Origin: Anaerolineaceae bacterium
Lineage (GTDB): Bacteria; Chloroflexota; Anaerolineae; Anaerolineales; Anaerolineaceae
DNA length: 64,000 bases
Reading direction: 5' to 3'
Assembly: GCA_016841445.1 (NCBI GenBank)
Contig: JAENZD010000001.1
Location: forward strand, 868,001-932,000
In this document: positions 1 to 64,000 of the stretch, piece by piece
Layout of the letters: every line of letters starts with the position of its first letter
How positions within the stretch are numbered: position 1 is the first letter of the stretch
Position numbers and translations under genes: made by a program
Notes under the pieces: generated by a model
The model's input: the letters and a program-made list of their open reading frames with translations, nothing else
The model's database searches: none
Told to the model about the DNA's origin: nothing

Positions 1-1
1 T

Positions 2-214
2 GAAGGATTTAAGACACAAACATCGTATAGTGGAAAAAATTTCTCAGAAAGTAGAATGTATACAATTTCAGGAGGAAAATTACAAATCCGTTCAGTCGGT
101 AATACTTCTTGGTCAGACAGCCGATTTGATGATGAGTGGATTGCGGATGATGAAGAAACGCATCGTTTTCTGTACAACAATCTGGGTACATTAAACACCG
201 ATGGGATTGAATAA
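2..214 (+). CDS. C-terminal end of an unidentified protein (5' partial)
   Basis: An open frame runs in from the left window edge and ends in TAA at 212-214, giving about 70 residues. The segment is hydrophilic and rich in Ser, Asp and Gly, and ends TLNTDGIE. No family is recognised and no membrane segment is visible. The frame has no stop over its whole visible length, and a strong hairpin terminator follows about 230 bases downstream; both favour a real gene end. The function cannot be stated from this fragment. Confidence 0.5.
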   Translation, partial: EGFKTQTSYSGKNFSESRMYTISGGKLQIRSVGNTSWSDSRFDDEWIADDEETHRFLYNNLGTLNTDGIE

Positions 215-445
215 ACCTTCGATAACTAAATTTGAAAGTGTATTATTCTAAAAAGATCATATTTTTCTCTAAGTTGTATATCCTTTTCGAGTCACTTTTC
301 CAATAGGCGAGATAATTGAATGAACACCTAATATCTGCGAATATACGTGTTACAAAAGCAGTAATACAATATCAATTTGATAGATTTTATGATTTCAATT
401 AAAATTCTTTTGCTGGATCATCTCCCTTTATAATTGACCAGCTCT

Positions 446-481
446 GAAAGCCTACTCCGACGAGTAGGCTTTCAATTTTTT
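446..481 (+). terminator. Rho-independent terminator
   Basis: A perfect 12-bp stem (GAAAGCCTACTC with GAGTAGGCTTTC, 446-457 and 462-473) closes a 4-base loop and is followed by AATTTTTT. This is a textbook intrinsic terminator for the upstream gene. The 230 bases between that gene's stop and the hairpin hold nothing else I recognise. Confidence 0.8.
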
Positions 482-523
482 AACCCTTTAGGGGGTTGAG
501 GGCGGAACGCCCGAAACAGAAAA

Positions 524-542
524 CCACCGGCTAAGCCGGTGG
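524..542 (+). repeat. IS200-type left-end hairpin
   Basis: CCACCGGC and GCCGGTGG form a perfect 8-bp stem around TAA. A second small stem, GGGCG-GAA-CGCCC, lies just outside at 500-512, and a third, AAGCC-AAA-GGCTT, just inside at 543-555. Such foldback structures are what Y1 transposases bind on single-stranded DNA. Confidence 0.7.
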
Positions 543-563
543 AAGCCAAAGGCTTATAGAAAA

Positions 564-621
564 GAAATCACTCCGGTAAAATGGCAGAAGTTCAAGCCGC
601 CACAAAACGAGGAGTGATTTC
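564..621 (+). promoter_or_regulatory. 5' UTR stem that sequesters the tnpA ribosome binding site
   Basis: GAAATCACTCC at 564-574 is perfectly complementary to GGAGTGATTTC at 611-621. The right arm contains the GGAG Shine-Dalgarno sequence that serves the tnpA ATG at 623, so when folded the ribosome site is hidden. A comparable occluding stem-loop is known in the enterobacterial IS200 tnpA leader. The arrangement also shows that the earlier in-frame ATG at 581 lies in the leader and is not the start. Confidence 0.75.
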
Positions 622-622
622 A

Positions 623-1072
623 ATGGTAAAGAGTTTAGCACACACGAAGTGGATGTGTAAGTATGACATCGTATTTACGCCGAAATATCGACGGAAGATA
701 GTTTACAACAAGTACAAAGAGAGAATAGTAGAGATAATAAGGGATCTGTGTAAATGGAAAGGGGTAGAGATTATAGAGGGGACAGCAATGGTGGACCACA
801 TCCATTTGCTGGTATCAATCCCACCGAAGTACAGTATCTCGAGTATCATGGGGTACCTAAAAGGGAAAAGCGCCCTAATGATATTTGATAGGCATGCGAA
901 CCTGAAGTACAAGTATGGGAATCGGCATTTCTGGTCTAGAGGATACTACGTAAGCACGGTGGGATTGAATGAAGCGACGATAGCGAAGTATGTAAGAGAG
1001 CAAGAGAAACATGATCAGATGATGGATAAGATCACAACGAAAGAGATAGAAGACCCCTTTAGGGGTAGCTAA
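623..1072 (+). CDS. tnpA: IS200/IS605 family transposase TnpA (Y1 HUH)
   Basis: This is a single-strand DNA transposase of 149 residues, the usual size for IS200 TnpA. It cuts and rejoins the hairpin-flanked element ends through a tyrosine-DNA link. The HUH metal-binding pair is H59 and H61 (DHIHLL), and the expected nucleophile is Y123 in AKYVREQEKHD. The start at 623 has GGAG at a good distance; an in-frame ATG at 581 belongs to the structured leader. No truncation or frameshift is seen. The element sits between two unrelated transcription units and has no partner tnpB. Confidence 0.93.
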   Translation: MVKSLAHTKWMCKYDIVFTPKYRRKIVYNKYKERIVEIIRDLCKWKGVEIIEGTAMVDHIHLLVSIPPKYSISSIMGYLKGKSALMIFDRHANLKYKYGNRHFWSRGYYVSTVGLNEATIAKYVREQEKHDQMMDKITTKEIEDPFRGS

Positions 1073-1108
1073 GTCATCGTTGCACCAGGCTTGAACAAAG
1101 TGAAAGCA

Positions 1109-1182
1109 GCACCTTGAGGTGCCGCAAGCAACAGACCCTTATAGGGTCAGGTCAAGCCACCCGCTATGCGGGTGGTCTTGAC
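1109..1182 (+). repeat. IS200-type right-end hairpins
   Basis: Three stems follow tnpA: GCACCT with AGGTGC (1109-1122), GACCC with GGGTC (1134-1147), and the large terminal hairpin 1151-1182, where GTCAAG-CCACCCGC pairs with GCGGGTGG-(T)-CTTGAC with one bulged base. The last is the likely transposase-recognition structure at the right end. Confidence 0.65.
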
Positions 1183-1300
1183 TTCTGAGAATATTATCAA
1201 ACAAATCCTTAGAATTAATCGTTTATAATTCTTTTAAATTCATTTATTGTGTTTTGCTCTATATAGCATTAAAAACCAAAACATTTTTGAGGGGCAAAAG

Positions 1301-2320
1301 ATGAAAGACTGGAAGCAATCAATAGGAACATTACTTATTGTTCTATTGAGTACTGGCTTATTCTCGACGGCAATTAACCTCTTTCAGAGAAAATCAATCG
1401 AAAATAAATTCTCTGAAACTTTGCAGGTGTATGAACAAATTGCAAATGATGTTACCGATATTGCTTTAACCAATAACAGCATACCGACATCGACAAATAC
1501 AATTACACCCACCTTCACATCAACCATTACTTTAACTCCTTCTTTCACATTTACACCCACAAAAACAAATATACCTACCAGGACAAATACATCAACCATT
1601 ACATTTACCCCAACAATTACATTCACGCCTTCCATGACAGTTACCCCATCAAAGACTCCTACTCTAACGCCTACACTACGCGGCGGTGAGGAGACAGGAT
1701 GTATACCCAACCACACACGACAGCAAGCAGTAGTGACCAACATTATTGATGGAGATACACTTGAAGTAAGAATGGATGGGGAGATTTTTAGAGTGAGGTT
1801 GATTGGTGTTGATTCTGCCGATGCTGGCGATGATTTTTATGATGCTGCTAAATATGCATTGTCAGTTTATGCACCCATAGGCAGTGTTATTACATTGATC
1901 AAAGATGTATCAAATACTGATCAATATGATAGATTATTACGATATATTATTTCTGGATATTACTTTGTAAATTATAAAATGGTGGTTAATGGATACGCAA
2001 CTGATGTTAGGTATTCACCTGATACTTCCTGCGCATCAACTTTTGATGAAGCTCATGATTATGCCATAGGTCATGGTTTAGGAATGTATCAACCCACACC
2101 AACACCTGTTCCAATTATTTACCCAACCAGTGGTTATGTTTACCCAACAAGTCCAGTAGGCGGTGGAGGAAGCTGCCACCCATCATACCCGGATGTTTGT
2201 ATTCCCTACCCCCCACCAGATTTGGATTGCAAAGATATCCCCTATAGGAATTTCAGGGTAACAGGATCGGACCCACACCGTTTTGATGGGGACAATGACG
2301 GGATTGGGTGTGAGACATAA
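1301..2320 (+). CDS. Membrane-anchored SNase-like (thermonuclease) protein with Excalibur domain
   Basis: Predicted surface or secreted Ca-dependent nuclease of 339 residues. One hydrophobic segment (about residues 8-28) acts as signal or anchor. A Thr/Pro-rich linker (about 60-130, many TPT/TFTPT units) follows, then a staphylococcal-nuclease-like fold (about 140-265), a second Pro-rich stretch and a C-terminal Excalibur calcium-binding motif ending DGDNDGIGCE. The segments RVRLIGVDSAD and DRLLRYI align with the SNase active-site strands: the two arginines are present, but the glutamate (E43 of S. aureus nuclease) appears as Asp. I chose the start at 1301 because GAGGGG lies 7-12 bases upstream; an upstream ATG at 1247 has no such site. 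No operon partner. Confidence 0.85.
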   Translation: MKDWKQSIGTLLIVLLSTGLFSTAINLFQRKSIENKFSETLQVYEQIANDVTDIALTNNSIPTSTNTITPTFTSTITLTPSFTFTPTKTNIPTRTNTSTITFTPTITFTPSMTVTPSKTPTLTPTLRGGEETGCIPNHTRQQAVVTNIIDGDTLEVRMDGEIFRVRLIGVDSADAGDDFYDAAKYALSVYAPIGSVITLIKDVSNTDQYDRLLRYIISGYYFVNYKMVVNGYATDVRYSPDTSCASTFDEAHDYAIGHGLGMYQPTPTPVPIIYPTSGYVYPTSPVGGGGSCHPSYPDVCIPYPPPDLDCKDIPYRNFRVTGSDPHRFDGDNDGIGCET

Positions 2321-2764
2321 TTAGAAACATAAATCAGGTTGGTAAAATTACTGAATAAAAAAATGACCCTAAAACTGTCACAATCGAGATTCCTAACCTA
2401 GATTTAGATAATTAAAGCATTACCGATGAGAAAACAGCCTGCTAAATGAAAGTCATGGTTGCCGTAGTTAATCAATAGAAAAGTGTTCAAAAGGTCGAGA
2501 CTATAGAACTTATGTACCACCTAATCAAAAATAACAACAAAACAATAATCATATTCAAATTATAATTCATGTAATTGTGGTACCTCGTTTCAAATTATCC
2601 AAACAACAGAGCCCAGCGAAATAGCGAATTCATAATCTATGAACTTTGGTAGAATCAATAGGAAATTTGCAGATCAATTTCAACCCACTATTTTGGTGAT
2701 GTAGTTCATATCAATCCAACCTTTTAGTTGAAACACGATGGCTCTTTAAAGAAAGAATTATTAA
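2321..2764. other. Intergenic stretch without recognised genes
   Basis: About 440 AT-rich bases between the nuclease gene and ubiX. I see no open frame longer than a few tens of codons, no tRNA and no strong terminator. It must contain the promoter of the ubiX-like gene, but I cannot point to convincing -35/-10 boxes. Confidence 0.5.
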
Positions 2765-3337
2765 ATGAATGAAAAGAAAAGAATAATCCTCGCAATAACA
2801 GGTGGCAGTGGCGTCGTTATTGGAATGAGAATATTGCAAGTTCTAAAAGATAATGATATTGAAACACATCTCATAATCAGCCCAGGAGGATACCAAACTA
2901 TTGAACACGAAACAAATTATACACAAGCGCAGATTCAACAACTAGCATATAGAATTTTTACCATTGACAACTTTATGGCTCCAATAGCTTCAGGATCTTT
3001 TAGAACAAATGGAATGATAATAATCCCATGCACAATTGAAACACTCTCAGGTATAGCACAAACTTATGCGACAAACCTAATTATTCGATCAGCAGATGTC
3101 TGCCTTAAGGAAGGGCGGCCTTTACTGCTAGCTATTAACGAAACCCCATTACATTCAGGACATATACGGCAAATGAAGCAAGCTAATGCAGCAGGGGCAA
3201 TTATATTTCCTCTTGCTCCATCATTCTATTCCAAACCAAAATCGATAAAAGATATTATTGATCATCTTGCCGGGAGAATGCTTGATCGTCTTGGAATTAC
3301 AAACTCACTTTTTAAACCGTGGCAAAGTAAAAATTGA
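2765..3337 (+). CDS. ubiX: UbiX/Pad1-type flavin prenyltransferase
   Basis: Makes prenylated FMN, the cofactor of UbiD decarboxylases, from FMN and dimethylallyl phosphate; cytosolic and typically dodecameric. At 190 residues it has family length. The Rossmann-like loop AITGGSGVVIG is near the N-terminus, GMIIIPCTIETLSGIA matches the family's central block, and RPLLLAINETPLHSGH followed by PSFYSKP and GRMLDRLG match the phosphate-binding C-terminal half. One oddity: most members read RETPL where this one reads NETPL, so an arginine next to the catalytic glutamate is replaced. It converges with lpdD-like and ubiD-like genes, which need its product; a dedicated cofactor supply is likely. Confidence 0.92.
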   Translation: MNEKKRIILAITGGSGVVIGMRILQVLKDNDIETHLIISPGGYQTIEHETNYTQAQIQQLAYRIFTIDNFMAPIASGSFRTNGMIIIPCTIETLSGIAQTYATNLIIRSADVCLKEGRPLLLAINETPLHSGHIRQMKQANAAGAIIFPLAPSFYSKPKSIKDIIDHLAGRMLDRLGITNSLFKPWQSKN

Positions 3338-3400
3338 GCTTCTTTAACTAAAAATCTCAAATATTGCTAATATATATTGAAATTTCCATTATCAATCTGG

Positions 3401-3808
3401 TTAACTGTTCTTCTGTAAATTAGTTTTCAGGAATTCCTCAATCTTCATCAAAAGATGGCTGAAATTTTCGCTTAAGTGATTAATATCATTATCTGTGGCA
3501 TTATCGATATGCAAACCTGCAGAAAGGACCACAGAACATTTAAATATCTTTGACAATCTTCCGGCTCCCTGCAAAACCAATTGATCTTCTTTATGGCCAG
3601 GAATTGTAATAAGCGATACAGAACTCGAGATTTTTCCTGGTTGATTGTATTTTTGGTAAGGATAAGCAACCGCAACCGCACCTAAATGAAATTTTTGACC
3701 ACCACCTATAAAGATACAAAGATCATTACCCACCAATGAAATAACTGCCTCAAGATAAAATGGAGGATTTCCAATATTGAAAGATTGCGTTTCTATTCTT
3801 TGATCCAT
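3401..3808 (-). CDS. LpdD-like small protein associated with UbiD decarboxylase
   Basis: This 135-residue protein resembles the small subunit or chaperone (LpdD/VdcD-like) that accompanies UbiD-type hydroxyarylic acid decarboxylases and is thought to help with prenylated-FMN handling. Visible features are the N-terminal block SFNIGNPPFYLEAVISLVGNDLCIFIGGG, the segment HLGAVAVAYP and a following IPGHKEDQL stretch, typical of this family as I remember it. It has no signal peptide. It lies 82 bases after the ubiD-like gene on the same strand, probably in one transcript. The assignment rests on sequence pattern plus position, so it is likely but not certain. Confidence 0.7.
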   Translation of the reverse strand: MDQRIETQSFNIGNPPFYLEAVISLVGNDLCIFIGGGQKFHLGAVAVAYPYQKYNQPGKISSSVSLITIPGHKEDQLVLQGAGRLSKIFKCSVVLSAGLHIDNATDNDINHLSENFSHLLMKIEEFLKTNLQKNS

Positions 3809-3890
3809 ATTTATTTTTCCGCAATACTGAATTGGAAGTTAAGAAAATTCCGAGAGTGTGAATTTATCTAAGAGAAATTAATCTCAAACT

Positions 3891-5261
3891 CTAATCAAAT
3901 CTGAATTTATCAGATCCCGGAATTATTGAAGGAGGTGGAAAATCTTTATCCATCGAACGGGTAGCATCAATCCCCAACAAAGAAATGACACCAATTTCTA
4001 GAGAAGAAGGATCGATTCTAGAACCTGCAACTCCTGGGATAATTACAACATCCTTGTCTGATTGAGAATGAGTAGACACCGCCCACATAACCTCTTCAAG
4101 ATCATAGATATCAACATCACTATCAACAACAATTCCAATTTTCGCTCTTATTGGACTTGATAGTGTTGCCAATAACACCTTTTTTGCTTGACCTTTATGA
4201 TCCTGTTCCAAAGCTACACATGCTAAGTACTGCACACCCCCCGATGTAGGTACTGTAGCGGCAGTAACTTCAGGGAATTGATTGTGAAGAAATTGATACA
4301 GACTCCAATCATATCCAAATGTTTTTAGAATATGGTTTTCTGTTGTTGGTTTACCGGTTATTACCGCCTGATAAATTGGATTTTTTCTATGAGTGATTGC
4401 AGTCACTTTGATAACCGGCGCAGGTTTTGTGAATGTTTGGTATCCAGTAAACTCCCCAAAAGGACCCTCAGGTAATTGCTCATTGGGTAAAAAATAACCC
4501 TCGATAATTATTTCGGCATGTGCAGGAACATACAAATCGACAGTTTTTGCCTTCGTGACCTTGATGGGTTGATTCCTTATACCACCAGCAATTTCAATTT
4601 CATCCACACCATAACCAACTTTTGCTTGTGAAGCATAATAAAGGACTGGATCTGTACCTATTGCTATAGCTATTTCGAATGGTTGATTTTTCCCCTGAGT
4701 TTTAAGTCTCGAGACATGAACATGTTGGTAGTTGGGTGCATCCAGGCAAAGAATATCCTTTCCTTTTACTTCCATTCGATAAATACCGACGTTCTGGATT
4801 AATGTTTCGGGATCTCGAGAAATGACTAAACCAGAGCTTATATATGGGCCTGAATCACCCTCACTATATACGGGATGAGGAAAATCCAATAAATTAATTT
4901 CTTCGCCCTCCTGTACAACTTCCTGACACGAAGCTCGATTAATGTGAATTGGTAAAATGGGATTCTCAACACCATAACCAAACCGGCTAACACCTTCAGA
5001 ATACGAGTCTACGCCCATTGCTTCTAAAGATAATTTTTTCGTTGCAAACAATCCTCCTGCAACCGGGATTTGAGAATCCATAACATTTTCGAATAATATA
5101 GCTGGCCCATCAATATCTGAAATATAACGAATACCTGCTGCAATCTCATGAAATCTATTAACTGGTCTTTTTACTCTTTTCAGCAGAGATTTTCCTTCCA
5201 ATAAGGTTAGAAAAGACCTCAGATCATCAAATTGGAGATCAGGCCATTGAAAATCAGCCAT
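3891..5261 (-). CDS. UbiD family (prenyl-FMN dependent) decarboxylase
   Basis: Predicted reversible (de)carboxylase of an aromatic, heteroaromatic or unsaturated acid, cytosolic, 456 residues. The hallmark EGPFGEFTGYQ near residue 265 carries the two glutamates spaced as in Fdc1 E277/E282. The N-terminal region (LEGKSLLKRVKRPVN, then GPAILFENV) and the C-terminal oligomerisation half (GIVVDSDVDIYDLEEVMWAVSTH) follow family order. Start ATG at 5261 has GAGG seven bases upstream. It lies directly downstream of the molybdenum hydroxylase genes and upstream of the LpdD-like gene, all on the minus strand, so one operon is likely. The substrate cannot be read from the sequence; ubiquinone biosynthesis is unlikely in this context. 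Confidence 0.93.
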   Translation of the reverse strand: MADFQWPDLQFDDLRSFLTLLEGKSLLKRVKRPVNRFHEIAAGIRYISDIDGPAILFENVMDSQIPVAGGLFATKKLSLEAMGVDSYSEGVSRFGYGVENPILPIHINRASCQEVVQEGEEINLLDFPHPVYSEGDSGPYISSGLVISRDPETLIQNVGIYRMEVKGKDILCLDAPNYQHVHVSRLKTQGKNQPFEIAIAIGTDPVLYYASQAKVGYGVDEIEIAGGIRNQPIKVTKAKTVDLYVPAHAEIIIEGYFLPNEQLPEGPFGEFTGYQTFTKPAPVIKVTAITHRKNPIYQAVITGKPTTENHILKTFGYDWSLYQFLHNQFPEVTAATVPTSGGVQYLACVALEQDHKGQAKKVLLATLSSPIRAKIGIVVDSDVDIYDLEEVMWAVSTHSQSDKDVVIIPGVAGSRIDPSSLEIGVISLLGIDATRSMDKDFPPPSIIPGSDKFRFD

Positions 5262-5277
5262 ACATTCCTCGCTTCTA

Positions 5278-7527
5278 CTAAAAATTTCTCTTATTCTTGA
5301 TATTTTCTCTTTGAATAAGGATACCTTCTAAAATTCGTTCTGGTGTAAAAGGAATTTCATTAAACCAGATACCAGTTGCATCAAATAAAGCCGCTGAAAC
5401 TGCAGCTGCGAAAGGCACAAAAGGCATTTCTCCGACGCCATGGGCCCCCCAAGGACCAATTTCGTCATCGTACTCCAAAAGTGAAATGGTGATATCTTTT
5501 GGAATATCTAAAATTCCTGGAATAAGATATTTGGAGAAATTATCGGCTTTAATTCTGCCCATTTCAACATGCAAATCCTCCATAATGCAATAACCTATGG
5601 CCTGAACAATTGCACCTTCAATTTGACCTCTCACTAATGATGGATTAATCACCTTTCCCAAGTCATCAGATACATAAACATGTGAAATATAAATTCTTCC
5701 AGTAAATACATCAACCTTTAATTCGACAATCACACTAGCATATCCATACGAAAAAAATGGATTAACTGCAACTCCAAGATTTGAGTCAATCGGATCTGTA
5801 CCAGGTGGATAATAAGTGAAAGAACCAATAGCAGGTCTTTCCCCATTCCTCCATTTTAACAAGGCATCAGCACCTGCCCCAATAATTGCATTGCCTGCCA
5901 TAAAGGTCATTCTTGAGGCTGATACAGGGCCAGAATCATCGGTTAACAAGGTGTCTGTTACAACCAACCTTACTCGATTAACGTCAATTTGAATTTCCTC
6001 GGCTACCATTTGAGTCATAATTGTGTGAACACCTTGACCAACCTCTGCAGCGGCATGATATAGGATTGCTTCCTCGATATTTTCGTCGCCAATCAATTCA
6101 ATTGTAGCAGTGCATTCTTCATGAGCCCCAAATGATAGTCCCGAGTTTTTCATACCAAATGCAATACCAACACCAGAAAGGGTGCTGCCTAGATCAAGCA
6201 AATCATTTTTCTTATTAAGAGAAGGTCGTTTTGATTTATTTTCTTGATTCAAATTAAACAAATTTTTACTATCTTCTAAAACATTTTTCACCGGGAAACT
6301 TCTTGGTTTTGATCCGGTTGATAATTCCTCACCATCTTGAACCATATTTATTTTCCGAATTTCAAATGGATCCAAAGATAATTGGTCGGCAAGTTTGCTT
6401 ATTTGACTTTCAGACACAAAAGTCCCTTGTGGTGCGCCAAAGCCACGCATTGCACCACCAGGAGGATTATTCGTATATACTCCGTATGCATCCACCTTTA
6501 CATTTGGAATCTTGTACGGACCGAGCGACATCAAAGCTGTGTTTCCCAGAACACTTGTGGAAGTTGAAAGGTAAGCTCCCCCGTCTTGTAAAATGGACAT
6601 ATCTGCTGCTGTTATAATTCCACCTTTTTTTGCTCCCCATTTTGCTTGAATAATATAGGAGTGCCTCTTTGGATGTCCTAAAAATGATTCTTGCCGATCC
6701 CAAACTAATTTTACGGGTCTATAAATACCCATGTTGCTTAATTTCAAAACCGCCAATGCTAGTGATATTTGAATTGAATTTTCTTCCCTACCGCCAAATG
6801 CTCCTCCTATTGATGAGTAAATAACTCGAACCTTTTCAAACGGTAAGTTTAGCGCGTATGCAATTTGTTTTTGGTCTTTATGAGCCCATTGACCGCCTGT
6901 TATTATTGTTATTACTCCATTTTCGTCCAAATAGCCGAGTCCAGCTTCAGGTTGTAGAAAAGCGTGCTCTTGCATACCCGTCTTATACTCACATTCAATA
7001 ATAGTATCAGCTTCTTTAAACCCTAATGAAATGTTCCCCCTCCTTATCTTATAATGTTGATATATATTACTTTTGAATTCAGGATGTATAAGGACTTCTT
7101 TATTTTTCAGAGCTTCCTTTGGATCGAATATTGGATGTACATCTTCATAATCAATATCAATTAGAGAAAGAGCCATTTCTGCAATATTTTCAGACTCTGC
7201 AATTACCAGTGCAACCTGATCACCAAAATGACGAATACGATCAGCAAAAGCTTTGTTCGATCCAGGACCACATAAAACTGGATTGTCTTTCTTATGTAAG
7301 CCATGTTCATTGTTGGGGACATCTTTTGCAGTTATGACAGTTATTACACCACTCAATCTTTCGGCTTTAAAAGTATTAATTTCTTTTATTATTGCTGGTA
7401 CATGTTTTGAAAACAGAGTTTTCATAAATAGCTGATTTGGATAACTAATATCCCCAGGGAATAAAGCCATGCCTGATACTTTTGAATAAGCATCAATCCT
7501 AATCTTTCTTTGCCCGATTTCAGACAT
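5278..7527 (-). CDS. Xanthine dehydrogenase family protein, molybdopterin-binding large subunit
   Basis: Catalytic subunit of a molybdenum hydroxylase, about 749 residues, which would insert a water-derived oxygen into an N-heterocycle or aldehyde and pass electrons to the adjacent Fe-S/FAD protein. Family motifs in order are the N-terminal aldehyde oxidase a/b hammerhead domain (RKIRIDAYSKVSG), GGAFGGREE (about residue 245), AMRGFGAPQG, GQGVHTIMTQMVAEE and the C-terminal GVGEMPFVPF, whose Glu is the catalytic base of the family. I chose ATG 7527 (MSEIGQRK), which overlaps the upstream stop by 8 bases; a GTG at 7542 is an alternative. No chaperone (XdhC) or Mo-cofactor gene is nearby. Purine specificity cannot be assumed. 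Confidence 0.93.
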   Translation of the reverse strand: MSEIGQRKIRIDAYSKVSGMALFPGDISYPNQLFMKTLFSKHVPAIIKEINTFKAERLSGVITVITAKDVPNNEHGLHKKDNPVLCGPGSNKAFADRIRHFGDQVALVIAESENIAEMALSLIDIDYEDVHPIFDPKEALKNKEVLIHPEFKSNIYQHYKIRRGNISLGFKEADTIIECEYKTGMQEHAFLQPEAGLGYLDENGVITIITGGQWAHKDQKQIAYALNLPFEKVRVIYSSIGGAFGGREENSIQISLALAVLKLSNMGIYRPVKLVWDRQESFLGHPKRHSYIIQAKWGAKKGGIITAADMSILQDGGAYLSTSTSVLGNTALMSLGPYKIPNVKVDAYGVYTNNPPGGAMRGFGAPQGTFVSESQISKLADQLSLDPFEIRKINMVQDGEELSTGSKPRSFPVKNVLEDSKNLFNLNQENKSKRPSLNKKNDLLDLGSTLSGVGIAFGMKNSGLSFGAHEECTATIELIGDENIEEAILYHAAAEVGQGVHTIMTQMVAEEIQIDVNRVRLVVTDTLLTDDSGPVSASRMTFMAGNAIIGAGADALLKWRNGERPAIGSFTYYPPGTDPIDSNLGVAVNPFFSYGYASVIVELKVDVFTGRIYISHVYVSDDLGKVINPSLVRGQIEGAIVQAIGYCIMEDLHVEMGRIKADNFSKYLIPGILDIPKDITISLLEYDDEIGPWGAHGVGEMPFVPFAAAVSAALFDATGIWFNEIPFTPERILEGILIQRENIKNKRNF

Positions 7528-8986
7528 TTGTTGAACCCACACTTTCGTTATCTTTATTGGCCATTTTCTTGGCGGCAGCGTCTATTGCTTTAATAATTGA
7601 ATAATATCCAGTGCATCTACATAAATTACCGCTTATAGCAATTTTTATATCATCTATTGATGGCTCTGTAGTTTCTTCAAATAATGCGAGAGTTGACATA
7701 ATAAAACCAGGTGTGCAATACCCACATTGAACTGCACTTTCTTCAATAAAAGCAGTTTGAATGTCATGAAGATTATCCTTTGTAGAAACCCCCTCAATTG
7801 TGATTATTTCAGAATTATGTGCACATGGTGCTGGAATCAAACAAGAATATACCGCTTTTCCGTTAATAATGACTGTGCATGAACCACATTCTCCTTCGTC
7901 ACAACCAATTTTTGTGCCAGTCAATCCTGCATCTTCCCTAATTAATTGCAACAAAGTTTTATCAAAACAATTGGAAAATGAAAATTCTTGATTATTGATA
8001 ATTGTTTTAATCACACTATTTTTTGAGTGATTTGCTGTTTCATCAATTGGTTTTCGATTTTTACTTTTACGACTTCTTGTTAGAGTAATGGGATTTGAAG
8101 GAAAGGATTTCTTTTCTGAACCATCAATTAATTCATTCAACAGTTTTAACAAACAAGATCTTGCTAATTCTGAACGATAGCTTCCAGACCCCCTAATATC
8201 AGAAATAGGTTGAATTGATGATCCTACAAACTCCACAGCTTCACGAACCGTACTTTTGATTAATGATTTTCCAATTAAGAAATCTTCAGCTTCTGTGGCA
8301 TGGACTACTGTTTCGGCCACAGATCCAAAAGTAATTTTTGATTTTATTATAATATTTCCCTCTAGCTCAATTATAGCAGCAGCGTTGACAAGAGATATCG
8401 CTTGAGAATTTCTTAGTCCAACCTTTATGAAGTTGGTTTTCGAATCTTTTTTCGGCAATATAAATGAAACTTCAGAAATCAATTCATCAGGCAAAACCTC
8501 AGTTTTTCTATAACCTTTATAGAACTGATATATTGGGACATCCCTTTTACCTCGTTCAGACTGAAGTGTAATTATCGCATCGATTGCCATTAGCGGCGGA
8601 ATTGTATCATTGGCAGGAGAGGCCGTCTGTAAATTCCCAACAACGGTTCCACGATTCCGGATTTGTGGAGAACCCACACTCCAGCAAGCTTTGGCTAATG
8701 AAAAATACCGATTAATTATCAAATTTGACTTTACTACTTCGTTGTGAGTTATCAATGCCCCTATCGAAATTTGATTTGTATCTTCATTGAATTTTATATA
8801 ATTTAAATCACTAATTTCAGAAATATCAACAATGGTCTTTCCATTATGGGAAGGATTGTTCTTAAGTTCGTTTACAATATCTGTCCCGCCAGCAATTATT
8901 ACAACGTTATCTCTGTTTTTTGTCAACAAATCAAGAGCACTTGATAAAGACTGTGGAGAATAATAATCTGACCATAAATTTGCCAT
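7520..8986 (-). CDS. Fused FAD-binding and [2Fe-2S] subunit of molybdenum hydroxylase
   Basis: Electron-transfer subunit (488 residues) of the hydroxylase. Residues about 1-170 form the FAD domain (AGGTDIVNEL, SVGSPQIRNRGTVVGNL), about 175-280 the CO-dehydrogenase flavoprotein C-terminal domain, and about 325-480 a plant-type plus all-helical [2Fe-2S] pair with all eight cysteines (GCDEGECGSC...YSC and QCGYC...LCRC). The order FAD first, Fe-S last is inverted relative to classical xanthine dehydrogenase, where Fe-S comes first, so this is a distinct fusion. GAGG sits five bases before the ATG. It heads the minus-strand operon and faces the transporter operon across about 270 bases. Confidence 0.93.
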   Translation of the reverse strand: MANLWSDYYSPQSLSSALDLLTKNRDNVVIIAGGTDIVNELKNNPSHNGKTIVDISEISDLNYIKFNEDTNQISIGALITHNEVVKSNLIINRYFSLAKACWSVGSPQIRNRGTVVGNLQTASPANDTIPPLMAIDAIITLQSERGKRDVPIYQFYKGYRKTEVLPDELISEVSFILPKKDSKTNFIKVGLRNSQAISLVNAAAIIELEGNIIIKSKITFGSVAETVVHATEAEDFLIGKSLIKSTVREAVEFVGSSIQPISDIRGSGSYRSELARSCLLKLLNELIDGSEKKSFPSNPITLTRSRKSKNRKPIDETANHSKNSVIKTIINNQEFSFSNCFDKTLLQLIREDAGLTGTKIGCDEGECGSCTVIINGKAVYSCLIPAPCAHNSEIITIEGVSTKDNLHDIQTAFIEESAVQCGYCTPGFIMSTLALFEETTEPSIDDIKIAISGNLCRCTGYYSIIKAIDAAAKKMANKDNESVGSTNV

Positions 8987-9010
8987 TTTTCCTCGTGAAA
9001 TTTAGAAATG

Positions 9011-9024
9011 TTTACAAATGTAAA
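9011..9024. promoter_or_regulatory. Palindromic operator candidate in the divergent promoter region
   Basis: TTTACA-AA-TGTAAA is a perfect 6-2-6 inverted repeat 25 bases upstream of the hydroxylase start codon. Half-site-like copies lie nearby: TGTAAA at 9051-9056, TTTACA at 9135-9140 and GTAAACA at 9211-9217. The cluster lies between the two divergent operons and could be the target of the XRE-cupin regulator encoded at 15653. That link is inference. Confidence 0.45.
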
Positions 9025-9082
9025 GATATTATATCGATTATGTGGAAGCTTGTAAAGTTATAATTCATTACTTAATTATTAC

Positions 9083-9111
9083 TTGACACCATGAAACAAT
9101 AGCTATAAAAT
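9083..9111 (+). promoter_or_regulatory. Sigma70-type promoter of the BMP transporter operon
   Basis: A perfect TTGACA (9083-9088) is followed after 17 bases by TAAAAT (9106-9111). Transcription would begin near 9118, leaving a leader of about 140 bases before the lipoprotein ATG at 9258. I see no riboswitch I recognise in that leader. Confidence 0.6.
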
Positions 9112-9257
9112 ATTATTGAATATAAATTGCTTTTTTTACAAATATTATTACCATTTCATACTATCTATGGGGCGAAAGGAGGATTTTTTATTGAAGTTTT
9201 GTGTTAATGGGTAAACAATTTCACTAATAATTAACTAACCTCATAAGGAGAGCAAAG

Positions 9258-10421
9258 ATGAAAAACCAAATATTAAGACTAACTATATTAGCCTTAATCA
9301 TAAGCATGTTTGTTATCGGATGTAAACCCGTGGAAGAAACCGAAGAAGTTGTAGTTTCAGAACCAGAGGTCGGGGAAACACAAGTTGAACAATTACCCGA
9401 GGAAGAGGAAGCATCAACATGCGAGGACCCATTCCGAGTTGCCTTCATATTAAGTGGAGCAGCTACTGATCAAGGGTGGGCAATGTCTCATGATATTGGC
9501 CGCCAATATGTGCAAGATAATTTAGAATGCGTTGAAACCATATCTATCGAATCTGTTAAATCAGGGGATTCAGAACGAATATTCCGTGATCTAGTGAATC
9601 AAGGTTATGATATGATCTTTGGCTGCAGCAGCGGGTTTATTGAAGCAGCATATACTGTAGCTCAAGAATATCCAGATGTCATATTTGAACAAAGTGGAAC
9701 CCCTTACGAATTACCTAACATGGCCGCATTTTTTGGTCGGGTGTATGAGACACGATTCTTAGCCGGGTTGGTAGCGGGAATGATGACAGAAAATAATATG
9801 ATCGGCCATGTTACATCCTTCCCAATAGCGGAAATGAAATATAACATTAACGGATTTGCGTTAGGTGTAAAAGAAGTCAACCCTGATGCGAAAATTCATA
9901 TTGTGTGGACTAACACATTTGGTGATCCGGCTATAGAAAGAAGTGCTGCAGAATCATTAATCGATCTTGGTGTTGATGTCATATCAATGCACCAAAACTC
10001 ACCTACGATAATGGTTGTTGCTGAAGAAAGTGGAATCTATGGGATAGGGTACCAACTGGATATGAGGCCTCATGCTCCTGATGCAGTTCTCACAACAGTT
10101 GAGTGGAATTGGGGACCATATTACTTAGAGACTGTACAAAATGCGGTTGAAGGAACCTGGGAACCTCATAATGCGTTTTTGGGTATAGATTCAGGCGTGA
10201 TACGGTTAGCCCCATATGGTGATATGGTTCCTCAAGAAGTACGAGATTTGGTTGCAGAATGGCAAGAAAAAATCCTATCAAGTGAGTTCAAAGTTTTTGA
10301 AGGGCCAATTTATGACAATGAAGGCAATTTGGTTGTACCTGATGGCGAATATCTAGAATTTGAACAAATTCAGGAAATGGATTGGCTTGCCGACAATGTT
10401 ATTTCACCACCAACAGATTAA
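9258..10421 (+). CDS. BMP family (PnrA-like) substrate-binding lipoprotein
   Basis: Extracellular binding protein of an ABC importer, 387 residues. It carries a lipoprotein signal peptide with lipobox VIGC (Cys22), then an acidic Glu-rich linker (about 23-54) and a periplasmic-binding fold beginning PFRVAFILSGAATDQGWAMSHDIG, typical of the BMP/Med/PnrA family whose known members bind purine nucleosides. GFALGVKEVNPDAKIHIVWTNTFGDPAIERSAAESLIDLGVDVISMHQ matches the family core. AAGGAG lies upstream of ATG 9258. It is the first gene of the operon; a large hairpin after it should favour its higher expression. The ligand may be a nucleoside or another heterocycle related to the neighbouring hydroxylase. 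Confidence 0.92.
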   Translation: MKNQILRLTILALIISMFVIGCKPVEETEEVVVSEPEVGETQVEQLPEEEEASTCEDPFRVAFILSGAATDQGWAMSHDIGRQYVQDNLECVETISIESVKSGDSERIFRDLVNQGYDMIFGCSSGFIEAAYTVAQEYPDVIFEQSGTPYELPNMAAFFGRVYETRFLAGLVAGMMTENNMIGHVTSFPIAEMKYNINGFALGVKEVNPDAKIHIVWTNTFGDPAIERSAAESLIDLGVDVISMHQNSPTIMVVAEESGIYGIGYQLDMRPHAPDAVLTTVEWNWGPYYLETVQNAVEGTWEPHNAFLGIDSGVIRLAPYGDMVPQEVRDLVAEWQEKILSSEFKVFEGPIYDNEGNLVVPDGEYLEFEQIQEMDWLADNVISPPTD

Positions 10422-10450
10422 AACAGACAAATCTAGTTAAAATGACTCGA

Positions 10451-10482
10451 ACAATCGGTGCACTTTTTTGTGCACCGATTGT
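10451..10482 (+). terminator. Intra-operon hairpin after the binding-protein gene
   Basis: A perfect 13-bp stem, ACAATCGGTGCAC with GTGCACCGATTGT, encloses a six-T loop. No U-run follows, so it is more likely a 3' mRNA stabiliser or partial terminator than a full stop. Hairpins at this position commonly set a high ratio of binding protein to ATPase. Confidence 0.65.
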
Positions 10483-10520
10483 AATAAATTCAATTTTCAT
10501 TATTATTATTAAGGTCTGAA

Positions 10521-12053
10521 ATGCTATCTGAAAAAATTGTTGAATTTGAAAATATCGCATGTGAAATGAAGGGGATAGTTAAGGATTTTTATGGCGCTAA
10601 AGCAAATGACGATATAAATTTTTCTGTGATGAGGGGGGAAATTCATGCTCTACTTGGTGAGAATGGGGCCGGAAAATCAACCCTAATGAAGATACTATCT
10701 GGTGTATATGCTGCAGATCGTGGGGAAATATTTATTAATGGTGAACAAGTAAAAATTGCATCACCCAGAACAGCTATTGATTATGGAATAGGAATGGTTC
10801 ACCAGCATTTCTCTTTAGTGGATGTATTAACTGTTACTAATAATATCATTTTAGGAGACAACTCTAGAGATGCCTGGATAAATGAAAAAAAAGTCATAAA
10901 CGAAATAAAAAATGTGGCTGAGAAATACGGACTTAATGTAAATCCAAATGCATATGTGTGGCAACTTTCATTGGGAGAACAACAAAGGGTGGAAATTTTG
11001 AAACTACTAATGAGAGGTGCTGATATTCTCATTTTTGACGAACCAACTTCAGTACTAACACCCCAAGAAGTCGAGGGGTTTTTTGAAACATTGAGAATAT
11101 TATCATCAGAAGGAAAATCAATAATAATTATTACACATAAATTAAATGAAGTATTTAATATCGCTGATAAAGTAACAATATTACGAAAAGGCAAAAAGAT
11201 AGCTTCTGTGTATCCAAAGGATGTTACAAAACATGATTTAGCAAAAATGATGGTTGGAAAGGAAGTAATTTTAGATATTCATAAACCAAAATCAAATCCT
11301 GGAAAACCAATATTAATCTTAGAAAACATATCAGTAAAGAATGATCGTGGGATATTGGCATTAAATAATGTAAATCTTGATATTAAATCATCAGAAATTC
11401 TTGGCATAGCAGGGGTCTCCGGAAACGGACAAACTGAATTAGCAGAAGTAATTTATGGATTTAGAACTCCACTATCTGGAAAGGTCATCATCAATGGAAA
11501 TGAAATCGAAAAATTTTCAACACATTCAGCCATAACTTTTGGGGTTAGTCATATACCTGAAGACAGAATAGGAACCGGATTGATACCTCAATTGAGTATC
11601 AAGAATAATCTGATCCTTAAAGATTATCGCCAAAAAAGATTTTCGGGAAGAGGCACATTAAATTCAAAAAACATTTATGAATACTCTATGAATCTTATTA
11701 ATACTTATAACATTGAACCTTCAAACCCAGACAAACTTATAATGATCCTTTCTGGTGGGAATCAACAAAAAGTTGTGTTAGCTCGAGAAATGACAACAGA
11801 TCATAACATTTTGATAGCGATGCACCCGACATTTGGATTAGATGTTGCCGGAACTGAATTTGTTAGGCAAAAATTAATTGAACATTGTAGTGATGGAGGG
11901 GCTATTTTACTAATTTCAGAAGATCTTGATGAAATTATGCAATTAAGTGATCGAATTGCAATAATCTATCAAGGCGAGATTCAAGATATAGTAGATGCCC
12001 AGGATGCCAACATAGAATCGATAGGATTAATGATGGCAGGAGAAAAGGCATAA
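10521..12053 (+). CDS. ABC transporter ATP-binding protein, BMP/nucleoside type (two ATPase halves)
   Basis: Energises uptake for the BMP lipoprotein system; 510 residues with tandem nucleotide-binding domains as in RbsA/YufO-type proteins. The first half has Walker A GENGAGKST (about residue 50), signature LSLGEQQRVEI and Walker B LIFDEPTSVLTP. The second half has the usual degenerate P-loop GVSGNGQTEL, signature LSGGNQQKVVLARE and MHPTFGLDVAG. It is cytosolic and membrane-associated. It is followed by two permease genes with short gaps, so all are one operon. The degenerate second P-loop is normal for this subfamily and does not indicate decay. Confidence 0.95.
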   Translation: MLSEKIVEFENIACEMKGIVKDFYGAKANDDINFSVMRGEIHALLGENGAGKSTLMKILSGVYAADRGEIFINGEQVKIASPRTAIDYGIGMVHQHFSLVDVLTVTNNIILGDNSRDAWINEKKVINEIKNVAEKYGLNVNPNAYVWQLSLGEQQRVEILKLLMRGADILIFDEPTSVLTPQEVEGFFETLRILSSEGKSIIIITHKLNEVFNIADKVTILRKGKKIASVYPKDVTKHDLAKMMVGKEVILDIHKPKSNPGKPILILENISVKNDRGILALNNVNLDIKSSEILGIAGVSGNGQTELAEVIYGFRTPLSGKVIINGNEIEKFSTHSAITFGVSHIPEDRIGTGLIPQLSIKNNLILKDYRQKRFSGRGTLNSKNIYEYSMNLINTYNIEPSNPDKLIMILSGGNQQKVVLAREMTTDHNILIAMHPTFGLDVAGTEFVRQKLIEHCSDGGAILLISEDLDEIMQLSDRIAIIYQGEIQDIVDAQDANIESIGLMMAGEKA

Positions 12054-12096
12054 CAAATCAAAAAATGGAAAATACAAATATTTAAGGGCCCCAATA

Positions 12097-13194
12097 ATGA
12101 ATTTTATATTAAACAGAAAGCTTAGGATTTCATTAATCCGAAAAAGAGAATCCAGGAAAATCATTAAAATTATTACCCCAATAATCTCATTAATTGTTGC
12201 ATTTTTTATCAGTGTTGGGATATTCTCCTTGGCTGGCGTTCCGCCTCTCACAACAATACGAGTAGTCATTTTTGGAGCATTTGGATCTTTTCACAATTTT
12301 AGCGAAACCATAGTGAAAATGATACCGTTACTACTTACGGGGCTTAGTGTAACATTAGCTTTTAAAGTGCGATTCTTCAATATCGGTGCAGAAGGCCAAT
12401 TGATTTTTGGTGCAATTACTGCCTCAGGAATAGCATTGTTCTTACCAAATATCTTTCCTGACATCCCACGCATAGTTTTGCTACCAATACTAATTCTTGC
12501 AGGCATGATAGGAGGGGCAGTATGGATATTAATACCAGTTCTTCTAAAATCGTATTATCGCGTAAGTGAAGTTATAACTACGATAATGTTAAATTATGTA
12601 TCAATATTATTCATGCAATATCTTTATGATGGCCCATGGAAAGATCAACATGGATGGGGATTTCCAGGATCAGCAAGATTTGTTGAAAGCGCCCTTATGC
12701 CAAGATTTTTCGGAACAAGAATCCATTTCACCATAATTTTGGCATTGGGAATAGCCATTTTATTATATTGGCTTTTGCGAAATTCACGATTAGGCTACGA
12801 AATTTCGGTCATCGGCTTAAATGAACGGGCAGCGCAATACGCAGGAATGAATACCAAAAAGAAATTAATAATCGTAGTCATGTTAAGTGGCTCAATTGCC
12901 GGACTTGCAGGCGTAGGTGAAGTCTCAGGAGTTCATTGTCGATTATTCGAAGGATTGATAGCAGGTTATGGTTTTACTGCAACATCTATTGCTTGGCTAG
13001 CAAGGCTCAATCCACTGGCTGTTATACCAGTAGCCTTTTTTATAGCAGCATTAAGCCTTGGGGGGGACCAACTTCAAATACAATTAGCTCTTCCGGTAAG
13101 CGCAGTTCAAATATTTATTGGAATAATACTGCTTATTATTTTGGCTGGAGATTTCTTCCTTCGTTATTCAATAAAAATTTCCGAAAGAGAATAA
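12097..13194 (+). CDS. ABC transporter permease, first subunit (YufP/BmpC-like)
   Basis: Integral membrane subunit, 365 residues, with roughly eight to ten hydrophobic segments, of the branched-chain-permease-like family used by nucleoside ABC importers. Family segments include SVTLAFKVRFFNIGAEGQL and the cytoplasmic coupling stretch YEISVIGLNERAAQYAGMN. It is followed by the second permease with two bases between stop and start, so translation is probably coupled. A heterodimer with the product of 13197-14132 would form the channel. Confidence 0.93.
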   Translation: MNFILNRKLRISLIRKRESRKIIKIITPIISLIVAFFISVGIFSLAGVPPLTTIRVVIFGAFGSFHNFSETIVKMIPLLLTGLSVTLAFKVRFFNIGAEGQLIFGAITASGIALFLPNIFPDIPRIVLLPILILAGMIGGAVWILIPVLLKSYYRVSEVITTIMLNYVSILFMQYLYDGPWKDQHGWGFPGSARFVESALMPRFFGTRIHFTIILALGIAILLYWLLRNSRLGYEISVIGLNERAAQYAGMNTKKKLIIVVMLSGSIAGLAGVGEVSGVHCRLFEGLIAGYGFTATSIAWLARLNPLAVIPVAFFIAALSLGGDQLQIQLALPVSAVQIFIGIILLIILAGDFFLRYSIKISERE

Positions 13195-13196
13195 AA

Positions 13197-14132
13197 ATGA
13201 CTCTATCGTTTCTCATTCCACTTTTAGATGTAACTATCAGGGCTGGTACCTCGCTTCTCTTTGCAGTTTTAGGTGAAACAATTAGCGAAAGAGCTGGAGT
13301 TCTGAATTTAGGAATAGAAGGCATCATGATCGTTGGTGCATTTGCAGGATTTGCAACAGCCTATGAATCAGGAAGTTTGGTATTAGGTTTAATTGCAGCA
13401 ATGATCGCAGGAGCCCTATTGTCCTTAATTCATGCATTCTTGAGTGTAACTGTTGGAGCAAATCAAGTAATTAGCGGGGTAGCTCTAGTCGCATTTGGAA
13501 CCGGATTAGCCAATCTGCTTGGAAGGCCCTATATTGGTAAACTTGGACCTAAATTTTCCCGAGTAGCAATACCACTTCTAAATAAAATTCCAGTGATTGG
13601 AAAAGTTCTTTTCGATCAAGACCCAATGATATATATGTCATTTATTCTTGTAATTATTATATATTTATTTCTTTACAAAACAAAATATGGATTACAACTT
13701 AGAGCCACGGGAGAAGACCCCCAATCAGCTGATGCGATGGGCGTAAATGTGGGCAAAGTACGGTATTTAGCGGTAATCATAGGGGGAATGCTTATTGGTT
13801 TAGGAGGAGCTCATCTCTCACTTTCATATGTGGCCGGGTGGCAAGACTCATTGACTGCGGGAAGAGGTTGGGTAGCAGTAGCTTTAGTTATATTTAGTTC
13901 CTGGAACCCTAAGAGGGCATTTTTGGCATGTCTGATTTTTGGAGGAATTGAAGGAATTCAATTTAGGCTTCAAGCAACCGGTATCGCATTACCAACCTAC
14001 TTCTTACGTATGCTGCCTTATATATCCACCATTCTAGTAATGTGGTTTGTTCACCTCAGCTCGGGAACAAAAAAGAAGCTTGGTGCACCTGGCGCGCTTA
14101 ATAAGTTCTTTGATAGAGAATCCCAGGCTTAG
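13197..14132 (+). CDS. ABC transporter permease, second subunit (YufQ-like)
   Basis: Second membrane subunit of the importer, 311 residues. It begins MTLSFLIPLLDVTIRAGTSL and carries the subfamily blocks ETISERAGVLNLGIEGIMIVGA and YGLQLRATGEDPQSADAMGVNV. I take ATG 13197 as start because it follows the preceding stop by two bases; the open frame extends upstream inside the previous gene, but that part encodes no transmembrane pattern. The gene completes the lipoprotein-ATPase-permease-permease set. Confidence 0.94.
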   Translation: MTLSFLIPLLDVTIRAGTSLLFAVLGETISERAGVLNLGIEGIMIVGAFAGFATAYESGSLVLGLIAAMIAGALLSLIHAFLSVTVGANQVISGVALVAFGTGLANLLGRPYIGKLGPKFSRVAIPLLNKIPVIGKVLFDQDPMIYMSFILVIIIYLFLYKTKYGLQLRATGEDPQSADAMGVNVGKVRYLAVIIGGMLIGLGGAHLSLSYVAGWQDSLTAGRGWVAVALVIFSSWNPKRAFLACLIFGGIEGIQFRLQATGIALPTYFLRMLPYISTILVMWFVHLSSGTKKKLGAPGALNKFFDRESQA

Positions 14133-14170
14133 GAAAAAAATAGAAGGGGATTGACCATTAGGAGACTTCA

Positions 14171-15622
14171 ATGAAAGAAACAATAATCAAAAATGCGATC
14201 ATTGTTACAATGGACAGGGAACGAAATATTATTCAGGGAAATATCCTGATAAGGGACAATATTATAACTGATATATTTACGAATAATCAACACTTTCCTA
14301 AACTTACTGATAGACACAGTAATAATAATAAAACAAACACAGATATTATCGATGCAAATGAAAACTTTGTTCTACCTGGCTTAATTAACGTTCATACACA
14401 CGCTGATTGTACGCTTATTAGAGGTGGAATATCGCAAGATCGAAACCTTTATGATTGGTTAGTTAATCTAACGGACCCGGCAAGAACAAGCTATACCAGA
14501 GATATATTAATAAATGCATTACAACTCTTTTGGATAGAGGCAATAAGAAATGGAATCACAACATTTGTTGATAATGCAGGGTACATAGATCCAGAGCTCC
14601 ATTCGAGCGCTATAGAATTTTACTTAGAGACTGGAATGAGAGTCCGATATGCACCCATGTTCATGGATAAATTACCTAAGGGAAATCAGGATGAAATTAG
14701 AAATTCAAAAGAATCTAGCAAAAAACCCCCACCTATACAAAAAACTGAGGAAGCATTATTTTGGGTTGAGGAATATCTAAAGAAATACAACAATACAAAT
14801 AATGATTTGCTGAAAATTTGGGTTTCACCACGATTAGCCCGCGGCACTACTGAGACCGCTCTAAGAGAGTCAGTGATCCTAGCTAAAAAATATAACACAA
14901 TAGCTACAACACATTGTGCAGAAACAAAAATTGAATCAAAAGGTAACAAAATATCAACAGTTCAATACCTAAAGGAATCGGGCTTTCTATCCCCTTATAG
15001 TGTATTAGCCCATTGTGTTTGGATATCTGATGAAGATATAAGAAATATTTCTACATCAGGGGCAAAGGTTGCACACCTTCCAAAAACCAATCTATTTTTA
15101 GGATCCGGAATAGCCCCCATATCTAAATTACTATCAATGGATGTTTGTGTTGGCATAGGTTCTGACAATCCAAATGCGAATAATCAAATTGACATTCTAT
15201 CAGAGATGCAATATGCTGCATTATTACAGAAAGGAGTCAATGAAGATCCTCGGGCAATTACTGCAGAAGAAGTTCTAGAAATGGGGACAATTCAAGCAGC
15301 AAAACTGATGAATGAAGAAAGTATTATTGGTTCAATTGAGATAGGCAAAAAGGCAGATATTATAATAATAAATAAAAGAAACACGAATATGATTCCTTCC
15401 CATCATATTCCCGGGACAATCATTTATCAGGGGAGAGGAAATGATGTTGTTACAACAATAATTAATGGGGAGATATTATTACATGATGGCAAATTAACAA
15501 AAATTTCAAAAAAACAAGAAAATCAAATTTATCAAGATGCCCAAAAATCTTCCCTGGATTTGATGGGTAAAGCAATGATAGACACTACAAGAATAACAAA
15601 ATGGAATAGCCGGTTTAAATAG
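14171..15622 (+). CDS. Amidohydrolase family protein (TrzA/SsnA/guanine-deaminase-like)
   Basis: Predicted metal-dependent deaminase or hydrolase of a heterocyclic ring, cytosolic, 483 residues. The metal site is visible: HxH in NVHTHAD (H75, H77), TTHCAE (about 247), VLAHCVW (about 280) and the aspartate of GIGSDNPNANNQID (about 330). N- and C-terminal beta segments form the usual composite domain (IIKNAIIVTMD; IEIGKKADIIII). The gene lies 38 bases after the permease, with AGGAG before the ATG, so it belongs to the transporter operon. Members act on guanine, S-adenosylhomocysteine, cytosine, triazines or hydantoin-like rings; which one applies here is not readable from the sequence. Confidence 0.88.
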   Translation: MKETIIKNAIIVTMDRERNIIQGNILIRDNIITDIFTNNQHFPKLTDRHSNNNKTNTDIIDANENFVLPGLINVHTHADCTLIRGGISQDRNLYDWLVNLTDPARTSYTRDILINALQLFWIEAIRNGITTFVDNAGYIDPELHSSAIEFYLETGMRVRYAPMFMDKLPKGNQDEIRNSKESSKKPPPIQKTEEALFWVEEYLKKYNNTNNDLLKIWVSPRLARGTTETALRESVILAKKYNTIATTHCAETKIESKGNKISTVQYLKESGFLSPYSVLAHCVWISDEDIRNISTSGAKVAHLPKTNLFLGSGIAPISKLLSMDVCVGIGSDNPNANNQIDILSEMQYAALLQKGVNEDPRAITAEEVLEMGTIQAAKLMNEESIIGSIEIGKKADIIIINKRNTNMIPSHHIPGTIIYQGRGNDVVTTIINGEILLHDGKLTKISKKQENQIYQDAQKSSLDLMGKAMIDTTRITKWNSRFK

Positions 15623-15652
15623 TGGACAAATTAGTTAAGATGAGGGAAAAAA

Positions 15653-16207
15653 ATGAGTAATGAATATTCTTTTTTAGGGGAAAAAATCAGAGAAATCAGA
15701 CGTCAAAAAAAATTTTCGCTAAAGGATTTAGCTGAACAGGTTGAAGTAACTTCATCCTTTCTCAGTCAAGTTGAGTTGAGTAAAGTCATGCCCAGCTTAA
15801 TCACAACAATGAAAATCGCTGAGGTATTGCAGGTACCAATAAATCAATTAGTCGAAAATACAACAAATAATATCCAGGTTGTTCGTTCTGAAAAAAGAAT
15901 GAAACTTGGTATTCCAGGGAGTAATATTCTTAGAGAATCTCTAATAGAAGGCTTTGATCATTCATTGCAGATATTTTCAGTGGAATTAAGACCAGGGCAA
16001 TTTAGTTCTGAATCACTTCTATCTCATGCATCAGAAGAAGTAATGTTGATTTTAGAAGGATCATTATATGTAAAAATCGGTGATTTTGAAACTATACTGA
16101 ATGAAGGTGATTCAATACTTTATGATGGTATTTTTCCACATATGAATGGTTGTCATGGTGAGACTAAAGTTGTTTACATAGTGATAAATGTGCCTCCGAT
16201 AATTTAA
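15653..16207 (+). CDS. XRE-family transcriptional regulator with C-terminal cupin domain
   Basis: A 184-residue cytosolic regulator. An N-terminal Cro/C1-type helix-turn-helix (about 8-62; FSLKDLAEQVEVTSSFLSQVELSKVMPSL) is followed by a cupin sensor domain (about 100-180; SEEVMLILEGSLYVKIGDFETILNEGDSILYDG). Such proteins commonly sense a small metabolite and control adjacent uptake or catabolic genes. It is the last gene of the transporter-amidohydrolase operon, 30 bases after it, so it probably controls the divergent promoter region near 9011, perhaps through the palindrome there. Confidence 0.9.
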   Translation: MSNEYSFLGEKIREIRRQKKFSLKDLAEQVEVTSSFLSQVELSKVMPSLITTMKIAEVLQVPINQLVENTTNNIQVVRSEKRMKLGIPGSNILRESLIEGFDHSLQIFSVELRPGQFSSESLLSHASEEVMLILEGSLYVKIGDFETILNEGDSILYDGIFPHMNGCHGETKVVYIVINVPPII

Positions 16208-16262
16208 TTACTACTTCTATTCGTCCCCAAACGCAAATCATTTTCTCATGATTAAATTCAAT

Positions 16263-16285
16263 AAGCCCATCGGCAGGACGGGCTT
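16263..16285 (+). terminator. Possible terminator after the regulator
   Basis: AAGCCC at 16263-16268 pairs with GGGCTT at 16280-16285 around an 11-base loop, with only a short T-tract after it. It is weak, but correctly placed downstream of the 16207 stop. Confidence 0.35.
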
Positions 16286-16335
16286 TGATGTCTACAGAAT
16301 GGCTTTTATTTTGATTATTTGGTTGTATGAATATT

Positions 16336-16548
16336 CTATTCAATCTCGCTAATCCTTTGCCGGGCTAATGTTGAACTCGTTGTAAGCGATACTTTAAGAT
16401 CTTCTGAGTTGAGACCTGTGAGATAAAGATAATTTGGGGATTTGAGAGCTTCAAAGCCAAAATGACGACAGACGGCATAGGCGGAGGCCTCTGCTTCAAG
16501 CTCCCGCTGTCTGTGAGATTTTTGGGGAATTTTTGTTCCAACGTCGGA
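16336..16548 (-). pseudogene. C-terminal remnant of an ArdC/ImmA-IrrE-like gene
   Basis: On the minus strand about 70 codons are open from a stop at 16549-16551 to the gene-type stop at 16336-16338. The product, with RELEAEASAYAVCRHFGF, PNYLYLTGLN and ending ARQRISEIE, matches the C-terminal part of antirestriction ArdC-like/ImmA-IrrE metalloprotease proteins. No start codon or metal-site half (HExxH) remains, so it is a truncated relic. It fills the otherwise empty 500-base gap and marks past mobile-element traffic. Confidence 0.6.
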
Positions 16549-16735
16549 TTAAAAAAATGGTTTTATAGAAGTCAAATTTCCATACATTCAATCTAATTAG
16601 GCTGAGTGGAGCCCTTGTCCTCTACAACTAAAGAATAAAAACCCTTTATAATTATTTTATGTGTCAGGGATACTGCCTGATTATTAATTCGGTTAATTGT
16701 CGTCAAAGAAAGAAAACAAAAGCCAGAGGGCGATT

Positions 16736-17794
16736 ATGAAGATTGCGTTAACAGCAGATTTACATCTTACAAACCAGGGAAGCCACCCAGATCGATTTCA
16801 GGCGTTTTCAGATATATTAAGAAAATGTGGTTCGCTTGGAATTGAATACTTGATTATTGCCGGCGACCTTTTCGATCAAAATATACGAAATTATTCTGAT
16901 TTTGAGTCGGTTTATCGAGAGAATGCCCCTGATCAATTAATGACTTATATTATCCCAGGAAATCATGACTTTGAATTGACCGATTCCGCAATCGTTCTTG
17001 AAAATTTGAAGGTAATTGGTGAGACCCAAATCGAACAACTGGATAAATTAGATTTTTTATTTGTCCCTTATCAAAATGAAATTATGATGGGGGAGGCAAT
17101 TGCTCCATTTAGAAATAAGCTAATCCCACATAATTGGATACTAATTGGTCATGGGGATTGGTCTGGTAGTGTTCATGTACCTGACCCTTATGAAAAAGGT
17201 GTCTATATGCCTTTGTCTAACTCAGATATTATCAACTATAAACCTTTGAAAGCGTTCCTCGGGCATATTCATCTACCTCTAGAATCAGAGATAGTCCATT
17301 ATATTGGTTCTCCTTGCCCAATGAATGTTAATGAAACTGGACTCCGTCATTTTATTGTGTTTAATACGGATGACCATTCATTGGAAAAGTATGTTGTTGA
17401 TTGTCCAAATATCTATTTCCAAGAGAGTATCGTTATTCTTCCAGTTGATGATGAGTGCGAGTATTTGGGAAAGTTAATTGATAAGCAAATAAGAGACTGG
17501 GAATTACCTGAGGGTTGGGGTGATAGAGTTAAGATTAGGGTTTCGATAAAGGGTTATACAACAGATAGAACAAAAATACTTAAATTTCTTCAAGAAAAAT
17601 TTTCGCCTTTCACTTTCTATGATCCTCGTGGGCCGCTGGTGGATCAAGTAAATCAATCGATTGACCCCGATAAAGCATCCATTGCACAAGAAGTTAAGAA
17701 ATGGATTGATAATCTTGCCTGGGAAGGCAATGATCCTGAACCAACAAAAGAAGATATATTGGCTGAAGCACTAAAGACAATTTATGGAGATTAA
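16736..17794 (+). CDS. SbcD/Mre11-like metallophosphoesterase nuclease (YhaO-type)
   Basis: DNA exonuclease subunit expected to work with the adjacent Rad50-like ATPase on broken or blocked DNA ends; cytosolic, 352 residues. The calcineurin-like metal motifs are in order: TADLHL (about residue 6), AGDLFDQ, GNHDFE, GHGDW and LGHIHLP. Start ATG 16736 is preceded by AGAGGG; a TTG at 16697 is less likely. The next gene's ATG shares one base with this stop codon, so they are coupled. The partner has a membrane insert as in B. subtilis YhaN, so the YhaO label is preferred over SbcD proper. Confidence 0.85.
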   Translation: MKIALTADLHLTNQGSHPDRFQAFSDILRKCGSLGIEYLIIAGDLFDQNIRNYSDFESVYRENAPDQLMTYIIPGNHDFELTDSAIVLENLKVIGETQIEQLDKLDFLFVPYQNEIMMGEAIAPFRNKLIPHNWILIGHGDWSGSVHVPDPYEKGVYMPLSNSDIINYKPLKAFLGHIHLPLESEIVHYIGSPCPMNVNETGLRHFIVFNTDDHSLEKYVVDCPNIYFQESIVILPVDDECEYLGKLIDKQIRDWELPEGWGDRVKIRVSIKGYTTDRTKILKFLQEKFSPFTFYDPRGPLVDQVNQSIDPDKASIAQEVKKWIDNLAWEGNDPEPTKEDILAEALKTIYGD

Positions 17795-19938
17795 TGATGT
17801 CTATTTGTCTGAAAAGAGTAGATTTAAAAAGTTATGGGCCTTTAGGGGATAAAACTCTTAATTTTAAGAAACTGAACCTCATTTATGGCCCAAATGAAAC
17901 AGGAAAGACTTTTCTTACCGAGTTCTTGCTTCAATCTGTATTTAGGCATCCATTATCAGTTAAATGGCCTATGAGGGATTTGCCAGGGCAAGGGAAAGTG
18001 CTCCTTTCAGGTATTGAAGAGCAAGATACGAGCTTTACGCCATCTTCACGGAAGAAATTAGAGGACTTCTGGGAAGAAAGTCATTCAGGCTTACCGACTA
18101 ATATGGCTAGATTATTGGTTGTTAAGGGTGGAGAATTAGAATTGGTTTGTTCAAATAAAGAATCAAATCATAGTGTCTTAATGCATATCTTTTCCCAAGA
18201 AGCATTTTTTACCCAGATATTGAAAGGTATTTCAAAAACAACTCAATCCGCACTAATTGAGGATGGGGAAATTATTGGGGATAATCGAAGTGATCTAAGT
18301 TTTCGTCAAGAATTAATTAATGACCGTAGAAATATTGAAAAATTAATTGATGATATTAATGATAACTATTCTCTTGGGCCTCTACGAGAAAAACAAATGA
18401 TACTTGAAAATCTCAATCGCGAGGTAGAAATACAAGAAAAAGCAAAAAGGTATTTAGCCTTTCAGCTTGATAATCAAATTCAGGATCTTGAAAAGGAAAA
18501 GGAGAAGATTCCAGCAAACGACTTAGAGGCTATTAGGGACGACATCAGAGATTGCGAATTAAAGTTTAAAGATAAGAGAAATTTGAGTAATGAATTTGAT
18601 AATAATAAAAGAGTTTTGGATGATTATCCATGGCTTAATGAGGCGGTTCAAATTTGGGAGGCACAAAAATTAGATACAGCACATAAACCGAATCGAGTCT
18701 TGTTATGGTTAGCAGGAATTTTGTCAATTCTCGGTCTCATTGGTACAGTGACACAAACAGTATTATTCGGGAATGTCCAATTAGGAGCTTGGTCATTATT
18801 AATCCCAGTCATTTCAACTAGCATGTTATTCATAGGATTGATTTTGATTGGATTGTACATCTGGAGGCAACATACTTGGTCAAAATCCATAGGTGAATCT
18901 GATGAGCGAGAAGCGATAAAAACCGAATTTAAAACCCGGTTTAATCGCTCTGCAAATAGCTTAACCGATCTAAAAGTTCATCTTGAGAAGATTCGAGAGG
19001 AACATTATCATACTGAGGATCTTAAAACCAAGCTTGATGAAATTGATGAGTCCATTTCTTCGTTAACAATGAGGATTGAGGAAAATTTTTATGAGCTAAT
19101 CGCTGAGAAACCAACCAGAGATGAATGGTATTCCAAATACGAGTCTTTAAAGCAACATAAAGAAAAAATCAATGATAAACTAGGTCAATTAACTCGCGAA
19201 TTTGATAGATTGAATATCAAAGAAGATGAACTTAATTCTATCCCTGCTGAGGAACACTATGACCGAGAAAAATTAGAGAAGCTTATTCTAGAAAAAGAAG
19301 ATATCCATGAACAGCTTAGACAAATTGAGGAGGAGCTAGGAATTCTTAAACAAAGAGCGTGTCAAGAAACAGGAGATAGTTTTACTGAAGAGTGGGGAAC
19401 GATTCATCAAAATGCTAGAGAAAAGTTGGAAAACCTGGAATTAAGATATAAACAGACTACAGCTAAAATAATTGGACAAATTGGAATATCCCGGGTTTTA
19501 GAAATAATCCAAACACAAGAAGAAGAAAAGGTTCGAAAAAACCTTGCATCTAAAGAAGTCGTTGAAGTTCTTTCCAAGATTACAGGTCATTATGGACCTA
19601 TTGATATGGATGGTGATCAATTAATCGTAACCGGTAATTATGGAGATTTTGGCATAGAAGATCTCAGCACAGGTGCGAGAGAACAAGTCTATTTAACACT
19701 TAGAATGGGCTTTGCCTCAAAATTAGCAGGAGGGAAACCACTCTTTATGGTTCTTGATGATGCATTTCAGCATTCGGATTGGGCAAGAAGGGAGCGACTG
19801 TTTGATTCAGTATTCAAGCTAATTGATGCAGGTTGGCAGGTAACCTATTTGACAATGGATGATCATATCCGAGATTTGTGCTGTGAACTCGGAAATAAAA
19901 GGTTGGGAAATGAGTTCGTTTTCGAAGCGATTGGATGA
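17794..19938 (+). CDS. Rad50/SbcC-like ATPase with central membrane hairpin (YhaN-type)
   Basis: SMC-like ATPase of 714 residues, partner of the upstream nuclease. Walker A GPNETGKT is at about 32-39, two coiled-coil arms span about 180-290 and 360-600, signature LSTGAREQV is near 624 and Walker B LFMVLDDAF near 650. Between the arms (about 300-357), where SbcC has a zinc hook, there are two hydrophobic segments (LLWLAGILSILGLIGTV and SLLIPVISTSMLFIGLILIG). They would tie the tip of the coiled coil to the membrane, as predicted for YhaN. It is shorter than B. subtilis YhaN (over 900 residues). It faces addA-like DNA-repair genes. Confidence 0.85.
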   Translation: MMSICLKRVDLKSYGPLGDKTLNFKKLNLIYGPNETGKTFLTEFLLQSVFRHPLSVKWPMRDLPGQGKVLLSGIEEQDTSFTPSSRKKLEDFWEESHSGLPTNMARLLVVKGGELELVCSNKESNHSVLMHIFSQEAFFTQILKGISKTTQSALIEDGEIIGDNRSDLSFRQELINDRRNIEKLIDDINDNYSLGPLREKQMILENLNREVEIQEKAKRYLAFQLDNQIQDLEKEKEKIPANDLEAIRDDIRDCELKFKDKRNLSNEFDNNKRVLDDYPWLNEAVQIWEAQKLDTAHKPNRVLLWLAGILSILGLIGTVTQTVLFGNVQLGAWSLLIPVISTSMLFIGLILIGLYIWRQHTWSKSIGESDEREAIKTEFKTRFNRSANSLTDLKVHLEKIREEHYHTEDLKTKLDEIDESISSLTMRIEENFYELIAEKPTRDEWYSKYESLKQHKEKINDKLGQLTREFDRLNIKEDELNSIPAEEHYDREKLEKLILEKEDIHEQLRQIEEELGILKQRACQETGDSFTEEWGTIHQNAREKLENLELRYKQTTAKIIGQIGISRVLEIIQTQEEEKVRKNLASKEVVEVLSKITGHYGPIDMDGDQLIVTGNYGDFGIEDLSTGAREQVYLTLRMGFASKLAGGKPLFMVLDDAFQHSDWARRERLFDSVFKLIDAGWQVTYLTMDDHIRDLCCELGNKRLGNEFVFEAIG

Positions 19939-20061
19939 CGATTTCAGAAATACAATTAAGGCAAAATAGAAATCAATCGACTGGGATTAGTGTCATAGTT
20001 ATGTCCAAAACGTATAGCAAAAATCTCATTTCCAACGTTGGAATAAAAGTAATAATTATCA

Positions 20062-20077
20062 ATGGTTTTCAAACCAT
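20062..20077. terminator. Small hairpin between convergent genes
   Basis: ATGGTTT and AAACCAT are complementary around a 2-base centre. It lies between the YhaN-type stop and the addA stop and may help terminate transcription from either side. It is short, and its tail is A/T-rich without a clean U-run. Confidence 0.3.
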
Positions 20078-20090
20078 AAAACATTCTATT

Positions 20091-23000
20091 TCATATCGAA
20101 ATGAAATTAGGCCTGATTGGTGAAACATCAACAATAATCGGACTCGGATTTAGAAAAACAAGCGTAATTTCAGGGCTGATGTTTAAGATGTTTGAAATTG
20201 CGTAATAATACATAGAAATCTGCAAAAGATATTTTTCCTTCAGTTCAGCTAAATTTCCCTCCGTGGCATAATCTGTTTTCCAATCAATGAGGTGCCAATG
20301 GTCAGATTGATCTTGATATAACAAATCAACAATCCCGTGGATCATCCCCTTTTCAGACAACCAATTAAAGGGTAATTCAAATTGACATTGCTTTGCAGTC
20401 CGAATTTGTTCAAATAGAGGATGACCCCTAAATTTTGTCAACATATTTTTTAATTTGATTGTAGCTTTATTTATTTGCTTGCCCGTCAATCCCTCTTGTT
20501 TTGAAAATCTTTCTAATATCGTCATTAGATTATCGCTGGTTATTTCGAAAAAAAACCTTTTATTCAAAACGTGGTGAACCACATTTCCCAAAATATGACC
20601 TGGAATATATTCCTCGAATGATGGTTGCTCAGAGTCCCAAACGACGGGTTTGATTTGTGAAATCCCACCTTTCTCCTTTTGAACTTCAGTTATCAAATCA
20701 GTAACACTAATTGATCGAGGGCTTTCCTTTGAGGCAAGAGATTGAGCTAGAAGAGGTATATCTTCTATATGTTGGCGCGAACTAATAGTCTGTTCAATTT
20801 GTTCCAATGGTTCTGGAAGTTCTCTTTGTCTCACCACACGGATTTTATACCGGTCATAGGCATATTCTTCAATTTCATCACCCTCAACGTCTATCTGCCA
20901 ACCTCCTAATATTTCTGGCAACCAGGAATTCTTCTCACCAGGTTGGCCTGAGAGGATTAGCATATCTGCAGCTCGGGTACAAGCAACATACAAGAGCCGC
21001 TTACTTTCTGCTATTTTCAATGAGTTGTCCATCCATTTTGCCCATGTGAAACCTGCCGGATCGGGTTTAATCCAATCACCTTTTTCATCTCTTAACTTGC
21101 ATGCCATTCCAAATTCCGGGTCATGCAGCAAGTACGGTGATCGATTCCTTCCAAATTTATTACTTCCGATATCAGCCAGAAATATAACTGGAAACTCCAA
21201 CCCTTTAGCAGCATGGATAGACATCAACTGTACCGCACCACTTTCAGGTTCCCTGCCCAGTGCTTCTCCCTCTCTGGCCTCTCTTTCCTTAAGATCCCGT
21301 AATTGGGCCAGAAAATCTCCCAAAGCCAAGTTTAATTGATCCCTGGCTTGAGCCATGAACTTCTGTACATTCGAAAGTTTGCGCCCTGTTTCACCATCAT
21401 TGACTGCCAGAACAACTTCATAATTGGTTAGGTCAAGCGCTGTCCTGAGCAATTGCCAAACGTTGACACACCCCGCTATAGGCCATAATGACTCAAGTAT
21501 TTCGAACGTGCGTCGTACCAGATCTGCTTGATCATTGATGGGAGGCTGGGATAATGCAATGCGGAGGGGGATGGATTTTTCAGCCATGGAACCATCAGGA
21601 TTTATCAGGCGTAATCGATAAAGGGTTTCATCACTTAATGAGAAGAGGGGAGAACGCAATGCCGCAGCCAGATTTAAATCATCTTGGGGATTATATAGCG
21701 CATGCAAAAGGGCGACCAAATCCTGTACTTCAGGGCGGACATAGTATCCTCGACCGCTGGAAGTCAGGTATGGTACCGCTGCCGCCTTAAATTCTGCTTC
21801 ATATAACGGCAAATTTGTTGTCGCTCGGAAGAGAACAGCAGCATCCCTGTATTCGAAATTTCGATATGAATTCAGTTCTTTATCCCATACTTTCATTGCA
21901 TTCATTTTTAACTGCAGTATTCTTTGGGCAATCCATGCTCCTTCTGCAATGCGGGCATCTTCAGCACTAATTGTGTTATCTTCCAAATCATTTTCTGGGA
22001 GAAGCATAATTTCCACACAGGGGCTGGGAGCTTCCTCTCCTTTACGATCAGCGACCAAAGGGCCAGGATGTGCCTCAAACACCTGGTGGTTTTCCCCTGT
22101 GATGGGTTGAAGAATGACATTGAACAGATCATTTAGTGCTTCGATTAACCGCTTATGAGATCGAAAGGACGTACTCAAAGGAAGTGGCTCTTGGTGGGTG
22201 ACTTTTTGGATTTCCTGTGCTGTCCTGTTGAAGAAACCAACTTGAGCTTGTCGAAAACGATAAATACTTTGTTTGGCATCACCGACCGTGAACAGCTTAC
22301 CAGCTTCATTGAATGGCGCTAAGAAAGTCACAATTTCCATTTGAACCGGGTTGGTATCTTGGAATTCATCCACCATCAAGTGCTTGATACCATCTAAAAA
22401 TGATTGCAAGCGCAGGGGGCGTGGCTTGATCTGCAGCAACTTAAGCGTTTGATATTCCAGATCATCAAAATCAAGACCTTGTTGCTCATCTTTGAGTTGG
22501 TCATAAACTGTGTTAAGTTCATCCCATATCTGGCGCCATAATTGTAAGTGTTGAGCAGCTTGATAGTCGTATTCACTAATTTCTTGCAAGGCACCAGCTT
22601 TCTCAATTCCTCGGGCTGTTTCGCGTAATACTCTAAGCAATGCTTTTAGATCATCAAGGGCTTCTTTACCATCCCAATTATCTTGTTTCCCACCTCGTAA
22701 ATCGATTTCTTTCCATCGTTCCATAGCTAGAACAAATCCATCATCTGATAATGTCTCTATCCCCTTTTTTGCATTAACAACAACTCCAACCAATTTATCT
22801 GTTGGGTCGAGAATATTTACCAGCGGAATTTCCTGAATTGCAATAATCAAATCGTCATTTTCAGCAAGTTGCTGTTCCCAAAGAGCTTTACGCATTTCTT
22901 CGAGACCTAATTTCCACATTTCAAGTAATTGACTTACATCGGGCAGGCCATCAAATAATCTACGTAGAATCCCTCTTTCGGAAATCAAATTAATCATTTC

Positions 23001-23495
23001 GCCCTGTAGATCACTCACCGTGAGAGAATCCAGTATCTCCAGAGCTGGGTGGTGGGTATCCACCAATTTCTTGATAGCTTCACGCACGGCTTTCTCTCGC
23101 AGCAAGCCGGCCTGCGTTTCATCGAGCACCTCAAATTTAGGGTCAATTTGTGCGGCAATTGCATTTTCCCTTAGGATGCGAGTGCAAAAGCTGTGAATCG
23201 TGCTGATTTGAATCCGGTCCAAATTTCGACGATGTGTTTGCCAGATTGAATCGGATGGATCCTTTAATGCCTTTTGTTCTATTGCCTTTCTAACACGGCT
23301 GCGCATTTCCCGGGCAGATTTGATCGTAAATGTAATGGCAATGATGCTATCGAGGGTCCAATCAGGACGTGTTTCTAGCAGGTGAATGAAGCGTTCAACC
23401 AAAGACCAGGTTTTTCCTGTCCCTGCGCCAGCTTCAACAAAAAGGGCTTGGCCTTCAGTTTCGATAACTCTTGTTTGTTCAGATGTAGGTTTCAT
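20091..23495 (-). CDS. addA: AddA-like UvrD/RecB family helicase-nuclease
   Basis: Large subunit of an AddAB-type double-strand-break resection enzyme, 1134 residues. It has the superfamily 1A helicase motifs EAGAGTGKT (Walker A, about 21-29), AITFTIKSAREMRSRV (motif Ia), MVDEFQDTNPVQ (Walker B, about 375), DAKQSIYRFRQA (motif III) and LMSIHAAKGLEFPVIFLADIG. The C-terminal PD-(D/E)XK nuclease core is GIVDLLYQDQSDHWHLIDWKTDY (about 1055-1077). The ATG overlaps the addB-like stop by four bases (ATGA), so translation is coupled. It loads recombinase-ready 3' ends in known homologues. Full length, no frameshift. Confidence 0.93.
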   Translation of the reverse strand: MKPTSEQTRVIETEGQALFVEAGAGTGKTWSLVERFIHLLETRPDWTLDSIIAITFTIKSAREMRSRVRKAIEQKALKDPSDSIWQTHRRNLDRIQISTIHSFCTRILRENAIAAQIDPKFEVLDETQAGLLREKAVREAIKKLVDTHHPALEILDSLTVSDLQGEMINLISERGILRRLFDGLPDVSQLLEMWKLGLEEMRKALWEQQLAENDDLIIAIQEIPLVNILDPTDKLVGVVVNAKKGIETLSDDGFVLAMERWKEIDLRGGKQDNWDGKEALDDLKALLRVLRETARGIEKAGALQEISEYDYQAAQHLQLWRQIWDELNTVYDQLKDEQQGLDFDDLEYQTLKLLQIKPRPLRLQSFLDGIKHLMVDEFQDTNPVQMEIVTFLAPFNEAGKLFTVGDAKQSIYRFRQAQVGFFNRTAQEIQKVTHQEPLPLSTSFRSHKRLIEALNDLFNVILQPITGENHQVFEAHPGPLVADRKGEEAPSPCVEIMLLPENDLEDNTISAEDARIAEGAWIAQRILQLKMNAMKVWDKELNSYRNFEYRDAAVLFRATTNLPLYEAEFKAAAVPYLTSSGRGYYVRPEVQDLVALLHALYNPQDDLNLAAALRSPLFSLSDETLYRLRLINPDGSMAEKSIPLRIALSQPPINDQADLVRRTFEILESLWPIAGCVNVWQLLRTALDLTNYEVVLAVNDGETGRKLSNVQKFMAQARDQLNLALGDFLAQLRDLKEREAREGEALGREPESGAVQLMSIHAAKGLEFPVIFLADIGSNKFGRNRSPYLLHDPEFGMACKLRDEKGDWIKPDPAGFTWAKWMDNSLKIAESKRLLYVACTRAADMLILSGQPGEKNSWLPEILGGWQIDVEGDEIEEYAYDRYKIRVVRQRELPEPLEQIEQTISSRQHIEDIPLLAQSLASKESPRSISVTDLITEVQKEKGGISQIKPVVWDSEQPSFEEYIPGHILGNVVHHVLNKRFFFEITSDNLMTILERFSKQEGLTGKQINKATIKLKNMLTKFRGHPLFEQIRTAKQCQFELPFNWLSEKGMIHGIVDLLYQDQSDHWHLIDWKTDYATEGNLAELKEKYLLQISMYYYAISNILNISPEITLVFLNPSPIIVDVSPIRPNFISI

Positions 23496-26400
23496 TTCAA
23501 CCCCGCTTTCCTGGCTTTACTGATTGATTGGCGGCTGACTCTGCAGAGCAGTGCATAATCGCAATAGGTTGTGCAGGCATGTTGTCCTCGTATCGATTTT
23601 TCAGTTGCGCTTGGGAAGATCCCAAGACGGATCCTCTGGATATGTTCAAAGGCCTTTAATGCAGCCTGTTGAACATTTGGATCCTCCTTAACCTTTGTAG
23701 AAAAAGATAAACTCCCACTGGAACTTCGCTTGGGTAGATGTCGGTATTCGGATTTGGTTATCATTCCATCCTCATTAGTCATAAAGTTTTCAGCAACTAA
23801 AGCATATAATGCCGTCTGAAATGCTAAACCATTGATAATATCATCTTTTTTATAAGGCGTGCTCCCACTTTTATAATCGATCACCCTATAATTCTCGTGA
23901 TCGTCCTTATCAATCCGGTCAATCACACCTCGTAGATTGAAATATCCTTCGTCCAATGCCACACGAAAAGCACCTTCCACTGCTCCTTTTGTGCCAAACT
24001 TAGCTTCCTGAAGGAAAGGCATAAAATGCCCCATACCTTTTTCACATTCCCAATCCAGATAAGTCTTCAGCATTCGCCGTAATTCATCTTGTTCATAATC
24101 CCATAAAGGTGTCGGTTGAAAACCATAGCGTTTTGGTGCAGATAAAAAAGCGGTGTCGCAGACCGAGTCCAGGATTTCTAAGACAGCTTTTTTATTCTCC
24201 TGGTCCAGCGTCCACCCGTTTTCCTGAATTTTTTGAAGTGTTTTCTCAAGGACAAGATGTAGAAGTGATCCCCGAGTCATAACATCTATTCCATCCTCCG
24301 GCTCTGGATGAGCTTTGAGATCAAGGATGTTATCCGCAAAGAATTTAAAGGGACAATTCCCATAGGTGTTTAATCGGGATGCACTCCAAACATGATCTGA
24401 TCCATATATTTCATTCAATTGGGAGAGAATATCATCTGAAATCAGTACCCCTTCATGTTCACCTGGCGGTCGGTAGCTGTCTCTTTGAGAAATAATTTTT
24501 GATGCTGATTGGGCATATTGATAATTCTTAAGAACCTCATTTGGGACTTCCCTCACCTGGACTTGAGCACAAGCGATAAGGAACTCATTTTGGCTAGCGG
24601 CATCGACAACACTTATTTTGTCGGCAATTGGAATACGTTCCTCGATTAACCCATCAAAGCAAGCCTTTACTGCATCCCAATATGGCGAGGGTTGCCATTC
24701 AGCCCCATATTCATCAATATACGGACGGACCAGAGTTAGTTTATGATTTACATTGCTTAATACCTGCCAGAACAAACTGGCATCATTTTCAGGATTATCC
24801 CGACGTATAGGTAAAGAAAATTTTTCTCGCTCTTTATTAGCATAAAACACATCAGGATCCGGGCGGGTAGGAAATTCTCCTTCTGATAGTCCTAAAACAA
24901 ATAAGTAATCGAAACTTTGAACCCTTCCTTCTGCTAATGGTGCAAAAAGAATTTTTGATTGCGTTTTCCCCGAAGGAATTCTGGTTATTAGAAACTCTGC
25001 AAGCAGATCTTTGCAGTAGTCCTCCCAGGAGAGATCCTGTGATTGATTAACCCACTTGTAAGAATTGTTGACCTTCCTAAGGCAGGTGAGGACTTGTGAA
25101 AGGACTAGTAAATCATGCTCTGATTCTGGGGATTGTTTACAACCATCCAACATCTGGAGAGATGGTTGGTCTGATGGGGTGATTTCTTCAAGTTCATTAT
25201 CATTTGGGAAAACACCTAACAATTTGGTCTGTATCCACCATGTATAATTATGTGGAGTCGCTTCAGATGGTGGGGTTAGATGATCAAAGAATGCATCAAG
25301 CCCTTCCTTGAGTGCTTGGATTTCATCTTCTGGGAGGGTTGAAATAAAGGGTGGGTGTCCCAAATCCTCATCTTCAAAATCCGGGAATACTTCTTGGATA
25401 GGCTGTAGCGCACCAAACCACTGCTCTCTTCCTTCCAAAACCGGTTGCTCCCGGGATAGATGGTCCAGCTGATCAATCTGTTCTAGTGAAAGCCATGGCT
25501 GTTTGATATACGCCGACCGTAGAGCAAGAAAAGTCGAACGCCAGTTATATTCAGGTGCTATCTGCAGCAGGTTGACCAAGTCAAGAACAACTGGTTCTTC
25601 TGCGAGTATCGAATCGTATATTACTGGAATATTATATTCGCTGCACACGGAGTTCATTATTGGGCCATAAACCGATGTGCTATGCGCGAATATACCAATA
25701 GATTCAGGGGAAATTCCTTGTATGAGAAGTTTCTTAATTTCACATAGGGTCTTTCTCACTTCCATTTCTCTTGAAGGTGCTTCAATCATTCTTAGTTCGT
25801 CTGTAGCTCGAGATATTTTAGGAGGTAATTCAAAAAGTTGATCGACCAGATGTGAAAGTGTTGGATTAGTTTTATAGAAATTAGGCAGTTTGACAACTTC
25901 TACCGATAAAGTATCTAATAGAGCATTCTTTGTTTCTAATTGACGCCCCAATGCGAGACTTTCATGATTGCGATGGTTGTCCCATGATAGATAAATCACA
26001 ATTGAACTGAATCGTTTTTCAAGAGCATGTAGAATACGCAATTGAACGGGAGTGAATTGATCATGTCCCAGGACAAACAAAGGACTGTTATGAGTAAATA
26101 GGCTTGAATTATTTTCTAAAGCTTCCGCTGCAATCCATAACCGACCGTCGGGGTCAGCTATGTTTCTTTCATTCATATAAACTTGGTAACGAGAGTAGAA
26201 TTCAGCCAGCTGGTTATCACGCTCGTTAGATTTATTTTGAGCTAATTTCTGGTATTCATCAGGATGAATGCCCTGGCTTTTCATCTCGCGTATCCATGAC
26301 AATAATACTTCTACAAACCCGGGTTTCCCTTGCATTGGTGAAAAGCTGGTGAGCAAACCTTCGCTATTCATATCTGCTAATAAATGCCTGATTAATTTAC

Positions 26401-26659
26401 GAATAGCTGTGTCACTGACAACCTTGGAAGGGTTAGTCGTTTCAAGTAAAATGGCTTCTGCTAAACTATAAAATTGGAATAGATGAATGCCAACACTGTT
26501 ATCTAAACTACTACGTAGATCTTGTATGGCTGAAGAAGAGGGCAAGAGTATCCTGGTTTCAGCAAAAGGGTCATCTTGTTTGATCTGATGAAGTGTAGAA
26601 AAGAGATGTTCTTTAGCATCCCTGAGAATTGATAGGATGAGCTGATGATCATTGGTCAT
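23492..26659 (-). CDS. addB: AddB-like PD-(D/E)XK nuclease subunit
   Basis: Second subunit of the helicase-nuclease, about 1055 residues. The C-terminal nuclease core is GVIDRIDKDDHENYRVIDYKSGS (about 908-930), flanked by four cysteines (GNCPFKFF near 766; CTTYCDYALLC near the end) that should bind an Fe-S cluster as in AddB. The N-terminal helicase-like region begins ILSILRDAKEHLF and, unlike B. subtilis AddB, shows no Walker A motif, so it is probably an inactivated helicase with a structural or scanning role. I prefer ATG 26659 to an upstream TTG at 26686; neither has a strong ribosome site. First gene of the addBA pair. Confidence 0.88.
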   Translation of the reverse strand: MTNDHQLILSILRDAKEHLFSTLHQIKQDDPFAETRILLPSSSAIQDLRSSLDNSVGIHLFQFYSLAEAILLETTNPSKVVSDTAIRKLIRHLLADMNSEGLLTSFSPMQGKPGFVEVLLSWIREMKSQGIHPDEYQKLAQNKSNERDNQLAEFYSRYQVYMNERNIADPDGRLWIAAEALENNSSLFTHNSPLFVLGHDQFTPVQLRILHALEKRFSSIVIYLSWDNHRNHESLALGRQLETKNALLDTLSVEVVKLPNFYKTNPTLSHLVDQLFELPPKISRATDELRMIEAPSREMEVRKTLCEIKKLLIQGISPESIGIFAHSTSVYGPIMNSVCSEYNIPVIYDSILAEEPVVLDLVNLLQIAPEYNWRSTFLALRSAYIKQPWLSLEQIDQLDHLSREQPVLEGREQWFGALQPIQEVFPDFEDEDLGHPPFISTLPEDEIQALKEGLDAFFDHLTPPSEATPHNYTWWIQTKLLGVFPNDNELEEITPSDQPSLQMLDGCKQSPESEHDLLVLSQVLTCLRKVNNSYKWVNQSQDLSWEDYCKDLLAEFLITRIPSGKTQSKILFAPLAEGRVQSFDYLFVLGLSEGEFPTRPDPDVFYANKEREKFSLPIRRDNPENDASLFWQVLSNVNHKLTLVRPYIDEYGAEWQPSPYWDAVKACFDGLIEERIPIADKISVVDAASQNEFLIACAQVQVREVPNEVLKNYQYAQSASKIISQRDSYRPPGEHEGVLISDDILSQLNEIYGSDHVWSASRLNTYGNCPFKFFADNILDLKAHPEPEDGIDVMTRGSLLHLVLEKTLQKIQENGWTLDQENKKAVLEILDSVCDTAFLSAPKRYGFQPTPLWDYEQDELRRMLKTYLDWECEKGMGHFMPFLQEAKFGTKGAVEGAFRVALDEGYFNLRGVIDRIDKDDHENYRVIDYKSGSTPYKKDDIINGLAFQTALYALVAENFMTNEDGMITKSEYRHLPKRSSSGSLSFSTKVKEDPNVQQAALKAFEHIQRIRLGIFPSATEKSIRGQHACTTYCDYALLCRVSRQSISKARKAGLK

Positions 26660-26849
26660 GGTTGTTTGAATCCTTCGCTGAGACAAATTTTTTTACCCAA
26701 CAAGATTGATTAATCAAATTTCCTCTCATAAATTTTAACAGTATTTATGGTGTCCCCACTCTGAGGAAGTGGTGGAAAAATTAGGAAGTAGGAAAGACAA
26801 AAAGGGAATACTTCCTTACTGAAATATCAATAATAAATTCGTATATTTC

Positions 26850-27431
26850 TCAATATTTTTCCTCTAGAAATTCTTTACCTTCTTTTGTGATTTGCCAGTT
26901 TCCCTTACCCTCGTTATTTGATACCAGATTTTCATTTTTGAGATTCTGAAGTGTATGAATCGCAATGCTTTTCCAAACAGCTAATTTCTCATTTGAAGGA
27001 ATAGTTTTCAGATCTGTTTCAGTTAATTCCCCTTCAATTAGACTTTCAATTTCGGCTAGTAGATCTTTTCTCTTTGCACTGCCCCCCAGGTTGATGAGGG
27101 CTTGAAGAATGGGTTTTTTGATGGTTTGGTTATTGATATGGGGTTCAGAACGTAACATATTCAGGAATTCGCGGGTGATTTCTTTACGCTCCTCCTGAAT
27201 TTCCGTTGGTAATGCATTTGAGGAAAATCCCATCCCGAGCCAATCTTCACGGAGCTTCATGACCTGATCCATTAGCGTTAAAACCTTCTGCGCTTTTAAG
27301 ATGATTTCTTTTGCTTCCTCGTAATTTTGGCCTTCGATAAACTGAGCACCTTTTTGATTTAAGACAGGGAGAAATTTCTCCAGATCAGAAATTAAATTGT
27401 CAAAAGATTCGAGCACTTGATCACTTTCCAT
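26850..27431 (-). CDS. Hypothetical protein with Mrr-N-like winged helix
   Basis: A 193-residue soluble protein. The N-terminal half (about 1-100) is helical and acidic without a recognised domain. The C-terminal half (about 105-193: PILQALINLGGSAKRKDLLAEIE, LTETDLK, WKSIAIHTLQNLKNENLV, GNWQITKEGKEFLEE) has the pattern of the Mrr N-terminal winged-helix domain, a DNA-binding module of restriction-system proteins. The Mrr nuclease domain is absent. GGAG lies seven bases before the ATG. It sits upstream of addBA on the same strand but is separated by about 190 bases, so co-transcription is uncertain. Confidence 0.65.
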   Translation of the reverse strand: MESDQVLESFDNLISDLEKFLPVLNQKGAQFIEGQNYEEAKEIILKAQKVLTLMDQVMKLREDWLGMGFSSNALPTEIQEERKEITREFLNMLRSEPHINNQTIKKPILQALINLGGSAKRKDLLAEIESLIEGELTETDLKTIPSNEKLAVWKSIAIHTLQNLKNENLVSNNEGKGNWQITKEGKEFLEEKY

Positions 27432-27483
27432 ACATCAACTCCAATGAACACTGAATACGAAAATGGTTTATTGTTGACAAGGG

Positions 27484-28023
27484 CTATTCCTCAGAATAGT
27501 CATAATCCTCTGGATCAAAATCGATTATTGTTGCAGCAATGATCAGCTCATCATCCCGTCGGCAATCAAACCCAAAGGATTCCAGTGCCTCCACTATTTC
27601 TTCCATTCGGCTTTCATCCAGTTCTAGAACATCACCAGACGGGACATTCATATCCATAGCATTGTATTTGACACGGCGCCCGAACTTATTCTGGATATCC
27701 TCAGGCATCCAATCTGCCATCTCAATTTCAGGATGACCAGGCAGATGGTCATCTGCAAAAATATCCTTGGGGGTGAAGGGGGTTTCATCCGGGATGTAAA
27801 AAGGCGTCAGGTCTTCAACACTGCTTTCTCCAGAACTGTGATAATGAATAGATTCTGGAAGATAGAACTCGTAAATAGCTTTTGAAACCATCCTTCTGAA
27901 CTCTTCCCAGGTTCTGGCCTCACCCAGAGCTTTGTAGCAATTTTTCAGTTCTACTGCCCGCCTCTCAGGGATGAACAGTAAACCAAGGGACGAGCCCCCA
28001 TAGACCATTGATTTTTCTTCCAT
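27484..28023 (-). CDS. Hypothetical protein, unknown family
   Basis: A 179-residue acidic soluble protein that I do not recognise. A Gly/Ser stretch near the start (YGGSSLGLLFIPERR) precedes a helical segment (NCYKALGEARTWEEFRRMVSKAIYEFY). A Pro/Asp-rich middle follows, then a compact C-terminal part (ESRMEEIVEALESFGFDCRRDDELIIAATI) and an acidic tail. AGGAG lies eight bases upstream of ATG. It is 52 bases upstream of the Mrr-N-like gene on the same strand and divergent from the WYL regulator, with which it may share the control region near 28247. Confidence 0.6.
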   Translation of the reverse strand: MEEKSMVYGGSSLGLLFIPERRAVELKNCYKALGEARTWEEFRRMVSKAIYEFYLPESIHYHSSGESSVEDLTPFYIPDETPFTPKDIFADDHLPGHPEIEMADWMPEDIQNKFGRRVKYNAMDMNVPSGDVLELDESRMEEIVEALESFGFDCRRDDELIIAATIIDFDPEDYDYSEE

Positions 28024-28246
28024 AACCTAAACTCCTGTGGATTATTATTCGATACTTGCAATGAGCACAAACCAAAGACATGGTTAATTTGAACTTCGTC
28101 TCCGTAATCATATCACAATGCATGCTAAGTATTGAATAATAATTCAACCCTACAAACAAGCTGAGATGGAGCCCTGCCCTTGCCTGAAAATGGATCTGAT
28201 TTCCCACAATCCATTTATAATAATTTCATCCGGACCACTTTTTATC

Positions 28247-28280
28247 AGTGCACAGTGTGTGCACTGCGATTTGCTATACT
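28247..28280 (+). promoter_or_regulatory. Promoter with perfect palindromic operator upstream of the WYL regulator
   Basis: AGTGCACA-GTG-TGTGCACT (28247-28265) is a perfect inverted repeat. An extended -10 box, TGCTATACT (TATACT at 28275-28280), follows ten bases later, so the palindrome covers the -35 position. Binding there would block this promoter, which suggests autoregulation by the WYL protein. Confidence 0.65.
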
Positions 28281-28304
28281 CTTAGATAACCAAGGCAGGT
28301 GAAT

Positions 28305-29279
28305 ATGTCCCAAAGGCAGCAGTTGGAACGCATCATGGAAATTGACCGGCGCATTAGGGGAGGGGAGTATCCCAATGCGGACAAGATGGCGGAGATCCTG
28401 GAGGTCAGTAGGCGGGTGATCTACAATGACCGCAGTTTCATGATCTACCGTTTGGGTGCGCCGATCGAGTATGACCGGGAGCACGGCGGCTGGTATTACA
28501 CCGACCAGACCTGGATCCTGCCTGGTATGATGGTGACTGAAGGTGAGCTAATGGCGTTTTTCCTGAGTATGGAAATCTCAAAACGCTATATTGGGACGGA
28601 CCTGGAGTCGCCGTTACGAGCGGCTGTCGATAAGATAGCCAGGGTGGTCAAGGGTTCGGTGAGTGTGGACACGAATGTTCTCCATTCACATTATACATTC
28701 TCCGGCCCCACATCACTGGAAGTTAATGAAGCCGTATTGTTGGATCTGCACCATGCCATCATCAATCGCCAGCAGGTTTGGATGCGTTATTTTACAGCTA
28801 AAAGGGGTGCGTATTCCGAACGTGTGATCTTCCCATACCACATCCACAACTACATGGGGGATTGGTTCCTGATTGCTTATGATACGCTGCGAAATGATTT
28901 CAGGATTTTCCTGATGGGGCGGATCGAAAAATGGCAGGTCTTACCTGAACGTTTTGTCCGGGATGCGGATTTTTCCGCTGCTGATTGGATTGGGAGTGCT
29001 TTCCAACTGCACGGCGGAGAAGAAGTGATCGATGTGGCGATCTGGTTCAGCAAAGTGAGGGCGCAGTTCATCCGGGAACGGCTGTGGCATCCATCACAGA
29101 AGATTGAAGAAAGAAAGGACGGCAGTTTGATCCTGCACATGCAGACAGCCGGCATGGTTGAGGTGAAGAACTGGGTTCTTCAGTTTGGCTCCCAGGCGGA
29201 AGTGCTCGCTCCCGAACAACTCCGGGATGCGTGTAGGGCGGAAATTGCGAATATGATGGAGAAATACAAAACGGATTAG
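28305..29279 (+). CDS. WYL-domain transcriptional regulator (YafY/DeoR-like)
   Basis: A 324-residue cytosolic regulator. An N-terminal helix-turn-helix (about 5-60: RQQLERIMEIDRRIRGGEYPNADKMAEILEVSRRVIYND) is followed by a WYL domain (about 130-215: QVWMRYFTAKRGAYSERVIFPYHIHNYMGDWFLIAYDTLR) and a C-terminal extension domain to the end. WYL proteins sense nucleic acid or nucleotide-like ligands and often regulate defence or damage genes. I chose ATG 28305 because AGG lies five bases before it; a GTG at 28299 is possible. It heads the plus-strand group leading to the radical SAM gene. Its codon use is visibly more GC-rich than that of the LRR gene downstream. Confidence 0.9.
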   Translation: MSQRQQLERIMEIDRRIRGGEYPNADKMAEILEVSRRVIYNDRSFMIYRLGAPIEYDREHGGWYYTDQTWILPGMMVTEGELMAFFLSMEISKRYIGTDLESPLRAAVDKIARVVKGSVSVDTNVLHSHYTFSGPTSLEVNEAVLLDLHHAIINRQQVWMRYFTAKRGAYSERVIFPYHIHNYMGDWFLIAYDTLRNDFRIFLMGRIEKWQVLPERFVRDADFSAADWIGSAFQLHGGEEVIDVAIWFSKVRAQFIRERLWHPSQKIEERKDGSLILHMQTAGMVEVKNWVLQFGSQAEVLAPEQLRDACRAEIANMMEKYKTD

Positions 29280-29324
29280 GATTTGTAAAACAGAAGTTAT
29301 AAAGTATATCAATTTGGAGGAAAA

Positions 29325-29588
29325 ATGAGTGTTTATGAAGACAATTGGTATGACGTGACTATTGAATGCCGATATTGCCACGATTTGTATGATACCCATA
29401 TGCAGCTGTTCGCAGAAAGAGAAGTAACGTTAGTGAAAGAATTACTTGAAAAAATATTTAACCATTGTCATATTTGTTATTCTGTTAAAGAACAATTTGC
29501 GATAACGGTTAGCAATCAATATTATACACATGAAGAAATCATCCAGTTGAAAAATGAAACTAAAAAACCACCGGGTGCAGATACTTAA
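29325..29588 (+). CDS. Small CxxC zinc-ribbon-like protein
   Basis: An 87-residue protein of unknown function with two CxxC pairs, C15-C18 (ECRYCHD) and C48-C51 (NHCHICYS), spaced to hold one zinc ion. The region between them is helical (TLVKELLEKIF). GGAGG sits four bases before the ATG, so it is translated. It lies 45 bases after the WYL gene on the same strand and before the radical SAM gene, so it may be part of the same transcript. Confidence 0.65.
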   Translation: MSVYEDNWYDVTIECRYCHDLYDTHMQLFAEREVTLVKELLEKIFNHCHICYSVKEQFAITVSNQYYTHEEIIQLKNETKKPPGADT

Positions 29589-29710
29589 TTATTTAATGTT
29601 GTCTGCTTAATAGCATCTGATACGTTCTTGTTCATCACCCATGAATTAATCAATATAACAAATAAACCTTCATTACAAGTAATAAAATTTAAAGAAGATA
29701 AAATAGTCTT

Positions 29711-30781
29711 ATGATTCAAAAAATTTTTGACGAAAAATATAACTTCATCACCATGTTCAACCCACAGACTGGCTCGTATGTTCGGACGGGCATTCTGAAT
29801 GAGTTAGGCTGGGATTCTGGCGTGGATCCTTTCCAAGCTTCTTTCCCACACCTGATCGATGTGGGGATCATGGGGCACTGCATCCATGGCAAGACAGGTT
29901 TATGTGTGAAAGCCGGAGTGGGATGCTACCAGAGCGGACTGACTGTCACCCAGCCAAATATGTCCATCGAAGATTTTCGGTGGATCGCAGAACAGTGCAA
30001 GGGCAGAGTCAACCAATTTGCCTTGGGCGGCAGGGGAGATCCCGACCAGCATGAACATTTTGAAGAATTGCTTGCCGCCTGTCGCGAAAATGAACTTGTC
30101 CCCAACTTTACCACCTCAGGTTATGGATTCTCTCCCGAAATTGCGCGGTTATGCAAGGACTATTGTGGAGCGGTGGCGGTGAGCTGGTACCGGAATGATT
30201 ACACCCTCAGAGCAATAGAGATGCTTTTGGAAGCCGGCGTGAAGACCAATATTCATTATGTACTTGGGAAGAATTCGATTGATGAAGCGATCACACGGTT
30301 AGAAAATGATGACTTCCCGCAAGGGATCAATGGAGTAGTCTTCCTGCTGCATAAACCGGTCGGTTTGGGTACAAAGAAAAATGTTCTTTCTCCCCATGAC
30401 CCGCGAGTAGCTGCGTTTTTCAGGCAGGTGGATCGCGGAAGGCGCGGTTTCAAGGTGGGTATGGACAGCTGTACAATACCGGGGGTTGTGACCTTCTGCA
30501 AGAATGTGATCCCGGAAGCGATCGATACCTGCGAAGGGGCGAGGTTTAGCTGTTATATCGGGGCGGATATGATCATGACGCCCTGCAGCTTTGATCAGGA
30601 CAATTGTTATGGGGTGTCATTGCGGGATTTTTCAATTGAAGAAGTTTGGAACAGCGAGACGTTTGATCGTTTCAGGTCGGTGCTGAAGAATCACTGCCCG
30701 GATTGTGAAAAGCGAGAGAATTGCATGGGTGGATGTCCGTTGAAGCCGGGGATTGTGCTGTGCAAGGCAGTTAACGATTGA
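29711..30781 (+). CDS. Radical SAM/SPASM-type protein with atypical cysteine spacing
   Basis: A 356-residue protein. Instead of the common CxxxCxxC, the proposed cluster-binding cysteines are C57-x7-C65-x6-C72 (GHCIHGKTGLCVKAGVGCYQ). A barrel-like region follows (QFALGGRGDPDQHEHFEELLAACR..., SWYRNDYTLRAIEMLLEAGVKTNIHYVLG), and a SPASM-like cysteine-rich tail (about 275-351: FSCYIGADMIMTPCSFDQ, EVWNSETFDRFRSVL, CPDCEKRENCMGGCPL). SPASM enzymes typically modify peptides or proteins through auxiliary Fe-S clusters. The next gene, 19 bases downstream, encodes a Ser-run protein that may be its substrate. The ribosome site is weak. Domain assignment is firm in the tail and moderate for the unusual cysteine motif. 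Confidence 0.8.
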   Translation: MIQKIFDEKYNFITMFNPQTGSYVRTGILNELGWDSGVDPFQASFPHLIDVGIMGHCIHGKTGLCVKAGVGCYQSGLTVTQPNMSIEDFRWIAEQCKGRVNQFALGGRGDPDQHEHFEELLAACRENELVPNFTTSGYGFSPEIARLCKDYCGAVAVSWYRNDYTLRAIEMLLEAGVKTNIHYVLGKNSIDEAITRLENDDFPQGINGVVFLLHKPVGLGTKKNVLSPHDPRVAAFFRQVDRGRRGFKVGMDSCTIPGVVTFCKNVIPEAIDTCEGARFSCYIGADMIMTPCSFDQDNCYGVSLRDFSIEEVWNSETFDRFRSVLKNHCPDCEKRENCMGGCPLKPGIVLCKAVND

Positions 30782-30800
30782 CAAAAGATAGAGGAGAAGC

Positions 30801-31328
30801 ATGAAGATCAGAACGGATTTTGTGACGAATTCCAGCAGCTCAAGTTATGGTGAGGTTGTGATTGATAACCCGGTTTTGCTCGAAATATTGTCCAAATACA
30901 AAACTTTAGGGACATTTGGGGAGGATATGGTTTTTGAAATCGGTGATTTTTACAGAGAGGATTCGGATGTAAGCAAATCTGAGATAGATCCGGACATTAA
31001 GACCAAGACGCCTGCTATTCACACAGATCATGAGGATTTTGATTCCATCAGAGTCCCCAGATCTTTGGACGAGGTACTGGAAAATTTGATTGAGTTGTTG
31101 TATTATCACTGTTGGTTTTTAGTAGGGAACTGCGATCCAGATCTCTATAACCGGTTATTAGAAGAATTACGCAAAAGAGAGAATGAAATCAAACAGGCGT
31201 TTTTTCAAATAAAATGGTGGTTCCGGCAAGAATTATATTGGGGGCGATTTGGCTGTTGGGAATTCAAATATGATCAAGAAAATGGTGAATACTATCATGA
31301 AGAAGAAACAGGAGGTTTAGATTATTAA
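30801..31328 (+). CDS. Hypothetical protein with N-terminal DFVTNSSSSSY motif
   Basis: A 175-residue soluble acidic protein that begins MKIRTDFVTNSSSSSY (five serines at 11-15). From memory, many uncharacterised bacterial proteins begin with a near-invariant version of this motif followed by unrelated bodies, so the motif looks like a recognition or modification tag. The body is helical with conserved-looking aromatics (YYHCWFLVGNC, IKWWFRQELYWGRFGCWEF). GGAG precedes the ATG. It lies immediately after the radical SAM/SPASM gene, suggesting an enzyme-substrate pair. Function unknown; modification of the serines is inference. Confidence 0.75.
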   Translation: MKIRTDFVTNSSSSSYGEVVIDNPVLLEILSKYKTLGTFGEDMVFEIGDFYREDSDVSKSEIDPDIKTKTPAIHTDHEDFDSIRVPRSLDEVLENLIELLYYHCWFLVGNCDPDLYNRLLEELRKRENEIKQAFFQIKWWFRQELYWGRFGCWEFKYDQENGEYYHEEETGGLDY

Positions 31329-31401
31329 TTTTGCTAGACTGCCAAAAATAATTTAATAAATATATTTTGTGAAGTTTTATGAGGCGATGAAAGGCAGGAA
31401 A

Positions 31402-34400
31402 ATGGAAAACGATTTCATCATTAAAAAAGAATTTGGCCACAATTTCTTGATAAAGTACGTTGGGCTTGATTGCATACCTACGATCCCAGAAAAGGTAGAG
31501 ATCATAGGTAGGAGTGCATTTGAAGATTGTGACTTTGTAACCAGTATAATAATTCACAAAAACGTGAGGGAAATTCGTGAGCATGCTTTTTCTCATTGCA
31601 GCAACCTTGAAAATGTTGAAATGCTGTCTGAGGATTTGAATAGTATATCGCCATTAGGTGTTAAAACCATTGGTAATTTTGCTTTCTTTGAGTGCACATC
31701 CTTGTCCAAGATTCGGTTTCCTAAAACGTTGTTAAGAATTGGAGATGCAGCCTTTGCTGGGTGCGAGAGATTATCAGAAGTCAATATTCCTAATATCATT
31801 GTCATAGCATCTAGAGCGTTTTCTGGTTGCTATTCTTTAAAAAATGTGGATATAAATGGGAATTATGGGAAGTTGGAATTAATTAGCGAATATGCTTTTT
31901 CTTCATGTGAGAGTCTCACGTCACTAACTATAAGAGATAAAGTTTATACAATTGAGAAGGGCGCTTTTGCGGAATGTAATTCTCTATCCGAAGTATTTAT
32001 TAAAGGTCCTTTAAATGATATTAAAGACTACGCATTTAAAGATTGCAGAAACTTAGTAAGCTTTATCGTACCATCAGGCGTGGGTCGAATAAAAGAAAAT
32101 GCTTTCGAAAATTGTCCTCTTTTTAGAAAAATTCAGCATTTCATTGATCTTGAACAAGTTGTCGAACAGATTCCATTCGAGGTGCACGAAAAAGGAGAAA
32201 AGAATAGCTTCATTATTATTAATGGTGAACTTATAACTTATTACGGTCACAATTCGGAAATTGTTATTCCAGAACAAGTGAGTTTAATTACGGAGAAATG
32301 TTTCATAGATAATAAAAATATAAAATCTGTGATTTTTTCGGAAAGAATCAGAGAGGTTGGCCTATCAGCTTTTTCGGGTTGCACCAATCTTTTTTCCGTG
32401 ATCTTATTCGAAGGCTTACAGAAAATCGGTAAAGAAGCTTTTTCTGAATGCAAATCTATTACCCGTTTAGAGATTCCAGCAACCGTAAAACATATTGGAA
32501 GTTCTGCATTTTCCGGTTGTGAGAACTTAGTTGAGATAGTAATCCCAGATGGAATAGAAGTAATCCATGATGGGGTATTTAAGGGATGCAATGCCTTAAA
32601 GAAGGTCCAATTACCAGGAAGTGTCAAGGAAATTGGGCAAGATGCATTTTCTGGTTGTGAGAACCTTGTTGAGATAGTAATCCCAGATGGAATAGAAGTA
32701 ATCCATGGTGGGGTATTTAAGGGATGCAATGCCTTGATAAAGATTCAATTACCAGCAAGTGTCAAGAAAATTGGAAGTTCTGCATTTTCTGGTTGTGAAA
32801 AACTTATAGAGATAGTAATCCCAGATGGTATAGAAGTTATCCATAATGGAATATTTGAGGGTTGCACTGCCCTAAAGAGGGTCCAATTACCAGGAAGTGT
32901 CAAGGAAATTGGGCAAGATGCATTTTCTGGTTGTGAGAATATCTCATCATTTAATATTCCAGAAGGTGTTCAGACGATAGGTGAGCAGGCATTTCAGAAT
33001 TGTTCAGGTCTTTTGTCTGTAGTAATTCCTGAAAGTGTACAGATTGTAAAGCAAAGAGCGTTTGAGGGGTGTACTTCTTTATCTGATGTGCGAATATCTT
33101 CCACACATATTGAGATTAATGAGAAAGCCTTTTCAGGAACACCTTTCCTGGAAAATCAACATAGTCATGCAATAATTATTAATAATGTGCTGTTATCATA
33201 TCTGGGGGAGGAAACTGAGTTTTGGATTCCTGATAATGTTAAAATTATATCTAAACGGGCTTTTGAAGGTAATAAAATTCTGCATAGAATTATCATTCCA
33301 AAAAGCGTTAAAACAATTGGGAACAGTTCGTTTTTTGGATGTTCCTCTTTACAAAGGGTTGATATCCCTGATAGTGTTAGAGAAATTGGTGAATATGCCT
33401 TTGATAGTTGCAGTGGTCTTAATACACTTGAGATTATGGATGGTATTAGGAAAATTGGACGGTTTGCCTTCTTTCGATGTTCCTCTTTACAAAGAGTTGA
33501 TATCCCCGATAGTGTTAGAGAAATTGGTGAATATGCCTTTTGTCGTTGCAGTGGTCTTAAAACACTTGAGATTATGGAAGGTGTTAGGAAAATTGGAAAG
33601 GGTGCCTTTTATGGATGTTCCTCTTTGCAAAGTGTTGATATCCCTGGAAGCGTTAAAGAAATTGGTGAAAGTACGTTTGAAGATTGTAGTGATCTTAAAA
33701 CCCTTGTGATTATGGATGGTATTAGGAAAATTGGACGGGAAGCATTTTCTGGATGTTCCTCTTTAAAGAGTGTTAAGATCCCTGGGAGTGTAAGCGAAAT
33801 TGGTGAATCTGGATTCGCAAATTGTATTAGCCTTGAAAACCTCGAGATAGTTCAATGCCTTAGTAAAATAGGAAAGTTTGTTTTTCAGGGCTGTGAGGCC
33901 TTATCCACAATAATTATTCAAGGAGGATTAAAGGGGATTGGTATTAATTCTTGTAAAAATCGAGAAATTAGACAAACGAGCATAATATACGAACAAAAGT
34001 TGCCAATACATATACTTATTGATGATTTGCAACCCGACGTCGTTGACGAACGAGATATCGAAAATAAAATAATTTATAGATTATTTATAAAAAATAAAGA
34101 TTCAGACGATCCATATGTTGAATTCATATCGCGATTAATTGGCGGTTTGGTTCATCACCTTTCAGAATATGATGCACTCTTTTCAAAATCCAATCAAATA
34201 CCAATCGAAAAAGCAGAGATTGCCCTCGCAAGATTACGACGTCCAATCGAATTAATCGCAGAATATGAAGAGGAGTATCAATCCTACCTTGAAAATTTTG
34301 CGCATTATCATATACCAAATCTAATCAAAGAGAATGACAGTGATATGATCTGTTCACTGGCTGAATTCGACGCATTTTATCATCAGGATATTAATGCCTT

Positions 34401-34911
34401 TATTGAACAGGCCAACCAGCTTGGGAAACCTGATATCCAGGCTTTCTTGATGGATTACAAGCATAAAACCTGGGGAAAAAGCCCAGTACCATGCGTCGAA
34501 CCAAGTTATGAATTCAATCTCGAAGATTACTTCATCCATGAAAACATTGATGGTAGTTTAACTGTCCAGAGATATCTCGGGGATGAAGGGAACGTGACTT
34601 TTCCAACACAAATTGATGGTAAACCTGTGAATAAAATTAATGGCTGGAACATCGGCGATGTCAAGATCAACCTGTTTGCAGAAAATAGAGATAAAGTTGA
34701 ATCCGTGGTGATTGAGGATGGGATCGAGGTGATTGGTGAGAGAGCATTTTTAGAATGTCATAACCTTGGCAGCCTGACCATCCCTGCCAGTGTGAGGAGG
34801 TTCGGCAAAGAAGCCCTTTATGGTTGTGAAAACCTCGTCATTCATGCACCTGAAGGCTCGTATGCGATTGAGTATGCCAAAGAAAATGACATCAAGTTTG
34901 AGGAAATCTAA
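31402..34911 (+). CDS. BspA-type leucine-rich-repeat protein (LRR_5), no signal peptide
   Basis: A 1169-residue solenoid protein made of about 23-residue LRR_5 units (pattern IP.SV..IG..AF..C..L..V.I). The first block is about 15-240, a short non-repeat insert about 240-275, the main array to about 850, a helical non-LRR insert about 855-1065, then a short repeat block and the usual C-cap ending APEGSYAIEYAKENDIKFEEI. I chose ATG 31402, which begins MENDFIIKKEFG directly before the first repeat with AGGA upstream; earlier in-frame starts at 31369 and 31387 are weaker. Known BspA-like proteins are mostly secreted or surface-bound, but no signal peptide, anchor or sorting motif is visible here, so a cytosolic scaffold is possible. 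It follows the Ser-run protein gene by 73 bases. Confidence 0.9.
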   Translation: MENDFIIKKEFGHNFLIKYVGLDCIPTIPEKVEIIGRSAFEDCDFVTSIIIHKNVREIREHAFSHCSNLENVEMLSEDLNSISPLGVKTIGNFAFFECTSLSKIRFPKTLLRIGDAAFAGCERLSEVNIPNIIVIASRAFSGCYSLKNVDINGNYGKLELISEYAFSSCESLTSLTIRDKVYTIEKGAFAECNSLSEVFIKGPLNDIKDYAFKDCRNLVSFIVPSGVGRIKENAFENCPLFRKIQHFIDLEQVVEQIPFEVHEKGEKNSFIIINGELITYYGHNSEIVIPEQVSLITEKCFIDNKNIKSVIFSERIREVGLSAFSGCTNLFSVILFEGLQKIGKEAFSECKSITRLEIPATVKHIGSSAFSGCENLVEIVIPDGIEVIHDGVFKGCNALKKVQLPGSVKEIGQDAFSGCENLVEIVIPDGIEVIHGGVFKGCNALIKIQLPASVKKIGSSAFSGCEKLIEIVIPDGIEVIHNGIFEGCTALKRVQLPGSVKEIGQDAFSGCENISSFNIPEGVQTIGEQAFQNCSGLLSVVIPESVQIVKQRAFEGCTSLSDVRISSTHIEINEKAFSGTPFLENQHSHAIIINNVLLSYLGEETEFWIPDNVKIISKRAFEGNKILHRIIIPKSVKTIGNSSFFGCSSLQRVDIPDSVREIGEYAFDSCSGLNTLEIMDGIRKIGRFAFFRCSSLQRVDIPDSVREIGEYAFCRCSGLKTLEIMEGVRKIGKGAFYGCSSLQSVDIPGSVKEIGESTFEDCSDLKTLVIMDGIRKIGREAFSGCSSLKSVKIPGSVSEIGESGFANCISLENLEIVQCLSKIGKFVFQGCEALSTIIIQGGLKGIGINSCKNREIRQTSIIYEQKLPIHILIDDLQPDVVDERDIENKIIYRLFIKNKDSDDPYVEFISRLIGGLVHHLSEYDALFSKSNQIPIEKAEIALARLRRPIELIAEYEEEYQSYLENFAHYHIPNLIKENDSDMICSLAEFDAFYHQDINAFIEQANQLGKPDIQAFLMDYKHKTWGKSPVPCVEPSYEFNLEDYFIHENIDGSLTVQRYLGDEGNVTFPTQIDGKPVNKINGWNIGDVKINLFAENRDKVESVVIEDGIEVIGERAFLECHNLGSLTIPASVRRFGKEALYGCENLVIHAPEGSYAIEYAKENDIKFEEI
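32506..32960 (+). repeat. 138-bp tandem repeats, block 1 inside the LRR gene
   Basis: The anchor GCATTTTCTGGTTGTGA-like sequence recurs at 32506, 32644, 32782 and 32920, exactly 138 bases apart. Each unit encodes 46 residues, i.e. two LRR_5 repeats. Copies are nearly identical at the DNA level (for example GTAATCCCAGATGGAATAGA), showing recent duplication or gene conversion. Confidence 0.85.
33341..33800 (+). repeat. 138-bp tandem repeats, block 2 inside the LRR gene
   Basis: GTTCCTCTTTACAAAG-like anchors recur at 33341, 33479, 33617 and 33755, again exactly 138 bases apart but with a different sequence from block 1. The shared period means the duplicating unit is the same two-repeat module. 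Confidence 0.85.
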
Positions 34912-34923
34912 AGGAGATTGAAA

Positions 34924-35100
34924 ATGAAGGGAAGAAGTGAGGCCATGAAAAAATCAAAATGGTCAAATATTTTTAATATCTCTGACAATGACTTCTTGCG
35001 CATCTTCCTACCCATGCTCGATGATGAGGACCAAAGAAGTCTGGAAGAAGATGAATTTATTTGGGAATCTGAAGTAGATGAGGATGAGGATTTTTATTAA
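34924..35100 (+). CDS. Small acidic protein downstream of the LRR gene
   Basis: A 58-residue protein beginning MKGRSEAMKKSKWSN and ending in an acidic, aromatic tail (ESEVDEDEDFY). AGGAG lies seven bases before ATG 34924 and overlaps the space right after the LRR stop (12 bases between genes), so it is likely co-translated with the LRR gene. The N-terminus is basic and the C-terminus strongly acidic. No family recognised. It could be a small partner of the LRR protein. Confidence 0.55.
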   Translation: MKGRSEAMKKSKWSNIFNISDNDFLRIFLPMLDDEDQRSLEEDEFIWESEVDEDEDFY

Positions 35101-35120
35101 ACGGTGTAAACCCAAATCTT

Positions 35121-35354
35121 ATGACCATAGAGACTCTACATAATCCACGAATCGATAAATTAGCTTTTAATACCATTCATTTGGCGCGTAACCAGCTCCT
35201 GGTCAACCTGCGCTTCCCGGATCTTTCGATCAGCCAACTCAAGCTTCAACCGCTGCCAGATATCCCGACCCTTGCTACAGATTGCCACTTTCTTTACTTT
35301 AACTCAGGACATGTGCTGAGGCGTTTCTATCAAGAAAACCCGGTATTGGCATGA
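35121..35354 (+). pseudogene. N-terminal fragment of a DUF2201/VWA-like metallopeptidase-domain gene
   Basis: The 77-residue product (KLAFNTIHLARNQLLVNLRFPDLSISQLKLQPLP...TLATDCHFLYFNSGHVLRRF) resembles the start of DUF2201 putative metallopeptidase-domain proteins, which normally continue for some 300 more residues with a VWA-like part. Here the frame stops at 35354 after ENPVLA and no continuation is found downstream. It is therefore a truncated relic. The position right after the LRR operon suggests deletion during rearrangement of this accessory region. Confidence 0.55.
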
Positions 35355-35698
35355 GATTATCTGCATGTTATTGATTTTGTGATTTGATTGTGCTGAATTC
35401 CTCCTTTTCTTAGATATTCTTATAAGTCTAGCATATTGAAAATTGGATTCTTTTTTATATACTATAAGTAGTTCTTTAACAACCCAATACTGTTTAGAGT
35501 AAATCAGATTCTATCCTATTCAACCGATATGAAAGGAGAAAATTTGTATCGAGCTCTAATTTCATTTGAATCCTCTGGAAGAAGTAAAACTTGAAATCCG
35601 GAAGATTGAAACGGAGTGAAATGAGAGGGCTTACGTAATGTTCTCTTACCAAGAGAACTTCTACAAAAGCCTTAGACAACCAATGGTTACTGAATGTG
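35355..35698. other. Non-coding stretch with one perfect hairpin
   Basis: About 340 AT-rich bases between the gene fragment and the next small gene. I see no credible coding sequence. A perfect 8-bp hairpin, GTTCTCTT-ACC-AAGAGAAC, lies at 35640-35658 and is followed by a short TTCTAC tail; it could be a terminator or part of a small RNA, but nothing else supports either. Confidence 0.4.
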
Positions 35699-35962
35699 AT
35701 GCGAAAAGACCGTCGTGAAGTAATTTTTTCTGATCACTTCAATAAACGTCAGCAGGAACGCTTTACTAGCGACGGAGACTTTGATGAACTATGTGACTTT
35801 GGGAGAATAACACAGATTGGACCTGCGCCAATGAGAAAGCAGAATGATTTGCCGTATGAATTCCAATTATGCTTGCAGAAAGGATATGAAGAATTAGTTG
35901 CTATCGTTGCAACCGATGGCAGAAAATTTGTTTGTGAAACGTGTATTAGACGATTGGTATAA
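35699..35962 (+). CDS. Small hypothetical protein (DUF4258-like pattern, weak)
   Basis: An 87-residue basic protein. HFNKRQQERF near the start and the ending VAIVATDGRKFVCETCIRR recall the short DUF4258-like/RelE-superfamily-like proteins found in mobile regions (His-x-x-x-R start, beta strands, terminal strand), but the match is loose. No clear ribosome site precedes ATG 35699 or GTG 35696. No antitoxin-like partner is adjacent. A strong hairpin follows 29 bases after the stop. Confidence 0.45.
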   Translation: MRKDRREVIFSDHFNKRQQERFTSDGDFDELCDFGRITQIGPAPMRKQNDLPYEFQLCLQKGYEELVAIVATDGRKFVCETCIRRLV

Positions 35963-35990
35963 CAGGAAAAGTTATAAAGAACTAATAGAT

Positions 35991-36017
35991 AAGGGTTGTC
36001 CAAGGAGGGCAACCCTT
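35991..36017 (+). terminator. Intrinsic terminator-like hairpin
   Basis: AAGGGTTGTCC pairs with GGGCAACCCTT (one G-T pair) around AAGGA, an 11-bp stem. The tail ATTGCTATAT is only moderately T-rich. It ends the small gene upstream. Confidence 0.6.
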
Positions 36018-36168
36018 ATTGCTATATAAGAATTGACCAAGGATTTTAGAAATAATATTATTGTGATAATCTTCCCAAAATTAATTTTCTTCAATTTAAT
36101 TGTTATTGTTGTTATTCATCCACGTTAACCCAATCCAAATATTGTACAAAATCTCCCTGAGGTTTATA

Positions 36169-36450
36169 TCAGTAAATCACATCAGGGTCATGATTTACTA
36201 TGTCATATTCGATGATTTCTGCATCTTTCCCAAGTCCATTGACAATCCAATTCGCGATTGCATTTGTAGTTGATGTTGAAAAAGTACCAGGCTCAGGTGT
36301 GAATGAATCGATAAGCATTTCGAGATGCTTGTTCATATTTTTCACTTTTTCAGAGGATAAGTCATCTGGGTTGATGACTTGACCGATAATATTTCCTGTT
36401 ACTGTGCGAGAAATTTCAATAATCATATCCCTAAATCTAAATTTCGCCAT
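36169..36450 (-). CDS. Small hypothetical protein
   Basis: A 93-residue soluble protein, MAKFRFRDMIIEISRTVTGN..., with a predicted strand-rich start, a central helical segment (SSEKVKNMNKHLEMLIDSF) and a Ser/Thr-rich turn before a last helix. GGAGGG lies seven bases before the ATG, which supports translation. No family is recognised. It is the last of three minus-strand genes downstream of the tRNA (recombinase, 36886 gene, this gene), so it may be cargo of an integrated element. Confidence 0.55.
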   Translation of the reverse strand: MAKFRFRDMIIEISRTVTGNIIGQVINPDDLSSEKVKNMNKHLEMLIDSFTPEPGTFSTSTTNAIANWIVNGLGKDAEIIEYDIVNHDPDVIY

Positions 36451-36514
36451 GTTTGTACCCTCCCTATAAACCTACTAAAGATTTATTTGAATCTATTTCC
36501 CAGAACACGATAAC

Positions 36515-36886
36515 TTAACTCTCTAAATCAGGTTCCCCATCATTTGATTTTGGGTTATTTTCTGATTCCCTCCCAAGAACCTTATCCAAGAATTCATCAA
36601 CATCCGCTTCTGAGGCATCTTTTCCAAACAGGAAGCGCAGGGGTTTTCTTGTTTCCTGATAATGCATATTTTCTTTTCGGTCTTGCTCTGTCCACTCTTC
36701 GGGTGGTTTTTTTGTCCATTCATGTTTGTAATCTTTGGGGTCAATCTCTTCTTCAGTCATATTCAAATCTCCAATCTTTTGTGTCAAAAGTGAGGCCTGT
36801 TTCCCTCCTGAGGCACCAGGAAGCTCCCAGAGCTTGTTGTTATTATTAATTGCCCATTTATGTATATATTCATGATAACGCCTCAT
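36515..36886 (-). CDS. Small hydrophilic hypothetical protein
   Basis: The frame encodes 123 residues from ATG 36886 (AGGA five bases upstream) or 81 residues from ATG 36760 (GGAG eight bases upstream); both are plausible. The shorter form, MTEEEIDPKDYKHEWTKKPPEEW..., is charged and proline-containing with a C-terminal helix (ASEADVDEFLDKVLGRE). No domain recognised and no membrane segment. It begins 33 bases after the recombinase stop on the same strand. Confidence 0.5.
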   Translation of the reverse strand: MRRYHEYIHKWAINNNNKLWELPGASGGKQASLLTQKIGDLNMTEEEIDPKDYKHEWTKKPPEEWTEQDRKENMHYQETRKPLRFLFGKDASEADVDEFLDKVLGRESENNPKSNDGEPDLES

Positions 36887-36919
36887 ACGGGTCCTTGTGG
36901 TTAATTATAACATTTTATA

Positions 36920-37831
36920 TTATATTTTAATTAAGTTGTCAATGGGTCCGTGAGATTTATGTGATTTCATTAGATCCTCGTCAAGCAACCGCACATAATG
37001 ACGTGTCATTTCCAATGATGCGTGTCCCAAAAACGATTGAAGTTGAAAAACATCCATACCTGTCCTCAATGATAGGGTAGCAAATGTTCTTCTTAATGCA
37101 TGTGCTGTAATGTGTATTTTTGATCTTTTGCTTAACCGCTTCAACCATGAATACAAACCTGATTCTGTCAGTCTTGTTCCTGATTTCGTTTGAAATACTG
37201 GTTTAGAATCCCCTTCATCGATCTCGCTTCGATATTTGATTAATGCACGTCTTGTATTAATTCCTACAACCACAATCCTTGCTTTTCTACCCTTACCGCG
37301 TATTACTCTAATTACACCACTGGAAATATCTATATCACCCCAATTTAATGCCCTGACTTCTGAATTTCTTAATCCTGTATCAACCATCAAGTGGATAAAA
37401 GCGATATCTCGCTTATCCTGGCATGCGAGCAGAATTTGTCTGATTTGATTGGCTGTAAAAACACTAAGTCTCTTTTCAGCAAGCTTAGGCATGGGATACT
37501 TTATGGGTTCTGAGATATATCCCTCATCTAGCATAAATCTAGAGAAGGTTTTCATCGCTCTGGCATATGAGTGGATGTAGGAGTCTGCATGACCACTTGA
37601 AACCAATTCCCCGAGGAATGCTCGGATATGCCGGCTCGAAATTTGTTTTGGTTCCTGCACACCATGGTCAATCAGCCAGTTAATGATTCTCCCCAACAAG
37701 TACTTATACCAATCGATGGTTCTTTGAGTGCACATCATTGCCTGACGGGACAATAAAAAGTCCAAAAGCACGTTTTCAAAAACTTTCGAAGCTAATGTCT
37801 TAATTTGTGATTCGCCAATATGGTTTTCCAT
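36920..37831 (-). CDS. Tyrosine recombinase/integrase (XerC/D-like fold)
   Basis: Site-specific recombinase of 303 residues. An N-terminal SAM-like core-binding domain (about 25-110) is followed by the catalytic domain with R in DTGLRNSEVRAL, H-x-x-R in AHALRRTFA, GHAS and the nucleophile Tyr in TRHYVRL. ATG 37831 has AGGAGG nine bases upstream. It lies 64 bases from the 3' end of tRNA-Gly on the same strand, the standard place for an integrase of an element inserted at a tRNA 3' end. A matching second att copy was not seen in the window. A role as a chromosomal Xer is less likely given this position. Confidence 0.88.
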   Translation of the reverse strand: MENHIGESQIKTLASKVFENVLLDFLLSRQAMMCTQRTIDWYKYLLGRIINWLIDHGVQEPKQISSRHIRAFLGELVSSGHADSYIHSYARAMKTFSRFMLDEGYISEPIKYPMPKLAEKRLSVFTANQIRQILLACQDKRDIAFIHLMVDTGLRNSEVRALNWGDIDISSGVIRVIRGKGRKARIVVVGINTRRALIKYRSEIDEGDSKPVFQTKSGTRLTESGLYSWLKRLSKRSKIHITAHALRRTFATLSLRTGMDVFQLQSFLGHASLEMTRHYVRLLDEDLMKSHKSHGPIDNLIKI

Positions 37832-37895
37832 GAAAAAACGCCTCCTCGGCTCTAAGGGGCGTTTTAAGGGCATAGAGAGCATGCGATTTTTGAAA

Positions 37896-37967
37896 AGCGG
37901 GCGACGAGATTCGAACTCGCGAATGGTAGCTTGGGAAGCTACTGCCTTACCACTTGGCTACGCCCGC
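37896..37967 (-). tRNA. tRNA-Gly (anticodon CCC)
   Basis: The minus strand folds as a cloverleaf: acceptor GCGGGCG with CGCCCGC, D-arm around GCCAAGTGGTAAGGC, anticodon stem GTAGC/GCTAC with loop TTCCCAA (CCC anticodon), T-arm GCGAG-TTCGAAT-CTCGT and discriminator T. The 3' CCA is not encoded. The tyrosine recombinase gene begins just beyond its 3' end. Confidence 0.93.
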
Positions 37968-38190
37968 AGTGTGACTGGCATATATTTTACCGCGAACCCA
38001 CAATTATGCAAATTGTTGATTATCGTAGGTTGTTTGCTGATTTATTCGAGGTTTTTCAATCACCAGGTACCAACTAAATGATATCTTTGCTATCCTATTT
38101 TCCTAGTACAATTGGGTTGTATTGGACCTGCCTCGCCAAAGTAAACAAATTTGATTAACACCATAATGGAAGGTTTTTCGATCGACTAAA

Positions 38191-39810
38191 ATGAATACTG
38201 AAGAAATTCACCGTCCGATTAACTCACTAAATCATATCAAAGTTATTCTTGGAAAGCTCAAGAACGCTTTTCGGTCGCTCCGATGGCGGCTAACCTTTTC
38301 TTATACGTTGGTCACAATAGGTGCATTATTGGTGGTTGAAATAATCCTCATGGTCGGATTGATGTACTACTTCGTATCCAATATCGATCTCACACCTGAA
38401 ACGATCATAGCAAATTTACGTGCAGAATGGACCCCCAAAGTACAAGAGTTCTTCTCTGAAGAGCCTCCTAATATTCGTGAATTCAGAGAATATCTGAGTG
38501 AGGTTCAAGGCACTTCAATCAGCACCCGACCTCTGACAATATTTGGAAACCTGGAAATTGAGATGAAAGCTCAAGATTTCCTGAATTTTTATTATTTGTT
38601 GGATGATAGAACATTAGTGGATGCAATTCCTGGGGATATTGTGACTGAAGATATGATCGGTAAAAAATTTCCTTATGATTATTTGCCGGGACTTGAAAAA
38701 CATCTTTCTGCTGCCTTGGATGGTGTTAAAAATGAGAGCTTGCTTTACTCGAAAGTCGATCCCGGCAATCGAATCATCGGTGCTATCCCAGTTTTTATGT
38801 ACGAATCAACGGCAGTAGATCCAGTGGATAAAACAATTCTCCAGGAGCCCGTAACCGATGCTAGGAGAAGGGTTGCTGGTGTCATCGTATTTGCTACGAA
38901 ACGTTTTCCATGGGGATTTTTGCCAATAGGTAAAGTGATGATTTACATTGTGCGATCGTTGTTAATTTTTACATTTTTTGCCGGTATATTAGGTTCCATT
39001 TTTGGAATGCTGACAGCAAATAACCTGACAAAACGATTGAAGAGAGTCTCTCAGGCGGCTCATGATTGGTCACAAGGTGATTTCTCTGTCAACGTCAGGG
39101 ATAAAACCGATGATGAAATTGGAAAGCTGACTGATGATCTGAATAAAATGGCAGATCAATTGGAAAACCTTCTTGACCGCAGGATGGAATTAACTATATT
39201 GGAAGAAAGGAACCGTCTCGCGCGCGATCTGCATGATAGTGTGAAACAGCAAGCTTTTGCGGCTTCAGCACAACTGGCAGCTGCAAAAAGTCATTTTGAA
39301 AATGATCCAGATTTGGCGCTTAAGCACTTTCAGGAAGCAGATGATCTTATCAGTAAAGTTCGGGAGGAATTGACTGACCTTATCCAGGAGCTGCGACCTG
39401 TTGAAATGAAGGGAAAAGGGTTAATTAAGGCCGTCAAAGACCATGCTCAGGGTTGGCAGCGGCGTAATAACATTGAAGTGACAATCCGGGTAAGGGGAGA
39501 GCGAAGCCTGCCTTTGGAAGTTGAGAAATGTATTTTTAGGGTGGTACAGGAAGCCCTGGCAAATGTTGCTTGGCATAGCGAAGCGAAGAAAGTGAAAGTG
39601 TTCTTTGATTTCAATCCTGAAGAACTCCTCTTAACCATTATTGATGATGGAAAAGGCTTTGATCCTGAGGAAGGTCGAAAAAAGGGTGTGGGTTTGAATT
39701 CTATGTGCGAACGGACGACATTGATTGGTGGCGCATTGGATGTCCAAAGCGATGTTGATTCTGGTACAAAAATTATTTTGAAGTATCCCTATCAAAAGAT
39801 GGAGATTTGA
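38191..39810 (+). CDS. Membrane sensor histidine kinase (NarL/HisKA_3 type, HAMP)
   Basis: A 539-residue two-component sensor. TM1 is at about 31-62, an extracytoplasmic sensing domain of about 185 residues follows, then TM2 at about 249-280, HAMP at about 280-330, a HisKA_3 dimerisation and phosphoacceptor box (EERNRLARDLHDSVKQQ, His near 348) and a GHKL ATPase domain (DDGKGFDPEEG, GVGLNSMCERT) to the end. The response regulator gene starts two bases after the stop, so they form an operon. The signal is unknown; the extracellular domain has no recognised fold. Confidence 0.94.
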   Translation: MNTEEIHRPINSLNHIKVILGKLKNAFRSLRWRLTFSYTLVTIGALLVVEIILMVGLMYYFVSNIDLTPETIIANLRAEWTPKVQEFFSEEPPNIREFREYLSEVQGTSISTRPLTIFGNLEIEMKAQDFLNFYYLLDDRTLVDAIPGDIVTEDMIGKKFPYDYLPGLEKHLSAALDGVKNESLLYSKVDPGNRIIGAIPVFMYESTAVDPVDKTILQEPVTDARRRVAGVIVFATKRFPWGFLPIGKVMIYIVRSLLIFTFFAGILGSIFGMLTANNLTKRLKRVSQAAHDWSQGDFSVNVRDKTDDEIGKLTDDLNKMADQLENLLDRRMELTILEERNRLARDLHDSVKQQAFAASAQLAAAKSHFENDPDLALKHFQEADDLISKVREELTDLIQELRPVEMKGKGLIKAVKDHAQGWQRRNNIEVTIRVRGERSLPLEVEKCIFRVVQEALANVAWHSEAKKVKVFFDFNPEELLLTIIDDGKGFDPEEGRKKGVGLNSMCERTTLIGGALDVQSDVDSGTKIILKYPYQKMEI

Positions 39811-39811
39811 T

Positions 39812-40471
39812 ATGTATTCTCGAAAAATTACGATACTAATTGTTGATGATCACGAAGTTGTTCGTCAAGGATTAAAAGCTTACCTAGAAACTCAGCCAGA
39901 TTTTAAGGTGGTGGCAGAAGCATCATCAGGGGAGGAAGCTGTTGAAGCAGCGATGGAATACTTGCCTGATGTTGTTTTAATGGATCTTGTTATGAGCGGT
40001 GTTGGCGGGATTGAAGCAACCCGCAAAGTCAAAGGTATTACTCCCCGTACACAGATTGTTGTTTTGACCTCCTATTACCAGGATGAGTTCATCTTCCCTG
40101 CATTAAAAGCTGGCGCCATTTCCTATGTACTAAAAGATGTATTAATGGACGATTTAGCTGACGCGATTCGAAAGGCAGCCTTTGGCGAAGCAGTTCTGCA
40201 TCCCAAGATCGCTGAAAGGGTAATCCAGGAAATCAATGGCGCAAAAGATTCAGAATATAATCCGTTTACTGAATTGACAAAGCGGGAGATGGAGGTGCTT
40301 CGGTTAATCGCAAAAGGGCTGTCTAATGCAGATTTAGCAGCAGAATTATTCATCAGTGAGAATACTGTCAAAGGCCATGTGAGCAATATCTTGAGCAAAT
40401 TGCAGCTTGGAGATCGAACCCAAGCCGCTGTTTATGCCTGGGAGCAGGGGCTTGTTCACCGGAATGGATGA
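39812..40471 (+). CDS. NarL/FixJ family response regulator
   Basis: A 219-residue DNA-binding regulator paired with the upstream kinase. The receiver domain (1-125) has the acidic pair D12-D13, phospho-acceptor D58 (VVLMDLVM) and Lys in SYVLKDVL. The LuxR-type helix-turn-helix (about 150-215) reads LTKREMEVLRLIAKGLSNADLAAELFISENTVKGHVSNIL. No target operator is evident in the window. The neighbouring ATPase gene at 40514 may be in the same transcript. Confidence 0.95.
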   Translation: MYSRKITILIVDDHEVVRQGLKAYLETQPDFKVVAEASSGEEAVEAAMEYLPDVVLMDLVMSGVGGIEATRKVKGITPRTQIVVLTSYYQDEFIFPALKAGAISYVLKDVLMDDLADAIRKAAFGEAVLHPKIAERVIQEINGAKDSEYNPFTELTKREMEVLRLIAKGLSNADLAAELFISENTVKGHVSNILSKLQLGDRTQAAVYAWEQGLVHRNG

Positions 40472-40513
40472 TCAATAGTGTCATTATAGGTTTTATAATT
40501 CCAACAGGTTTTA

Positions 40514-41317
40514 ATGATCCATCTCAGGCAGGTAAGCCTTAATCCGAAATTTAAACGTACGGAAAACTATCCCCACAATGTTCCTGCTTTAGAAAACTTT
40601 AAAAGCATGATTTTTGATTCCTCTGTAACAATTTTTGTGGGCGAAAACGGCTCTGGAAAATCCACTTTACTGGAGGGAATTGCAAAAGCGGTTGGGGCAA
40701 TCGCCATTGGCAGTGAAGACATTGGAATGGACAAGACTTTAACCTCAGTTAAGCCATTATCAGAGACGCTGCAATTGGTATGGAACAAGCGTACACACCG
40801 AGGGTTCTTCCTGAGAGCTGAAGATTTCTTCGGGTACATAAAAAAGCAAAGGGAATTGAAGGACAATATAAGATCCGATATTGAAGAAATTGGCCAGGAA
40901 TTTAAAGAGCGCTCAGAATATTCAAAATTACTGGCGTTAGGGCCGAGTGTTTCATCACTTCATGCTTTCGACAATCGATACGGGAGTGATTTGAACGCCA
41001 ATTCCCACGGAGAAAGTTACTTAAAAATATTTCAAGCTAGGTTTGTGCCAGGTGGGTTATATTTACTCGATGAACCAGAGGCAGCCCTGTCACCCGTGAG
41101 CCAATTTGGATTGATCACGATGATCAACCAGATGGTGCAGGAGGATGCCCAATTTATCATTGCCACACATTCTCCCATATTGATGGCTGTTACGGATTCT
41201 ATCATTTTTAATTTTGATCAATCACCGCCGACAGAAGTCGCATATGATTCATTAGAGAGCGTTAGTTTATATCGAGAGTTCTTAGCCGATCCCGAAGCAT
41301 TCCTGCGGCATTTGTAG
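40514..41317 (+). CDS. Predicted AAA/ABC-type ATPase (COG3910-like)
   Basis: A 267-residue soluble ATPase without membrane segments. Walker A GENGSGKST (about 45), Walker B LYLLDEPEAALSP and the His switch ATHSP are clear, and the signature region reads NANSHGESYL, typical of the small single-domain predicted ABC ATPases. The role is unknown; the family is often linked to stress or defence, not transport. It starts 42 bases after the response regulator, so it may share its promoter. Confidence 0.85.
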   Translation: MIHLRQVSLNPKFKRTENYPHNVPALENFKSMIFDSSVTIFVGENGSGKSTLLEGIAKAVGAIAIGSEDIGMDKTLTSVKPLSETLQLVWNKRTHRGFFLRAEDFFGYIKKQRELKDNIRSDIEEIGQEFKERSEYSKLLALGPSVSSLHAFDNRYGSDLNANSHGESYLKIFQARFVPGGLYLLDEPEAALSPVSQFGLITMINQMVQEDAQFIIATHSPILMAVTDSIIFNFDQSPPTEVAYDSLESVSLYREFLADPEAFLRHL

Positions 41318-41374
41318 GCTATTTTTTGATCGAGTAGAATATATTTTATCAATGAAATTAGAAGGGAACATATT

Positions 41375-42268
41375 ATGACGTTGAAAATTGGCTACATTGG
41401 ACTGGGGCTCATGGGGAAACCTATGGCGAGGAATATTATGAAGGCTGGCTACGAAGTGGTGGTCCATAACCGCAGCCGTCAGAGCGTGGAAGAATTAGTG
41501 AAGGGGGGGGCTCAGCCTGCTTCTTCACCGGCAGAAGTTGCCAGCCAGGTGGATGTGGTTTTTACCAATTTACCCGATTCCCCTGATGTTGAATTGGTTG
41601 CGCTTGGGGAAAATGGCATTGTTGAGGGTGCTCACCCGGGATTGATTTATGTTGATAACTCCACCATTAAACCCGCCACAGCTCGTATGGTTGGGAAGAA
41701 ACTGGCTGATAAAGGGGTCAGTATGCTGGACGCGCCCGTTAGCGGGGGAGATATCGGGGCGATCAATGGGACTCTCACCATCATGGTCGGCGGGTCTGAA
41801 GCAGCATTTAATAAGGTCATGCCAATATTTGAAGCGATTGGTAAAACGATCACACATGTCGGCGCTTTGGGAGATGGACAAATTGCGAAAGCCGCTAACC
41901 AGATCATGGTGGCTGCCCAGATGGTGGCGATGGGTGAACTATTGGTTATGGCACAAAAAGCCGGTGCTGACCCGCAGAAGGTCGTACAAGCGATCAGGGG
42001 AGGCGCAGCGGGATGCTGGGCACTGGATAATAAACCCCAGAGGTTGTTTGAAGGAAATCGAAATCCTGGATTCAAGGTTTATATGCAGGCGAAGGATCTG
42101 GGAATCGTTATGGATACGGCAAAGGAATACGGCGTGTCACTACCCACAACAGGAGTCAATACGCAGCTGTTCAATGCGATGCTCGAAATGGGAATGCGAG
42201 AGCTTGATAATTCCGCGGTAATTGGTGTAATTGAAAAACTTTCAGGCACTACGCTTAACAGCGAATAA
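41375..42268 (+). CDS. 3-hydroxyisobutyrate/tartronate-semialdehyde reductase family dehydrogenase (GarR-like)
   Basis: NAD(P)-dependent beta-hydroxyacid dehydrogenase of 297 residues. The N-terminal Rossmann motif is GLGLMGKPMARN, the substrate-binding block DAPVSGGDIGAINGTLTIMVGG, and the catalytic lysine lies in GQIAKAANQIMVA. The C-terminal helical domain closes the dimer. Family members reduce tartronate semialdehyde or oxidise 3-hydroxyisobutyrate; the precise substrate is undetermined. It is transcribed alone, 57 bases after the ATPase gene, and converges with the glycosyltransferase locus. Confidence 0.9.
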   Translation: MTLKIGYIGLGLMGKPMARNIMKAGYEVVVHNRSRQSVEELVKGGAQPASSPAEVASQVDVVFTNLPDSPDVELVALGENGIVEGAHPGLIYVDNSTIKPATARMVGKKLADKGVSMLDAPVSGGDIGAINGTLTIMVGGSEAAFNKVMPIFEAIGKTITHVGALGDGQIAKAANQIMVAAQMVAMGELLVMAQKAGADPQKVVQAIRGGAAGCWALDNKPQRLFEGNRNPGFKVYMQAKDLGIVMDTAKEYGVSLPTTGVNTQLFNAMLEMGMRELDNSAVIGVIEKLSGTTLNSE

Positions 42269-42297
42269 TGCTCATAGCGATGTGGCAAAGATAGGTA

Positions 42298-44055
42298 TTA
42301 CAGATAGAAGCGCTTTCTGGCTTCTATCTGTTCAATCCTGTCTTGTTGAGAAAACTTCTTGTTCACACACTTAGGAATTCTTGAGGTTGTCAGGGAAGGC
42401 GAGAAGTAGGGATCTCCTTCGATCAGAAAATCGTGAAAATCCTCATAACCTTTCAGAATGTCATTGACTGGTGTGTCGTACCCTCTGGAATGCCCTTCAT
42501 AATGGTAAAGTTGGGAAAATGGGGTGTAGACGTTTTGATAGCCCGCATTGTGAACGCGTAAACAAAAGTCGATATCACCAAATGCTAACTGGAACCCAGT
42601 ATCATAGCCGCCGACTTCTTCAAATACTTCCCGGCGCATCATTTGCAGAGCACCTGTTACTGCCATGAAATTCCTGTACCAATCAACCGATCCCATTAAA
42701 CCATGATAGGCTTCAGGGGCATTCAAGTAGAGGTGGCCAACAAAACCGGATAACCCCAGAATGATACCGGCATGCTGAATTGTGTGGTTCGCTCGAAATA
42801 ATTTTGCACCTACAACACCGATATCTGGCCTGATTGCCCATTGAATGAGCTCAGTGAGCCATATATTATTCCTGACCAGCATATCGTCATTCATTAGAAG
42901 GATCAGATCAGAATCCGACTGGGCAACACCGATGTTGATCGCTTCAGAATAATTGAAAGGTTGGTCATAGTGAATAAGATTAAACTTTTTCTTTTGCTCA
43001 AGTTCCGAGTAATAGTCTAGAGAATATAAGTCTGTCGTTTGATTATCCACAAGATTTATTGATACCCTGGAATTTTGTGTTGTTCTGGCAATGGAATTTA
43101 TCAAAGGTTCCAAAAGATAGCGATTGTTTCGCGTAGGTATGATTATGGCAACAGAAGGGTCTCCAGTTTGCCAGGTAAAACGGGGGAGTTCAAAGGACTT
43201 ATCAACTGATACTTCCTGAAGTCCCTGACGAGATAAATGTTTGGAAATGGCCTGAGTATTCCCGGGTGATTGCGATGTGACAGGAGAAAACTGGCTGGCA
43301 AGAAGCTCGGATATGTGTTTGAATTTCACGCTATATTCGTATAGCCTTAGCGATATTTCATATTCGCGTGCCTCAAAGTCTTGACCTGTTTCTAAAAAAG
43401 GCCAGATTTTATTGACTTCAGCAACATTGATTATGCTGCGAGAAAAAATGTTTGTGGATAATAAGAGGGCAGGAGATGGAATTTGTGGCTTAAAAATTGG
43501 TATCCAACGTTTTGATTCAAATGCGAAATATTCACAATCATAGTAAAAAACACTTGAATCAGGGTCATCGTTATAATGTTGATAAAAATGATACAGAAAT
43601 CCCTCGTAGAATATATCACCAGGTTGGCAGAAAACTACATATTCACCGGCGATGACATTCTGAAGGTCGTCCTTTTTTAAATCTATTTGTTTGATTTCTT
43701 CGCTGTTTTTTATTCCTGGTGGGAAATCAGGTTCATCCGTATCAACATAAATGTCCCATCTTTTTACAGGCAAATTCTGAATGGAATTAATCGTGTCTGA
43801 AATTTGTTCAAGCCTGGAAGGTTTATAAGGCAGAATAAAGGATACCAATGGGTGCTTTCCAATTGGTAAATCTTGAAGAGGGGTCTTCAATTGAAGGTCA
43901 CGCCAGCGGCGGTATGAGATTCTGGCAGTCAAGTCCTGCAGCCAGAAAGCCAATCGGGTTTTCATGGTCTTGTGGTATTTAGTCCTCAACCACAATTCGA
44001 GCTTGGAACCAGGTGACAGAAATAGTTGCCTGAATTTATGTAATAGAGCGGTCAT
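42298..44055 (-). CDS. Glycosyltransferase family 2 protein (two GT-A-like modules)
   Basis: A 585-residue cytoplasmic glycosyltransferase. The first module (about 70-270, PLVSFILPYKPSRLEQ) lacks an obvious DxD and may be degenerate. The second (about 310-560) is canonical GT2: VAIIIPTRNNRYLLEPLINSI, LNSD-like LLMNDD and, further on, the acceptor region GDIDFCLRVHNAGY. ATG 44055 is preferred over an upstream TTG. It is the last gene of the minus-strand surface-glycan locus. It likely adds sugars to a lipid- or protein-linked chain; donor unknown. Confidence 0.88.
   Translation of the reverse strand: MTALLHKFRQLFLSPGSKLELWLRTKYHKTMKTRLAFWLQDLTARISYRRWRDLQLKTPLQDLPIGKHPLVSFILPYKPSRLEQISDTINSIQNLPVKRWDIYVDTDEPDFPPGIKNSEEIKQIDLKKDDLQNVIAGEYVVFCQPGDIFYEGFLYHFYQHYNDDPDSSVFYYDCEYFAFESKRWIPIFKPQIPSPALLLSTNIFSRSIINVAEVNKIWPFLETGQDFEAREYEISLRLYEYSVKFKHISELLASQFSPVTSQSPGNTQAISKHLSRQGLQEVSVDKSFELPRFTWQTGDPSVAIIIPTRNNRYLLEPLINSIARTTQNSRVSINLVDNQTTDLYSLDYYSELEQKKKFNLIHYDQPFNYSEAINIGVAQSDSDLILLMNDDMLVRNNIWLTELIQWAIRPDIGVVGAKLFRANHTIQHAGIILGLSGFVGHLYLNAPEAYHGLMGSVDWYRNFMAVTGALQMMRREVFEEVGGYDTGFQLAFGDIDFCLRVHNAGYQNVYTPFSQLYHYEGHSRGYDTPVNDILKGYEDFHDFLIEGDPYFSPSLTTSRIPKCVNKKFSQQDRIEQIEARKRFYL
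42301..42330. terminator. Hairpin at the convergent end of the dehydrogenase and glycosyltransferase genes
   Basis: CAGATAGAAGC and GCTTCTATCTG form a perfect 11-bp stem around an 8-base loop. It overlaps the last codons of the minus-strand GT2 gene and lies 30 bases beyond the dehydrogenase stop, so it can act as terminator for the plus-strand gene. No long U-run follows on either side. Confidence 0.5.
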
Positions 44056-44127
44056 TTTCAATTTTGATTCTACTTAATTCAATAATCATGACAGAAAAAT
44101 TCATCACGATTTTCCAGTTGACAGGTA

Positions 44128-46044
44128 TCAAAGACTTTCTTTCGGCATAAAATTGGCGCAGTTAAATAAGGATAAATTGAATCTAATCCATTGAAGAAAT
44201 AAGATGATCAATAAGATCAAGTTTAAGGGATATCCTAAGAAAAGGTATCGATCGATTGGCCAAATGATCAAATGCCCCATTGCATTGAAGAGAGATGTTG
44301 CACTTAGTATCAGGATGACAGCATTCATCAGGTTTTTCCGAAATAACCAAGTGATTGAAAAGAACATCACAAAAAGAGGGAGCAGTAAATAAGTCGAGGT
44401 GAACAGAAAATGACTGAGCGTTAGCCTTGTGAGGAATATATAATTCAATAGAGCTGGGGGCTGGTACCTTGCAAAGAAATATTTTGTAAACGCATCAAAG
44501 GGCTGATGGTCATAGGTCATGTTGGTAACCCTAGGGTTCAAATATTGTCGGTGGGCAATCAAATGATTCTGGAATCCCTCAGTCAGGGAAAATTTTGGAT
44601 CATTTTCATAGGTATCTTGGGTTCTGAAATTGATACTGATAAAATAGTCTTCTAATTTATCTGTTATAAACTGACCTGGGTTTTTACTTAACTCAATACG
44701 ATTTTGATCAACACTACTTGATATTTGACTTGAGATTAACCGATCCTCATCGAGTGAATAATTTTTATTTTCAATGAAATTATCCCACGCGAGATTGCTC
44801 AAAAAAACAAGGATAGCTGCTGTTGAAATGGTCAGGACCGAAAAGAAGATGGTTTTCCATGCGATGTGTCGAAAAATGATCAATAGGCAGACAATAACCA
44901 GTGGAAATAAAGCTGCACCAACGTATGGTTGTTTAATATGCCAGGCTATAGGAACTAGGATAACAAGCAGAACTGATAATACGATGAATTCTTTTGAGAA
45001 AAACCTGGCTTTGTAAATCCGGATTGCCAGATAGCAAGAAATTATCGCAATCGTTGCGGCTAAATACTCTGTGAGAAGGACATGATAATAACCGAAAACC
45101 GTTGGGTCAAGGATAACAATCAAGAAAACGCTGAAAAGAATTAGCAATTCCAACAATTTGGTTTTTGGTTTGAATAGATCTTTTATGATCAAAAAACAAA
45201 AAATAAATAGTACCAGGTGGGAGGTAATGATCGGCAGCAATAAGGCATTGGTCTGATACCCAAACAGGTGAAGAGATAATAATATCTTAAGAGGAAAAAA
45301 GATGGTTCTTAATGGGTCCCAATCAGCCCAACTTCCTGTTTTTATCAGATCTGAGAGGAACAGGTACTGTGCAGAGTCAAATGTTATTGTCGGGGGATAG
45401 GCAAAATCTATTATGATGATGAGAACAAGAAAAAACAATAAACCATTTTTCACGAGAAATTCCCATATCTTATTGTAGAATTTCCCCGGTAGTATATTCC
45501 TGCCAATAATTAACCCGAGGATACCTAACCCCATGAAAAGATAACTCAGGAAATAAGGTCGGTAACCCACCCTGGGATTGATAGTTAATGAATCGCAAAC
45601 GACGCTGTCTCCTTCTTGATTAGTCAGATCAAACCGCAGTCTGTCAATGATTAATGTCTTTGGCAATTCGATAACAATCTCATGATCTGATAATGGGTAA
45701 ATCAAAGAATCTTCTTCTGAAAATCCTTGACCGGCTTGTTTATAGAAAACCTGACCAAGGGCATCTGGAATAGAATTCCGGCAGTCAACGGATATGAACC
45801 TTACCCGTTTGTCTACCTGTTTGAAAGTGATGTTGGGGTCTTCGCTTAATGAAATAAATTTACCATTTGATTCGGAAAAATCATTGAATGTTGCATTGGC
45901 GAGTGATAATTCTGTTTCCTTTAAACCCTGGAAAGCAGAAATAAAGAATACGTTGCTAAAATAACCAATCTCAAGAGCTATGCCGATCAGAATGATGAGT
46001 AAGAAAACCAGATTATTCTTGATAAATTTGATCAATTTGTTCAT
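44128..46044 (-). CDS. Polytopic membrane protein, probable GT-C glycosyltransferase
   Basis: A 638-residue protein with one N-terminal TM (about 10-30), an extracytoplasmic beta-rich domain (about 40-160) and roughly ten further TM segments. The loop after the second TM has an acidic residue in TFDSAQYLFLSDL, resembling the catalytic loop of GT39/ArnT-like enzymes that use polyprenyl-phosphate sugars on the outer face. No stronger family match is visible. ATG 46044 chosen over a TTG at 46053. It sits between GT2/GT4 genes, consistent with outer-face glycosylation. Confidence 0.65.
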   Translation of the reverse strand: MNKLIKFIKNNLVFLLIILIGIALEIGYFSNVFFISAFQGLKETELSLANATFNDFSESNGKFISLSEDPNITFKQVDKRVRFISVDCRNSIPDALGQVFYKQAGQGFSEEDSLIYPLSDHEIVIELPKTLIIDRLRFDLTNQEGDSVVCDSLTINPRVGYRPYFLSYLFMGLGILGLIIGRNILPGKFYNKIWEFLVKNGLLFFLVLIIIIDFAYPPTITFDSAQYLFLSDLIKTGSWADWDPLRTIFFPLKILLSLHLFGYQTNALLLPIITSHLVLFIFCFLIIKDLFKPKTKLLELLILFSVFLIVILDPTVFGYYHVLLTEYLAATIAIISCYLAIRIYKARFFSKEFIVLSVLLVILVPIAWHIKQPYVGAALFPLVIVCLLIIFRHIAWKTIFFSVLTISTAAILVFLSNLAWDNFIENKNYSLDEDRLISSQISSSVDQNRIELSKNPGQFITDKLEDYFISINFRTQDTYENDPKFSLTEGFQNHLIAHRQYLNPRVTNMTYDHQPFDAFTKYFFARYQPPALLNYIFLTRLTLSHFLFTSTYLLLPLFVMFFSITWLFRKNLMNAVILILSATSLFNAMGHLIIWPIDRYLFLGYPLNLILLIILFLQWIRFNLSLFNCANFMPKESL

Positions 46045-46181
46045 GAGTGCCAATGTCAGAAGATGAAAATCATAGGGTGAATCACATAACAGGCTGGATC
46101 AGTTACACCAAATTCAGTAATGGGAGAAATTGATGTGAGAAAAATTTTACCCTTCCTTTATTAATTGGAATTCTCTAAGAT

Positions 46182-49100
46182 TTATGAAAATAGAACCTTC
46201 AAGATATTGTAACTTGCTTTTTCAGGAAAATATTGAACCACATCGTGCATTCCTTTAAGCTGAATGCTTGTGCGGAGTTGGTTATCTTTAATTAATTCCT
46301 CTAATGTTTTCAGACAAGTTTGGTAATAGGAAGTGTCTGTAACCATCCCATTTTCCCGATGGGTGACAAATTCAACCGCGCCGCCATTTTTAGGAACTAA
46401 AACGGCACTTCCTGCAGCCATTGCCTCAAGAGCGGCTAACCCCATGGCTTGATGGCTCGAAAAATCCGTGAAGATGTCGGCTTTACTCATCATGGAGGCT
46501 ACTTGCAATTGAGTTAATTTCCCTAGTTGCCGCCATTTGAAATTAAGAAGATCTTCATTGACAATATCACGGATGTCATTTGCACCAAAGAACCAGATAT
46601 CCACATCATTTTTATATTTATCCTGAACTTCTTTCAGGATTTTTACCGTCATATCCGGGTTACGGTAGACAGATGACTGGCGCACCATGGCCACGATGGT
46701 CACCGGTTTTACACCATAGGGGATCACGTCTCGTGGCCGGAAAAGATCAATATTGACACTTATCCCAATGAGCTCAGAATCAACCCCGGTATGGTCAAAA
46801 ACGGTATCTCTTGTCCACATGGTTTTTGTGAATCTCTTAATACTTTTAATACTGGTGTAGCTATCTTGCGCCGACTGATATTCCTCTGATGTTGGATGAT
46901 ACATCAACGGTTCAAAGCCCTGGATATAATAACCAAGGATTGGCGGGTTATCTAATTGGGCCAAAGGTTCGAGCCAGGGTACAGAGTAATTTGCAGAAGC
47001 AATAACAGCATCATAAGATGAGGCTAATTTGGGTAAATCTGAAGCCTTCCCAAAAATGAAGGGAATATCCACATGAGCGTAATTCTTATTGAAAGCCCAT
47101 TTGTGTTCTGAAAGGTTGAAGACACTGACTTTCACGCCCATAGCTTGCATATGTTTTGCTTCATCCAGGATGACGTTTGCACCTCCACCGGCATCCTTTA
47201 TTGGCAAAAGGAAAAGCACTCGCTTATTTTTGAAATTTTCTCTACCTTTCTGCAGAACTCTCTCCCTTTCAGGCATGATCGCTGCTCGAGCCCGAATCCC
47301 CTCCATAACGCGATTGGGGTTCATGACCGAGACTTTTTCGGCGACGAGTTTCTTGCTGTGCTTTTTCTGCAAATTAACACCGCTCTGTTTTTGCAGTTCA
47401 AAACGTCCTTCGTTGGTATAACTTTTGGATTGTGCATGGTAGATATAAGCATTATCGACGATCACAGATTTCCAGCCAGCTTTATTGGCACGAATGATAA
47501 AATCGTCTTCCTCACCATAACCACGACCAAAATTATCTTCGTCAAATATCCCGATCTCATCAATAACTTTCCTGCGGATCATCAGGCAAAAACCATTCAA
47601 TAAAGGAACCGCAGGGTGGATACACCCAGCATACTTACTGACCATTTGCCCCATGCTCGCAATAGATAAACCAGTTGGAAGTTTATTCATTGCCCAGTCC
47701 CCATCCTCACTCAGCTTTGGTATGGACTGCCAGGAAGCAGTGTTGGATAAAGGGCTGACGACCCCAATTTTTTGATCTCTGGTTATCGCACGATGCATTC
47801 GATCTAACCAATTTTCTGTAACGATCGTATCACTGTTGAGCAGGACCAATAAAGGTGCGGTGGATGCTCTCATGCCAATATTTGCAGCATATGTATATCC
47901 CAGGGCTTTCTCATTTCGAATTAGTTTGCAATTTGCCTGGGAAGCTGCAAACGCTTCCAGGTATGTTTTGGTTGCATTTTCGCTTCCATCGTCGACAATA
48001 ATGATGTTAAAAGGCTGACAGGTTTCCTTTACAACCGACTCCAGGCACCTGTGGACGTCTTCCAGCGCATTATGTACGCAGATGATAACGTCGATCTCCT
48101 GTTTGTGTCTGGGGACATCCTGGCAATCCGGGAGCCAGGAATCAGCGTTTAGTAGAGTCTTAAGTTGGGCTTTTCGTTGCTTATTATTGGAGGCGTTCTT
48201 CATCTGAAGATACCAGTGGTAGAATTTTTTGAGGATTCTCTCACTAAGTGAATTCCTGAAAAGAGGCGAGCCTGTTAATTTTTTAAGCACCATGGCAAGC
48301 TTCCAGCTTCTGCTGCTTCGAATGTCTGAAATTTCTGTTTTATATCCTTCAATTGCCATTTTATTTTCTTCAATAAGATCATGATATTGATTTGCAAGGG
48401 AATGAAATATCTTAGAAGGTGACAAATTCGAGGAGCCCTGACTCTCATTAATTCTTTGAGCTCTTTCAAAGGTTTCGAGCCATCGATAGGCATTTGCAGA
48501 TAACAGCCAATTCTCAGTAATCGTTTTTTGGGCATTATGGATAATTTTTTCCCTTAATCGACTGTCCTTGATCAGTAGATCCAGTCCTTTTTCCCATTCT
48601 TCCAGGGAGGACGCAAATAATCCATTGAAATTGTGTTTGACAACTTGCTCAAATGTCTCAAGTTTGCTGTATATACCAGGTGCACCAAGTGCAGTGTATT
48701 CAAAGAATTTCAAAGGGCTCTTCGCCCGGTTAAATTCATTATTTTCCAGAGGGGCAATAAAGATATCGGCTTTTTGAGTTTGAAAATAGGAAGTGAACGC
48801 CTTGTAATCATAAGATACTGCAGGGCTCCATTTGACCTGAGGAAGATTGGCTAATTTTTCGGGTGGTTTTGCACCCCAAAACTGGCAAATCAATTCATCA
48901 GGATATTTCTGGATGATTGAGGACAAAGCCGGTGCGATGAATTCAAGATCCGGGATATGTGATTCACTTCCCATAAAACCGATGACGAGGGGACGGATAT
49001 TAGCTTCTTCTGTGAGGGGGGCTCTCAATTTCCAAAGGGCGTCATCAAGAAAATTTGGCAGCAAATGGATATTGCTGTTGAACGTTGAGATCCACTGCTG

Positions 49101-49511
49101 TAGTTTGGGGGTTGGTACCGTTACGATATCAGCTTCATGAATGGCTTGCAGCATCGGCAGCAGAGATTCGACATAAATTTGTCCCTGCCGATCAGGATGT
49201 CCTTCAGGTAAAAGAAAAAGCAGATCATCAATATCAAAAATAATTGGGATTCTTTCTGCACGGCAATTCTTAATGATTTTTTCGTAATTCTCAAATTCTC
49301 TTGGAAAATCTCTTTGGATAACAACGATATCCCCTTTTGATACTAGATCTGGATCTGTTACGCCAAGGATCTTGCCATCAAAGACTTTAATCCCAAGATG
49401 GTCCATTGGACCGCGCAACCGAAGGTAGGCACAGGGATCATCTCCGTAGTTGGTATAGAAAACAACGGATTTGATAATACTGCTGGAAAAATTTCCGGTT
49501 GATTTTATCAC
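46182..49511 (-). CDS. Three-domain glycosyltransferase (GT4-like + GT2 + GT4)
   Basis: A 1109-residue cytoplasmic enzyme. Domain 1 (about 1-360) is a GT4-like fold (SVVFYTNYGDDPCAYLRLRGPM; SPLKFFEYTALGAPGIYS). A helical linker is followed by a GT2 domain (about 478-720: DVIICVHNALEDVHRCLESVV, VLLNSDTIVTENWLDR, GYGEEDDFIIRANKAGW). The last part (about 785-1109) is a second GT4 (FLLPIKDAGGGANVILDEAK; FTDFSSHQAMGLAALEAMAAGSAV, the E-x7-E region). It starts at GTG with AGGGA upstream. Three transferase modules in one chain could build an oligosaccharide processively. Confidence 0.9.
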   Translation of the reverse strand: MIKSTGNFSSSIIKSVVFYTNYGDDPCAYLRLRGPMDHLGIKVFDGKILGVTDPDLVSKGDIVVIQRDFPREFENYEKIIKNCRAERIPIIFDIDDLLFLLPEGHPDRQGQIYVESLLPMLQAIHEADIVTVPTPKLQQWISTFNSNIHLLPNFLDDALWKLRAPLTEEANIRPLVIGFMGSESHIPDLEFIAPALSSIIQKYPDELICQFWGAKPPEKLANLPQVKWSPAVSYDYKAFTSYFQTQKADIFIAPLENNEFNRAKSPLKFFEYTALGAPGIYSKLETFEQVVKHNFNGLFASSLEEWEKGLDLLIKDSRLREKIIHNAQKTITENWLLSANAYRWLETFERAQRINESQGSSNLSPSKIFHSLANQYHDLIEENKMAIEGYKTEISDIRSSRSWKLAMVLKKLTGSPLFRNSLSERILKKFYHWYLQMKNASNNKQRKAQLKTLLNADSWLPDCQDVPRHKQEIDVIICVHNALEDVHRCLESVVKETCQPFNIIIVDDGSENATKTYLEAFAASQANCKLIRNEKALGYTYAANIGMRASTAPLLVLLNSDTIVTENWLDRMHRAITRDQKIGVVSPLSNTASWQSIPKLSEDGDWAMNKLPTGLSIASMGQMVSKYAGCIHPAVPLLNGFCLMIRRKVIDEIGIFDEDNFGRGYGEEDDFIIRANKAGWKSVIVDNAYIYHAQSKSYTNEGRFELQKQSGVNLQKKHSKKLVAEKVSVMNPNRVMEGIRARAAIMPERERVLQKGRENFKNKRVLFLLPIKDAGGGANVILDEAKHMQAMGVKVSVFNLSEHKWAFNKNYAHVDIPFIFGKASDLPKLASSYDAVIASANYSVPWLEPLAQLDNPPILGYYIQGFEPLMYHPTSEEYQSAQDSYTSIKSIKRFTKTMWTRDTVFDHTGVDSELIGISVNIDLFRPRDVIPYGVKPVTIVAMVRQSSVYRNPDMTVKILKEVQDKYKNDVDIWFFGANDIRDIVNEDLLNFKWRQLGKLTQLQVASMMSKADIFTDFSSHQAMGLAALEAMAAGSAVLVPKNGGAVEFVTHRENGMVTDTSYYQTCLKTLEELIKDNQLRTSIQLKGMHDVVQYFPEKASYNILKVLFS

Positions 49512-49588
49512 TTGATTTCCCTTAATAAGCGATTCAGGATACCTTCTATTATAAGCACTAATAGAATGTTCGCTTACCTCCCTCTCGA

Positions 49589-50530
49589 TTAGTTATCATT
49601 TTTATAATCTATTGGCGTGACCGGTCGGGGTTTGGCTGTCTTTTCATCAAGAATTTTGGGCGGGTAGTAGAAAGACGTGTGAAGCTGCTGGTTGATTTTA
49701 CCGGAATAGTGGAAACCCCGGTAAGTTCCCCAATATTGCATGAACCTGAACAAGACGATGGAACTTACTTGTCTAAAAAAGATACTTTCTCGTCGAGCCT
49801 GGTTCATATCTGAGAGACTTCTTGTAAGCCACATTTGGATAAAGTGCCAGAATGAGAATTTGCTGTTGGGCAAGATTTGCTTCATTGCGATGGCTTCCCG
49901 CTTATACCGATTTCTGACCTGTTGATATGTTTCTTTGTGACTATGGACCACTTCCGCTTCAGCGACATATGCAATGCCGTATCCTTCTTCCATCAACCAG
50001 CTGCTCCAGGCCAGGTCTTCAAGACCTGTCAGGGTTTCGTCATAGGGATGTTGTTCCCATAATCTGCGTCTTATCGCGGCATTTGCATTATGGGAATAAG
50101 GGTGGGCTTGCTGATTAACAGAATTCTCTGGGAAGTACTTTCTGAAAAACTGGTGCTCAGAATAGAAATTGGTTTCACCACCTTTTTGCCGGCCATAAAC
50201 CAAACCAATTTCTTTTTCTGAAAATGATTTCGTCAGTCGATGGAGCCAATCCGGAAAAACAGGGAAGCAGTGCGCACTGATGATCACTACGATATCACCG
50301 CTTGCTGCAGCGATGCCCCGGTTGAGGGATCGACCAAATGTAAAATCTTCAGGGTCGATGTGGACGATTTTAACGGGGTATTGTTTGGCAATGTTTAATG
50401 TATCATCTGTTGAACCTGAATCAACGATGATCACTTCCGTGTTGCTGATAGTCTGTTGAGAGATGCCGTAAAGCAATCGCCCGATATGATCAGCCTCGTT
50501 GAATGCCCGAATGATGATTGAAATGGTCAT
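49589..50530 (-). CDS. Glycosyltransferase family 2 protein
   Basis: A 313-residue cytoplasmic GT2 enzyme of the rhamnosyltransferase-like branch. It has the nucleotide-sugar fold ISIIIRAFNEADHIGRLLYGI, the EVIIVDSGSTDDTL block, SAHCFPVF replacing the usual DxD region and the acceptor segment GLEDLAWSSWLMEEGY (catalytic ED). It is separated by 77 bases from the three-domain enzyme and likely co-transcribed with it. Donor and acceptor unknown. Confidence 0.9.
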   Translation of the reverse strand: MTISIIIRAFNEADHIGRLLYGISQQTISNTEVIIVDSGSTDDTLNIAKQYPVKIVHIDPEDFTFGRSLNRGIAAASGDIVVIISAHCFPVFPDWLHRLTKSFSEKEIGLVYGRQKGGETNFYSEHQFFRKYFPENSVNQQAHPYSHNANAAIRRRLWEQHPYDETLTGLEDLAWSSWLMEEGYGIAYVAEAEVVHSHKETYQQVRNRYKREAIAMKQILPNSKFSFWHFIQMWLTRSLSDMNQARRESIFFRQVSSIVLFRFMQYWGTYRGFHYSGKINQQLHTSFYYPPKILDEKTAKPRPVTPIDYKNDN

Positions 50531-50604
50531 GGTCAGGTAATCTTACTGCAAAAAGATAGAGATATCATAACGCTTACGTTTTTATTATGAAATGTCATAA
50601 AGAA

Positions 50605-51996
50605 TCAATTGATGAACCAGCTGGCGAATACAGGACGATAATGCGTGATGAATTTCAATGGTCCACCGTAAATAAAGAGCACAATTGTGACGGCCAATGT
50701 GGCAAATTTCAAGATCTTATTCGGGACTTTCATCAACCCATAGCTTAATAGGCAATAAATGACGGTAATTACAGGGAAAATGTACCTGCCTTGATGGGCG
50801 ACCTGTATAAAACCATAGATTAATTCAGTATTGTAATTCTTTATGAGCAAAACCAGGCTGTAAAAAAGGATGATTCCGATGAAACTATAAATTTTAAAGG
50901 AGGATTTCTTGAAATACCTGAACAGCAGCAAGGTTGTCCAATAAAAAAGCATCTGGAAATACGCCGCATCCATTGGAAAGTATGATTTCAAGTTTCCCAT
51001 TACACCAACAATTTTCAATAACATTGCCCTGATCCATGTGTCGAACACATATCGTACGGGTTCAGGATACCCTTGTTTGATAGCACTGGTAATGGTTAGC
51101 TTCTCGGGAAGCCTGAGTTCGTAATAACCTTTTAAGAAGGGTGCATTTTTACAAAATTCTTCGGAGTAATAATCAGGACACGTGGGGGTTAGTGAATGAA
51201 ATTCAATTAAATTGACTCCGTAAATCGAGAAAGTAAAACCGAATAGTATAGCAACAATAATTAGGAACAGGATATTTTTCCCAAGTTTCAGTTGTGTGGT
51301 TGCTACGACTGGGTGCTTTAAAGCAATATAGGTAATCCAAACAACAAGCAAGGCTGCTGTTAAGGGGACGATTGTAAATTTTATCAAAGCACCTAAACAA
51401 AGAGATATTAGCATCCCCAGGCTGTTTGAAATAAAAGCTTTATTATTTAGAATCCTCAGAAGGAAAAAAAGTGAAAGTATGCTCAAAAAATTGGCCGGGT
51501 TATCATAGGACACACCACTTGAAAGCACAACATACATCAATGTGTTGGTTAGCAGGAAGACGGGTAAAAGAGGCCACCACTTGTTCTTGAACAATTCCCT
51601 TGAGAAAAGGTAGGTAAATAATACAGTCCCAAGTGAAAATATCACATTAATGAGACGAAGAAAAACAAGCTGCTGCCAGTTAGTGACGTTTGGCTTGACC
51701 AGTGAAAAGATGTTCAGTGTTCTTCCGTAAATCCAGTACGCAAAATATGGGTTTTGCCGGATAAATATTCCTCTTTCTAATGAAGCCGGCGTCTCATAGG
51801 GCACACCTATGGTTTTAGCAAATGATTGCGACATTGAAAAATGGAATGCTTCATCTGGTATGATATTTAATTTTAAATTGGATGCCAGAAATGTTGAATA
51901 TCCGATAAAAATCGCCAAAAGAATGATCAGAACGAGCTTCGCATTATTTGATTTCCAAAATGAATATAACCTTTCCTTTTTAATTTTCGATTTCAT
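50605..51996 (-). CDS. Polytopic GT-C-like membrane glycosyltransferase
   Basis: A 463-residue protein with about eleven hydrophobic segments. The first loop carries NIIPDEAFHFSMSQSFA; an Asp-Glu pair there is the hallmark of GT-C enzymes and DUF2142-type membrane proteins that transfer sugars from lipid carriers outside the membrane. Between TM segments the pattern VSYDNPANFLSILSLFFLLRIL supports this family. It lies 75 bases downstream... in transcription order it precedes the 50530 GT2 gene. Substrate unknown. Confidence 0.75.
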   Translation of the reverse strand: MKSKIKKERLYSFWKSNNAKLVLIILLAIFIGYSTFLASNLKLNIIPDEAFHFSMSQSFAKTIGVPYETPASLERGIFIRQNPYFAYWIYGRTLNIFSLVKPNVTNWQQLVFLRLINVIFSLGTVLFTYLFSRELFKNKWWPLLPVFLLTNTLMYVVLSSGVSYDNPANFLSILSLFFLLRILNNKAFISNSLGMLISLCLGALIKFTIVPLTAALLVVWITYIALKHPVVATTQLKLGKNILFLIIVAILFGFTFSIYGVNLIEFHSLTPTCPDYYSEEFCKNAPFLKGYYELRLPEKLTITSAIKQGYPEPVRYVFDTWIRAMLLKIVGVMGNLKSYFPMDAAYFQMLFYWTTLLLFRYFKKSSFKIYSFIGIILFYSLVLLIKNYNTELIYGFIQVAHQGRYIFPVITVIYCLLSYGLMKVPNKILKFATLAVTIVLFIYGGPLKFITHYRPVFASWFIN

Positions 51997-52080
51997 TATT
52001 GACTCTCAATGGAATTGATTATGTGGTTTAATGAATGTCTACTTACTCTAAACATTCTGTTATTTTAACATAACATGGAT

Positions 52081-53502
52081 TTAAATATCTTTTCTCAAAG
52101 AGGAATAAATGGATGAATATTTTTCTCTGGCGTATTCAGAAGAATTGAGATAGGAGAATGCTAATTCTGCGCCTGAAAGAACCGCTGCTTCCTTCATGAT
52201 GCAACTCTTAATTTCTTCAGCTAGTTCTACATCGATAACCTTATAAGATTGTTTCAAATATCGAAATGTAATATTTACAAAATCCAGAAGGGCGTTCACC
52301 AACCTGCCCTGATAAGGTTTACCAGCTTTTTCTAAGTATGAAAAATGTAATAATTCTTCAATGATATCAGATAGATCCTCATCAAGGTGTTGGCAATGCG
52401 TTACGTCAATACTGAGTGGATAGACTAAATATGAAATTGAATTGATTAACTGTTTCAAGCTGTTCTCAAATTCAGTTAGATTTTGAGGATAAGTAAACTC
52501 TGAAATTTTAGTAATAATATGAGTGCATATGAAATGAAAGATAAAGCCAATATCCGCAGATACTGCTAATAAATTGGTGTCAGGAATTTTGAAATCACTA
52601 AAAATATCGGATAAGGTCAGGTTGTCCACATAACCCCGTTTGAGGGAATAATAAGGTGAGCGATTATGCGAGTGGTTGATCCGTGGTGTGTTTAAAAATG
52701 CAAGCTTATGTCCATCTTTGATCAGACGAAGTCCCAAATCCAGATCTTCTGCATATGAAAATCGAAATTGATAATCATAGAAAAGATCAGCAGAGATCAG
52801 GCATGCAATGTTTGACAACTGACCATTTTTTCTCAAGTTGAAATTATTTTGCTCAGCAGGCATTGATAAGATGCGATCCGATTTGTTCACCTCTAGATAT
52901 TCATAATGGTGCCAACTTATCACTTTGTAAAAAAGGTCTGAATCTTCTCTGGGCTGTTCAGCACAGGAAACCGCACTGGCATTAAACTCAACCATTTTAG
53001 TCATCATGGTATGAAGCCAAGTGTTTGAAGGAGGTAATGCATCCTGAACGGTAAAGAGAAAGTAATCTCCTGAAGCATTAATAGCGCCCAAATTCCGGGC
53101 GTAAGAGTGCGAAAAATCTTCAGGGAGAATCTCAATTACCTTAGAAGCGCATTTTCTTGAGATTTTTATCGTATCATCCTGGCTGCCTGAATCCACAATC
53201 ACAATTTCTATTTCAGCAAACCCAACTTGATGTTTCAGAGTCTTTATCAGATTTTCAAAGTCGGGGCCAGCATTTTTCGTTGGAATAATGACAGAGATGT
53301 TCATTTGATTAATATTAGCGTTTTCGAGCATTTTTGATGGAACCTCGTGGTTACTATTTTGTGGATTAATACCTGTACCTCCCGAGTTTATTTCATTGAT
53401 GCCTGGCATTTGCTCATTTTCTCCCACAGTAACTATACGTCCTCCAAGATTAGCAAAACTTATCATATCTGTCTTTTTACCTTCACTTTTTCCAACCAGC
53501 AT
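52081..53502 (-). CDS. Glycosyltransferase family 2 protein with N-terminal extension
   Basis: A 473-residue enzyme. Residues about 1-68 are an unusual hydrophilic, Asn/Gly-rich extension (NEINSGGTGINPQNSN) with no recognised domain. The GT2 fold follows: MNISVIIPTKNAGPDFENLIKTL, IVIVDSGSQDDTI, FSHSYARNLGA and SYAEDLDLGLRLIKDGH with the catalytic acidic residues. A helical tail of about 170 residues completes it. The first ATG is supported by AAGGA six bases upstream, so the extension is probably translated. It is the first gene of the minus-strand run and faces the acyltransferase operon. Confidence 0.85.
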   Translation of the reverse strand: MLVGKSEGKKTDMISFANLGGRIVTVGENEQMPGINEINSGGTGINPQNSNHEVPSKMLENANINQMNISVIIPTKNAGPDFENLIKTLKHQVGFAEIEIVIVDSGSQDDTIKISRKCASKVIEILPEDFSHSYARNLGAINASGDYFLFTVQDALPPSNTWLHTMMTKMVEFNASAVSCAEQPREDSDLFYKVISWHHYEYLEVNKSDRILSMPAEQNNFNLRKNGQLSNIACLISADLFYDYQFRFSYAEDLDLGLRLIKDGHKLAFLNTPRINHSHNRSPYYSLKRGYVDNLTLSDIFSDFKIPDTNLLAVSADIGFIFHFICTHIITKISEFTYPQNLTEFENSLKQLINSISYLVYPLSIDVTHCQHLDEDLSDIIEELLHFSYLEKAGKPYQGRLVNALLDFVNITFRYLKQSYKVIDVELAEEIKSCIMKEAAVLSGAELAFSYLNSSEYAREKYSSIYSSLRKDI

Positions 53503-53680
53503 TAGGTTCCTTTGGTACCTAATTTTCCTAAATCTAACAAAGGAATTATAACCAACTTAATCTTTCCGCGTTGAGAAAATCATAAACGTTCAAGAAACAT
53601 ATAGTTTTTACCCCTCAAAGAAAAGTAGACATTGTATTCCAAATTAGATTTTAATGTGATAAAACCTAGAAGAAATCGGC

Positions 53681-53686
53681 TATAAT
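53681..53686 (+). promoter_or_regulatory. Possible -10 box for the acyltransferase operon
   Basis: A perfect TATAAT lies 100 bases before the MBOAT start, in the 283-base divergent gap. No good -35 box is found at the right distance, so it is only a candidate. The rest of this gap shows no gene. Confidence 0.3.
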
Positions 53687-53785
53687 CATATTCACATTAT
53701 CAATCATTGCGAGTTCATGATTTACTGGATAAGCCAAAGATAGGTACTAGGGACTTAAATTAAAGCATCGAAAGAATTTCTGTTA

Positions 53786-55231
53786 ATGACGTTTACTGAT
53801 CCAAACTTCCTTTATTTATTTTTCCCGATATTTTTCATCTTTTACTTCTTATCGAAAAATCAAGTAAAACCCATCATCATTCTTGTTTCAAGTATTTTTT
53901 TCTACGCAATTAACAACCTATTATATTTGCCATTTATATTATTCCTGATTTGGGGCAATCTATTTGTAGGCAAAAAAATCGCTCGTAATCAAAATGCTAA
54001 ACACAATTGGCCTTTGCTGATTGGTATTTTGGTTAATTTCAGTTTCCTTTTTCTTTTTAAATTCGCAAATATTGTCAGAGAGGGCTACCTGAGTAATTTT
54101 CATCTTCTTACAAACAGCCGTTTCATTCAAAACATCGTGATTCCTTTAGGATTCTCATATTTTACATTTCAAAACATTTCTTACCTAGTAGATATAAATA
54201 ATGAGGTTTGCCAGCCTGAATTAAAATTCGTGACCTACGCTAACTATACTTTATTCTTTCCAAAGATCTTTGTTGGCCCAATCATGCGGTATGGAAACAT
54301 GGTATTAGATATTGACCATCCGAAGGTGGATGTCTCGAGTGCCGCTGAAGGGATGAGAAGGTTTATCGTTGGCTTAGCCAAGAAAATCCTAATTGCAGAT
54401 ACTATCGCTAGAGCAATCAACCCAAGTTTTGATTTGGGATCACCTGAATTTTCCACAGGGATTGCCTGGTTCATGATTGTTGGATATTCAATTCAGCTTT
54501 ATTATGATTTCTCAGGTTTTACCGACATGGCAATAGGTATGGGGCAAATGATGGGGATCAATTTAGTGGAAAATTTCAATTTCCCTTATATAGCTGAAAG
54601 TATCACAGATTTTTGGCGACGCTGGCACATCTCTCTTTCCTCATGGGTCAGAGATTATATTTTCACACCGTTAGAGTTCAAACGGCGCAGGGTTAAATTC
54701 GCTCGGCAGCAAACGCATATCATATTGGCGTTCCTGGTTGTCGGTTTATGGCATGGGATGACGCCAAACTTCATTATTTGGGGGTTGCTCAATGGGACGT
54801 TCCTTGCTCTTGAAATGACATTTCTTGCAAAGATTCTTAAGAAAGTTTGGAAGCCAATTCGACATATTTATACAATGATCTTCCTTGTCATATCCTGGAC
54901 GATATTTCGATCTGACACTCTTGCATATGCAATTAATTTTTTAGGACGTTTAATTGGTCTTGGCGGTGAACCCGTTACTCTGCCCTTCCTTCTAATAAAT
55001 CCTTTGCCAATCATTGATCCCTCGGTGTGGTTGGTTTTGATCATTGGGATTTTATTTGCAATACCAAACATTCCTTTTGTGGTTGATAAATTTCGTTCAA
55101 GTCAGCCTAAAACAATGCTATTAAAGGTTGGGTATATTGCATATGACCTCGGACTGGTTTTCTTACTTATATTAAGTATCGCTTCTATGGTCAGTTCTAC
55201 TGCCGTACGAAATATATATGGCGGATTTTAG
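53786..55231 (+). CDS. MBOAT family O-acyltransferase (AlgI/DltB-like)
   Basis: A 481-residue integral membrane protein with about eleven TM segments. It has the family motif FWRRWHISLSSWVRDYIFTPL (about 274-294) and the catalytic His in VVGLWHGMTPNFIIWG (about 318-333). MBOAT proteins move an acyl group across the membrane onto an extracellular acceptor: AlgI for alginate acetylation, DltB for teichoic acid D-alanylation. Five bases separate it from an SGNH-type gene, then a ligase and a carrier protein, so this is the channel and transferase of a four-gene system. The acceptor is probably the glycan of the surrounding locus (inference). Confidence 0.93.
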   Translation: MTFTDPNFLYLFFPIFFIFYFLSKNQVKPIIILVSSIFFYAINNLLYLPFILFLIWGNLFVGKKIARNQNAKHNWPLLIGILVNFSFLFLFKFANIVREGYLSNFHLLTNSRFIQNIVIPLGFSYFTFQNISYLVDINNEVCQPELKFVTYANYTLFFPKIFVGPIMRYGNMVLDIDHPKVDVSSAAEGMRRFIVGLAKKILIADTIARAINPSFDLGSPEFSTGIAWFMIVGYSIQLYYDFSGFTDMAIGMGQMMGINLVENFNFPYIAESITDFWRRWHISLSSWVRDYIFTPLEFKRRRVKFARQQTHIILAFLVVGLWHGMTPNFIIWGLLNGTFLALEMTFLAKILKKVWKPIRHIYTMIFLVISWTIFRSDTLAYAINFLGRLIGLGGEPVTLPFLLINPLPIIDPSVWLVLIIGILFAIPNIPFVVDKFRSSQPKTMLLKVGYIAYDLGLVFLLILSIASMVSSTAVRNIYGGF

Positions 55232-55236
55232 TTAAA

Positions 55237-56715
55237 GTGAAAAAGGAAATATTGATTTTGTCAAGGATTAACGAATTACTGGTGCAATTTCTGGAAAAGA
55301 GTCACTTTCGGTTACTTCTGAGCGCAATTGGAGGCGCGTCAAGTGCTTTTGCTTTAGCTGTTAACCTATCCATTTTCTGGGCCATCGGACGGCTAGCTAA
55401 AATTGTTTTTATTCTTATCGGATCACTCCTTTTTTCATTAATATTTTTTTATCTATTGAGAATTATAATTATTATTTTGAAAGAGAAAGACAATGCATTT
55501 AATAATTTAAGATACATCTTTTCGGTTGTGATTACATTAACGGCAGGTACATTAATTTGGAAATATTATTCAATCGCGGCCCCAGTTAAATGGATTCTTG
55601 GCTTAGGTATACATTTTGAGAAAGCTGCTGTAATTGTGTCTGGGCTTCTTCTCTTTCCGGTTTTGGGATTTATACTTCCCAATTTATTTCGAAATAGTTT
55701 AATTAGATCTGCAAAGAATTTTGTTGATACATTAAATTATACGCATTATCAGGCTTCCTTTATTGGATTTATCATTGTGTTTCTGGGTGTCTTTTGGATA
55801 TTATCGCAGGGTTATTTAGGTTTGTTCCGGGGTATGTCAGTGGGGAATAATATGATGGCTTTTTATGCCTGGACAAAATATCAACTCGGGGATGAATTAT
55901 TTCCGTATGTAATTCGAAGCGATGAAAATTGGATGATATTTGCTGATACTGAAAGTATCCCGGATTTTCAAAACACATGGCCATTTACCTCGGATGAACT
56001 TCAATTAATCGAGACGCGATTGATAAATTTCAATAACTACCTTGCTAATAAAGGGACTGAACTTTATATCATTTTTCCACCGAATAAAAACACCATCTAT
56101 CCTGAGTATATGCCCGAAGAAATTCCAGTATTGGGAGAAAAATCACGAATGGATCAGGTTGTTGAAATTTTCAAGCAGCATCCTGAGATAAATTATATTG
56201 ATTTAGAGCGAATTTTCTTGGAAGAGCGGAACTATAAACAGGTTTATTATGCAACAGATTCTCATTGGAATAATTGGGGAACATTTACTGCTTATTCGGG
56301 TTTAATAAACTCCATTAGTGAAGACTACCCTGAAATCCAGCCCCATGCCTACGAATATTTTAATTTGCCTCCCAGCACATTAAGAGTTGGTGATATTGCT
56401 AACTTGCCTATTTTAGATATTAAGGAAGAATTCTCTCAATCATTACCTTTTCATCCAGAGGATTTTTCATCATGGACAGGAGTGGATTTTGAGAGATTTT
56501 TACAGATGAATTCTGTTGGACCCAGATTGATCATGTTTCACGACTCATTTGGCTATAATTTGATTCCATTATTAATTGAACATTTCAGTTACAGTTCATT
56601 TATTCATGGATGGATCATTGATCCGATGGTCATTGAGGCAGAACAACCTGATATCGTTATCTTTGAAATTACGGAGCGAAAGCTCTATTATTTAATGCAA
56701 ATTCCAGATTTATGA
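55237..56715 (+). CDS. Polytopic SGNH/AlgJ-like protein
   Basis: A 492-residue protein starting at GTG. The first half (about 15-200) has around six TM segments, unlike AlgJ or DltD, which have one N-terminal anchor. The C-terminal extracytoplasmic half carries an AlgJ/AlgX-like SGNH hydrolase fold with the Asp-His pair in YATDSHWNNWG (about 338-346) and the nucleophile region FHDSFGYN (Ser near 435). It probably transfers or handles the acyl group delivered by the MBOAT protein. It lies between the MBOAT gene (five-base gap) and the ligase gene (four-base ATGA overlap), so translation is coupled. Confidence 0.8.
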   Translation: MKKEILILSRINELLVQFLEKSHFRLLLSAIGGASSAFALAVNLSIFWAIGRLAKIVFILIGSLLFSLIFFYLLRIIIIILKEKDNAFNNLRYIFSVVITLTAGTLIWKYYSIAAPVKWILGLGIHFEKAAVIVSGLLLFPVLGFILPNLFRNSLIRSAKNFVDTLNYTHYQASFIGFIIVFLGVFWILSQGYLGLFRGMSVGNNMMAFYAWTKYQLGDELFPYVIRSDENWMIFADTESIPDFQNTWPFTSDELQLIETRLINFNNYLANKGTELYIIFPPNKNTIYPEYMPEEIPVLGEKSRMDQVVEIFKQHPEINYIDLERIFLEERNYKQVYYATDSHWNNWGTFTAYSGLINSISEDYPEIQPHAYEYFNLPPSTLRVGDIANLPILDIKEEFSQSLPFHPEDFSSWTGVDFERFLQMNSVGPRLIMFHDSFGYNLIPLLIEHFSYSSFIHGWIIDPMVIEAEQPDIVIFEITERKLYYLMQIPDL

Positions 56716-58364
56716 GAGCAAAAATGTTAAACGATTATGCAAAGATCTTTACGCAAGCCGAAAATTATAATATCGCATACTTGTGTTCGGGATACCAATG
56801 TGATTTAGGTTTTGGAAGCCGGGTTGCATTTAGATGGGTCTTCCCTGATCGCAGCCTTTTGAATATCACATTTGCTGAGCTTGAGGAAGACAGTAATCGT
56901 TGTGCCAATATGCTCTTGGATTTGAACGTAATTAAAGGCGATCCTGTCTTCACCTTTCTTCCAAAGCAACCCAGCTTATATAGTTTCTTCCTCGGCATAT
57001 TGAAAATTAATGCGATCGCTTGTGTTTTATTCTCGAATTTCGGTGAAGAAGCGCTGATGGATAGGTTGGGTGACAGCAAAGCAAAAATTCTCTTAACCAA
57101 TAAGGGATTCTTGCGAAAAGTAAAATCAATTTGGGATTCACTCCCAGAGCTTGAAAAGATTATCGTTGTTGATATTGAAGAACAAGAGTCTGAGAGGGTG
57201 TTGAGCTATCAGAAATTGTTAGGAAGCTCCAGTTTGAATTTAACGATTCCGCCTACAGTTCCGGATACACCTTCCGTTATTCATTATACATCTGGATCCA
57301 CAGGAAAACCCAAGGGAGTATTGCATGTCCATAGGAGTATTATCAGCCAAGTAAAAACCTTCCGAGAAATTTTAAGTGTCGAAGATGGGGACATATTCTG
57401 GTGCACCGCTGATCCTGGTTGGGTAACAGGTGTTTCGTATGGAATTATTGCACCTTTGAGCCAGGGGATAACACAAATACAATATTCCGGGACATTCAAT
57501 GCGGAAATATGGTTTGAAATCCTACAAAACGAGAAGGTGAATATTTGGTATACCGCACCAACGGCTTTGCGAATGTTGATGCAGGAGGACACATCCCTCT
57601 TTGCCAAATTTGATCTCTCCCCGCTTAAATTTATTTTTAGTGTAGGTGAACCGCTAAATCCATCAGTTATCGATTGGGCTCGCTCTATTCTTCATAAAGA
57701 TGTATATGATACCTGGTTTCAGACGGAGACCGGTGCGATTATGATTGCTAACCGACCTGGAATGGAGGTTAGACCGGGGTCGATGGGAAAGCCTTATGAA
57801 ATTACTGCGATAATTCTTGACGAACAAAATCTTCCTGTGCCGCCCCGACAGCAAGGACGATTATGTTTGGAACCAGGTTGGCCATCTATGTTCATTTGTT
57901 ATTTGAATAAAGAAAGTGTCTATCGTCAGAAATTTGCCAGCGGATATTATGAGACTGGTGACCTTGCCTATAAGGATGAAAATGGATATTTTTGGTTTTT
58001 TGGCAGGGGAGATGATGTCATCAATACATCTGGACATTTGGTTGGCCCCTTTGAAATTGAAAGTGCTCTTCTCGAATTGGATGAAGTCGCTGAAGCTGGT
58101 GTGATTGGGGCACCTGATGAATTGATGTACGAGAAAGTCGTAGCGTATATTTCTTTGAAGCAAGATATTAGTTGGACACGTAGCCTGGAAATCAAGTTAA
58201 GACTTCATGTCTCCAACAAGCTTTCATCTATAGCTACCCCCCAGGAGTTTGTGATAGTAGAACGAATTCCAAAAAATAAAAGTGGTAAAATATTACGCCG
58301 GCTGCTCAAAGCCTGGTATACCGGAGAAGACGTCGGAGATGTTTCGACTTTAGAGAGTGAATAA
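56712..58364 (+). CDS. AcsA-like AMP-forming acyl-CoA/ACP ligase
   Basis: Adenylates a short carboxylic acid and loads it on CoA or on the adjacent carrier protein; 550 residues, cytosolic. It resembles B. subtilis-type AcsA over most of its length: HYTSGSTGKPKGVLHVH (A3), WCTADPGWVTGVSYG, SVGEPLNPSVIDWA, DTWFQTETGAIM (A5), ETGDLAYKDENGYFWFFGRGDDVINTSGH (A7-A8) and KNKSGKILRR (A10 Lys). In acetyl-CoA synthetases the A5 block usually reads TWWQTE or TWWMTE, and the second Trp lines the acetyl pocket; here it is Phe, so a slightly larger acid may be used. It overlaps the SGNH gene by four bases. Confidence 0.88.
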   Translation: MRAKMLNDYAKIFTQAENYNIAYLCSGYQCDLGFGSRVAFRWVFPDRSLLNITFAELEEDSNRCANMLLDLNVIKGDPVFTFLPKQPSLYSFFLGILKINAIACVLFSNFGEEALMDRLGDSKAKILLTNKGFLRKVKSIWDSLPELEKIIVVDIEEQESERVLSYQKLLGSSSLNLTIPPTVPDTPSVIHYTSGSTGKPKGVLHVHRSIISQVKTFREILSVEDGDIFWCTADPGWVTGVSYGIIAPLSQGITQIQYSGTFNAEIWFEILQNEKVNIWYTAPTALRMLMQEDTSLFAKFDLSPLKFIFSVGEPLNPSVIDWARSILHKDVYDTWFQTETGAIMIANRPGMEVRPGSMGKPYEITAIILDEQNLPVPPRQQGRLCLEPGWPSMFICYLNKESVYRQKFASGYYETGDLAYKDENGYFWFFGRGDDVINTSGHLVGPFEIESALLELDEVAEAGVIGAPDELMYEKVVAYISLKQDISWTRSLEIKLRLHVSNKLSSIATPQEFVIVERIPKNKSGKILRRLLKAWYTGEDVGDVSTLESE

Positions 58365-58365
58365 C

Positions 58366-58605
58366 ATGATTGAGGTTTACGAAAAACTAAATGAAATTTT
58401 CAGGGAAGTTTTTGACAATCCTACACTAATTGTTAATCCCGGTACAACGGCTGATGATATCGAAGAATGGGATTCTTTTTCTCATATAAACTTGATCATG
58501 ATGATCGAGATAAAGTTTGGGATTGAATTCAAGCAAAAAGAAGTCATGCGTTTCAAGAATGTAGGAGATATGGCAGAAAGTATCCAATCGAAGATAAAAT
58601 TTTAA
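58366..58605 (+). CDS. Acyl carrier protein
   Basis: A 79-residue acidic carrier protein. Its phosphopantetheine site is D36-S37-F38 in IEEWDSFSHINLIMMIE, a DSF variant of the usual DSL. It follows the ligase stop by one base; ATG 58366 is preferred, although a GTG at 58357 overlapping the ligase gene is possible. In Dlt systems the carrier (DltC) receives the acyl group from the ligase and docks with the MBOAT protein. Position and size fit that role here. It ends the operon. Confidence 0.9.
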   Translation: MIEVYEKLNEIFREVFDNPTLIVNPGTTADDIEEWDSFSHINLIMMIEIKFGIEFKQKEVMRFKNVGDMAESIQSKIKF

Positions 58606-58683
58606 TGGTCTGAGATATTCGGCATAGTGTTTTCTTAGGTGAAGCGCCATATTTCAATTGTAGAAGTGGGAATAATGAATTTG

Positions 58684-59598
58684 TTATCCCATACTCCTAA
58701 AAGCGCGAGTAATCCCCTCTTGTAAGCCAATTCTTGGTTCCCAACCCAAATATGTCTTTGCCATTGAAATATCCAAAACATTGCTCGGAACATCAAAACA
58801 GCGGCTGGGCAAATAATTAATTTTCAGTGGTACCTTCAAAATCGTTCGGATCGTTTCTGTAATATCATTGATGCTGTGTCCCTTACCTGAACCAATATTT
58901 AAGATTCTTGGTTCGTCTTTATAGCTCGCAGCCTGCACAAATGCGCGGGCTACATCTCCAACGTACACATAATCACGTATCGCTGATCCATCTCCCCAAA
59001 CGGTTATCTCTTCATTTTGAATAGCTTTATCCAGAAAAGCGCCAATCAAGCCCTGTTCGCCATTCGTGGGTTGTCTCTCGCCATATGCGTTGCCAATTCT
59101 CAAAATACAGTAGTTGACGTCGTATAAAGTCCAGTATAAGTGAAGATATTTTTCATTTGTTAACTTTGTAATACCATATGAACAGATTGGATTTTTAGGA
59201 TGAGTTTCCTTTATAGGAACTTCTTTTGGTATTCCATAGATGGTTCCCCCTGAAGAAGGGTAGATGACCTTCTTCCCTGGCATCTCTCGGAGAAGGTCTA
59301 ATAAATTAATGAAGCTTATAACGTTCGTTTGAATATCATATTGAGGATTTTGATTTGAAATTTTGGGTAGGGTTGTATAAACCAGATTGATAATGACATC
59401 ATTGTTTTGCACGATATCCCCAAGATTATCAATATTACTGAATTCACCTGTAACTATTTTTGCTTTTCTGTTCCTTGAAATATCCAGGTATTCAGCAGTT
59501 TCCAAATCAAAAATCGTGACATCGTTACCTGAGCTTAAAAATGCTTCACTGATATGGGAGCCCAGAAATCCTCCACCACCTAAAATGCAAACCTTCAT
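58684..59598 (-). CDS. NAD-dependent epimerase/dehydratase (GalE/WbiB-like)
   Basis: Extended short-chain dehydrogenase acting on a nucleotide sugar, 304 residues. The NAD-binding motif is CILGGGGFLGSHI (about 4-16), the catalytic Tyr-Lys pair is in CSYGITK and the Ser/Thr region in YPSSGGTIYG. The C-terminal block RDYVYVGDVARAFVQA is typical of UDP-sugar epimerases. The ATG overlaps the preceding stop by four bases (ATGA), so it is coupled to the RgpF-type glycosyltransferase. It supplies an activated sugar for the locus; which one is not determinable. Confidence 0.9.
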   Translation of the reverse strand: MKVCILGGGGFLGSHISEAFLSSGNDVTIFDLETAEYLDISRNRKAKIVTGEFSNIDNLGDIVQNNDVIINLVYTTLPKISNQNPQYDIQTNVISFINLLDLLREMPGKKVIYPSSGGTIYGIPKEVPIKETHPKNPICSYGITKLTNEKYLHLYWTLYDVNYCILRIGNAYGERQPTNGEQGLIGAFLDKAIQNEEITVWGDGSAIRDYVYVGDVARAFVQAASYKDEPRILNIGSGKGHSINDITETIRTILKVPLKINYLPSRCFDVPSNVLDISMAKTYLGWEPRIGLQEGITRAFRSMG

Positions 59599-62174
59599 CG
59601 CGAAATTCCTTCTACATTTGTTAAAACATTATGGTAACCCATTTTATTGGAAACGAACGGTAACAACCGTTCAATTGCATGCAAAATTGTACCATCATAT
59701 GGAACGGGTTCCTCAGGGTAATCCCCATAATCAAGGTTTAGGTCAAAAAGCGGACTGATGGCATCGACTCTGGCCCAAAACATCGTTCCCACCGGAAAAT
59801 TAAAATGCCTTGGTAAATCAGTAATTCCCAGGCGGGTTGCCATGGATGTTGCTATTTGTTTGTTGTTTCCCCATCCAACAATATTTGGTTCATCGGGAAA
59901 CACTAGACCGATCGAAGAATCATGAACCATATTTGCGAATATGATATCCGCCATCTTTGCTTTTCCCCCGATCAGGTTTTCTAGCAAGAAATTCCGCCAC
60001 AACTTAAGATAGACATCATCCAGTGAGAGTGTATTTTTTGTATGAATGTGTCCAATAATTTCATAATTTCTTTGAATATTTTTCCCGAATTGAGTAAAAA
60101 ATGGGCCAATATCTCTACCTGTGTTTGGAACTGTAGCGACATCGACGACTAATCCTTTGTAATTTCTGAGAATTTTTGCGGTTTTTCCTGGCGAAATATT
60201 CGCAGGAATGCTGATCAATAGGTCGGGATGGACGTTGTTTTGATTTAACCGCTCCAGTATTTCCGGTAGGAGGTCAATATAGAAAGCATGAATATGAAGG
60301 CCAATTTTCGTATGATCATGGCTATCATTTGATGTGCTGTTTTCAGTAAGTAGAGGGTAAGACCAAGGTCCTTCAAGTTGTTCATGACGAATATAATCAG
60401 CTAAAGGATCAGCATTACTCTCTAAATGAGGTTTGTTATCAAGATAAATTCCGGGATGAAATCCAGGGAAGAGTTTGCGTCTCGAGATTCCTGACGCCCA
60501 AGAACGGACATAATGAGATAATGCAGTTGAAGGCGAAATGTGCGGTGAAAGGAAAAAGTCCATTCTCGCGAGTCCCGAGTTCTTTATGGTTGATAGGTCT
60601 TTCTTTTCCTGATTTGCAGTTTTCCCCAATGACAAGCCAATATTTTCCAGTTCTTTGACATATGTTTCCATATTAAATTCATCAACAGCAATTTGATATG
60701 ATTTTTCTCCAATATCATACCGAAGGGAGTCCGATTCAATTAAATTCTGGATTTTTTCACTGATATCATCGATATCCAAATAGGGGGCTACGCAATACTT
60801 TTCCAGTCCACCATTTTTCAGGATTTCTGCTATACCTGTGGCTTGATCGAAGCAAAGGACTGGTTTTTTATGAAACATTGCATCGATTGCCACATTTGGC
60901 AAGGGGTCTAATCTTGAGCTTATCAGCAATACCTCTGCAGCCTGGTAGGCTTTTCCAATATCTGACATGCTTTCAATTATTGAAACAATATCATCCAATC
61001 CTGATCGATGGATTTGCTCAGCCAGATATGCAGAATAAGTTACATCATTTATGGGATCATATCCATCACCAATCCAAAGGAATTTAACATCCTTTATTTT
61101 CTCTGCTGTTTTTGCCGCACACGCGATGAATAGGTCGATTCCTTTCCTAAGATGTACAAAGCCTACCCCTAAGACAATAGGTGATTTAGAAGGTTTATTA
61201 ACTACATCCATCAAATTTTCAAATTGGTTATCTCCGTTTTTAAGATGCTGAATATTTTTTGGTAGGCGCGGAATATCGCATTTGCCTTGAGGAATAATTT
61301 CAACCTGTTTTTGAGCAAGTGTAGGGTGTACCATGAGTGCGTTTTCGTACGTGATTGATGTTGAGTAAATTGTCACATATGACCACAAAGATGCTTCAAG
61401 GAAAGCATACATTGGTTGTGTATATGCTGCAAACTCATGAATTAAATGGATCGTGGGAACAAATCTGCTTGATAACGGCTTAAGAAAGGCTCGAGATTCG
61501 ATTGAATTAATAATTGCGAATTTTATACTATACTTCTGTAAAATATTATCTATAATCTCTTCTAAAAGCGAATAATTAAAAAGGCTATGGGTTGGTGGAG
61601 AGATAACGAGTGTGGATGTTTCCCTGAATATTTCAAAAAGATCACCACTTTTAAGTAGAATAGATATAACATTGAAATTCTGTTTCAATCTTTGGGCAAT
61701 ATTAAGACTTAATAAAGGAGCACCTGTCAGTGATGCTTCGTGGCTAACAACTAAGACGGTAGGACAGCTGTTTTTGAATCGTGCTTTTCCTTTGATAAAG
61801 TAAGTTTTTGCCTCATTAATTGTTATCTTGATTAATCCCTTTGTTTTATCCACCTCATCGTGTGAAACAAATCTTTTTGATTTTTCTTCTTCATTAGGAA
61901 AACGGCCTTCTTTAATTCCAAATATTAGATAGTGTACCAGCGGATTGAATTCTGAGTTGTTTACATCCTTATAAGTGTTTAGGTACCATGAGCTATTAAA
62001 ATTTTGGCTAGGATTAAAACCTTCAAATCCTCCTTTAACGAGAAAGTGCTTTAATGGATCAACTAAATTGTGATCAAGATCTTTATTTTTTTCTAAATAG
62101 AAAGATTTATCGAAAAATCCACTTTTCTTAATTAAGAAATAATAATATAGGAATTTGAGAAGTCTTTTTACCAT
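59595..62174 (-). CDS. Glycosyltransferase (GT4) fused to rhamnan-synthesis RgpF domain
   Basis: An 859-residue protein. An N-terminal region (about 1-110) with the KGGFEGFNPSQNFNSSWYL repeat-like pattern is followed by a GT4 domain (about 135-510: VLVVSHEASLTGAPLLSLNIAQ, VLGVGFVHLRKGIDLFI, LLISSRLDPLPNVAIDAM). The C-terminal RgpF domain (about 615-850: LHIHAFYIDLLPEILERL, VVDVATVPNTGRDIGPF, IGHIHTKNTLSL) follows. RgpF domains occur in rhamnose-glucose polysaccharide assembly. Translationally coupled to the epimerase. A rhamnose-containing surface glycan is a reasonable inference. Confidence 0.9.
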   Translation of the reverse strand: MVKRLLKFLYYYFLIKKSGFFDKSFYLEKNKDLDHNLVDPLKHFLVKGGFEGFNPSQNFNSSWYLNTYKDVNNSEFNPLVHYLIFGIKEGRFPNEEEKSKRFVSHDEVDKTKGLIKITINEAKTYFIKGKARFKNSCPTVLVVSHEASLTGAPLLSLNIAQRLKQNFNVISILLKSGDLFEIFRETSTLVISPPTHSLFNYSLLEEIIDNILQKYSIKFAIINSIESRAFLKPLSSRFVPTIHLIHEFAAYTQPMYAFLEASLWSYVTIYSTSITYENALMVHPTLAQKQVEIIPQGKCDIPRLPKNIQHLKNGDNQFENLMDVVNKPSKSPIVLGVGFVHLRKGIDLFIACAAKTAEKIKDVKFLWIGDGYDPINDVTYSAYLAEQIHRSGLDDIVSIIESMSDIGKAYQAAEVLLISSRLDPLPNVAIDAMFHKKPVLCFDQATGIAEILKNGGLEKYCVAPYLDIDDISEKIQNLIESDSLRYDIGEKSYQIAVDEFNMETYVKELENIGLSLGKTANQEKKDLSTIKNSGLARMDFFLSPHISPSTALSHYVRSWASGISRRKLFPGFHPGIYLDNKPHLESNADPLADYIRHEQLEGPWSYPLLTENSTSNDSHDHTKIGLHIHAFYIDLLPEILERLNQNNVHPDLLISIPANISPGKTAKILRNYKGLVVDVATVPNTGRDIGPFFTQFGKNIQRNYEIIGHIHTKNTLSLDDVYLKLWRNFLLENLIGGKAKMADIIFANMVHDSSIGLVFPDEPNIVGWGNNKQIATSMATRLGITDLPRHFNFPVGTMFWARVDAISPLFDLNLDYGDYPEEPVPYDGTILHAIERLLPFVSNKMGYHNVLTNVEGISR

Positions 62175-62500
62175 GCTATCCGTTTAGATCATTCAATGTT
62201 ATTTAAATATTATCAGGACAAGTATGTATTTTGAAAAGTTCAAACAATAATATCATAACTTTCTTAATAGTATTGTCCATGATGCTGCATTCTTTCTTTG
62301 CAAATTATCCTTGATTTTCGCCATTTTCGCAATTCTCAATCCCGTCTTCAGAAACCTGATGTTCTAAATTTTCATTCTTGCAAGGTTGAAAATTACGGAA
62401 GAAAAACTGTTTTTGATGTTATTCGGGTAATGGCCTAAACGATAGAATTGCAATTATGCCGAAAAGAATAATTAGAAAAGTATTCACTTTTAGAAAAGGC
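62175..62500. other. Intergenic stretch, no recognised feature
   Basis: About 325 AT-rich bases upstream of the GT4-RgpF gene and downstream of the GT2 gene at 62501. It must contain the promoter for the former. I see no credible small gene, terminator stem or palindrome. Confidence 0.4.
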
Positions 62501-63625
62501 TTAAACCTTTGATGTTATCTTTTCCATTGCCCTCCTTAATAGATACCAAAAGGATTTCCTTTTAAGCTGTGCTACCCGAATCCTGAGCTGGTCCATTTCC
62601 TTGACCTGATTACTAAGTCGATTGATTTCCTCGATGGAAAATATATCATGATCCTTGGTTATTTCAACAAAGGCTTTTTTATTAAAGTTTTGGTGATCTT
62701 TTAGCAGTGATGCCCGCTGGGGGTCATTCAGCGCTTCAAACAGGAGATTCAAACCAAACAAATGTGCCTGCACAATTAGCCCATGTTCAACCGCCACTCT
62801 TCCCAAAGCGTATAGGAGGTCGGGGTTAGGATAACTCAGGTACTGTTCGGCTTCGGGGAAGACACACAGCAGGTCTTCCATACTTGCAAGGCTTTGATAA
62901 TTCTCGAGGACCTTCAAGAGTTCATATTGAAGACGAATTCGGGTATCTGGCCGGTTGCCGCTGGTGTTCGTTTCTGCCCGGTTGATTCTGAATTGCGTTA
63001 GCTTTTCAGGCAGGATGTGGATCTCATATTTTAAGCAAAATCGGACCCATAGATCAAAATCCGCAAGCTGGCCGAACCCATTCCGATAAATTTGGTCGTC
63101 GTAGCATGTCTTTCGAACCAGAACACTGGGATGACACAGTGCATTTCCCCAATCGAAGAAATAGCGCAGCCACTCAGACCGACTGCGGTTTGGCTGATCA
63201 AACTTCCCGTAATAGGGGTGGTTTTGATCAGCAAATTGCTCGCCGTTTTCTTCAATCAGCCTGACTTGGGTGAATACTGCGCTTATGGCTGGATGAGAAT
63301 CCAGGAAATCTACCTGTTTTTCGAGTTTGGATTCTTCCCATAGGTCATCGGAGTGATGTATAGCAATATATTCTCCTTTTGCCTTATCCTGAATTGCTTG
63401 TTTTAATGTCCCGCCTCTTTGGTTAATCTCATTACGAAATTTCCTAATTCGCGGGTCCTGGTAATTGGTTATCTTTTTCCATGACGAATCTGTTGAGCCA
63501 TCGTCCCAAATAATCAGTTCATAATCAGTGAAAGTTTGTCGCAAAACACTCTCGATGGAGGCGCAGATATACTTTTCATGGTTATAAGATGTCAGGATAA
63601 TCGAAACTTTAGGGTTTACATTCAT
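62501..63625 (-). CDS. Glycosyltransferase family 2 protein
   Basis: A 374-residue cytoplasmic enzyme. The GT2 fold is complete: VSIILTSYNHEKYICASIESVLRQTF, ELIIWDDGSTDSSW, IAIHHSDDLWEESKLEKQVDFL (DD motif) and a W-containing acceptor region (FGQLADFDLWVRFCLKYEI). A helical C-terminal third ends with a basic stretch (RKSFWYLLRRAMEK). No membrane segment. It continues the surface-glycan locus; the following 140-base gap separates it from the ATP-grasp gene. Confidence 0.9.
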   Translation of the reverse strand: MNVNPKVSIILTSYNHEKYICASIESVLRQTFTDYELIIWDDGSTDSSWKKITNYQDPRIRKFRNEINQRGGTLKQAIQDKAKGEYIAIHHSDDLWEESKLEKQVDFLDSHPAISAVFTQVRLIEENGEQFADQNHPYYGKFDQPNRSRSEWLRYFFDWGNALCHPSVLVRKTCYDDQIYRNGFGQLADFDLWVRFCLKYEIHILPEKLTQFRINRAETNTSGNRPDTRIRLQYELLKVLENYQSLASMEDLLCVFPEAEQYLSYPNPDLLYALGRVAVEHGLIVQAHLFGLNLLFEALNDPQRASLLKDHQNFNKKAFVEITKDHDIFSIEEINRLSNQVKEMDQLRIRVAQLKRKSFWYLLRRAMEKITSKV

Positions 63626-63765
63626 ATATTTAGTATGGTTTGATTAATAATGAGTTCAGAATTCATTCGAAAGAAAATGATTTGTTAACGTCAGATAATT
63701 ATAATTGAAGTTAAGGGACGAATCATTATATTAATATATTTTGTTAATGATCAGCTTCTGGTAAG

Positions 63766-64000
63766 TTACAGCTGCTTGAAGAATTTAAGAATTTTCCTTT
63801 GCAACTTTCTAATAAGACTCTGCTCTCGAATTTGGCCTAATTGTTGCATTTTCTCCAGGATAAGGGCGTTGTAAAAACTTTTTGTTGGATCATCCAATAG
63901 GTACGGGTGATAAGATTGGTTGATTGTGTTCCCTTCGTGAGAATTGATTTCCAGAATTTTAAACCCGGTTTCAGTGATTGCAATATCCAACCCCATGCTT
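63766..64000 (-). CDS. C-terminal end of an ATP-grasp-like protein (5' truncated by window)
   Basis: The frame is open to the right window edge; the visible 78 residues read SMGLDIAITETGFKILEINSHEGNT and then a helical, basic C-terminus. The segment MGLDIAITETGFKILEIN matches the metal- and ATP-binding end of ATP-grasp enzymes of the sugar-transfer-associated or alpha-L-glutamate-ligase type. An internal Met at 63996 is not the start. Its place in the glycan locus fits a sugar-transfer-associated ATP-grasp protein. Confidence 0.7.
   Translation of the reverse strand, partial: SMGLDIAITETGFKILEINSHEGNTINQSYHPYLLDDPTKSFYNALILEKMQQLGQIREQSLIRKLQRKILKFFKQL

What the first reader, a model, noticed from the sequence alone, without database searches (positions are those of the whole stretch)
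29711..31328. Radical SAM/SPASM enzyme paired with a DFVTNSSSSSY-leader protein
The enzyme has an unusual C-x7-C-x6-C cluster motif and a SPASM-type tail, typical of protein- or peptide-modifying enzymes. The next gene, 19 bases downstream, starts with a motif containing five serines that I recall as near-invariant in many unrelated uncharacterised proteins. The simplest reading is that the N-terminal tag is the recognition or modification site, forming an undescribed post-translational system.
Basis: partly seen in the sequence, partly recalled or inferred. Interest (0 to 1): 0.8.

Follow-up and report, generated by a model that had tools for sequence, protein, structure and literature searches.

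The report
Radical-SAM enzyme with tagged partner proteins
Large phages and some bacteria carry an uncharacterised radical-chemistry enzyme together with many otherwise unrelated proteins that all begin with the same 16-residue tag (MKIRTDFVTNSSSSSF), which suggests an undescribed system that marks or modifies the start of many proteins and that could be tested in ordinary laboratory E. coli phages.

Summary
The gene at 29711-30781 encodes a radical SAM/SPASM enzyme (full set of cluster cysteines; model closest to SuiB, SkfB and anSME). The next gene (30801-31328) starts MKIRTDFVTNSSSSSY.

Of 74 bacterial loci holding the enzyme, 70 have a tagged gene nearby; the other four are contig ends or broken enzymes. 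In 299 Lachnospiraceae genomes the tag occurs only where the enzyme occurs (0 of 293 without it).

The same tag is abundant in large phages. Of 30 large viral contigs chosen by tag alone, 25 encode a distant homologue of the enzyme; of 20 size-matched controls, none do. Of 30 records chosen by enzyme, 26 have the tag; controls 0 of 20. RB43, RB16, Lw1 and KP15 carry both.

The tag sits at the exact N-terminus, uses all six Ser codons, is predicted disordered, and is joined to 142 body clusters (LRR, BRCT, propeller, mostly unknown). Its dialect (DFVTN or GFVSN) follows the enzyme's clade.

Best reading: one enzyme recognises, and probably oxidatively modifies, the N-terminal tag of many proteins. 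The chemistry and the purpose are not shown. I found no published description.

The parts
29711..30781 (+). radical SAM/SPASM enzyme, 356 aa (PHROG 7293 family, function unknown)
   Evidence: ORF; Pfam SPASM above cut-off; PHROG 7293 E 6.5e-18; AF2 model pLDDT 94.9 nearest to SuiB, SkfB, anSME
29879..29926 (+). codons for the SAM-cluster loop C57-x7-C65-x6-C72
   Evidence: all three Cys invariant in 68/68 full-length relatives; canonical Cx3Cx2C in distant members
30470..30763 (+). SPASM region: auxiliary cluster I cysteines C254, C274, C292, C342; auxiliary cluster II cysteines C329, C332, C338, C351
   Evidence: invariant 68/68; aux I Cys invariant in all 71 members of A6 including phages; assignment by analogy with anSME ligands (PMC5682303) and alignment
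30791..30796 (+). ribosome-binding site (GAGGAG) of the tagged gene, in the 19-base gap
   Evidence: sequence
30801..31328 (+). tagged partner protein, 175 aa; body without known family
   Evidence: ORF; no Pfam, NCBIfam or PHROG hit; orthologues in L005 and L035 next to the orthologous enzyme
30801..30848 (+). N-terminal tag MKIRTDFVTNSSSSSY
   Evidence: consensus over bacteria and phages; exact N-terminal placement; synonymous codon diversity
31369..34911 (+). possible optional third component: 1180-aa BspA-type LRR_5 protein 40 bases downstream
   Evidence: Pfam LRR_5 1.8e-244; in L021, L023 and L029 the tag is fused directly to LRR_5; but LRR within 3 kb downstream in only 4 of 48 bacterial loci

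Best explanation
The enzyme is the modifying partner of the N-terminal tag. It binds the flexible first 16 residues, MKxRx[DG]FV[TS]NSSSSSF, of one or many substrate proteins and uses a 5'-deoxyadenosyl radical plus the SPASM auxiliary cluster I to make an oxidative change on the tag, most likely within the [T/S]-N-S-S-S-S-S-F stretch. Proteins with quite different bodies thus receive the same altered N-terminus, which serves as a common address, anchor or cap. Shown here: co-occurrence, adjacency, exact N-terminal placement, peptide-level conservation, modular fusion to unrelated bodies, dialect following enzyme clade, peptide-maturase fold, predicted disorder of the tag. Inferred: that the reaction is on the tag, which residue is changed, and what the marked proteins do.
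For: 70/74 bacterial enzyme loci have a tagged gene in the flank. 299 Lachnospiraceae genomes: tag only with enzyme, 0/293 without (p 4.5e-6). Viral contigs chosen by tag: enzyme in 25/30 against 0/20 controls (p 2e-9); chosen by enzyme: tag in 26/30 against 0/20 (p 2e-10). In enzyme-fetched loci 195/197 tags begin at a start codon and 193/195 lie on the enzyme's strand. All six Ser codons used at each Ser position. 142 body clusters, including LRR_5, BRCT and propeller fusions. Tag dialect follows enzyme clade across phages and bacteria. Enzyme fold nearest to peptide/protein maturases SuiB, SkfB, anSME, ChlB, CteB. Residues 1-11 of a modelled tagged protein are disordered.
Against: No modification has been observed. 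5 of 30 tag-bearing viral contigs lack a detected enzyme, and the 352-kb enzyme contig G695 has no tag under the pattern used; incomplete contigs or host enzymes are possible but untested. In RB43-type phages the tags lie about 20 kb from the enzyme. Dialect and clade could agree by common descent alone. No recognised RRE or peptide-binding domain was identified in the enzyme.
Confidence: 0.66

Rival explanations
1. The tag is only a docking leader: the enzyme binds it but modifies a residue in the body of each protein, as a RiPP leader guides modification of a core.
For: RiPP radical SAM enzymes such as SuiB depend on leader binding (PMC5682303) and SuiB is the nearest fold.
Against: Bodies fall into 142 clusters with no shared target motif seen and include folded LRR, BRCT and propeller domains; the conserved stretch ends at about residue 18.
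Confidence: 0.15
2. The tag is an address (for example for capsid packaging, a membrane or a phage compartment) read by another factor, and the enzyme belongs to the same module but acts on another substrate, protein or small molecule.
For: Tag repeated on many accessory proteins of large phages in tandem arrays; in RB43 tags and enzyme lie apart.
Against: No third gene shared across loci was found; the bacterial operons often consist of only enzyme plus tagged gene with overlapping start and stop; fold is nearest to peptide maturases.
Confidence: 0.12
3. Hitchhiking or a nucleotide-level or translational element: the conserved start is a translation-enhancing or nascent-chain signal, and the enzyme is a chance neighbour in mobile regions.
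For: Strict placement at the start codon; tandem arrays of tagged genes on one strand.
Against: All six serine codons occur at each of the five serine positions and Arg4 uses all six of its codons, so selection is on the peptide. Hitchhiking does not explain 0/293 and 0/20 without the enzyme, nor tags on other contigs of enzyme genomes.
Confidence: 0.04

Closest known systems
Anaerobic sulfatase-maturating enzyme (anSME)
   Same: Radical SAM/SPASM enzyme with the same eight auxiliary-cluster cysteines and CX2CX5CX3C spacing; one enzyme acts on several full-size proteins through a short motif (established knowledge; PMC5682303); fold match Z 21.6.
   Different: anSME reads an internal C/S-x-P/A-x-R motif at the sulfatase active site and has Asp after the third auxiliary-I Cys; here the motif is a strict N-terminal tag on non-sulfatases and that residue is an invariant Ser. 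SAM loop Cx7Cx6C instead of Cx3Cx2C.
RiPP radical SAM maturases SuiB, SkfB, CteB, ChlB (StrA, SKF, sactipeptides, ranthipeptides)
   Same: Nearest solved structures (SuiB Z 26.0, SkfB 24.2); gene next to a substrate gene with a conserved N-terminal leader.
   Different: Substrates here are proteins of about 80-920 aa with folded bodies, many per genome, and no conserved protease or exporter at the loci.
PHROG 7293 and PHROG 7397 (phage families of unknown function)
   Same: The enzyme and its distant members match 7293; 29 of 84 tagged proteins match 7397.
   Different: PHROGs give no function and no link between the two families; bacterial members are outside their scope.
TIGR04317 tungsten-cofactor oxidoreductase radical SAM maturase
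   Same: Best NCBIfam score of the window enzyme (39.5 bits).
   Different: Far below the family cut-off of 380 bits; no tungsten oxidoreductase nearby.

Membership tests
Radical SAM/SPASM superfamily | three Cys for the SAM [4Fe-4S] cluster at the start of the barrel | tested here: met
   C57, C65, C72 invariant 68/68; spacing Cx7Cx6C, canonical Cx3Cx2C in distant members
Radical SAM/SPASM superfamily | SPASM C-terminal domain with two auxiliary-cluster Cys sets | tested here: met
   8 Cys invariant in the bacterial clade, Pfam SPASM above cut-off; many phage members keep only the aux I set
Radical SAM/SPASM superfamily | partial TIM barrel plus SPASM fold | tested here: met
   model pLDDT 94.9; Z 26 to SuiB over 322 residues
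anSME | substrate motif C/S-x-P/A-x-R | tested here: not met
   tag consensus has no such motif
anSME | catalytic Asp directly after the third aux I Cys | tested here: not met
   PCDF in anSME aligns with PCSF, Ser invariant in all 71 members; role of the Asp from own knowledge
RiPP maturase system | short precursor peptide with leader and small core | tested here: not met
   bodies mostly about 80-920 aa, LRR, BRCT, propeller and unknown folded domains
RiPP maturase system | RRE or PqqD-like domain | tested here: inconclusive
   residues 1-47 of the model hold only short strands; no separate search with that part was made
RiPP maturase system | conserved leader peptidase or exporter in the cluster | tested here: not met
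   no neighbour family shared across loci; ABC-transporter-like ORFs within 3 kb on the same strand in only a few loci
Any NCBIfam radical SAM equivalog | score above the curated cut-off | tested here: not met
   best 39.5 vs 380 bits for the window enzyme; distant members also fail every equivalog listed
PHROG 7293 / 7397 pair | profile match of enzyme / of tagged proteins | tested here: met
   enzyme 6.5e-18; 29 of 84 tagged proteins, though not the window's own tagged protein
Tag-modifying radical SAM system (proposed) | covalent change of the tag by the enzyme | not testable with these tools
   needs mass spectrometry

The most novel reading that the evidence does not exclude
A general N-terminal marking system of large phages, shared with some gut and sediment bacteria: a single radical SAM enzyme chemically alters a fixed 16-residue tag carried by one to more than a dozen unrelated proteins, giving them a common non-canonical N-terminus that directs their fate. 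I know of no system that does this to full-size proteins through a portable N-terminal tag.
Probability: 0.5. Interest if true: 0.93.

Novelty: new variant of a known kind. Interest (0 to 1): 0.86.

Why it matters
Hundreds of 'hypothetical' proteins of large phages, including cultured E. coli and Klebsiella phages, would gain a shared feature, a partner enzyme and a testable biochemistry. If the modification is real, it is a protein-tagging chemistry in phages with a compact, transferable tag, and it may reveal what these accessory proteins have in common. The varied cysteine spacing and the variable loss of the second auxiliary cluster also make this family a natural series for radical SAM enzymology.

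Tried and rejected
Paper searches for the tag text, CX7CX6C, phage SPASM enzymes and the PHROG numbers gave no description; only open-licence PMC papers are held, so absence is not proof. Fold search with the 124-aa tagged body gave no significant match in PDB or BFVD. PADLOC gave no hit for the window genes; the distant member L279 weakly resembles viperins but is far below the NCBIfam viperin cut-off (47 vs 180). I considered the BspA LRR gene as a constant third part: only 4 of 48 bacterial loci with enough downstream sequence have LRR within 3 kb downstream, so it is optional; a first clustering that suggested 24 loci was probably inflated by single-linkage through repeats. Microcystis and Thermus phage hits to the distant enzyme have no tag in the stretches fetched and lack the SPASM tail: they are treated as other radical SAM enzymes and not counted. 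One tree row (L479_t) was mis-extracted and sits on a false long branch. Formylglycine formation as in anSME was considered and ranked low.

Full report
Observation. The SAM-cluster loop C-x7-C-x6-C and a complete set of eight SPASM-region cysteines are invariant in 68 of 68 full-length relatives. Pfam SPASM passes its cut-off, Radical_SAM does not quite, and no NCBIfam equivalog comes near its cut-off. In the window's 3.35-Mb genome both features occur once, side by side.

Bacterial association. A scan of one genome per species found 74 enzyme loci, mostly in Clostridia, with others in Bacteroidales, Chloroflexota, Coriobacteria, Synergistaceae and Desulfovibrionaceae. 70 have a gene starting like MK[IFVY]RxDFVTNSS in the fetched flank; the four exceptions are contig ends or enzyme fragments. 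Two arrangements recur: the tagged gene directly downstream, often overlapping the enzyme gene's end, with very different bodies; or a conserved 124-aa tagged protein directly upstream (Lachnospiraceae and others). Pattern searches: 27 of 29 enzyme genomes have the tag; of the two without, one tag was missed through codon choice (MKVRSDF, L047) and one genome has a broken enzyme (L078). In 299 Lachnospiraceae genomes the enzyme is in 6 and the tag pattern in 3, all within the 6; 0 of 293 others have it (Fisher p = 4.5e-6). Reading the six loci shows an adjacent tag in five; the sixth enzyme is truncated. In 301 Chloroflexota genomes, 299 have neither, the window's has both, and one (G012) has a distant enzyme next to a MRIRTGFVSNSSSTSF protein. 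A second, divergent enzyme of Acetatifactor muris also sits beside its own tagged gene (L279). Two tags lie in stretches without the enzyme in genomes that have it elsewhere (L497, L498), so action in trans is likely.

Phage association. The tag is common in viral contigs: 430 tagged ORFs in the first 160 fetched stretches, often in tandem, with consensus MKIR[N/T/S][G/D]FV[S/T]NSSSSSF[IV][IV]. A close-relative search found the enzyme in only two viral contigs, which at first argued against the pairing. A profile built from distant members reversed this: 55 viral loci; counting also L080, 40 of 56 have a tag in the flank, always on the enzyme's strand, up to eight in one locus. The test: 30 contigs of at least 100 kb chosen by tag alone have the enzyme in 25 (all E <= 1e-71); 20 contigs of similar size chosen by a PhoH pattern have none (best 7.5e-7, fragmentary) (p = 2e-9). 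Conversely 30 records chosen by enzyme have the tag pattern in 26, controls 0 of 20, reversed pattern 0 of 50 (p = 2e-10); two of the four misses have tags that the pattern cannot match (L323, L329). Contigs are treated as independent, which somewhat overstates significance. Cultured phages with both include RB43, RB16, KP15, CfP1, Lw1 and GuL6. RB43 and RB16 are identified with the IMG/VR records by identical length. Among annotated phage records the RB43 tagged protein is found in 175 and the enzyme in 168, with nearly the same genus counts.

Nature of the tag. Around enzymes, 195 of 197 unique tags have a start codon six or seven residues before F7, and 193 of 195 are on the enzyme's strand (this set was fetched by enzyme, so it is free of the start-anchored pattern). 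All six serine codons occur at each of the five serine positions, so the peptide is what is conserved. Bodies of 557 unique tagged proteins form 142 BLAST clusters, 97 of them singletons; remote homology between clusters is not excluded. Most have no Pfam family; recognisable ones include BspA-type LRR_5, BRCT and a BamB-like propeller. In the modelled 124-aa family residues 1-11 are disordered (pLDDT below 50) and the fold starts near residue 17.

Nature of the enzyme. The model (pLDDT 94.9) is nearest to SuiB (Z 26.0), SkfB (24.2), anSME (21.6), ChlB, CteB and PqqE. Auxiliary-cluster I cysteines are invariant in all 71 aligned members including phages; cluster II cysteines are often lost in phages. 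The SAM loop spacing varies widely, from Cx3Cx2C to Cx7Cx6C and longer. Where anSME has PCDF this family has PCSF. All seven members tested match PHROG 7293, and 29 of 84 tagged proteins match PHROG 7397, both of unknown function.

Co-variation. On an enzyme tree of 88 rows, the 28 viral GFVSN rows lie within one branch (support 100) and most DFVTN rows, from bacteria and phages alike, lie with the other enzymes; L323 is an outlier. Dialect and source together need 17 changes against 50 in shuffles. Dialect therefore follows the enzyme clade, not virus versus cell. Common descent alone could also give this, so it supports but does not prove direct recognition.

Mechanism. Most likely the enzyme captures the disordered tag and carries out a two-electron radical oxidation on it, with auxiliary cluster I taking the electron as seen in SuiB (PMC9012708). 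The invariant N10-S11-S12, the near-invariant following serines and F16 mark the [T/S]NSSSSSF stretch as the likely site; formylglycine by the anSME mechanism is less likely. What the marked proteins do is unknown. No other gene is shared across loci, so the mark may act alone as an address, anchor or cap. I put 0.66 on enzyme action on the tag itself.

Novelty. I found no paper that mentions the tag, the pairing or the PHROG numbers, within an open-licence library. The enzyme is a new family of a known superfamily; the portable N-terminal tag on unrelated full-size proteins is what I know no parallel for.

Noticed in passing
31369-34911: 1180-aa BspA-type LRR_5 protein 40 bases after the tagged gene; in other bacteria (L021, L023, L029) the tag is fused directly to LRR_5.
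   Followed up: partly
L032:9089-10393, L034:9089-11104: Tagged proteins that carry BRCT domains, and L008:9089-11845 a BamB-like propeller.
   Followed up: no
L241:648-1058 region, L279 second reading: A third gene of about 140 aa beside the distant enzyme and its tagged partner in both loci.
   Followed up: no
L288-L341 enzymes: SAM-cluster cysteine spacing is unusually variable within one family (Cx3Cx2C to Cx7Cx6C and longer) and auxiliary cluster II is lost in many phage members.
   Followed up: partly
20091-26686 (minus strand): Two long genes that look like an AddA/UvrD-type helicase and an AddB-like nuclease; judged by eye from the translations only.
   Followed up: no
26850-27431 and 28299-29279: Mrr_N-domain protein and a WYL/WCX regulator upstream of the enzyme.
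   Followed up: no
G695 (record of L330), 352 kb: Viral contig with the enzyme but no tag under the pattern used; variant tag or true exception.
   Followed up: no
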